Below, piece by piece: positions 1 to 35,195 of a DNA stretch of 35,195 bases. Position numbers and translations under genes: made by a program. Origin of the DNA: Bacteroidia bacterium. GTDB taxonomy: Bacteria > Bacteroidota > Bacteroidia > Bacteroidales > Marinilabiliaceae. The DNA is taken from assembly GCA_030526155.1 (NCBI GenBank), contig JAUNDI010000026.1, positions 1-35,195 of the forward strand, given 5' to 3'. The notes beneath the pieces were generated by a model, which did not search any database, was not told the DNA's origin, and saw only the letters and a list, made by a program, of their open reading frames with translations. Positions within the stretch are counted from its first letter, which is position 1, and every line of letters starts with the position of its first letter.

Positions 1-59
1 CTTGTTCATCGTAAAAGTGGTTTGTGAGGGCTTAGGATGTACCCTTGTTCATCGCAAAA
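1..59 (+). repeat. Two copies of dispersed TTGTTCATCG(T/C)AAAA repeat
   Basis: CTTGTTCATCGTAAAA is at 1-16 and a one-base variant (CGC for CGT) at 44-59. The same word recurs at 13065-13078 (degenerate), 13175-13190 and 28682-28697, always intergenic and always on the plus strand. Here it lies behind the TonB receptor terminator, and no plus-strand gene starts next to it, so a promoter role is not obvious at this place. Confidence 0.6.
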
Positions 60-69
60 ATGGGTTTTG

Positions 70-114
70 AGAGACAAAAAGAAACCTCTGATTCCCTTGG
101 GGAGGAATCAGAGG
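70..114 (-). terminator. Rho-independent terminator of the TonB receptor unit
   Basis: A perfect 11-bp inverted repeat, CCTCTGATTCC (85-95) and GGAATCAGAGG (104-114), has an 8-base loop. Read on the minus strand it is followed by a T-rich tail (complement of 71-84). It lies about 60 bases beyond the receptor stop codon. Confidence 0.85.
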
Positions 115-175
115 TACAAGAAATGAAGGTTATTAGGTTGGTTTCGGAGGTTGTTCCCACCTCCAGGTTGGATTT

Positions 176-2941
176 TTATAGAGAGAAGTTTACGCCGAAG
201 GTGTATTGACCACCGATCTTATCCATGTAAACGAACTCCTGTTTCTGTGTATTGAAGAGGTTGTGCGCATTGAAGAATACCTCACAAGACTCTACTGGCT
301 TATAACCGATCTTGAGATTCATTGTGAATCGTGGATCAAGTTCGTCGCCCTCGTAAGTAATATTTGCGGTACTCATTGTGCTAACATCGTGCTTTGTGTA
401 CATGGTATTGTAGCTACGCTTGCCGATGAAGTTAGCATAAGCTGAGATATTTATCTGGTTAATAGGCTTGTAAATAAGACCCACCATACCATAGATATTT
501 GGAGTTGACTTAGACTCTACGCCGTTCTCTGTTTGAGGAGCAACGAACTCGGAGTTACCGAAGTAGTAGTAACCGAGAGTAGGCTCGAGGTAGATACCAT
601 ACTGGTTCTTCAAGTACTCAGGATCTGCCATCATCTTTTTGTAGTAATCCTTACCACAATTGAGGACGTCAGCCTTAGTAACATTAACACCGTTTTTGAG
701 CTGTTCCATTGTCCAATTCATGATACGAGTAGCATAACCATTCATAACCTCACCTGCTACGTTACCAGTATTAGTAATCATGTGAGCGAGAGCGGTACGT
801 TGGTTGTATGCATAATAGTTGTCAAGAATTGTCTTTTGGAAGTTGATATTAAACTTAGCGATAAGTTTGCTAGACAAGATCCAATCCGCGTTAAGGCTTA
901 TACCGAACTGCTTAGCCTCGAGAGGGAGGTTTTTAGTTTTAAGCTCTGCTGCAGTAGAGAAGAGGTCCTCCATGATATACTTAGGGTTCATCAACTTATC
1001 TACGGCTGTTCTATCGCCATCGAGAACGATATCAGCTACAGCGCCAGACATATCATCGAAGAACTGAGTTAGGACCTTCTCACGAATAGAGAAGTGAGCT
1101 ACATCGGCAGAGAGTACGCTAAAGTTCTTTGTCTTTGAGAAGAAGACCTCAGCATCGAGGAGGAAACGATCAGAAGGGCGAGAGCGCCAACCGAGCTCGA
1201 AACCATCGATATTAAGTAGGTCGTACTCAGAACCGCGGCTTAAGATAAGCTCTGGGAAACTCATATATCTGTGGTCTGCTACGTGCTTAGTATTTGAAGC
1301 AAGGAGGTTAGCAGAGCGATTTGATCTACCATAAGATACACGGAGGAAGTTACGATCGCCCAACTGCTTGCTTATACCAGCCTGCCAAGCGTGGTTAGCC
1401 TTATCTGGGTTATCAGTCTTATCCATACGCCAAGCAGCTATGAAACGCCAATCGTTGACATTGTAGTCCATACGAACTGAAGGAGATACTGTAGTGAACT
1501 TAGCATCATCCTCTAGACGTTGAGCTACGCAAGAGATAGTACCATCTGGGCGGTAGTATACGAGACCCATGATATCCTCTACGAGGTTAACCATTACGCC
1601 ATCGTTACCGAGAGAGTAATTCTCTGTACCGTAAGAGTTGAATGCGATACCTGGGCGGAGAGAGAAATCACCGAAAGAGAAATCGTACTCAGCCTGAGCG
1701 CGGAAGTTCTTAATCTTAGACTTATAGCCGCGAACACCTACGACATACTCTTGAGGACCCTGCATGTAAGAAGCCTGAGCATGGAGACCCTTGATATTAG
1801 CATCGAGGTTTACGTAAGCTGTTTTAGACGAGCGACCGCCCATAGCCCAATAAGAATCCTCTGCATTAGTTGTCATTACGTAAGAATTCTGGTAACCAGC
1901 AGTAAGATCGAGGCGAACCTCCTCAGCAGGAGTGAGAGCGATATAACCATTTACACCGTATGTCTCACGAGATTGACGAGCCTTAGAGAACATCTTGTTA
2001 AGCTCGTAGAACTTAGGATAGAAGTGATAGTACTCACCAGTAGCCTCGGAGTGGTGATAGATATTATCGAACTCAGAGATAGAGTACCACTGCTTAGTAA
2101 GAGGGATATACTTATCCTCCTCAGAAGTTGCGTTAGGGTTTAGTTCGAACAACTCGTTGCTGAAAGGAACAGATATCTTATCAGTCTTACGTTGACGCGA
2201 CTGCATATTGAAAGAGACGCCATAAGCGAACTTATCGTTAGCAGCGCCACGGAGAGCGATATCAGCTATTGTTGTATTATTGTTACCTGTTTGGATGCTA
2301 CCCTGAACGAAAGGAGAAGCAGAGTTAGGCTTATCTGTAATGATATTGATAACACCCTGAACGGCATTCTGACCATAGAGAGCAGAAGTTGCACCGCGAA
2401 CCACCTCGATACGAGCTACATCCTCGATAGATACAGGGAGAGTCTCGAAAAGAACGGTACCTTGAACATAGTTAGTAACATCACGGCCATCCACCATGAG
2501 GAGGATATTTTGGTTCTCTGTGTAGATGAGAGACTGGCCATCAGGGAGATTATTCAAACCACGAAGTTGTACGTCGTATACGCCATTTGTTTTTTCTTGA
2601 ACTACTACGCCAGGCACGAGACGGAAAGCCTCCTCGATAGAGCTAGCACCCCAAGAGCGCAACTCGTCGCGAGTAATAACTGTTGTAGAGAGAGGAGATG
2701 TGAATGCGTTTTCCTCCTTTTTTGAAGCTGAAGCTACATTCTTATTCATGATCATTGCGAAGAGCTCGTCTACGCTTGATACTCCAAGAGTCTCCACAGC
2801 TGCCATCAAGTCCTCCAAAGGGAGATCAGACAATTCCTCGATAGACATAGCAAGGATTTGCTCTTTAGAATACTTACCCTGGGCATCGACTTCACCTAGC
2901 ATAAAGATAGAAGCCAATACCAATAACAAAAATTTTCTCAT
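176..2941 (-). CDS. TonB-dependent outer-membrane receptor
   Basis: This 921-residue protein has a signal peptide (about residues 1-20, ending VDA). A short helical region with the motif SASKKEE leads into a plug domain (about residues 80-205) with typical phrases such as TTVITRDELRSWGASSIEEA, RLVPGVV, VEVVRGATSALYGQNAVQGVINI. A long beta-barrel follows and ends in aromatic-rich strands with terminal VNFSL. It should import a substrate across the outer membrane using TonB-ExbB-ExbD energy. There is no SusD-like partner and no N-terminal carboxypeptidase-like SusC extension, so it is not a SusC glycan importer. The gene is 69 bases downstream of a YfiR-like gene on the same strand. The pre-plug ASKKEE segment and the YfiR neighbour are a known pairing for one receptor subgroup. 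The ligand cannot be told from sequence. Confidence 0.95.
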   Translation of the reverse strand: MRKFLLLVLASIFMLGEVDAQGKYSKEQILAMSIEELSDLPLEDLMAAVETLGVSSVDELFAMIMNKNVASASKKEENAFTSPLSTTVITRDELRSWGASSIEEAFRLVPGVVVQEKTNGVYDVQLRGLNNLPDGQSLIYTENQNILLMVDGRDVTNYVQGTVLFETLPVSIEDVARIEVVRGATSALYGQNAVQGVINIITDKPNSASPFVQGSIQTGNNNTTIADIALRGAANDKFAYGVSFNMQSRQRKTDKISVPFSNELFELNPNATSEEDKYIPLTKQWYSISEFDNIYHHSEATGEYYHFYPKFYELNKMFSKARQSRETYGVNGYIALTPAEEVRLDLTAGYQNSYVMTTNAEDSYWAMGGRSSKTAYVNLDANIKGLHAQASYMQGPQEYVVGVRGYKSKIKNFRAQAEYDFSFGDFSLRPGIAFNSYGTENYSLGNDGVMVNLVEDIMGLVYYRPDGTISCVAQRLEDDAKFTTVSPSVRMDYNVNDWRFIAAWRMDKTDNPDKANHAWQAGISKQLGDRNFLRVSYGRSNRSANLLASNTKHVADHRYMSFPELILSRGSEYDLLNIDGFELGWRSRPSDRFLLDAEVFFSKTKNFSVLSADVAHFSIREKVLTQFFDDMSGAVADIVLDGDRTAVDKLMNPKYIMEDLFSTAAELKTKNLPLEAKQFGISLNADWILSSKLIAKFNINFQKTILDNYYAYNQRTALAHMITNTGNVAGEVMNGYATRIMNWTMEQLKNGVNVTKADVLNCGKDYYKKMMADPEYLKNQYGIYLEPTLGYYYFGNSEFVAPQTENGVESKSTPNIYGMVGLIYKPINQINISAYANFIGKRSYNTMYTKHDVSTMSTANITYEGDELDPRFTMNLKIGYKPVESCEVFFNAHNLFNTQKQEFVYMDKIGGQYTFGVNFSL

Positions 2942-3010
2942 GCTAAATAAAATAGTGTTGAAAAAGTAGCAGAATATTTCTATGTGTAATCTAATGTGCG
3001 CGACTATAGC

Positions 3011-3529
3011 TTAGTTTACCTCAGTACCTAGAGTAAGGAGCTTCTGAGAAACCTGCAAGCCACCAGCAGTAATGTTGTTATTAGAGATCTCGAAACCGAG
3101 CTTAGCGCCATTCATAACGAAAGAGACACCTGCTCCGCTAGCGCAATGACCTTTCTTACCGCTCACGATAAGAGTCTTGTTACCCTTCTGATTAGCAACG
3201 AGGGTAGCTATTTGAGAGCTTTTAGACTCGCCGAGGAAAATAATGTCGCTCTTCTGGATACCTGTAGCTGTAGCAGCATCCTTAACGACTACCTTACGAG
3301 AACCGATTTTCTTAGTTTGCGCCAACTTATTAAGTTCGCTTACTAAATCATTATCGCCAATTACTGTTACCACGAGGTCTTTCTGAGAATCCTCAGCAGG
3401 CCATCCTATATTCTTGGCGAAGTTGTAGATGTAGAGTGCTTGGAACTGAGCCATTTGAGCCTTAGCTGCGGAAGTCATTGCAACTATCAAGCCAAGCATC
3501 AAAATACCTTTAACCAAAAACTTTTTCAT
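3011..3529 (-). CDS. YfiR family (DUF4154) periplasmic protein
   Basis: This 172-residue protein has a clear signal peptide (about 1-24, cleaved after AKA). The mature part matches the YfiR/DUF4154 pattern: ALYIYNFAKNIGWP near the N-terminus, VTVIGDNDLVSELNKLA, KSDIIFLGES, and a C-terminal segment with GLQVSQKLLTLG. YfiR of Pseudomonas is a periplasmic inhibitor of the diguanylate cyclase YfiN. No GGDEF protein is in this window, so that role is not implied here. It lies upstream of the TonB receptor and is probably co-transcribed, which suggests a periplasmic accessory of that receptor. The family call is firm and the role is inferred. Confidence 0.88.
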   Translation of the reverse strand: MKKFLVKGILMLGLIVAMTSAAKAQMAQFQALYIYNFAKNIGWPAEDSQKDLVVTVIGDNDLVSELNKLAQTKKIGSRKVVVKDAATATGIQKSDIIFLGESKSSQIATLVANQKGNKTLIVSGKKGHCASGAGVSFVMNGAKLGFEISNNNITAGGLQVSQKLLTLGTEVN

Positions 3530-3568
3530 ACCTTCAATTATTTCTTAGTCAGTGTTAGTTTCACATTT

Positions 3569-3595
3569 CAGAAAGAGTATTCCTTTCTCTTTCTG
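3569..3595. promoter_or_regulatory. Perfect 9-bp inverted repeat upstream of the YfiR-like gene
   Basis: CAGAAAGAG (3569-3577) and CTCTTTCTG (3587-3595) flank a 9-base loop, 40 bases ahead of the YfiR-like start. There is no T-tail on the minus strand, so it is not an ordinary terminator. It could be a leader RNA hairpin or a protein-binding dyad. No TAnnTTTG box was found between 3530 and 3706. Confidence 0.4.
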
Positions 3596-3706
3596 CGTTC
3601 TTCTACCATCGCGGAATTAAAAAGTTACACAGCGTGAGGGAATTGGTCGGTTATTTAAGAATAATTCACCAAAAAGAGGGAATATGTAAATATAGTGCGA
3701 TATAAT

Positions 3707-4339
3707 TTAGCGTGGATTGTACTTATTACGTTCGTGTTCCTTCACTACATTACGGAGTACGGTAAGGATAGCTTCGATATTTGTCTCGTCGCGAAAGCAA
3801 TCGCGGCTATCGACGTCGATGACTAAGACCTCGCCCTTATAGTTTTGCATCCACTCCTCGTAACGTTCATTGAGGCGCATTATATAATTAGCGTCAAGGT
3901 TAGATTCGTATTTACTTTGGCCATCGAGGATACGTTCGAGTAGAGTTGGGACAGATGCTCGGAGATATAAGATTAGATCTGGTTGAGATACTGAGTTATG
4001 GTAATTTTCGAATACGCGAGAGTATGTTTCGAAATCCCTTTGGTCTATAGCCCCCATTGCGTATAGGTTATGAGCGTATATATACATATCCTCCATCATG
4101 GTACGAGATTGGAGCACTACCCCATCGTGCCATAATAGGTGTTGTGTTTCACGATAATGTTGACCGAGGTACCATAATTGGCTACTGAACGCCCATCTGT
4201 ACATATTATTGGTAAAATCATCAAGGTATGGGTTAAGATCCTTTGAGTCTTCACATGTGTACCACCCTAGACGTTCTTTTATCAACTTAATAAGATCTGT
4301 ACGTCCGCATCCTATATTACCTGCTATTGCGATATACAT
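3707..4339 (-). CDS. Deoxynucleoside kinase family protein with altered P-loop
   Basis: This 210-residue protein has the length and layout of bacterial deoxynucleoside kinases, which phosphorylate deoxynucleosides for salvage in the cytoplasm: MYIAIAGNIGCGRT at the start, a segment with NPYLDDF, MYRWAFSSQ, MMEDMYIYAHNLYAMG, a PDLILYLRAS strand, and LNERYEEWMQNYKGEVLVID. Two normally conserved motifs are changed. The P-loop reads G-N-I-G-C-G-R-T, with Arg13 where the family has Lys. The DRS/DRT motif reads S78-R79-T80. It stands alone between two intergenic gaps, with no paralogue in this window. It may be a divergent or low-activity paralogue. The family is sure, the catalytic activity is not. 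Confidence 0.85.
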   Translation of the reverse strand: MYIAIAGNIGCGRTDLIKLIKERLGWYTCEDSKDLNPYLDDFTNNMYRWAFSSQLWYLGQHYRETQHLLWHDGVVLQSRTMMEDMYIYAHNLYAMGAIDQRDFETYSRVFENYHNSVSQPDLILYLRASVPTLLERILDGQSKYESNLDANYIMRLNERYEEWMQNYKGEVLVIDVDSRDCFRDETNIEAILTVLRNVVKEHERNKYNPR

Positions 4340-4666
4340 AAGTTCACTATTTACATATTGTGTAAAAAATGTCTACGGATAAATAACTATGTATGATACA
4401 CAAAGCGCGTCATTTTTTGTTGTGCGTTACATGAAACGGCTAGAAAAAAGATAAATGATACTCTAAAATAAACCTTTGTAACAAGGGTGTAAAATGCTTA
4501 GAGATATAAATACGAACTTTGTAATGTTAAGAAAAGGGGACGAAATTGGGTAAAAAGAGTAAGGGATGAGTGGCAGAGAGCTAACTAAACATGAATGCAC
4601 AACAAATACAAAATATGCCAACGAACATTATGAGGAGTGTTGACCAACTATAGAGTTTTGATTTTA
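4340..4666. other. 327-base intergenic region, no recognisable gene
   Basis: This AT-rich spacer lies between the kinase-like gene and the DUF4834-like gene. I found no RNA gene, no clear TAnnTTTG promoter for the kinase and no terminator with a T-tail. A 20-codon reading frame at 4591-4653 (plus) has no supporting signal. The spacer probably carries the kinase promoter in a form I cannot recognise. Confidence 0.5.
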
Positions 4667-4981
4667 TTATTTTATTTCCTCATAATCTACGTACTGACCA
4701 TCAAGTTCGGAGTAACTTGATGGTTTTTCTTTTTGAGGTTTATGAGGTTTAGATATTGTTATTTGAGGTTCGTTATCGTCAGCATATTGATTTTGGTATG
4801 ATTCTGATTGGTCTTGGGTATAGAATTGGCCGCCGAACATCGAAGAGAACTGTTCGTTAGCCTTATTTTGCATACGGGTAACGAATCTCTTGAGGAGCCA
4901 TGGGAATATGAGACGCACAATAAACTTAAGGGCGTATATTATTAGAAGAATGGTTAATAGAGTTCCTAAAAATTTCTCCAT
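4667..4981 (-). CDS. DUF4834-like small membrane-anchored protein
   Basis: This 104-residue protein has one N-terminal membrane segment (about residues 5-28, FLGTLLTILLIIYALKFIV), then a basic stretch (LLKRFVTRMQNKANEQF) and a polar, disordered-looking tail ending in SYSELDGQYVDYEEIK. Size, topology and the acidic-aromatic ending fit the Bacteroidetes DUF4834 family, which has no known function. It starts 45 bases after the ispH stop on the same strand, so it may be the last gene of a cmk-ispH unit. The membrane anchor is directly visible; the family name is by recognition. Confidence 0.75.
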   Translation of the reverse strand: MEKFLGTLLTILLIIYALKFIVRLIFPWLLKRFVTRMQNKANEQFSSMFGGQFYTQDQSESYQNQYADDNEPQITISKPHKPQKEKPSSYSELDGQYVDYEEIK

Positions 4982-5026
4982 TGGGTATTGATAATAGTAT
5001 AATGAAATAAAAATATGTAGTAAGAC

Positions 5027-5890
5027 TTATGCCTTTAGCATTTCTATACAACGTTCCTTGACACGTTCCATGAGCCAAAGAGGGGTAGATGTAGCGCCGA
5101 ATATTCCGATAGACTCAGGCTTAGAGTCGAACCAAGACAACTCGAGGTCGTCCTCAGAAGTAAGGAAGAAGCTTGATGGATTGATATCCTTACAGATAGT
5201 GAAGAGCACCTTAGAGTTAGAGCTCTTAGCTCCACCTACGAAGAGGACAGTATCATATTGGAGAGCGAAGCTCTTGAGTTGCTCAGCGCGGTCGGCCATT
5301 TGGCGGCAGATACTATTATGAGCCTCGATTTTTATTGAAGTACGAGCCTGAATCTTTTGGAGGAGAGACATATACTGTTGAGGATCCTTAGTAGTCTGAG
5401 CGAATACTACGCAAGGCTTATTAGGATCTATATTATCTATTTGAGATTCATCCTCTACCAATATGCACTCATTATCGGTTTGGCCCATAAGTCCTACAAC
5501 CTCTGCATGACCCTTTTTACCGAATAGCACTACTTGGCCACCGAGTTTCTTTTGTTTTTGCCAAGCGAGGCGGATACTCTGTTGGAGTTTAAGGACAACA
5601 GGGCAAGTAGCGTCGATAAGTTTGAGATTATTTTTCTCTACTAGAGCATAAGAAGAAGGTGGCTCACCGTGAGCACGGAAGAGGACACTTGAGTTCTTCA
5701 ACTTAGCCAAGCCATCATTATCTATTATTTTGAGGCCTAATTTTTGGAGACGTTCGATCTCCTGTTCGTTATGCACGATGTCACCCACGCAGTGAATGGT
5801 ACCCTTACGACGGAGTTCCTGCTCTAGTGTTGCGATAGCGCGGCGTACGCCGAAGCAAAAACCTGAACCATTATCAATTACAATTCTCAT
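5027..5890 (-). CDS. ispH: 4-hydroxy-3-methylbut-2-enyl diphosphate reductase
   Basis: IspH (LytB) catalyses the last step of the MEP isoprenoid pathway, reducing HMBPP to IPP and DMAPP with a [4Fe-4S] cluster in the cytoplasm. From the chosen start the protein is 287 residues and has the three cluster cysteines at C12 (GFCFGV), C96 (DATCPVV) and C195 (HNSICRQM), almost the same positions as in E. coli. The HGE of FRAHGEPP is also present. I chose the ATG at 5888-5890 because it places MRIVIDNGSGFCFGV at the family N-terminus. An in-frame ATG at 5938 would add 16 unrelated residues and overlap cmk. The gene follows cmk by 25 bases. Confidence 0.96.
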   Translation of the reverse strand: MRIVIDNGSGFCFGVRRAIATLEQELRRKGTIHCVGDIVHNEQEIERLQKLGLKIIDNDGLAKLKNSSVLFRAHGEPPSSYALVEKNNLKLIDATCPVVLKLQQSIRLAWQKQKKLGGQVVLFGKKGHAEVVGLMGQTDNECILVEDESQIDNIDPNKPCVVFAQTTKDPQQYMSLLQKIQARTSIKIEAHNSICRQMADRAEQLKSFALQYDTVLFVGGAKSSNSKVLFTICKDINPSSFFLTSEDDLELSWFDSKPESIGIFGATSTPLWLMERVKERCIEMLKA

Positions 5891-5915
5891 ATCTGAAAAA
5901 TATGTGGGGATGAGA

Positions 5916-6614
5916 TTACTTCTTAGTTTTAGAGTCAATAAGATTTAGTATCCATTGAAATTGCTCCTCGCGAGACATATTAGAGTTATCTAGGAGGACA
6001 GCATCCTCAGCCTTACGGAGAGGGCTTTCGGCGCGGGTACTATCGATACGGTCGCGCTCACGGACATTATTTAGCACCTCATCGAAAGAGGCGGGTTGTC
6101 CCTTAGCTGTGAGTTCGTCATAACGGCGTTGAGCACGCACCTCATCGGAAGCAGTCATAAATATTTTGACTTGGGCTTTAGGGAAGACTACGGTACCGAT
6201 ATCTCGGCCATCCATAACGAGAGACTTCTCCTCGCCCATTTGGCGTTGCCAATCTACTAGACGATGGCGCACTTGAGGGATAGCGCTAATCATGCTTACG
6301 TTACCACTTACCTCTAGTCCGCGTATTTCAGACTCGACATTCTCGCCATTAAGGAAGGTACAATTTGTACCTGTTTCTGGATTGAAGTCGAATGTTATTT
6401 TGATGTTATTGAAATTGTTTTCGAGAGCTTGTACGTCACACTTACCATCCTTAATATAACCATTACGGAGAGCATACAAGGTAACGGAGCGATACATAGC
6501 GCCTGTATCGACATAAGCTATATGTAGTTTTTTTGCCAATTCCTTAGCCACTGTACTTTTACCACAAGATGAGTGACCATCGATAGCAATCACCAATACG
6601 TCTGAATTTTGCAT
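5916..6614 (-). CDS. cmk: (d)CMP kinase
   Basis: Cytidylate kinase converts CMP and dCMP to the diphosphates with ATP. Visible motifs: P-loop GHSSCGKST, YVDTGAMYRSVTLYA, VSGNVSMISAIPQVRHRLVDWQ, VMDGRDIGTVVFP, IFMTASDEVRAQRRYDEL, and the C-terminal RDRIDSTRAESPLRKAEDA. From the ATG at 6612-6614 the protein is 232 residues and begins MQNSDVLVIAIDGHSS. An in-frame ATG at 6635 is possible, but a -7-like box (TATACTTG, minus strand, 6633-6640) overlaps it, which favours the inner start. The cmk-ispH order is common in Bacteroidetes. Confidence 0.95.
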   Translation of the reverse strand: MQNSDVLVIAIDGHSSCGKSTVAKELAKKLHIAYVDTGAMYRSVTLYALRNGYIKDGKCDVQALENNFNNIKITFDFNPETGTNCTFLNGENVESEIRGLEVSGNVSMISAIPQVRHRLVDWQRQMGEEKSLVMDGRDIGTVVFPKAQVKIFMTASDEVRAQRRYDELTAKGQPASFDEVLNNVRERDRIDSTRAESPLRKAEDAVLLDNSNMSREEQFQWILNLIDSKTKK

Positions 6615-6667
6615 TACACATTTCGTTTGGGGCAAGTATACGCAATTTGAGCTGAATAGTTACCAAA

Positions 6668-6699
6668 GAGAGCATGACACCCATGGGCGTCATGCTCTC
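6668..6699. promoter_or_regulatory. 32-bp inverted repeat upstream of cmk
   Basis: GAGAGCATGAC (6668-6678) pairs with GTCATGCTCTC (6689-6699), and the inner CCCATGGG is itself palindromic, so only one base pair is mismatched. There is only a weak T-run after it on the minus strand. It may end transcripts of the upstream membrane protein gene, act as a cmk leader hairpin, or bind a protein. Confidence 0.55.
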
Positions 6700-6751
6700 G
6701 TATGCAAAAATTAGCAAGTATAATACTAATAAAAAGAAATGTCGGAAATGA

Positions 6752-6767
6752 GGCTCTGCATAGAGCC
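6752..6767. promoter_or_regulatory. Short hairpin GGCTCT-GCAT-AGAGCC
   Basis: A perfect 6-bp stem with a 4-base loop, the middle of three hairpins between 6668 and 6836. Two direct copies of GTTATAGCGAG follow it (around 6770-6780 and 6793-6803). There is no T-tail on either strand. Function unknown. Confidence 0.45.
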
Positions 6768-6803
6768 TGGTTATAGCGAGGTTAGAGAGAAGTTATAGCG
6801 AGA

Positions 6804-6836
6804 GTCGCCCAAAGGATTGTTATGATTATGGGCGAC
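6804..6836 (-). terminator. Hairpin just after the membrane-protein stop codon
   Basis: GTCGCCC (6804-6810) and GGGCGAC (6830-6836) form a 7-bp stem with a 19-base loop, immediately downstream of the 6843 gene on the minus strand. The base composition fits a terminator stem, but the loop is long and there is no good T-run, so this is a weak call. Confidence 0.35.
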
Positions 6837-6842
6837 ACTGCA

Positions 6843-7625
6843 TTACCCCTTAGTAAAACGCTTAACAACTATTAGGAGGACTACGCTGACGATAGCGAAA
6901 AGGAGTCCTGCTATAGCGCGATATATCAGATAGTTGGTCTGATTACGTGAGAACTCGTCAGTATTATAGCACATGAGGTATGTATCAGCTATAATTGTTG
7001 AGTCGATTTTCTGCGCTACGGCGAATAAGCGGTCAGACGATTCTGCTATACGAGCCACTGGTAGTGACTTTGGGTTTTGAGCGTCGCGCTCATCTATAGC
7101 TGCGAGGATTTTACCACCGGAGATAAGAGACAACTTATAGAGAGGTAGGTACTTCTCGGCATTATCCTTAGGGTGTTTAGTAACCTCGAACATGGTTGTT
7201 TTACGATTGATACGTTCGCGGTTATCCTCGGATATCTCTACATCACGCTCTGTAGCGTCGGTTAGGACAGTGCTTTTGATGATAAAATAATCGGTACGAG
7301 AAAGGGAATCTACCACTGGGACGCAATAACGGCCGCCATTTTCGGAGATTACCTTAGAGAAGCATGGGATATCAGGACCTGCCACACGACCTGCGACATT
7401 AGTATAAGCGGCCTCAGCGCCAGAAGCCTCGCCACGCCATGAGTCGATGATACGTTGAGGATCCACATTAACGTAACCTAGGAGGAAGGCTATAATAGCC
7501 ACAACGATAAGGAGGATTTTATACCATTTAATAGTACCCTTTTTCTGATAGTTGATAGCCACACGTCCGAGTACAGCGATAATAGCTATAACTACTGTGG
7601 CCCAAATAATAGTTTGATTGTCCAT
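6843..7625 (-). CDS. Unrecognised membrane protein, three predicted helices
   Basis: I do not recognise this protein. From the ATG at 7623-7625 it is 260 residues. Two membrane helices lie near the N-terminus (about 5-23 and 36-52), and one at the C-terminus (about 234-254, ending VVKRFTKG). The roughly 180 residues between are polar, with two cysteines (PCFSKV and GRYCVPVV) and no motif I can name. If the first helix has its N-terminus inside, the large middle domain is probably extracytoplasmic. The longer in-frame start at 7706 was rejected because a promoter-like pair (7654-7685) lies inside that extension and the added residues look like translated intergenic DNA. It is probably a single-gene unit. 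Confidence 0.75.
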   Translation of the reverse strand: MDNQTIIWATVVIAIIAVLGRVAINYQKKGTIKWYKILLIVVAIIAFLLGYVNVDPQRIIDSWRGEASGAEAAYTNVAGRVAGPDIPCFSKVISENGGRYCVPVVDSLSRTDYFIIKSTVLTDATERDVEISEDNRERINRKTTMFEVTKHPKDNAEKYLPLYKLSLISGGKILAAIDERDAQNPKSLPVARIAESSDRLFAVAQKIDSTIIADTYLMCYNTDEFSRNQTNYLIYRAIAGLLFAIVSVVLLIVVKRFTKG

Positions 7626-7653
7626 TGTAAATATAGTATAATATATATGTGCA

Positions 7654-7685
7654 CAAATGTGGTAATATTTTGTTTTGGTTGCAAA
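7654..7685 (-). promoter_or_regulatory. Candidate promoter of the membrane protein gene
   Basis: On the minus strand TTTG (7682-7685) is followed by 20 bases and CACATTTG (7654-7661), a one-base variant of TAnnTTTG. It sits 28 bases before the ATG at 7625 and helps decide that start. Confidence 0.5.
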
Positions 7686-7714
7686 ACTTTGGGAGAAAAA
7701 GTGCATTATGATAG

Positions 7715-7746
7715 AAAAGCACCCACGTCTACACGACGCAGGTGCT
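7715..7746 (-). terminator. Rho-independent terminator of the DUF3836-like gene
   Basis: AGCACC (7718-7723) pairs with GGTGCT (7741-7746), with further pairing GCGTC/GACGT inside. On the minus strand the stem runs straight into TTTTC. It lies 54 bases after the stop codon. Confidence 0.75.
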
Positions 7747-7799
7747 ATCTATCTTAACCTCTATTATTTATGCGAAAAAATTCTGATTCGATTATGTGA

Positions 7800-8168
7800 T
7801 TACATATTCTGTTGCATAACCTGAGTATTACCCTTAGCGTCGGTAAGAGTAACTGTTAGGGAATTCTCGGAATATGTGTAAGCCACGCTACGAACGAATA
7901 CCCAAGTAGAAGATGCGTTATTCCAAGCGAAATCGCGCTTTACAGAAAGACGACCATCCTCAGTGTATTCCATCTCTGAGCGGCTTTTGAGTGTTAGCAC
8001 GCCATTTTCCTCTGAGCAAACCTCACGAACTGTGATTTTACCATTCTCTACGGTATCATTATTGTAGAGATGCTTCTCATTAGCGTTAGTGTTTGCTGCA
8101 GAAGCGAAAGATATTGTTGTTGCGAGAGCGAAGATGCTCATGATTGCCTTTATACTTACAGTTTTCAT
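7800..8168 (-). CDS. DUF3836-like small secreted protein
   Basis: This 122-residue protein has a signal peptide (about 1-24, cleaved after SFASA). The mature part of about 98 residues has alternating beta-strand patterns: ITVREVCSEENGVLTLKSR, MEYTEDGRLSVKRDFAWNNASSTWVFV, VAYTYSENSLTVTLTDAKGN. Length, signal peptide and the tyrosine/tryptophan-rich beta pattern fit the Bacteroides DUF3836 family, whose function is unknown. It is a single-gene unit with its own -7 box (8224-8231) and terminator. Export is well supported; the family name is by recognition and less certain. Confidence 0.78.
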   Translation of the reverse strand: MKTVSIKAIMSIFALATTISFASAANTNANEKHLYNNDTVENGKITVREVCSEENGVLTLKSRSEMEYTEDGRLSVKRDFAWNNASSTWVFVRSVAYTYSENSLTVTLTDAKGNTQVMQQNM

Positions 8169-8223
8169 AGCCTTAAGTGTTTATTGTTGTTTTGTGTTTT
8201 TGTTTTATTAATGATTGACGATG

Positions 8224-8231
8224 CAAATATA
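8224..8231 (-). promoter_or_regulatory. -7 box (TATATTTG) of the DUF3836-like gene
   Basis: On the minus strand this is a perfect TAnnTTTG box, 55 bases before the start codon. No TTG/TTTG element is found at the usual 19-21 bases upstream, so the promoter may depend on an activator. Confidence 0.6.
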
Positions 8232-8465
8232 TAAACTATTCTGGAATTACGTTAATATTCACACAATATTTTTGCTCATGTTAAATATTACACATAAATA
8301 GCTTAATATCTGTTGTCAGATTTTGCTTTCAATTTGAAAGCGTAGTGTTATGTACAGATAAATTTGACATGAAAAATAGCGGTTAATAATAGAACTTGAC
8401 AGAGTGAAAAAGTTATTGACATATACAAAATATTTCAAAGTGAAAGTGAGAAGTGGTGAATTTTG

Positions 8466-8504
8466 AGACAAAAATGGCGCTACGCTACGGAAACGTAGCG
8501 CCAT
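8466..8504 (-). terminator. Strong Rho-independent terminator of the sppA/head-GIN unit
   Basis: A perfect 11-bp stem, ATGGCGCTACG (8474-8484) with CGTAGCGCCAT (8494-8504), has a 9-base loop and is followed on the minus strand by TTTTTGTC. It lies 31 bases after the head-GIN stop codon. Confidence 0.9.
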
Positions 8505-8535
8505 ATAGTGGTATCAAAATGTAACACGACTAGAA

Positions 8536-9381
8536 TTATCTTGTAACATGAGAAGCGCCAGATGTGCGCATATGATCAATCTGGGGGTTACCAGCATAAG
8601 ATATTGAAGATGCGCCACTAGCGTCGAAGCTAGCAGAGACATTTGTAAGATCTCCTAAGCTAATTTTAGAGGCACCGGAGCACTCTAATGTAGTTGAGGT
8701 TGAGAGCTTACATTCTTGAGCGACTATATTAGATGCACCAGAGCAGTCGGCATTCAACTTAGCAGAGGAGCCATTAAGGACTATGGTAGACGCACCAGAG
8801 CAGTCGCATTTTATCTCATTAGCCTCAATACTATTAGTCTCTACACGAGAAGCCCCTGAGCAATCGATGTCTAATTCCTTAGAGATTTTAGTTCCTGAGA
8901 GATTAGCACGTGAAGCACCGCTACAATCGAGTTCCATCTTAGACATAACAAAAGCAGGCATATTGATTCTTGAAGCACCTGACAAATCTATATCGAGAGT
9001 AGAGAACGCCTCGTAGCTTGGGACTGTAATAAGGAGAGACGCCATAGTATCGAAAGTGTTCCAACGAATTGACAAATGAGGCTTGATACCCACACGAAGG
9101 CGGCCTGCGGAGAGAGAGACCTCGTACTTATCGATTATTGCGCTATCGGCGACAAGAGTATAACTATAGTTATCGCCGATTTTGAAGTTAACATCTACAT
9201 TAGACCACACCTCCATTTGATCGAATGGGGATAGAGAGCCTGCATGAGTAACCTCGACACCAGACACCTCGATATGAGACAAAGAGTTTTTAATCTCTAT
9301 GGTACAAGCCATAGTTGCCATTGACACTACGATAGCAGCAGCCAACGAGAAGATTGATTTGAATGAGATAATAGTTTTCAT
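8536..9381 (-). CDS. Head-GIN (DUF2807) domain exported protein
   Basis: This 281-residue protein has a signal-peptide-like N-terminus (about 1-26, ending MATMAC, possibly a poor lipobox). A DUF2807 fold follows: VEVTHAGSLSPFDQMEVWSN, FKIGDNYSYTLVADS, LRVGIKP, LLITVPS. The C-terminal half has eight repeats of about 20 residues centred on SGAS (DLSGAS, then CSGAS five times, then DASGAS, TSGAS). This pattern predicts a right-handed beta-helix with SGAS stacked in one turn. Such proteins are called putative adhesins in Bacteroidetes, but no function is proven. It starts 34 bases after sppA and probably belongs to the same transcript. The column of five cysteines is unusual. Confidence 0.9.
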   Translation of the reverse strand: MKTIISFKSIFSLAAAIVVSMATMACTIEIKNSLSHIEVSGVEVTHAGSLSPFDQMEVWSNVDVNFKIGDNYSYTLVADSAIIDKYEVSLSAGRLRVGIKPHLSIRWNTFDTMASLLITVPSYEAFSTLDIDLSGASRINMPAFVMSKMELDCSGASRANLSGTKISKELDIDCSGASRVETNSIEANEIKCDCSGASTIVLNGSSAKLNADCSGASNIVAQECKLSTSTTLECSGASKISLGDLTNVSASFDASGASSISYAGNPQIDHMRTSGASHVTR

Positions 9382-9415
9382 ATAGTTAATAACTGAAATG
9401 GTTTTTAGTTATAGA

Positions 9416-11185
9416 TTAGAATATTACCTGAATATCTTGTTCGAGACGAGCCTTGATAGAAGGCTTTTCGGACAACTCTTGAGCCTTTTGAACGAGGTTA
9501 TAAGACTCGCCGAAGACCATTTTACCGATAGAAGCCTTAGTGTCGAGACCCATTTGGCGCATCATCTTAGTCATAGGATCTTGAGCCTCTGGGAAAGATA
9601 CGATATTAGCCTCGCCCTCGATACCCACTTTAGCCTTAGCCATAGCGATAGCATCATCGAGAGAACCGATTTCGTCTACAAGGCCTATAGCTATAGCATC
9701 GCGGCCAGCCCATACTCGACCTTGGCCTATGCTATCTATGTGCTCCTTAGAAGTGTGACGGCCGTCGGCGCAACGAGATACGAAAGTATCGTAAGTTTTC
9801 TCTACCATATTTTGGTAGAAACTCTTTTGTTTTGGTGATAGAGGGTTATAGTACGAGAGAGGAGATTCGCCGTGGCTAGTTACGCTAGTAGAGTGAATAC
9901 CCACCTTATCCATAGCTCTTTTAGCGCAAGGCACCATACCGAATACGCCGATAGAACCAGTAATAGTATTAGGCTGAGCGAAGATATAATCGGCTGCACA
10001 AGAGATATAGTATCCACCTGAAGCGGCATATTGACCCATTGAGACGATGACAGGCTTAGTTTCGCGAGCCAACTTCACCTCTCGCCAGATAACATCAGAA
10101 GCAGGAGCTGAGCCACCAGGAGAGTTAACTCGGAGTACGATAGCCTCAATAGACTCATCTGTACGAGCCTTACGGATAGATCTAGCTAGGTCGTCGCCAT
10201 AGATATTTTGTTCGTCCATCTTATTAGAGCCATCATATATTTCGCCGACAGCATTAATGAGAGCTATTTTACGAGAAGCGAAAGTCTTCTCTGGGCGATA
10301 AACAGGGCAAGTGGTATACTTCTTAACAGAGACGCTAGCGATATTCTCCTTTGGGTCGATATTTAGATCATTCTTTACCATAGCGAGGAACTCATCGCGA
10401 TATTGAAGATTATCAATTAGACCGAGAGAGACTGCCTTTTGGAGATCATAGAAATTGTAATCGCGAACGTATGAATCTATGACCTTTGAGTCGATATTAC
10501 GCGCGGCAGCTATATCATCGCGAAGGGTTTCCCAGATAGCATCTACGAACAACTGAGTTTGAAGCTTAGCCTCGTCACTCATTGCGTTAAGCATATATGG
10601 CTCGATAGCTGATTTGAATTTACCGTGGCGAATGATTTGCATATCGATATTGAGTTTATCGAGAAGGTCCTTATAGTATAGGTTCTGTGCTGATACACCC
10701 ATCATATCGAGAAGACCCTCTGGAGTCATAGATACGTGGTTAGCGACAGAGCCAAGATACAAACCAGATTGAGAAATAGAGTTAGCGTAATAGTATATAG
10801 GCTTACCTGAGTTTTTGAAGCTAATAAGATGGTTACGAATCTCGCGCATATTAGCGTGATTAGCACCAGAGGCAGAACCCTCGAGAATGATACAGTTGAT
10901 ATTAGGGTCGACAGCAGCCTTATCGATATTATCAATGAGAGCTGAGAGACCTATAGAAGGTTGGTCGATACCGTACATACGATTCATGACCTCAGTCATA
11001 GGGTCGTCATTATTGATATCGCTAACAATCGTTTCGAGGTTATAGACCAACGCGGTGTTAGGTTTGATTTGTACAGTATCGTCACCAAAAGAGGCAGCGA
11101 CACCCACCATCATGAAGAAAGGCAACATAGCGAGGATAATACCACCGACTATCACAGCCAAGACTGTTATCAGAAACTTTTTCAT
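9416..11185 (-). CDS. sppA: Signal peptide peptidase SppA, 67K type
   Basis: SppA degrades cleaved signal peptides in the membrane, with its active site outside the cytoplasm. The 589-residue length and two S49 halves are those of the 67K type. There is one N-terminal membrane helix (about 5-31). The Ser-Lys dyad is visible as K191 in GKFKSAIEPY and S389 in MGQYAASGGYYISC. VNSPGGSAPASD, GSIGVFGMVP and AIGLVDEIGSLDDAI are also typical. The gene has a good promoter (11242-11272), and the head-GIN gene follows 34 bases downstream. Confidence 0.96.
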   Translation of the reverse strand: MKKFLITVLAVIVGGIILAMLPFFMMVGVAASFGDDTVQIKPNTALVYNLETIVSDINNDDPMTEVMNRMYGIDQPSIGLSALIDNIDKAAVDPNINCIILEGSASGANHANMREIRNHLISFKNSGKPIYYYANSISQSGLYLGSVANHVSMTPEGLLDMMGVSAQNLYYKDLLDKLNIDMQIIRHGKFKSAIEPYMLNAMSDEAKLQTQLFVDAIWETLRDDIAAARNIDSKVIDSYVRDYNFYDLQKAVSLGLIDNLQYRDEFLAMVKNDLNIDPKENIASVSVKKYTTCPVYRPEKTFASRKIALINAVGEIYDGSNKMDEQNIYGDDLARSIRKARTDESIEAIVLRVNSPGGSAPASDVIWREVKLARETKPVIVSMGQYAASGGYYISCAADYIFAQPNTITGSIGVFGMVPCAKRAMDKVGIHSTSVTSHGESPLSYYNPLSPKQKSFYQNMVEKTYDTFVSRCADGRHTSKEHIDSIGQGRVWAGRDAIAIGLVDEIGSLDDAIAMAKAKVGIEGEANIVSFPEAQDPMTKMMRQMGLDTKASIGKMVFGESYNLVQKAQELSEKPSIKARLEQDIQVIF

Positions 11186-11241
11186 ACTATCTAATAATTA
11201 AGGTTAATCTTGTTCTTGTGTTCTACCTAAGTAGTACACCG

Positions 11242-11272
11242 CAAAGGTATAGACAATTTTGAGACTACCAAA
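11242..11272 (-). promoter_or_regulatory. Bacteroidetes-type promoter of sppA
   Basis: On the minus strand TTTG (11269-11272), 19 bases, TACCTTTG (11242-11249): both elements match the consensus with correct spacing. It lies 56 bases before the sppA start. Confidence 0.8.
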
Positions 11273-11312
11273 GAAAAAATGCTTTTTTTGCAATAATTAA
11301 ACATTGGGGCAA

Positions 11313-11338
11313 ATAAAAAGGCTCCTTATAGGAGCCTT
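11313..11338 (-). terminator. Rho-independent terminator of the acyltransferase gene
   Basis: AAGGCTCC (11318-11325) and GGAGCCTT (11331-11338) form an 8-bp stem with a 5-base loop, followed on the minus strand by TTTATTT. It lies 24 bases after the stop codon. Confidence 0.88.
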
Positions 11339-11362
11339 AATGACTAATATAAGAGGTGTATA

Positions 11363-12412
11363 TTATACCCATTTGTAGTTCATTCGATGACATAAGCATC
11401 TAATAGTGTGAGCAATGGTAAGAGATAGGACTATTGCTAGGATAGAGGTAATAGGGATAAGCAATTCTGGGCAGATGTGGGTATCCTCCATCACCATAGT
11501 GAGCCATACCACTGGGAAGGGGTGTATGACGAACGCGATAAAAGAGTCGGCAGCCAAAGATTCGAATAGAGGGTGAGAGACATTAAGGAATCTTTTACCT
11601 ACGGTGAGGAGGGAGTATGATATAGCTACGCAAGATACAGCCTCCCAAAGAGAGTATGCTAGAGAGGTAATATTGAATCCGCCAGATGTGTTTTCGATAT
11701 TATCATTGGTAGAGGCCAGCATTATGAATATCCATAAGGCAGCAAAGAGCAACCATTTAGAGGAACGGCGGAGAGAGAGAGAATCGAGGAGATTTTGCCT
11801 AGCCGCGATAATACCCATAGCATACATAGCTATATATAGTATGAAGTTAGCTAGGGTAATCCCCATGAAAGACTCATTAGTGCGAGTAAAGATACGAAGA
11901 GTGAAAGCTAGAAGACCAGTAGAGAGAGCGAAGATAGACATAGACCTCGTGTTCACCCTGATTGGGGGAATGGTAAGATGGGCTTTACGAATTAGGATAT
12001 AAGACAACTCGAAAAATAGGAGAGAGAATACGAACCAAAGAGGACCGAGTTGGCATTCATAGCCGGCACTAGGATAGATATACCATATAAGAATAGGGTT
12101 AAGTACGAAGATGTACAATAACATAGGTACAACGAGGCGGAAGAAACGATCTCTGAGGAACCCAGTTACCCCCTTACGTTCGAGAGATTGGGGAGTAAAG
12201 AGCGCTGATACGAAGAAAAAGAGGCTCATGAAATAAGATTGGTCGATACCCATCAGAATAGAATAGAGAAGTTGGGATAGACCCTCGAGACGAGTAGGCG
12301 AGTAGTAATACCAACCGCCCGAGGCTCCGAAACCAATAGCCGTGTGGTGAAAGATTACTACACAGCACAAAAAGAGACGGATGTAATCAATATAAAAAAG
12401 TCTGGTTTTCAT
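11363..12412 (-). CDS. Acyltransferase 3 family membrane protein
   Basis: This 349-residue polytopic protein has the acyltransferase-3 signature at its start (RLFYIDYIRLFLCCVVIFHHTAIGF, with the conserved His of FHH) and about ten hydrophobic segments. The family transfers acyl groups such as acetyl or succinyl from the cytoplasm to surface sugars, lipids or peptides. Other typical phrases are MGIDQSYFMSLFFFVSALF, RDRFFRLVVPMLLYIFV and FIAFVIHPFPVVWL. It is a single-gene unit ending in a strong terminator. No glycan biosynthesis genes flank it, so the acceptor is unknown. No SGNH domain is fused. Confidence 0.9.
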   Translation of the reverse strand: MKTRLFYIDYIRLFLCCVVIFHHTAIGFGASGGWYYYSPTRLEGLSQLLYSILMGIDQSYFMSLFFFVSALFTPQSLERKGVTGFLRDRFFRLVVPMLLYIFVLNPILIWYIYPSAGYECQLGPLWFVFSLLFFELSYILIRKAHLTIPPIRVNTRSMSIFALSTGLLAFTLRIFTRTNESFMGITLANFILYIAMYAMGIIAARQNLLDSLSLRRSSKWLLFAALWIFIMLASTNDNIENTSGGFNITSLAYSLWEAVSCVAISYSLLTVGKRFLNVSHPLFESLAADSFIAFVIHPFPVVWLTMVMEDTHICPELLIPITSILAIVLSLTIAHTIRCLCHRMNYKWV

Positions 12413-12457
12413 ATATATAAGTGATTAATTAGTGATGCGAAGATAGGTAAAATAATG

Positions 12458-12489
12458 AAGCGAGAGATACCTTAGGGTAAATCTCGCTT
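12458..12489 (-). terminator. Probable terminator of bcp
   Basis: AAGCGAGA (12458-12465) pairs with TCTCGCTT (12482-12489) around a 16-base loop. A moderately T-rich tail follows on the minus strand (CATTATTTTA). It lies 22 bases after the bcp stop codon. Confidence 0.6.
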
Positions 12490-12510
12490 ATAATATTTAT
12501 GGGGAGGGAT

Positions 12511-12966
12511 TTATATGATATCTAGTATCTGCTGAGCGTGCTCCTTTGTTTTGATTTGCTTAGGAGTAAAGATATGGGTTATGACACCCTGCTCATCTAC
12601 GAGGAAAGTGGTACGGAGGGTACCCATAGATGTTTTGCCATATAGTTTCTTTTCGCCCCAAGCCCCCAGAGCCTGAAGGAGAGAGGTATCGGTATCAGCT
12701 ATTAGGTCGAAGTTAAGATTCTGCTTTTCGATAAATTTCTGGTGAGAGGCAGCTGAATCCTTGCTTACGCCGAGGATGTTATAGCCCTTTGCAGAGAGAG
12801 CCTCGCGGTGATCGCGGAGAGAGCATGCCTCTGCGGTACAACCGCTAGTGTTATCCTTAGGGTAGGTGTATAAGATTAGCTTTTGGCCGAGGAAGTCGGA
12901 CGCCTTTATTTCACGGCCATTTTGGTCGGTACCGAGGAGTTCTGGGATTTTATCGCCGATTTGCAT
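12511..12966 (-). CDS. bcp: Thioredoxin-dependent peroxiredoxin (Bcp/PrxQ type)
   Basis: This cytoplasmic thiol peroxidase reduces hydrogen peroxide and organic hydroperoxides with thioredoxin. Its 151 residues are normal length. The peroxidatic C43 and resolving C48 are seen in YTYPKDNTSGCTAEACSLRD, the five-residue spacing typical of Bcp/PrxQ. Other family phrases are ASDFLGQKLILY, LGVSKDSAASHQKFIEK, FDLIADTD and TFLVDEQGVI. It has a clear promoter and is a single-gene unit. Confidence 0.96.
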   Translation of the reverse strand: MQIGDKIPELLGTDQNGREIKASDFLGQKLILYTYPKDNTSGCTAEACSLRDHREALSAKGYNILGVSKDSAASHQKFIEKQNLNFDLIADTDTSLLQALGAWGEKKLYGKTSMGTLRTTFLVDEQGVITHIFTPKQIKTKEHAQQILDII

Positions 12967-12989
12967 AGTGTATTAATATTTGGTTTAGG

Positions 12990-13019
12990 CAAAGGTAGGG
13001 AAATATATATAATGGACAA
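12990..13019 (-). promoter_or_regulatory. Bacteroidetes-type promoter of bcp
   Basis: On the minus strand TTG (13017-13019), 19 bases, TACCTTTG (12990-12997), 23 bases before the bcp ATG. Confidence 0.78.
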
Positions 13020-13064
13020 TGGGGAGAGGATAATGGAGAATAGAGGGAGAGGTGTTGGAGGAGG

Positions 13065-13140
13065 CTTGTTCATCGTAGATTTTTTAGTTAGGCTAGTTAT
13101 TCTAGTTGGACTAGAGTGGCTAGATGGGACTAGATGAGGG
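13065..13140 (+). repeat. Degenerate TTGTTCATCGTA copy plus CTAG-rich block
   Basis: CTTGTTCATCGTA (13065-13077) is followed by a block with five CTAG tetramers between about 13092 and 13135. TAGTTATTCTAGTT at 13094-13107 is identical to 28589-28602, and GGGACTAGA is also shared with that second region. A G-rich stretch follows. Nothing here codes for protein. The shared mosaic suggests a dispersed intergenic repeat. Confidence 0.5.
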
Positions 13141-13174
13141 AGTGGGTAGGGGGCGGGTGGGGAGCGGGAGGTCT

Positions 13175-13202
13175 TTTGTTCATCGTAAAATTTGTATGTT
13201 TG
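13175..13202 (+). promoter_or_regulatory. Promoter-like copy of the TTGTTCATCGTAAAA repeat before the mazG-like gene
   Basis: TTTGTTCATCGTAAAA (13175-13190) is followed by TATGTTTG (13195-13202), a perfect TAnnTTTG box. The TTTG at 13175-13178 is 16 bases from the box, shorter than the usual 19-21. It lies 62 bases before the start codon. Confidence 0.5.
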
Positions 13203-13264
13203 CGGTGGTAAATGGGGTATGGGACCTCTATGATTCTGATTAGTGTTAAATAAAAGATGTTGAT

Positions 13265-13624
13265 ATGAGTATGACTATTGAAGAGGCGCAGAAGATGGTT
13301 GATTCTTGGATAAAGGAGCATGGGGTGCGTTATTTCAATGAATTGACCAATATGGCGATATTGACCGAAGAGGTGGGAGAGTTGGCTCGTGTGATGAGTA
13401 GGAAATATGGCGAGCAGAGCTTTAAGGAGGGAGAGAATCAGGACCCGGCGGAAGAGATGGCAGATGTGTTGTGGGTATTGTTATGTTTAGCCAATCAGAC
13501 TGGGGTAGATTTGACGGAGGCCCTTATGAAGAGTGTTGAGATGAAGACTAGGCGAGACAGGGACAGACACAAAAATAATGAGAAGCTTAGGAGAGAGAAA
13601 AGTGGAGAGGGAGAGGGAGAGTAA
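13265..13624 (+). CDS. MazG-like nucleotide pyrophosphohydrolase
   Basis: This 119-residue protein belongs to the all-alpha NTP pyrophosphatase group, which hydrolyses nucleoside triphosphates to monophosphate and pyrophosphate and cleans the nucleotide pool. The metal-binding motif is visible as E35-E36-V-G-E39 (ILTEEVGELARV) and E63-E64-M-A-D67 (PAEEMADVLWVLLCLANQTGVDL). It starts MTIEEAQKMVDSWI, typical of the small single-domain form. The tail is purine-rich and low-complexity (SGEGEGE), so the last residues may be a drifted C-terminus. The gene ends 30 bases before the thiamine operon promoter and is not part of it. Confidence 0.9.
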   Translation: MSMTIEEAQKMVDSWIKEHGVRYFNELTNMAILTEEVGELARVMSRKYGEQSFKEGENQDPAEEMADVLWVLLCLANQTGVDLTEALMKSVEMKTRRDRDRHKNNEKLRREKSGEGEGE

Positions 13625-13629
13625 TTTCT

Positions 13630-13661
13630 TTTGGTGAAAGATAATAAGAGTGTTATATTTG
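13630..13661 (+). promoter_or_regulatory. Promoter of the thiamine operon
   Basis: TTTG (13630-13633), 20 bases, TATATTTG (13654-13661): both elements and the spacing fit. Transcription would start just ahead of the TPP riboswitch. Confidence 0.82.
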
Positions 13662-13674
13662 CGAATGAAATAAT

Positions 13675-13738
13675 GGGGTGCTGTTGAGGCTGAGATTATA
13701 CCCAAGGAACCTGATGCAGGTAATGCTGCCGTAGGGAT
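13675..13738 (+). ncRNA. TPP (thi-box) riboswitch
   Basis: The sequence shows the conserved TPP aptamer parts in order: GGGGTGC (13675-13681), GGCTGAGA, TATACCC, GGAACCTGATGCAGGTAATG, and CTGCCGTAGGGA. It binds thiamine pyrophosphate and lowers expression of the genes downstream. It lies between the promoter and thiG, with about 80 bases of leader after it. A hairpin AGGTC/GACCT (13741-13759) just after the aptamer could belong to the expression platform, but it has no T-run, so control may act on translation. Confidence 0.95.
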
Positions 13739-13819
13739 GAAGGTCGGGATGTATTGACCTGCTTGTATATCTTGGTTATTAGCACATTACATTAAATTGA
13801 AAAGTAAATAAAACAAGAT

Positions 13820-14593
13820 ATGCAGAAATTAAAGATTGCAGACAGAGAGTTTGACAGTCGCTTGTTTTTAGGCACAGGCAAGTTCAACTCTAATGAGGTT
13901 ATGAAATCTTCGATATTGGCATCGGAGACACAGATGGTAACGGTAGCTATGAAGCGCCTTAATACCAAGAATTCGCAGGAAGATGATATGCTACAGCATA
14001 TTCAGTCACCAAACATTCAGTTATTACCAAACACATCAGGCGTAAGAAATGCTGAGGAGGCAGTTTTTGCGGCACAACTATCACGAGAAGCCTTTGGTAC
14101 CAATTGGTTGAAATTAGAGATACATCCAGACCCACGCTATTTGTTACCAGATTCGACAGAGACCCTTTTAGCGACAGAGAAACTTGTAAAGATGGGCTTT
14201 GTGGTACTACCCTACTGTCAGGCGGACCCAGTACTATGCAAGCGCTTGGAAGAGGCAGGTGCAGCCACTGTTATGCCATTAGCGGCACCTATAGGAACCA
14301 ATAAAGGCTTGAGAACAGAAGATTTCCTACGCATTATCATAGAGCAATCAAACGTACCAGTAGTTGTTGATGCAGGCATAGGCGCACCAAGTCACGCCGC
14401 TGCCGCCATGGAGATGGGAGCAGATGCATGCCTTGTAAATACAGCCATAGCTGTAGCAGGAGACCCTGTAAGAATGGCGAAAGCCTTCAGAGACGCTGTA
14501 ATATGCGGACGCGAGGCATACGAGGCAGGGTTAGGAGCTATATCAGAGAGCGAGGCAGTAGCCTCATCACCACTTACAGCGTTTTTAGGATAA
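13820..14593 (+). CDS. thiG: Thiazole synthase
   Basis: ThiG builds the thiazole ring of thiamine from deoxyxylulose 5-phosphate, dehydroglycine and the thiocarboxylate on ThiS, in the cytoplasm. The 257-residue TIM barrel shows [37 protein letters not shown] (Schiff-base Lys about residue 98), [50 protein letters not shown] and [15 protein letters not shown]. It is first in the riboswitch-controlled operon. There is no room for the 66-residue sulfur carrier ThiS between the riboswitch and thiG or between later genes, so ThiS must come from elsewhere. Confidence 0.97.
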
Positions 14594-14598
14594 GATAG

Positions 14599-16314
<1,716 letters not shown>

Positions 16315-16319
16315 CATAA

Positions 16320-17174
16320 ATGACCCTCGTAGTTAAGATATCTAGCGGACTTGGCAACCAGATGTCGCAATACGCCTTTGGGCAGATGTTGAAACACATC
16401 TATCCAGAGGCAGATGTGCGCTATCATATAGCCTGTGAGCGACAGATACACAATGGATATGAGTTAGCCCGAATATTTCCAAATATTGAGATAGACGAGG
16501 CAAGCAAAGCAGAACTCAGATCATTTGGCATCATTGAAAGATGCAGGCGACTAAGTAAAATTGGTCGGCTTATCATGAAACACAAATATATCCGCCAGGA
16601 ATATACGACATGTTACCCTGTAGATGAGAGAGTTTGGCACCTTGATATAAAGCGAGACTACTACTTTCAAGGGACATGGCACAACTACGATTATAGTGAT
16701 ATACTTCCGAGACTAAGAGAGCTGTTTATGTTTGACATATCAGACAATACAGCAATCGACAGTTGGGTAGAGAAGATTAGAAAGGATAACTCTATTGCCA
16801 TACATATTAGGCGAGGCGACTTTGTAAAGTTAGGCTATGCTATATGTACAGACGACTATTACAAGAGAGCTATAGCGATGATAGAGGTTAAAGTATCTAA
16901 TCCGCACTATTTCATATTCTCTGACGATACAGAATATGCTAAAGAGCTATTTTGCTTCATAGAGAACAAAGATATAGTTACAGGCAACATTGGAGAGAAG
17001 AGCTATCTTGATATGTACTTGATGACACAATGCAAGCACAACATCATAGCCAACTCCACCTTCAGCTATTGGGCGGCGCTACTCAACGAGAATGAGGGAA
17101 AGATAATCATTAGGCCAAAGATGCAGACGCCAGAGAGAGAGTCGTGGGAGACAAAAGGCATAATTAAGATATAA
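16320..17174 (+). CDS. GT11 family glycosyltransferase (alpha-1,2-fucosyltransferase-like)
   Basis: This 284-residue protein has the GT11 signature: GLGNQMSQYAFGQML near the N-terminus, the GDP-fucose-binding motif H-I-R-R-G-D (162-167), FIFSDDTEYAKE, YLDMYLMTQCKHNIIANSTFSYWAALLN and a short C-terminal strand. GT11 enzymes add fucose from GDP-fucose to galactose on glycans such as O-antigen or capsule. The coding sequence is intact and starts 5 bases after thiC, so it should be made from the riboswitch-controlled transcript. No other fucose gene is nearby. The position inside a thiamine operon is odd: it separates thiC from thiH, with a 56-base gap after it containing an inverted repeat. The enzyme family is clear; acceptor and reason for the location are unknown. 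Confidence 0.9.
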   Translation: MTLVVKISSGLGNQMSQYAFGQMLKHIYPEADVRYHIACERQIHNGYELARIFPNIEIDEASKAELRSFGIIERCRRLSKIGRLIMKHKYIRQEYTTCYPVDERVWHLDIKRDYYFQGTWHNYDYSDILPRLRELFMFDISDNTAIDSWVEKIRKDNSIAIHIRRGDFVKLGYAICTDDYYKRAIAMIEVKVSNPHYFIFSDDTEYAKELFCFIENKDIVTGNIGEKSYLDMYLMTQCKHNIIANSTFSYWAALLNENEGKIIIRPKMQTPERESWETKGIIKI

Positions 17175-17180
17175 TATACG

Positions 17181-17204
17181 TATTTAGATAAATGCATCTA
17201 AATA
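17181..17204. repeat. 9-bp inverted repeat between the GT11 gene and thiH
   Basis: TATTTAGAT (17181-17189) and ATCTAAATA (17196-17204) are perfectly complementary around a 6-base loop. There is no T-run after it, and the stem is AT-rich, so it is not a convincing terminator. It could mark an insertion edge, a processing site, or a weak attenuator. Confidence 0.4.
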
Positions 17205-17230
17205 ACACGAACATAATACATTAGAAAACG

Positions 17231-18346
17231 ATGTTTTCAGATGAGTTATTAAAGATAGATTGGGAGGAGACCACTGCCAAGATACTATCGAAGACAGAGA
17301 GCGACGTACAAAGAGCTCTTAGCAAACAACATTGTACGGTAGATGATTTCATGGCATTGATATCGCCAGCAGCTGCGCCATACTTAGAGCAGATGGCACA
17401 ACTAAGTAGGAAATATACTATGGAGCGATTTGGCAAGACCATTTCGATGTTTATACCATTGTATATTACGAATAGCTGTACTAACTCATGTGTTTATTGT
17501 GGCTTTCACGTGTCAAATCCGATGCCAAGAACAATATTGACATTAGAGCAGATAGAGAACGAATACAAAGCCATTAAAGAGCTCGGTCCGTTTGAGAATA
17601 TACTACTAGTAACAGGAGAGAACCCTGTTAAAGCCAATACAGACTACGTGATAGAGGCGGTAAAGCTAGCTAGGAAATACTTCTCGAATGTAAAGATAGA
17701 GGTCATGCCATTGAGCACAGAAGACTACAAGAGATGCGCAGACAACGGCATGAACGGCGTGATATGCTTCCAAGAGACCTACCACAGAGAGAACTACAAG
17801 ATATACCACCCCAAAGGGATGAAGAGCAACTTTGAGTGGAGAGTCAACGGCTTTGACCGAATGGGGCAAGCGGGAGTACACACTATAGGCATGGGTGTTC
17901 TTGTGGGACTTGAAGATTGGAGAACAGATATGACTATGATGGCATATCACTTGAGGTATCTACAGAAAAACTACTGGCAGACAAAGTATTCCGTCAACTT
18001 TCCAAGAATGAGGGCAGCAGAGAACGGGGGCTTCCAGCCAAATGTGATAATGAACGACAAAGAGCTAGCACAGCTAACCTTTGCCTTCAGAATATTTGAC
18101 CATGATGTAGATATCTCATACTCTACAAGAGAGCCAGCCTACATTAGAAACAATATGGCATCACTAGGCGTCACCACTATGAGTGCTCAGAGTAGTGTAG
18201 AACCAGGAGGATATTACACATACAAAAAGCAAGCATTACCACAATTTGACGTTACAGACGACAGAACGGTAGCAGAAGTTGTAGCCGGGTTGAAAGCTGC
18301 AGGTAGAGAGCCGGTATTCAAAGATTGGGACGACATTTTTAACTAA
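17231..18346 (+). CDS. thiH: 2-iminoacetate synthase
   Basis: ThiH is a radical-SAM enzyme that cleaves tyrosine to give dehydroglycine for ThiG. The 371-residue protein has the cluster motif C83-x3-C87-x2-C90 (ITNSCTNSCVYCGFH), then NILLVTGENP, VMPLSTEDYKRCADNGMNGVICFQETYHRENYKIYHPKG, GMGVLVGLEDWRTDMTMMAYHLRYLQ, and the ThiH/BATS C-terminal part with STREPAYIRNN and MSAQSSVEPGGY. Its presence instead of a glycine oxidase (ThiO) implies an oxygen-poor lifestyle. It starts 56 bases after the GT11 gene and ends 13 bases before the ThiE/TenI-like gene. Confidence 0.97.
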   Translation: MFSDELLKIDWEETTAKILSKTESDVQRALSKQHCTVDDFMALISPAAAPYLEQMAQLSRKYTMERFGKTISMFIPLYITNSCTNSCVYCGFHVSNPMPRTILTLEQIENEYKAIKELGPFENILLVTGENPVKANTDYVIEAVKLARKYFSNVKIEVMPLSTEDYKRCADNGMNGVICFQETYHRENYKIYHPKGMKSNFEWRVNGFDRMGQAGVHTIGMGVLVGLEDWRTDMTMMAYHLRYLQKNYWQTKYSVNFPRMRAAENGGFQPNVIMNDKELAQLTFAFRIFDHDVDISYSTREPAYIRNNMASLGVTTMSAQSSVEPGGYYTYKKQALPQFDVTDDRTVAEVVAGLKAAGREPVFKDWDDIFN

Positions 18347-18359
18347 AAAATGGAGAGAA

Positions 18360-18950
18360 GTGATTGTTATCACATTACCCACATTTATAGCTGATGAAGC
18401 CAATAAGATAAATCTACTTTTTGAGAAGGGTATCAGGCGGTTGCACATACGCAAACCTGATGCCACTTCTGAAGAGGTAGGGAGACTTATTGAGCGGATA
18501 GATGAGAGATGGTATGAGCAGATAAGCGTACATTACCATTTTGATATAGCAGAGAGATATAAATTAGGAGGCGTTCATTTAAGTGGGAGGACACCTATAA
18601 GTCCCACCGATTGGAAAGGCATGGTATCCGCATCGTGCCATAGTATAGAAGAGGTAGAGAGAAGAAAAGATAGACTAGACTACTGCTTTCTTTCGCCGAT
18701 ATTCAATAGTATCTCAAAAGAAGGTTATAATGCTACCTTTACTATTGAAGAGCTTGAGACAGCTAGAGATAACAAACTGATAGACAATAAAGTTATTGCC
18801 CTTGGAGGGATATGTGAAGAGAATGTAAAAGAGGTAAAGAGATTAGGGTTTGGAGATTATGCCGTTTTAGGAGCCGTATGGAGATTAGAAGACGAAGAGA
18901 AGATGGTGAGATTGGTGGAAGAGATGGGGAGGAGGTTTTGTACTATATAA
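18360..18950 (+). CDS. ThiE/TenI family protein (probably TenI-like)
   Basis: This 196-residue TIM-barrel protein is related to thiamine phosphate synthase. Visible parts: MIVITLPTF, RLHIRKPDATSEEV, GGVHLSGRTP, ASCHSIEEVERR, YCFLSPIFNS, KVIALGGICEENVKEVKRLGFGDYAVLGAVW. The Asn-Asp-Arg segment normal in ThiE (before the GVHLGQ motif) is replaced here by HFDIAERY, and the diphosphate-binding serine/threonine motif is changed to SASCHS. I therefore think it is the TenI-like second paralogue found at the end of many Bacteroidetes thi operons rather than the synthase. The start is GTG at 18360; a nearby ATG at 18350 is out of frame. Confidence 0.8.
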   Translation: MIVITLPTFIADEANKINLLFEKGIRRLHIRKPDATSEEVGRLIERIDERWYEQISVHYHFDIAERYKLGGVHLSGRTPISPTDWKGMVSASCHSIEEVERRKDRLDYCFLSPIFNSISKEGYNATFTIEELETARDNKLIDNKVIALGGICEENVKEVKRLGFGDYAVLGAVWRLEDEEKMVRLVEEMGRRFCTI

Positions 18951-18972
18951 TAAGGAGACATGACAATAGTAA

Positions 18973-19006
18973 GAAGAAAAACTGGCAAAGTTGTCAATTT
19001 TTCTTC
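18973..19006. terminator. Bidirectional terminator hairpin, also a degenerate repeat copy
   Basis: GAAGAAAAA (18973-18981) and TTTTTCTTC (18998-19006) pair, with partial pairing inside (TGGCAA/TTGTCA), giving a long stem with T-runs both ways between the convergent thi operon and ATPase gene. Its right part matches the repeats upstream of the ATPase in 19 of 23 positions (GGCAA-TTG-CA-TTTTTCTTC frame), in the same direct orientation. Confidence 0.65.
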
Positions 19007-19011
19007 GTTGA

Positions 19012-20271
19012 TTAATTGTTTAAGCTATCTATATCCATTAAGAAATCTATTAACCCCATAGTATATATGCCATTCTCATCACGCCATGGCTTGATACTAT
19101 CTTTCACAACAATAATCTTCTTGAAAGAGTCACTAATCTTCAATAGAGAAGCCATTTCCTGTTTTCGTTTATCCTCATCAGGAAGAGCTAATACCGACTG
19201 GATATAGTACCTTTGATTCCCCTCATTAACCACGAAATCAACCTCCAATTGCTTACGTTGCCATTTTCCTTCTGTATCTACGAAGCGATGTTCGACCATA
19301 CCAACATCCACCTTACATCCTCGGCGACGCAACTCGTTATATATTATATTCTCCATAATATGTGTCTCCTCTTGCTGACGTAAGCCCAAGATAGCATTAC
19401 GTATGCCGATATCAGAAAAGTAATATTTAGAAAGAGCACCTATATACTTTTTCCCCTTTACATCATACCTATCAGCACGCTCTATCAAAAAAGCGTCCTG
19501 CATATAATTGAGATAACGATTTATGGTAACTGAACTTATCGATACATTTCTTACGCTTTTGAATGTATTTGACAACTTAGAAGGATTTGTAGGAGAGCCA
19601 ATATTAGATGCAATTATTCTAACCAAATCAGAAAATTCCTGATTATTCTTTATACGATTACGTTCTATTATATCAACAAGATATACACTTTCAAATAGAT
19701 TTGACAAATAATCCAATTTCTTTTTCTCCGTTTCAAGAGATAAGACTTGTGGGAGTCCGCCATAAGTACAGTAATCTAACCATGCTTTTTCAGGAGCGAG
19801 AGCCACTCCCTCACAGTATTCAGCGAAAGAGAGCGGATATAGACGAATTTCATCACCTCGTCCACGGAATTCAGTAATAATATCACTCGACAAGAACTTA
19901 GAGTTACTACCTGTCACATAGACATCGACGTTACTTATTCGCAAGAGACTATTTAACACCTCTTCGAATCGAGGAACTAATTGAACCTCGTCAAGAAGTA
20001 TGTAATACGGTTCGTCATCTAGTATTCTTGACTTGATATGCTTATATAAAGATAATGGGTCACGCAGATTAGCCGACTCTATATCATCAAGAGCAATTTG
20101 AATAATATGGCTATCATTAACATCACACTTTAGCAGGTGTTGCCTAAACAATGTGAAGAGAAGGTATGATTTACCACAACGTCTGATACCAGTCACAATT
20201 TTAATCAAGCCATTATGTTTACCATCAATAAGTTGTTGAAGGTAGAAGTCTCTTTTAATCTGCATACGCAC
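19012..20271 (-). CDS. AAA ATPase of the AAA_14/DUF4143 type
   Basis: This 419-residue protein has an N-terminal P-loop ATPase: Walker A G-I-R-R-C-G-K-S (28-35) and Walker B YYILLDEVQ (89-97). GSNSKFLSSDIITEFRGRGDEIRLYPLSFAEY follows, typical of AAA_14. The DUF4143 part (about 190-390) has LSNTFKSVRNVSISSVTINRYLNYMQDAFLI (read in two halves, a winged-helix-like region), YYFSDIGIRNAILG, and LEVDFVVNEGNQRYYIQS, which resembles a worn PD-(D/E)XK nuclease-like core. The family is very common in Bacteroidetes genomes and has no settled function. The gene is on its own, opposite to its neighbours. Palindrome-centred repeats overlap its promoter and one lies at its 3' end. A start at 20265 (two residues shorter) is equally possible. 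Confidence 0.93.
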   Translation of the reverse strand: MRMQIKRDFYLQQLIDGKHNGLIKIVTGIRRCGKSYLLFTLFRQHLLKCDVNDSHIIQIALDDIESANLRDPLSLYKHIKSRILDDEPYYILLDEVQLVPRFEEVLNSLLRISNVDVYVTGSNSKFLSSDIITEFRGRGDEIRLYPLSFAEYCEGVALAPEKAWLDYCTYGGLPQVLSLETEKKKLDYLSNLFESVYLVDIIERNRIKNNQEFSDLVRIIASNIGSPTNPSKLSNTFKSVRNVSISSVTINRYLNYMQDAFLIERADRYDVKGKKYIGALSKYYFSDIGIRNAILGLRQQEETHIMENIIYNELRRRGCKVDVGMVEHRFVDTEGKWQRKQLEVDFVVNEGNQRYYIQSVLALPDEDKRKQEMASLLKISDSFKKIIVVKDSIKPWRDENGIYTMGLIDFLMDIDSLNN

Positions 20272-20280
20272 CCCTATATA

Positions 20281-20314
20281 GGAAGATTTTTTGGCAATAT
20301 TGCCACTTTTTCTT
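20281..20314 (-). repeat. Palindrome-centred repeat, copy 1 (promoter-proximal)
   Basis: This 34-base sequence contains the perfect palindrome GGCAATATTGCC followed by ACTTTTTCTT. It is identical to copy 2 (20355-20388) except for one base. It begins 10 bases before the ATPase start and overlaps the expected transcription start site, a natural place for a repressor operator. Confidence 0.75.
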
Positions 20315-20316
20315 CA

Positions 20317-20324
20317 CAAAGATA
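20317..20324 (-). promoter_or_regulatory. -7 box (TATCTTTG) of the ATPase gene
   Basis: On the minus strand this is a perfect TAnnTTTG box lying between the two repeat copies, 46 bases before the start codon. No clear TTG element is seen 19-21 bases upstream; copy 2 lies just beyond that position. Confidence 0.55.
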
Positions 20325-20354
20325 GAGTAAATAGCGTAAATCTGTGATTACTTA

Positions 20355-20388
20355 GGAAGTTTTTTTGGCAATATTGCCACTTTTTCTT
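20355..20388 (-). repeat. Palindrome-centred repeat, copy 2 (promoter-distal)
   Basis: Same 34-base sequence as copy 1 with one substitution, in direct orientation, 74 bases away start to start, with the core GGCAATATTGCC at 20367-20378. Copy spacing is about seven helical turns, which would suit binding of two dimers on one DNA face. Confidence 0.75.
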
Positions 20389-20481
20389 TATTGATAAAAC
20401 TATCGAATTACCTTGAAAGAGGGATATTCGGAGAAAGAGGAAGAGATTATTTACCGACAAAATGCACTTTTTTCATTTTTT

Positions 20482-20514
20482 TCTTGCGTATTGAAAAAAC
20501 TTGTCATACCTTTG
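20482..20514 (+). promoter_or_regulatory. Promoter of the tRNA-Asn/tRNA-Leu unit
   Basis: TTG (20484-20486), 20 bases, TACCTTTG (20507-20514). It lies 40 bases before tRNA-Asn and matches the Bacteroidetes consensus well. Confidence 0.8.
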
Positions 20515-20554
20515 CACCGCTTTCGAGAGGGAAACCTAGTAGAAATGTGGTCAT

Positions 20555-20628
20555 TCTCTAATAGCTCAGTTGGTTAGAGCACCTGACTGTTAATCAGGGG
20601 GTCGTAGGTTCAAGTCCTACTTGGAGAG
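20555..20628 (+). tRNA. tRNA-Asn (anticodon GTT)
   Basis: A complete cloverleaf of 74 bases. The acceptor stem TCTCTAA pairs with TTGGAGA (one G-U). The D arm has AGCTCAGTTGGTTAGAGC, the anticodon stem CCTGA/TCAGG encloses CTGTTAA (anticodon GTT), and the T arm is GTAGGTTCAAGTCCTAC. The discriminator base is G and CCA is not encoded. Confidence 0.96.
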
Positions 20629-20637
20629 CTCAAAGGA

Positions 20638-20719
20638 GCCCAGATGGCGGAATTGGTAGACGCGTTGGTCTCAAACACCAATGTTGCAAGACGTGCCGGT
20701 TCGATCCCGGCTCTGGGTA
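20638..20719 (+). tRNA. tRNA-Leu (anticodon CAA)
   Basis: A class II tRNA of 82 bases. The acceptor GCCCAGA pairs with TCTGGGT, the anticodon stem TTGGT/ACCAA encloses CTCAAAC (anticodon CAA), a long variable arm follows (TGTTGCAAGACGT), and the T arm is GCCGGTTCGATCCCGGC. CCA is not encoded. It starts 9 bases after tRNA-Asn and should share its transcript. Confidence 0.96.
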
Positions 20720-20730
20720 CGGAAGATTAA

Positions 20731-20763
20731 ACCGAGTGTTAGAAATAGCGCTCGGTTTTTTGT
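20731..20763 (+). terminator. Rho-independent terminator of the tRNA unit
   Basis: ACCGAG (20731-20736) and CTCGGT (20751-20756) form the stem, followed by TTTTTTG. It starts 11 bases after tRNA-Leu. Confidence 0.88.
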
Positions 20764-20792
20764 TGTTGTGGGTATAATAGATCTGTTTAGAG

Positions 20793-20823
20793 TTGATAAT
20801 TGTACAAAGAGTAATTACATTTA
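20793..20823 (+). promoter_or_regulatory. Candidate purD promoter
   Basis: TTG (20793-20795), 20 bases, TACATTTA (20816-20823) differs from TAnnTTTG only in the last base. A second, weaker candidate is TATCTTCG at 20859-20866, which has no TTG at the right distance. Either would give a leader of 30-70 bases. Confidence 0.35.
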
Positions 20824-20900
20824 AGGATTCTCCGCTCGAAAAAGAGATTAAAAATGATTATCTTCGCGCCTATTAGTAGTTTGCAAATAATAGAATTACG

Positions 20901-22181
20901 ATGAATATATTACTTATTGGCTCTGGCGGCCGTGAATGTGCCTTTGCGTGGAAGATGTCGCAAAGTTCGAAATTAGACAAGCTATACATTGCACCAGGAA
21001 ATGCGGGAACAGGCGCATATGGTGAGAATGTAGCATTGAACCCAAATGACCATGCTGCGGTATGTGCGTTCATACTAGACAAGAAGATTGACATGGTTGT
21101 TGTAGGACCAGAAGAGCCACTAGTAAAAGGCTTGCAAGATGCTATTAAGGGCAATGTTGCCACTGCTAACATTCCTGTAGTTGGTCCTTCTGCCAAAGGA
21201 GCAGCCCTAGAGGGAAGCAAAGAGTTTGCTAAAGATTTCATGGTAAGACATGGCATACCTACAGCAGGCTATCTATCAGTAACTAATGAAAACCTAGCAG
21301 AGGGCGAGGCATATCTTGAGACCCTTAGTGCACCATACGTATTGAAAGCCGATGGTCTTGCTGCTGGCAAGGGAGTATTGATTCTTGAGGATTTAGCTGA
21401 AGCTAAGAGCGAGTTGAGAGAGATGCTATCAGGCAAGTTTGGCTCGGCCAGTGCTACTGTAGTTATTGAGGAGTACATGAGCGGTATAGAGTGCTCTGTA
21501 TTTGTATTGACCGACGGTAAAGATTACAAGATACTACCAGAGGCAAAAGACTACAAGCGAATTGGCGAGCAAGATACAGGTCTCAACACAGGCGGCATGG
21601 GTGCGGTATCACCAGTTCCATTTGCCAATGCAGAGTTCATGCAGAAAGTTGAGGAGCGCATTGTAAAGCCAACTGTAGAAGGCATCAAGAAAGACAACCT
21701 TGATTACAAAGGCTTCATCTTCCTTGGACTTATGAATTGCGGTGGGGATCCAAAGGTAATAGAGTATAACGTACGTATGGGAGACCCAGAGACAGAGGTA
21801 GTACTCCCTCGTATAGACAGTGACCTTGTAGACCTTCTATATGCTGCAGCTACAGGCAACCTAGCAGATGCCAAATTAGAGGTGAGCAAAGATTTTTGCT
21901 GTACAGTAGTAATGGTAGCAGGCGGTTATCCAGGCGACTACAAGAAAGGCGACGAGATAACAGGACTTGACAAGGTAGAGGGCTCGATAGTATTCCATGC
22001 TGGCACAAAGCTCAACGCAGAGGGTAAAGTAGCTACAAATGGCGGTCGTGTTTTAGCCGTAAGTTCGCGCGGAGCCAACAAGAACGAAGCGTTAGCATTA
22101 TCATATGCAAATATTGCCAATATCAAATATGATGGTTGTTACTTCCGTAGAGATATTGGCAAAGACCTTGACCAGTACTAA
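20901..22181 (+). CDS. purD: Phosphoribosylamine-glycine ligase
   Basis: PurD (GAR synthetase) is the second step of purine synthesis, joining glycine to phosphoribosylamine with ATP. The 426-residue ATP-grasp protein begins MNILLIGSGGRECAFAWKMSQS and shows LYIAPGNAGTGAYGENVAL, VVGPEEPLVKGL, VGPSAKGAALEGSKEFAKDFM, YVLKADGLAAGKGVLI, VIEEYMSGIECSVFVLTDG, DTGLNTGGMGAVSP, GFIFLGLMNCGGDPKVIEYNVRMGDPETEVVLPRI. It is full length. A run of same-strand genes follows, the first 41 bases away, so purD may head a long mixed operon. Confidence 0.98.
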   Translation: MNILLIGSGGRECAFAWKMSQSSKLDKLYIAPGNAGTGAYGENVALNPNDHAAVCAFILDKKIDMVVVGPEEPLVKGLQDAIKGNVATANIPVVGPSAKGAALEGSKEFAKDFMVRHGIPTAGYLSVTNENLAEGEAYLETLSAPYVLKADGLAAGKGVLILEDLAEAKSELREMLSGKFGSASATVVIEEYMSGIECSVFVLTDGKDYKILPEAKDYKRIGEQDTGLNTGGMGAVSPVPFANAEFMQKVEERIVKPTVEGIKKDNLDYKGFIFLGLMNCGGDPKVIEYNVRMGDPETEVVLPRIDSDLVDLLYAAATGNLADAKLEVSKDFCCTVVMVAGGYPGDYKKGDEITGLDKVEGSIVFHAGTKLNAEGKVATNGGRVLAVSSRGANKNEALALSYANIANIKYDGCYFRRDIGKDLDQY

Positions 22182-22222
22182 AACGAGGCAAGAGATTAGG
22201 AACCTCATCATCTAAAGGTTGC

Positions 22223-23206
22223 ATGTACAGGATATTCAATAAGAATTCGCTAGGTGCATTCATTATGTTGCCCATATTGCTTCTGATATATCGTATCAGA
22301 CTCATAAGCAATCCGACATTAGGCATGGCGGCAAATGATGCTGATTTATATACACCTATCTGGAATGCAACATTAGGGCACATCACTATGGGCTCTACCC
22401 TATCCATTGCGGTAGCCATAGGACTTACATTCTTGACGCTACTAATAGTAAATAATACATACGCAAGCTACAGATTCTCACGCAACGTGACATTCTTGCC
22501 TGCTTGCGTATTTATTATACTATCTAGTGGGTTTGTTATTGGGCAAGGCTTGCACCCTGTACTAGTATTTGTGATATTCTATGCCATAGGCATGCATAGA
22601 CTATTTGAGGTAATACGTCCGGATGCCAAACCATACAGATACTGCTTTGAGGCGATGATAAACATATCCATTGGCTCCTTGTTTTGGGCAAAAGGATTGT
22701 GGTTGGTGCCGCTTATGATAGTCTCTGCTGGCATGCTCAAGGTTTTGGGCATTAGAACGCTTGGGTGTATGTTGTGGGGACTACTAGCTCCTTGGGTAAT
22801 AGTTGGTACCCTAGCCTATGTGACAGATGACTTAGAGGCATTTATAGAGTCGTACGAGCAATCGCTTGTTGTACCTGTTGCCTTTTACAAGACATGGATG
22901 ATGGGAAAGACCTTCTTGCTTGTATATGGTGCGGTACTCTTTTTGTCTATTATAAGTGCGATGAGGAACTCCGTTTCCCTAAGTACTTGGCAGAGTCGTA
23001 TGGTGAGAGTAATCATTTGGATGGTAATTTATCCATCCGTATTGATTATTAGTCCTTATTTCTCGTTTGAGGTGCAGATACTAGTGGCTACAGGAGGAGC
23101 TGGATTGGTATCGGTATGGCTTCAGAGGCAGAAGAGACAGCTTGTATCAGAGATAGTGTTGACACTATTCACGCTATTCACATTAACTATGCAATGGATT
23201 ATATAA
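22223..23206 (+). CDS. Polytopic membrane protein (DUF6427-like)
   Basis: This 327-residue protein has about eight hydrophobic segments and no soluble domain. It begins MYRIFNKNSLGAFIMLPILLLIYRIRL. Mid-protein motifs include SGFVIGQGLHPVLVFVIFYAIGMHRLFEVIRPD, EAMINISIGSLFWAKGLWLVPLMIVS and RTLGCMLWGLLAPWVIV. The pattern and its position directly after purD resemble the Bacteroidetes DUF6427 family, function unknown. The stop is only 4 bases before the GT4 gene, so co-transcription with the sugar transferases is likely. It could take part in envelope glycan assembly, but that is a guess from neighbours. No flippase or polymerase motif is visible. Confidence 0.72.
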   Translation: MYRIFNKNSLGAFIMLPILLLIYRIRLISNPTLGMAANDADLYTPIWNATLGHITMGSTLSIAVAIGLTFLTLLIVNNTYASYRFSRNVTFLPACVFIILSSGFVIGQGLHPVLVFVIFYAIGMHRLFEVIRPDAKPYRYCFEAMINISIGSLFWAKGLWLVPLMIVSAGMLKVLGIRTLGCMLWGLLAPWVIVGTLAYVTDDLEAFIESYEQSLVVPVAFYKTWMMGKTFLLVYGAVLFLSIISAMRNSVSLSTWQSRMVRVIIWMVIYPSVLIISPYFSFEVQILVATGGAGLVSVWLQRQKRQLVSEIVLTLFTLFTLTMQWII

Positions 23207-23210
23207 TCTG

Positions 23211-24491
23211 ATGAAGGTAGTCCACATCAACAAAGGAGACGCAGGAGGAGGAGCCTCGGTAGCTGCTCTACGCATTCACCGTTCGCTATTGCGTGCTGGT
23301 GTTGACTCGCATATATTGGTACAAGAGCAAAGACGTAACGAAGAGAACGAGCATGTAGTTGGCACAGGCTTTATCTATAAGATGAAATGTCTGTGGCGTT
23401 TTTTATGGGAGAGGATATCCTTTTTACCCAATGAGAAAGAGAAAGCGTTAAGATTTGCCTTCTCACCAGCCAATACAGGTTTGAGCATAGCCTCGCTACC
23501 CGTGATACAAGAGGCAGACATTATACATCTGCATTGGATAAACCAAGGCTATTTATCGATAGCTAGCCTAGAAGAGCTATTCTCGTTAGGGAAACCTATA
23601 GTATGGACACTACATGACATGTGGCCATTTACGGGAGGATGTCACTACGCGGGAAACTGCCTAGAGTTTAATGAAAAATGTGGGTTCTGTCCGCTTTTGA
23701 AGAACCCATCCATAAACGACATATCGGCCAAGATATACCAGAAGAAGAAGAAACTCTTCTCGAAAGCCAACTTAAATATAGTTACTTGCAGTAGATGGCT
23801 TGGGTCATTGGCAAAGAGTTCCTCATTATTTAGGAATTCACCCATTTACTCTATTCCCAATCCTATTGACACCAAATTCTACACGATATTAGACAGAGCG
23901 AAATGTCGTGAAGAGTTGGGGCTACCCCAAAATAAGAGTTTATTACTCTTTGGAGCGGCGAATATTTTAGATACTCGTAAGGGATTTAGGTATTTATATG
24001 AGGCATTGACCATCTTAAGCGACAGTTTCCCAAGCATATCTAGCAAGATAGAGCTAGTGGTTTTTGGCAAGTCCAAAGAGAGTGTGGAGCATCAGTTTCC
24101 ATTCAAGACACACTCCATGCAGTTTGTCTCGGATCCAGCAACCCTAGTAAAGCTATACAATGCTTGCAACCTATTCATATTACCATCATTACAAGACAAC
24201 TTACCAAATACTGTTGTTGAGTGCTTGTGCTGTGGTACACCCGTTGCGGGATTCCGAATTGGAGGAGTACCAGAGATGATAGACCACAATATATCTGGCT
24301 ATCTTGCAGAGATAAAGAACTCACTAAGTTTGGCAAACGGCATAAATACCGTACTATTTACAGAGAACAAAAATAAGCGTGAGGATATCAGAGAATCGGC
24401 CATAAAGAAATTTGATGAGAGACTTATTGCGGAGAAGTATATAGAGGTATATGAGTCGGCCATGAAGAACGGGACTAAAAAGATAAGATAG
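23211..24491 (+). CDS. Glycosyltransferase family 4 protein
   Basis: This 426-residue GT-B enzyme has an N-terminal acceptor domain beginning MKVVHINKGDAGGGASVAALRIHRSLLRAGVDSHILV, a middle part with HLHWINQGYLSI and WTLHDMWPFTGGCHYAGNC, and a C-terminal donor domain with LLLFGAANILDTRKGFRYL, the EX7E-like region SLQDNLPNTVVECLCCGTPVAGFRIGGVPEMI (read in parts) and NISGYLAEI. The four clustered cysteines (GGCHYAGNC...KCGFC) are typical of a Bacteroidetes GT4 subgroup and may bind a metal. Its stop codon shares a base with the GTG start of the next glycosyltransferase, so the two are probably translationally coupled. Donor and acceptor are not known. Confidence 0.93.
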   Translation: MKVVHINKGDAGGGASVAALRIHRSLLRAGVDSHILVQEQRRNEENEHVVGTGFIYKMKCLWRFLWERISFLPNEKEKALRFAFSPANTGLSIASLPVIQEADIIHLHWINQGYLSIASLEELFSLGKPIVWTLHDMWPFTGGCHYAGNCLEFNEKCGFCPLLKNPSINDISAKIYQKKKKLFSKANLNIVTCSRWLGSLAKSSSLFRNSPIYSIPNPIDTKFYTILDRAKCREELGLPQNKSLLLFGAANILDTRKGFRYLYEALTILSDSFPSISSKIELVVFGKSKESVEHQFPFKTHSMQFVSDPATLVKLYNACNLFILPSLQDNLPNTVVECLCCGTPVAGFRIGGVPEMIDHNISGYLAEIKNSLSLANGINTVLFTENKNKREDIRESAIKKFDERLIAEKYIEVYESAMKNGTKKIR

Positions 24492-25243
24492 TGAGACACC
24501 AACCCTTAGTCAGCATAATTACAATAACCTACAATGCGGGAGCTACACTTGAGCGTACTATTGAGAGTGTACGTCGTCAGGACTATACCAACATTGAGTA
24601 TATAGTAGTTGATGGATCTTCTAAAGATAGGACATTAGATATAGTTAGGGAGAACCAGGATATTATTACATCATATATATCAGAACCAGACAAAGGGATA
24701 TATGATGCGATGAATAAAGGGTTGAGACTCGCCAAAGGCGACTATATATGGTATATGAACTCAGGCGACGAAATTGCTGAAGCGTCGACATTGAGCAAAG
24801 CCATAAAAGATGCGCCAGAAGAGGCAGATGTGATATATGGAGAGACTATTGTCACTGATATGGCAGGCAATACCATTGGAGAGAGGCGGCTAGCTCTTAC
24901 GGAGCCACTTACATGGAAGAGCTTTAGGAAAGGGATGGTAGTTTGTCATCAGTCGTTCATCGCAAAAAAAATATTATGTGAAGAGTACGATACTAGGTAC
25001 AGATACTCAGCCGACTTTGATTGGTGCCTTGACATACTAAAGAAGAGTGAGAAGATATATGACTCACAGATGGTATTATCTAGATTTCTAGATGGAGGCT
25101 TTACCAAGCAACACATCATACCCGGATTAAGAGAGAGATTCCGCATTATGATGAAATATTATGGAGTAATAAAGACGATATTATATCATATACCAATAAC
25201 GATAAAATTCTTTAGCTACTGGATAGCTAAAGGCAGATTTTAG
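24491..25243 (+). CDS. Glycosyltransferase family 2 protein
   Basis: This 250-residue GT-A enzyme has VSIITITYNAGATLERTIESVRRQDYTNIEYIVVDGSSKDRT (in the first 50 residues, in sections), ISEPDKGIYDAMNKGLRLAKGDYIWYMNSGDE with the donor/metal-binding region, and a hydrophobic C-terminus. It matches the WcaA-like single-domain GT2 group used in envelope polysaccharide synthesis. The start is a GTG overlapping the stop of the GT4 gene by one base (TAGTG). An ATG start is not available nearby. The pair suggests a short two-sugar extension, with substrate unknown. Confidence 0.93.
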   Translation: MRHQPLVSIITITYNAGATLERTIESVRRQDYTNIEYIVVDGSSKDRTLDIVRENQDIITSYISEPDKGIYDAMNKGLRLAKGDYIWYMNSGDEIAEASTLSKAIKDAPEEADVIYGETIVTDMAGNTIGERRLALTEPLTWKSFRKGMVVCHQSFIAKKILCEEYDTRYRYSADFDWCLDILKKSEKIYDSQMVLSRFLDGGFTKQHIIPGLRERFRIMMKYYGVIKTILYHIPITIKFFSYWIAKGRF

Positions 25244-25254
25244 ATATTACCATT

Positions 25255-25713
25255 ATGTCGATAGATGCGATATTAGTTATTACGATAGTCTCTGTTGCGG
25301 TTGTGCTAGCCCTTGTTCTTTGGCGTATGCACTATAAGGGACTGATTACCCATGAAGAGGACCCATCATTACCCAAAGCAGTCGATAAGAATATAGAGTG
25401 TTGTGGAGAACATGATGTATGTGAAGCAGAGACACTTCTTACTCTTACTGATGATATAATCTACTATTCGGACGAAGAGCTAGATGCTTACAGAGGGAGA
25501 GAAGAGGACCAATATACAGACTCTGAGATAGAAGAGTTCAGAGATGTGCTTCTGACATTACAGCCACATGAGGTAAGTGGGTGGTTAAAGAGCATACAAC
25601 TACGCAGAATAGAGATGCCCTACCAAGTAAAAGAAGAGGCCCTTATGATGGTAGAAGAGTTCAGATGGGCTAGACGAGAAAACAGGAACAACAAGGCAAC
25701 AGACCAACTATAA
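25255..25713 (+). CDS. Small membrane-anchored protein with Cys-Cys-Gly-x-His motif
   Basis: I cannot assign a function. The 152-residue protein has one N-terminal membrane helix (about 4-23), followed by a cytoplasmic-type soluble part. ECCGEHDVCEAE (about residues 48-59) carries three cysteines and a histidine, which could bind a metal. An acidic stretch (YYSDEELDAYRGREEDQYTDSEIEEF) precedes a helical C-terminus (LQPHEVSGWLKSIQLRRIEMP). I believe close relatives occur widely in Bacteroidales, often under misleading names. It lies 11 bases after the GT2 gene and 20 before the MATE gene. Confidence 0.8.
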   Translation: MSIDAILVITIVSVAVVLALVLWRMHYKGLITHEEDPSLPKAVDKNIECCGEHDVCEAETLLTLTDDIIYYSDEELDAYRGREEDQYTDSEIEEFRDVLLTLQPHEVSGWLKSIQLRRIEMPYQVKEEALMMVEEFRWARRENRNNKATDQL

Positions 25714-25733
25714 ATAAAAGATAAAGATAACAG

Positions 25734-27104
25734 ATGATAAAGAAAGGCGACCCTACGGTATTAGGGACAGAGAGAATAAGAAAATTACTTCCTAACTATA
25801 CACTACCATCCATTATTGCGATGACAGCTGTGTCATTGTACAATGTTGTAGATAGTATCTTTATAGGACAAGGCTGCGGTCCGCTTGCCATAGCAGGCCT
25901 TGCGGTATCCTTCCCACTTATGAATCTTAGTGCTGCCTTTGGCGCCATGGTAGGTGTGGGATCTAGCACTGTTATAGGCGTTAAGATGGGACAGAAAGAT
26001 TATGCTGGAGCGGAGAGTGTGTTAGGGCATGTAGTAATGCTCAACGTAGCCATTGGAGCTCTATTCATGATAGCCTGCCTTACCTTCTTGGATCCGATAT
26101 TGATGTTCTTTGGGGCCAGTGAAGAGACATTGCCATATGCACATGACTATATGCAGACATTGTTATATGGTAATATATTGACACATTTATACTTAGGACT
26201 AAATGATGCTATTAGAGCGACAGGCTACCCAAAGAGAGCTATGATGGCCACGCTAACAGCTGTAGTAATTAATATCCTATTCAACTATATCTTCATATTG
26301 AAGATGAACTTAGGCATTAAAGGAGCAGCTATGGGCACATTATGTGCTCAGTTTGTGGCATTCAGCATGAATGTATTTCACTTCTCGCGTAAGTCGACAT
26401 TCCTAAGATTCAAGAGAAGAGTATTTAGGCTTCGCAGACACTATACGAAGAGTGTACTTGGCATTGGCATGTCATCATTCTTTGCCAATAGCTGTGCCTG
26501 CCTTGTAGTACTACTCATTAACAATGGTTTGAAGAACTATGGAGGAGACCTTTATGTGGGAGCATATGGCATTAGCAACCGTATAGCAATGATATTTGTG
26601 ATGATAGTCATGGGGCTTAACCAAGGCGCTCAACCAATTATTAGTTACAATTATGGAGCAGGAAACTTTGAGCGCTTTATAAAGACATTTAAGTTAGGCG
26701 CTATGGTAGCTACAGCCATTACTACTTGTGCCTTTTTGGTTGGCGAGTTTTGTCCAAGAGTTGTTGTGAAGCTCTTCACTACCGATGAAGAGTTGATAGA
26801 GTACTCATGTAGAGCGTTAAGGATAATGGTTTGTGTATTCCCATTGGTAGGCTTCCAGATGATGTCTATAGGCTTCTTCACCACCATAGGCAAAGCCAAG
26901 AAAGCTATATTCCTCTCGCTAACCCGTCAGCTTGTCTTTCTTGTACCGCTATTGATATTTATACCGATGTTTATGGGGACAGATGGGGTATGGATAAGCA
27001 TGCCAATAAGTGACTTTATCTCGGTACTCACTACTGGAGCACTAGTCTATTTACAGATACGCACATTCAAGCGACATCCAGAGACGCTACAGCCAAAACT
27101 ATAG
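25734..27104 (+). CDS. MATE family efflux transporter
   Basis: This 456-residue, 12-helix multidrug and toxin extrusion family protein exports organic cations or metabolites with sodium or proton coupling. The two MatE halves cover about 20-180 and 240-400. Typical phrases: LPSIIAMTAVSLYNVVDSIFIGQGCGPLAIAGLAVSFPL (in parts), GVGSSTVIGVKMGQKDYAGA, GLNDAIRATGYPKRAM, MGLNQGAQPIISYNYGAGNFER. The last is the second-half NYGAG signature. It lies in the purD run, between a small membrane protein and folK. The substrate cannot be predicted. Confidence 0.95.
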   Translation: MIKKGDPTVLGTERIRKLLPNYTLPSIIAMTAVSLYNVVDSIFIGQGCGPLAIAGLAVSFPLMNLSAAFGAMVGVGSSTVIGVKMGQKDYAGAESVLGHVVMLNVAIGALFMIACLTFLDPILMFFGASEETLPYAHDYMQTLLYGNILTHLYLGLNDAIRATGYPKRAMMATLTAVVINILFNYIFILKMNLGIKGAAMGTLCAQFVAFSMNVFHFSRKSTFLRFKRRVFRLRRHYTKSVLGIGMSSFFANSCACLVVLLINNGLKNYGGDLYVGAYGISNRIAMIFVMIVMGLNQGAQPIISYNYGAGNFERFIKTFKLGAMVATAITTCAFLVGEFCPRVVVKLFTTDEELIEYSCRALRIMVCVFPLVGFQMMSIGFFTTIGKAKKAIFLSLTRQLVFLVPLLIFIPMFMGTDGVWISMPISDFISVLTTGALVYLQIRTFKRHPETLQPKL

Positions 27105-27113
27105 AGATAAGAG

Positions 27114-27572
27114 ATGCGATATATTCTATCACTTGGAGGGAATCTAGGAGATGTAGAAGCCACTATGCGCAGTGCGATACGACGCATTGCGATGTTAGGC
27201 ATTGTGCCATTAGAGTCCAAGGTATATGAATCTGAGCCATGGGGGTTTGAGGCAAAAGAGCGCTTCAAGAATATGACGATAGAGCTAGATACAGGCCTAG
27301 AGCCATTGGCATTACTAGATGAACTCCAACGCATAGAGAGAGAGATGGGGCGTGACCACAAGACGATAGACGGACAGTACCAGTCGCGCAACATAGACAT
27401 AGACATACTACTATGTGATGAGCGTGTAGTAGATACAGAGCGACTCACTATACCTCACAAACTCATGCATCTAAGAGAATTTGCTCTAGCTCCAACGGCG
27501 GAACATTGGGCGGATTGGTGGCATCCTATTTTAGGCAAAACGGTAGGCGAGTTATTGGCACAATTAGGATAA
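27114..27572 (+). CDS. folK: HPPK, 6-hydroxymethyl-dihydropterin pyrophosphokinase
   Basis: FolK transfers pyrophosphate from ATP to 6-hydroxymethyl-7,8-dihydropterin in folate synthesis. The 152-residue protein has the family landmarks: LSLGGNLGD at the start, YESEPWGFEAKERFKNMTIEL, LLDELQRIEREMGRDH, and the metal-binding D95-I-D97 in SRNIDIDILL, the same residue numbers as in E. coli HPPK. PHKLMHLREFALAP follows. It lies 9 bases after the MATE gene and 1 base before the LOG-like gene. Confidence 0.96.
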   Translation: MRYILSLGGNLGDVEATMRSAIRRIAMLGIVPLESKVYESEPWGFEAKERFKNMTIELDTGLEPLALLDELQRIEREMGRDHKTIDGQYQSRNIDIDILLCDERVVDTERLTIPHKLMHLREFALAPTAEHWADWWHPILGKTVGELLAQLG

Positions 27573-27573
27573 A

Positions 27574-28563
27574 ATGGTAACTTTGGAGAAAAGAGACGAT
27601 TCCAAAGTTATGCAGACACTGATTGAGCATATTCGCCAAGAGCTATCTAATAGGCCATACTCATGTGCGCCTACTGAGTTATACACTGCCCAAACGCTAT
27701 ATGCTGGCTATAAGGCAGACGACGCATCGACATACAAGACATACTTTGACATTCAGGTATATGACCACTATATAAATAGTGGCAAAGGCTATGCAGACAC
27801 GGAAGAAGAGGCATTAGCAAGGGTATTACATGACCATAATATTCTTAGGTTATTATGGGAATTTCTATCACAATATGACAAACGCAAAGTGGTAGGCATT
27901 ATGGGAGGTCATGGCATAAAGCGGACGAGTAAAGAGTATAAAAATGTGGTGTTACTGAGTAAGCGCCTCACTGAGTCGGGCAGCTTGATGATAAGTGGAG
28001 GCGGTCCGGGTGCTATGGAAGCCACACACCTAGGAGCTCTTTTAGCGGGGTATCCAGATAATTCGGTTGACGAAGCGATAGAGATACTTTCGGTAGCACC
28101 AGAATTCAAAGATGAGTTGTGGTTAGCCTCTGCCTTCAGTGTTATTGAGAGATTTCCACAGACGAAATATAAGAGTTTGAGTATTCCTACGTGGTTATAT
28201 GGACATGAGCCATCGACACCATTTGCAACGCATATAGCTAAACTATTTGACAATAGTATTAGAGAAGATACGATATTGACCATGGCCTATGGTGGTATTG
28301 TTTATACACCTGGCAGTGCTGGTACGACGCAAGAGATATTCCAAGAGATAACACAGAACCACTATTTGAGTTATGGATTTAGCAGTCCGATGATATTCAT
28401 GGGCGTAGATTTTTGGACAAAAGAGATGCCTATGTATACGCTACTTGATGTGTTGGTAAAGAGAGGGAGATATAAGAATTTGCTTCTTACATTGACGGAT
28501 GATATTGAGGAGGTGGAGAAAGTATTGGTAGAGTTTAGTTTATGTTGTTGCACACGGATTTAA
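27574..28563 (+). CDS. LOG-like Rossmann-fold protein
   Basis: This 329-residue protein contains a lysine-decarboxylase-like (LOG) Rossmann domain from about residue 100: VVGIMGGHGIKR, SGSLMISGGGPGAMEATHLGALLAG (in parts), and T-P-G-S-A-G-T-T-Q-E (245-254), which corresponds to the PGGxGTxxE site of LOG phosphoribohydrolases with the second Gly changed to Ser. It is longer than standard LOG (about 190 residues), with about 100 extra residues at the N-terminus. It may act on nucleotide monophosphates, but the changed motif leaves that open. The last residues (SLCCCTRI) are encoded by an intergenic-type repeat, so the natural C-terminus may have been lost. Confidence 0.85.
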   Translation: MVTLEKRDDSKVMQTLIEHIRQELSNRPYSCAPTELYTAQTLYAGYKADDASTYKTYFDIQVYDHYINSGKGYADTEEEALARVLHDHNILRLLWEFLSQYDKRKVVGIMGGHGIKRTSKEYKNVVLLSKRLTESGSLMISGGGPGAMEATHLGALLAGYPDNSVDEAIEILSVAPEFKDELWLASAFSVIERFPQTKYKSLSIPTWLYGHEPSTPFATHIAKLFDNSIREDTILTMAYGGIVYTPGSAGTTQEIFQEITQNHYLSYGFSSPMIFMGVDFWTKEMPMYTLLDVLVKRGRYKNLLLTLTDDIEEVEKVLVEFSLCCCTRI

Positions 28564-28700
28564 CGGATTTTGAAGTTTTAAGTAATAATAGTTATTCTAG
28601 TTATTCTAGAAGTTCTATAGGGGGACTAGAGGGGGACTAGAAAAAAGGAAGTAAGTTCTTTGGATGGAGGGCGTGTGCGTCCTTGTTCATCGTAAAATTT
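28550..28700 (+). repeat. Intergenic mosaic: ACGGATTT doublet, CTAG block, TTGTTCATCG repeat
   Basis: CACGGATTTAACGGATTT (around 28554-28571) holds two ACGGATTT words. A block at about 28589-28641 contains four CTAG tetramers and shares TAGTTATTCTAGTT (28589-28602) and GGGACTAGA with 13094-13135. TTGTTCATCGTAAAATTT starts at 28683. No reading frame or known RNA is seen. Confidence 0.5.
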
Positions 28701-28713
28701 AGCGTTACATTTG
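28683..28713 (+). promoter_or_regulatory. Promoter of the GreA/GreB gene within the dispersed repeat
   Basis: TTG (28683-28685) is the start of TTGTTCATCGTAAAATTT; 20 bases later comes TACATTTG (28706-28713), a perfect box with correct spacing. It lies 45 bases before the start codon, so this repeat copy acts as the upstream promoter half. Confidence 0.7.
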
Positions 28714-28758
28714 CCATTCAAATAAGCTTTTATTAGAACACAATACACTACATACAAC

Positions 28759-29223
28759 ATGGAATATTTATCGAAAGAGTGCTACGACAAGTTGGTAGCA
28801 GAGTTAAATCATATGGCAAATGTGGAGCTACCTCGTATTATAGATGCTATTGCTGAGGCGGCTGCGCAAGGAGATAGGAGTGAGAACTATGAGTACCATG
28901 CAGCGAAGAGGGCACAAGGCAAGCTATTGAGTCAGATTAGATATAAGCAGAGAATACTTGAGCATTCGAGGGTTATGGATATGACACATGTAGATAACGA
29001 GACGGTGGGACTATTCTGCAAAGTGTCTATTACAAACTTAAGTAATAATGCCAAGATGGTATATACCATAGTTAGTCCGCACGAAGCCGACCTAAAAGAG
29101 CACAAACTATCTCAGAAATCGCCTATTGGGCAAGCATTGATGGGCAAAAAGGTAGGAGATATAGTTGAGGCGAAGGTACCTGTAGGCGTGTTGAAGCTAA
29201 GGATAGACGAGATAACGATTTAG
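28759..29223 (+). CDS. GreA/GreB family transcription elongation factor
   Basis: Gre factors rescue backtracked RNA polymerase by stimulating transcript cleavage. The 154-residue protein has an N-terminal coiled coil with the acidic tip D39 and E42 in QGDRSENYEYHAAKRAQG, and a C-terminal FKBP-like domain (KVSITNLSNNAKMVYTIV, IGQALMGKKVGDIVEAKVPVG). The tip reads GDRSEN, as in GreB, not GDLSEN as in GreA, and RIRYL-like IRYKQRILEHSRVMD also favours GreB. The gene may be a second Gre of the GreB kind. It is separate from the S41 gene, which has its own -7 box. Confidence 0.9.
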   Translation: MEYLSKECYDKLVAELNHMANVELPRIIDAIAEAAAQGDRSENYEYHAAKRAQGKLLSQIRYKQRILEHSRVMDMTHVDNETVGLFCKVSITNLSNNAKMVYTIVSPHEADLKEHKLSQKSPIGQALMGKKVGDIVEAKVPVGVLKLRIDEITI

Positions 29224-29258
29224 GCTATATGCGGAATGTATATTTTACTATTTTTCAC

Positions 29259-29266
29259 TATATTTG
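29259..29266 (+). promoter_or_regulatory. -7 box (TATATTTG) before the S41 protease gene
   Basis: A perfect TAnnTTTG box 38 bases before the start. No TTG/TTTG is visible at the usual upstream distance, so this is weaker than the other promoters. Confidence 0.5.
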
Positions 29267-29304
29267 CATTTTATATACAAAACAAGTAACAGAGGAAACA
29301 ACTG

Positions 29305-31014
29305 ATGAAAGTATCTTATAGACGCGCAATCAAAGTTACAGGCATAGTATGCTTGGCGTTCACATTAGGCGCATGTTTCAGCGCATTTAAAGGAGACAAG
29401 AAGAATTTTGAGGTAATACAAAACCTTGATATTTTCCACTCGCTTTTCAAAGAGCTCAATTTGTCATACGTTGATGAGATAGACTCTAAGAAACTTATCA
29501 AGACGGCTATAGACAATATGCTTAAGAGCCTTGACCCATATACCAACTACATACCAAGGGAGGATATGGAAGACTTTAAGCTACAGACTACAGGCGAGTA
29601 TGGAGGTGTGGGCTCTATCATTTCGATGAGTGACACATCGATGTACATCATGGTAAGAGAGATATACCCTGACAAACCTGCACACAAAGCAGGCTTGAAG
29701 GCAGGCGATTTATTCTTAGAAGTAGGCGGAGTAGATGTACGCAACAAAACGGTATCGGAAGTTAGCGATCTTCTACGAGGCAAGCCAGATACAGACTGCA
29801 AGTTAAAGTTGTTACGTAATGGCAAAGAGATAAATACAGTAGCACATAGAGAGAAGATACAACTCAATGCTGTACCATACAGCACAGTACTAGATGGAGG
29901 TGTAGGCTATATATTGTTGACAAGCTTTACTACGAACTGCGCCGATGAAGTAGCAAGATGCTTTAAGGCCCTCAAGGAGCAAGGTGCTACATCTATGATA
30001 CTTGACCTACGAGCAAACCCTGGTGGACTTCTCGACGAGTCGCTCAAGCTAGCCAACCTCTTTATACCACGTGGTTCGAAGATACTTAGCACCAAAGGGC
30101 GCGTACAGATGAACAACCGCACCTATACTGCTACAGCCAATCCGATAGATACTGTAATGCCTATGGTAGTAATGATAAACAGAGCCTCGGCATCAGCTAG
30201 TGAGATTGTAAGTGGATCTCTACAAGATATGGACCGCGCAGTAATACTCGGTCAGCGTTCATACGGCAAAGGATTAGTTCAGACGACACGAGAGATAGAG
30301 TATAACAATGCCTTAAAGCTTACGACAGCCAAATATTACATACCATCAGGACGTTGTATACAGGCACTAGATTACTCACATCGCGACGAGTCGGGCGCTG
30401 TAGGATATGTACCAGACTCATTGATATCAGAATTCAAGACATTACATGGTCGTACGGTATATGATGGAGGAGGCATATCACCAGATGTTTATCTAGAGCC
30501 AGAGAAGTATTCAAATATCAGCATTTCACTATTGGCATATAATATACCATTCTTCTATGCCATAAAGTATGTAAATGAGCATCCACAGATAGCAGATTAC
30601 AAGACATTTGCCTTGACAGATGCGGAGTATGCCGACTTCTGCGATTATGTGGCAAAGCATAAGAAATTTGAGTATAAGAGTCGCACCTTCGAGGCGGTAA
30701 AAGAGCTTGAGAAAGCTGCCAAGTATGACAAATACTTCGATGAGAATAGTGCACTCTTTGAGCAGCTACGCACTAACCTCAAGCCACAGCTCAAGAAAGA
30801 TATGGAGATAAACAAGAGAGAGATATTGGAGCTTGTAGAGTCGGAGATTATGATAGCCAAATACTATCGTGAAGGAGGTCTTGCGCATGGTTTGAAGTTT
30901 GACAACGAGGTAGCAGAAGCCGTTAAGGTACTACAAGACAAAGAGCGCTACAACGGCCTATTGGATGGCACAGTAGCTAGTCATGCTGGGGACAAGCGCA
31001 AGAGCAACAAGTAA
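29305..31014 (+). CDS. S41 family C-terminal processing peptidase
   Basis: This 569-residue CtpA/Prc-type serine protease carries an N-terminal lipoprotein-like signal (LAFTLGAC, Cys24), so it is likely lipid-anchored in the periplasm. Domain order: N-terminal helices, PDZ (about 95-185, GGVGSIIS, PAHKAGLKAGDLFLEVGG), then the protease core with LDLRANPGGLLDESLKLANLF. The Ser-Lys dyad is S297 (RASASASE) and K322 (GQRSYGKGLVQ), 25 residues apart as in Prc. A long helical C-terminal tail of about 150 residues follows. The CPBP and beta-galactosidase genes follow at 10 and 15 bases and may be co-transcribed. Confidence 0.95.
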   Translation: MKVSYRRAIKVTGIVCLAFTLGACFSAFKGDKKNFEVIQNLDIFHSLFKELNLSYVDEIDSKKLIKTAIDNMLKSLDPYTNYIPREDMEDFKLQTTGEYGGVGSIISMSDTSMYIMVREIYPDKPAHKAGLKAGDLFLEVGGVDVRNKTVSEVSDLLRGKPDTDCKLKLLRNGKEINTVAHREKIQLNAVPYSTVLDGGVGYILLTSFTTNCADEVARCFKALKEQGATSMILDLRANPGGLLDESLKLANLFIPRGSKILSTKGRVQMNNRTYTATANPIDTVMPMVVMINRASASASEIVSGSLQDMDRAVILGQRSYGKGLVQTTREIEYNNALKLTTAKYYIPSGRCIQALDYSHRDESGAVGYVPDSLISEFKTLHGRTVYDGGGISPDVYLEPEKYSNISISLLAYNIPFFYAIKYVNEHPQIADYKTFALTDAEYADFCDYVAKHKKFEYKSRTFEAVKELEKAAKYDKYFDENSALFEQLRTNLKPQLKKDMEINKREILELVESEIMIAKYYREGGLAHGLKFDNEVAEAVKVLQDKERYNGLLDGTVASHAGDKRKSNK

Positions 31015-31024
31015 AAGATAAGAT

Positions 31025-31894
31025 ATGATAAACAGAGATAGGGTAACACCTCTTACTATTCTAGCCGTACTGGGTATATTTTTTCTATGTATGATAGCCT
31101 CATACATTGTCACCTATAGCATATTGGGGAGACCCAATAGCGATGGACAGTATGAGTATTATCCTATGGTCATATCACAGATTATTGCCTCTATATTTTC
31201 ATTTGGAGTCCCTACGATAATAGTATCGGCGTGGAAGAGCAGAGCGCCATTTGACACGTTGACAGACGGCAAGCGAGTTAGCCCTATAGCATGGATACTT
31301 GCCATAGCATGCATAACGGTTTGTCAGCCATTAGTTGAGTGGAGTACCTTTGTGAACGAACAACTCTGCATGAGGATGGAGTCGTGGGAGAGCATGCGTG
31401 CCTTCAGTAAACTCAATAATGAGTTATATTGTAGCATTATGCAACATGATACACTTGTTGAGTGTTGCATAATGTTCCTTACCATGGCAATTTTACCAGC
31501 CATAGTGGAAGAGATGTTCTTCCGTGGCACTATGCAGCAGATACTGACAGCCACTACGCGCAATCCATGGGTAGCGATATTTACCACTGCATCTGTATTT
31601 AGTCTATTACATGGAGATATTGTAGCATTCTTCCCAAGAATGATACTTGGCTATATTCTTGGTGTAATATATTACTTTGGCAAGAATATTTGGGTGAATA
31701 TAGCAGCGCACGCATTCAATAATAGCCTTGCGGTAATACTAGTTCTAACATCTGATGGAGATATCTTAGAGACACTAAATAAGCTACAAGATAACCCAGG
31801 ACCAGTAATGCCTATTATAGCATTAGCACTCACAATCCTTGGCATACAAGGGTATATATATCGCACACGTGAAAATAGAGTAGAAACTAATTAA
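31025..31894 (+). CDS. CPBP family intramembrane metalloprotease
   Basis: This 289-residue polytopic protein has about seven membrane segments. The CPBP (CAAX/ABI) motifs are visible: E162-E163-x3-R167 (VEEMFFRGTMQQIL), H196 in FSLLHGD with FFPRMILGYILGVIYY, and H229 with NIAAHAFNN. The family includes prenyl-protein proteases and bacteriocin self-immunity proteins. No peptide precursor or exporter is next to it here, so a bacteriocin role has no support. It starts 10 bases after the S41 protease stop, which suggests two envelope proteases made together. Confidence 0.93.
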   Translation: MINRDRVTPLTILAVLGIFFLCMIASYIVTYSILGRPNSDGQYEYYPMVISQIIASIFSFGVPTIIVSAWKSRAPFDTLTDGKRVSPIAWILAIACITVCQPLVEWSTFVNEQLCMRMESWESMRAFSKLNNELYCSIMQHDTLVECCIMFLTMAILPAIVEEMFFRGTMQQILTATTRNPWVAIFTTASVFSLLHGDIVAFFPRMILGYILGVIYYFGKNIWVNIAAHAFNNSLAVILVLTSDGDILETLNKLQDNPGPVMPIIALALTILGIQGYIYRTRENRVETN

Positions 31895-31897
31895 TAA

Positions 31898-35029
<3,132 letters not shown>

Positions 35030-35051
35030 ATTGATAGATAGTAATAATGCA

Positions 35052-35088
35052 AATAGGCTGGTCTCGCTTGAGGGCAGCCTATTTTTTT
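35052..35088 (+). terminator. Rho-independent terminator after the beta-galactosidase
   Basis: AATAGGCTG (35052-35060) and CAGCCTATT (35075-35083) form a perfect 9-bp stem with a 14-base loop, followed by TTTTT. It lies 22 bases after the stop codon. Confidence 0.9.
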
Positions 35089-35147
35089 GTGTATATTGTC
35101 AATTGGGAAGTATGAAATGTTTGACCCACATATAATTCATAAATATT

Positions 35148-35195
35148 GGTGTCCGCTAAACTTTAAATGGCACGACAATATAGTCCGCAATGCCA
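35148..35195. other. Right edge: start of an unseen gene or element
   Basis: TGTCCGCTAAACTTTAA lies just before an ATG at 35167 that stays open to the window end (MARQYSPQC). On the minus strand, a frame reading GIADYIVVPFKV ends in a stop at 35156-35158. Either could be real. The GTCCGCTAAA word resembles ends of insertion sequences, but too little is visible to decide. Confidence 0.25.

Follow-up and report, generated by a model that had tools for sequence, protein, structure and literature searches.

The window, i.e., the whole stretch of 35,195 nucleotides that was analysed, carries on its minus strand an AAA_14-DUF4143 ATPase gene of 417 amino acids (19012..20265), whose promoter is bracketed by two 34-nt copies of a nested palindrome. 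The distal copy, site 1 (20355..20388), lies upstream of the promoter and, according to the comparison with relatives, forms the left edge of a transferable unit, and the proximal copy, site 2 (20281..20314), lies over the transcription start and the 5′ leader. The two copies are separated by a Bacteroidetes-type -7 box, TATCTTTG (20317..20324, minus strand), read from the sequence. As the earlier note had described, the copies around this box differ by a single mismatch; the extended repeat is identical at 35 out of 36 positions, with a start-to-start spacing of 74 nt. Judging from relatives, the ATG at 20265 is the likely start codon, rather than the GTG at 20271.

A decayed third copy, site 3 (18973..19006), which is also terminator-like, lies directly behind the stop codon. 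The existence of this copy, claimed earlier, is borne out by its score of 26, none out of 1000 shuffled versions of the 200-nt stretch following the gene attaining it (best score, 22), but its supposed same orientation is not, the inverted sense matching better (26/34, vs 72% over 36 positions in the same sense); moreover, since the repeat is a near-palindrome, its orientation carries little meaning. Intact counterparts of site 3 lie behind the gene at loci L012, L014, L052, L087, L089, L195, L200, and L201; altogether, a site copy behind the gene is seen at nine out of 114 loci, the first five of these and the decayed one in the window belonging to a set of 86 loci, and the last three, to a set of 28.

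In the window genome, the palindromic sites at the ATPase promoter are near-private to the gene, as had been expected: the 12-nt core GGCAATATTGCC has two exact matches in the window and three in the 2.6-Mb genome assembly, the third being inside an unrelated ORF, and a BLAST search of the window genome with both sites for a regulon elsewhere yielded the sites themselves and 12 weak matches (E at least 0.28), two of them in an unrelated repeat. Contig C6 of this genome (L212, 1-420) contains a REP-like repeat pair with arms gagccttttca/tgaaaaggctc, unrelated to the sites.

The window protein matches the Pfam profiles AAA_14 (114 bits) and DUF4143 (80 bits) and the PADLOC profile PDLC04787 (408 bits, 1.1e-122) of PDC-S01, an AAA_14-DUF4143 family assigned to COG1373 and listed in PADLOC as a phage-defence candidate. 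No transposase or recombinase domain was found by Pfam, AAA_14 and DUF4143 being the only domains, and sequence searches of NCBIfam, PHROGs, and PDB with the ATPase gave no usable match. In PDC-S01, according to PMC12988326, an ATPase is joined to a PD-(D/E)XK-like domain; this candidate ranks fourth in frequency among the defences of prokaryotes and has been transferred repeatedly between domains of life, no validation of it being given there; it is the most frequent single locus in rumen genomes, with 10 358 occurrences (PMC13356809); its COG1373 is among co-shared, transferred genes (PMC10782964); and the expression of a DUF4143-labelled gene near a CRISPR locus in Thermus changed with plasmid DNA (PMC4406477). 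The open-licence literature searched yielded neither a tested function for PDC-S01 nor a report of promoter sites, a residue–letter code, or filled and solo alleles for this family; in the accessible part of PMC12988326, the terms “palindrom” and “autoregul” do not occur, and nothing is said there on promoter sites, a recognition code, or filled and solo alleles.

L013 and L062 were left out of the protein alignment due to their odd length. In 57 AAA_14-DUF4143 proteins, the Walker A, Walker B, and R-G-R finger regions are intact, with Gly26, Gly31, Lys32, Ser33, Asp92, Glu93, and Arg136 invariant and Arg134 present in at least 90% of the sequences. Motif III of DUF4143 reads Q-S-A (Gln356 invariant, Ser357 and Ala358 in at least 90%), and these proteins hence lack the (E/Q)-x-K of active PD-(D/E)XK nucleases. 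Lys366, present in at least 90% of these sequences, is a possible migrated lysine of the nuclease motif. Among 20 other DUF4143 loci, motif III is Q-x-[SAC] in 11 and E-x-K in three, and could not be placed in six.

The relatives studied comprised the best 80 of 569 confirmed loci from genome contigs and six viral loci, the viral contigs containing just six relatives of the ATPase; 29 further loci, collected later, were held out. In the genus of the window, 13 out of 15 genomes contain some match to the family, and only G005 and G014, besides the window genome, contain one with identity above 50%. The record titles of the relatives point to Bacteroidales, Clostridia, and spirochaetes (Bullifex was checked), many of them being metagenome-assembled genomes, so that some taxon labels may be wrong. 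Both by eye and by computation, a nested palindrome of about 38 nt adjoins the start codon in the relatives. It consists of an outer arm (often ATTnnn...nnnAAT), an A-tract, an inner 12–14-nt dyad, an A/T tract, and the second outer arm; its letters vary among the relatives, and the layout is kept. The literal motif GGCAATATTGCC, whose enrichment near such genes the earlier note had named as a check, was rejected as a family signature due to this variation; among the relatives collected, it was met again only in L013, a 77% relative.

The two-site arrangement of the window recurs in about half of the relatives. Among 84 loci with 170 nt of upstream sequence present, the best direct repeat is spaced by 72–77 nt in 45, vs 10% of shuffles, and a second site copy scoring above all 30 shuffles is detectable at 47, in 37 of them with the 72–77-nt spacing. 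Similarly, 12 out of 29 held-out loci have a second copy above shuffles, nine of them at 74–76 nt. About half of the loci have one clear site only. A TAnnTTTG box between the sites is found at 45 out of 60 Bacteroidales-type loci, vs 2.5 expected. Scoring of dyad pairs alone is weak, with 34 out of 84 loci above 20 shuffles.

To relate the site letters to the protein sequence, we used only rows with a clear even dyad, i.e., 49 out of 87 aligned training loci and 19 out of 29 held-out ones. The outer arms covary with residue 246 (codon 19528-19530, minus strand; Val in the window protein): in the 49 loci, with correction for overall divergence, the partial correlation is 0.75, the next column reaching 0.41. 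By the general organization of winged helices, ISSVTINRYLNYM of the window protein (segment of residues 243–256; 19498..19539, minus strand) is likely to be the recognition helix, which residue 246 opens. Loci with Lys246 have full ATT[AC]C...G[TG]AAT arms in 18 out of 41 cases and never the arms typical of Asn246, and loci with Asn246 have ATTGA...TCAA[TC] arms in 10 out of 20 cases and never those typical of Lys246; under a looser rule for the arms, 34 Lys and 15 Asn loci agree, and one (L034) disagrees.

The inner core, in turn, covaries with residue 327 (codon 19285..19287, minus strand; Arg in the window protein), located in the nuclease-like part of DUF4143. Core GGC accompanies Lys327 in 12 out of 12 loci, and GAC accompanies Arg327 in eight out of eight, with seven changes of each on the tree, which was built without the columns under test and with L121 dropped; position 327 had been chosen on 16 of these 20 loci. 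In the training set, column 327 ranked fifth for the inner core in the first correlation and second in a later ranking. Because of that fifth rank, both residues were tested on the held-out loci, where, among 333 columns in 19 loci, 246 ranked first for outer positions 15–16, and 327 ranked first for inner positions 4–5; the held-out rows are partly dependent, L182 being 94% identical to the training locus L015 and five held-out pairs being 85–94% alike. Prediction of the majority word from the training set was correct in seven out of 14 held-out rows for residue 246 and in two out of 15 for residue 327, the low success being due to Lys going with either GT or GG and to Asn327 being rare in the training set.

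In the 68 pooled rows, Lys246 is accompanied by G at position 15 in 28 out of 28 cases, vs two out of 40 for other residues (six independent pairs, none opposite; median p 0.03), Asn246 by TC in 12 out of 12 (three out of 56 others), and Asp246 by CG in four out of five (two out of 63 others). For residue 327, the preferences are Lys–GG (11 out of 11, vs two out of 56 others), Asn–CG (10 out of 12, vs none out of 55), and Phe/Tyr–CA (11 out of 13, vs none out of 54). None of the six independent-pair tests gave opposite pairs, and only Lys246 has enough pairs to reach p < 0.05. As for the residues of the window protein itself, Arg327 is paired with several cores, and Val246 is too rare for a rule; L013 (77% identity) shares both Val246 and the site letters of the window, which kinship alone could explain. 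On this covariation, the protein appears to read its site, the outer arm via residue 246 and the inner core via residue 327. The loss of the lysine and the covariation of residue 327 with the inner core suggest that the nuclease-like domain has turned into a sequence reader.

The distal site also coincides with a boundary of DNA homology. Of 37 locus pairs whose DNA identity is 84% or more, 30 lack any similarity between their flanking genes (tblastx over the flanks; the pairs share members and are not independent). Boundaries were analysed with pairs having similar or short flanks excluded: in 78 pairs with at least 80% identity and without similar flanks, the homology extends from a median of −117 relative to the ATG to 0 relative to the stop codon, the left ends falling at −137 to −95 in 64 pairs and extending further in six, and the right ends falling within 10 nt of the stop codon in 72 and extending further in four. 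No consistent right end beyond the stop codon is seen across the family in these 78 pairs. L053 (titled Acetatifactor) and L078 (Bullifex, a spirochaete) are 90.6% identical at the DNA level. Seven out of 80 units have a contig edge at most 150 nt from their end, vs 1.97 expected, as happens with repeated or polymorphic DNA. By the position of these ends, it is the unit from the distal site to the stop codon that has spread without its flanks.

Several loci have peculiar surroundings. The contig of L014 (1-210) opens with the 3′ end of the gene itself, followed by the site, the promoter, and the gene, so that a tandem or circular form is possible. The copy from Segatella copri, L013 (3001-4020), misses an internal stretch after approximately residue 320, and the DNA before its site (upstream of 3001) apparently encodes a C-terminal piece of the same gene. 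Other direct repeats flank the units at L204, L196, and L199, and an inverted one, at L205; these are not clearly the site and may be element ends or duplications.

The loci L195, L200, and L201, with a site behind the gene, all come from one genus, g84, where alleles with and without the unit could be compared. The core of this genus, TGCGTATATACGCA, has 29 exact matches in 11 out of 26 genomes, vs one for the reversed pattern; 15 of these sites are at six units, and 14 are solo. Locus X has cvfB on one side and an EF-G-like gene or other neighbours on the other; there, G424 and G288 contain the unit, and seven genomes, a solo site. The filled allele of G424 aligns with the solo allele of G413 on both sides (left, 271 bp at 95.2%; right, 2566 bp at 95.8%) and exceeds it in length by 1413 bp, the site being contained in a direct repeat of 73 bp; G288 (filled) and G354 (solo) share 103 bp at 88% and 178 bp at 97%. 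In the empty allele of G412, the EF-G-like gene is directly followed by cvfB without a site, and 337 bp of the G354 solo allele are absent. Combinations of flanks at locus X are mixed between species, and locus X is the only one where filled and solo alleles are supported by flanks on both sides. The support is one-sided at locus W (G199 filled, G426 solo; 2199 bp at 93.3%) and at locus Z (G354 and G415 filled, G288 solo; 129 bp at 93%), and consists of a shared neighbour gene only at locus Y (G407 filled, four genomes solo).

The residue–letter correspondence holds within this genus as well: the sites of locus X have D-type arms, and both X units, including that of G424, encode Asp246, and the other four units have N-type sites and encode Asn246; all six encode Asn327. 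In G424, G288, G354, and G415, the site is intact on either side of the unit, so that the insertion does not interrupt the recognition site in the manner of homing endonucleases.

Two further observations concern the neighbourhood of these sites. In G288 (L226, 3475-4834), the interval from site 3 to cvfB contains a further PDC-S01 gene, which belongs to another subfamily, and approximately 1360 bp at this spot are absent from G354, which makes a second clean gain or loss there. At loci Y and W, the site is accompanied by a second repeat: the sequences to its right have a stretch in common that includes a TGCGGCTC...GAGCCGCA hairpin (L225, 3411-3516; L251, L222, L242, L244, L248).

Empty sites in related strains, anticipated in the earlier note, are represented by the filled, solo, and empty alleles of g84, but no clean empty site was found in relatives for the window locus itself. 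In G012, from the genus of the window, thiE and the tRNA-Asn/tRNA-Leu/purD block are still adjacent, with another gene in between, and the DNA likeness to the window ends at 20463, 75 nt from site 1; the spot at 18951-20540 is variable, a different gene filling the gap in G012. For L091, the flanks needed for an empty-site comparison within the genus are on different contigs. Repeats without the gene, which the same note would have counted against its reading, do exist in g84 as solo sites, but they mark spots where sister species carry the gene.

Taken together, these data support both arms of the earlier suggestion, in which the palindrome, bound by the ATPase or a partner, is an autoregulatory operator or forms the ends of a small mobile unit. 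The operator arm draws on the palindrome at the start site, the second one upstream of the promoter in about half of the loci, the TAnnTTTG box between them, and the letters that follow two residues; the mobile-unit arm, on the homology of relatives stopping at the distal site and the stop codon, and on the allele series of one genus. From covariation and placement, it is most likely the ATPase that binds the sites and governs its own promoter. We consider it probable that these sites are bound by the product of the gene, which thereby controls the promoter, and that they also delimit the DNA undergoing gain and loss; one site type seems to serve both the operator and the mobile-end roles.

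Under this preferred reading, the gene product, an AAA+ ATPase that combines a winged helix with a nuclease-like fold devoid of the usual catalytic lysine, would bind nested palindromes of about 38 nt placed around the gene; the outer arms would be read by the winged helix via residue 246, and the inner core, by the nuclease-like domain via residue 327. Occupying the start site and, in loci that have it, the second site, usually about seven helical turns further upstream, the protein would shut off or gate its own promoter, by placement and spacing probably through bridging of the two sites; about half of the loci have no detectable second site, and therefore a looping pair cannot be general. 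The same sites would delimit the unit as a segment subject to gain and loss, with a further copy behind the gene in some lineages and solo-site alleles persisting in the absence of the gene. These solo sites may serve as insertion targets or may have been left by deletion between direct copies.

The regulatory half of this reading could also stand by itself, the palindromes being ordinary operators through which a defence-type gene regulates itself, while the gene is carried along passively by homologous or illegitimate recombination and hitch-hiking, with copies behind genes produced by tandem duplication and solo sites left as deletion scars. We see the case for this as nearly balanced, falling slightly on the unfavourable side. 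The operator-like placement and the protein–site covariation are in line with it, 105 out of 114 units have no site behind the gene and the units end at the stop codon, the L014 contig opening resembles a tandem, and the 73-bp direct repeat around a 1.4-kb unit alone could yield solo alleles by deletion. It fits less well with units of 84–90% DNA identity that lie between unrelated flanks with sharp bounds, and with the intact sites that several chromosomal loci of one genus have, of the type matching the unit of the sister species at the same spot. Active movement, in which the ATPase, by itself or together with a host enzyme, would place the unit at or next to a cognate site, with solo sites as homing targets and the outer copies as the ends of the unit, agrees with the filled, solo, and empty alleles, the pairing of Asp246 units with D-type and Asn246 units with N-type sites in one genus, the excess of exact core sites over the reversed pattern in the 26 genomes, and the unit edge at the distal site. 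However, the usual PD-(D/E)XK lysine is replaced in Q-S-A, no transposase or recombinase domain is found, no consistent right end is seen beyond the stop codon, the sites are intact in filled alleles, unlike in classical homing, and scars could account for the solo sites; we regard self-catalysed insertion as rather unlikely.

Two other explanations place the ATPase outside the function of the sites. If the palindromes were intrinsic terminators or RNA hairpins with only a structural likeness, this would agree with both window copies being terminator-like on the plus strand, albeit with weak scores, and with the third copy behind the gene; but the distal copy is upstream of the promoter and thus outside the gene's own transcript, a terminator leaves unexplained why the letters track protein residues, and Rfam gives no match, so that this explanation is disfavoured to the point of being hardly credible. 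Xer-dependent elements are small units flanked by palindromic sites, and by analogy another host DNA-binding protein, e.g., a Xer-like recombinase, might use the sites, with the ATPase as a passenger. Yet the letters differ widely, even within one genus (D- and N-type arms), and follow the residues of the ATPase, which makes a host reader very improbable.

The preferred reading, that the ATPase reads the sites which control and delimit its own gene, has counterparts among known systems. BrxR/CapW are autoregulated defence regulators, whose winged-helix dimer binds inverted repeats at its own promoter. The winged helix and the inverted repeats at the own promoter are common to both cases, binding being a prediction here, but the putative reader is the ATPase itself, the palindrome is double (nested), for two domains, and the unit consists of one gene. 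In REP/RAYT and similar elements, a single gene is bracketed by palindromes, with solo copies elsewhere in the genome; the units studied here are likewise palindrome-bracketed one-gene units with solo copies, but they have no Y1 transposase domain, solo copies are few (14 in 26 genomes), and the letters are lineage-specific and tied to the protein. An AAA+ ATPase and the PD-(D/E)XK fold serve DNA mobility in Tn7 (TnsA/TnsC) and, through the ATPase IstB, in IS21; these folds recur here, but both are in one protein, the lysine of motif III is missing, and the unit has no separate transposase.

What is already known is PDC-S01 as a transferred defence candidate; relative to the literature searched, the new elements are the sites, the residue–letter code, and the allele series. 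A DNA site predicted for each member from two residues would make binding, regulation, and movement of the family testable together, and a self-reading unit would account for the passage of one gene between phyla without its flanks. Further, and as a possible but doubtful extension, PDC-S01-type genes, or at least this subfamily, might form an unrecognised class of single-gene mobile element, in which an AAA+ ATPase whose nuclease fold has degenerated locates, controls, and re-occupies the sites that serve as its address by a fast-diverging two-residue, two-domain DNA code, so that units of different codes coexist. If this were true, one of the commonest prokaryotic “defence” genes would be at least partly selfish and self-addressed.

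The 75-nt layout was found at none of the 30 scored loci (34 tried) of other DUF4143 subfamilies; six out of the 30 have promoter repeats above shuffles, with other spacings, one of the six, that of L104, not being confirmed at the same place as L003. From such repeats, self-reading may be wider than this subfamily. The upstream promoter repeats at L102, L103, L110, L111, and L115, all from other DUF4143 subfamilies, have spacings of 52, 64, 67, and 96 nt.
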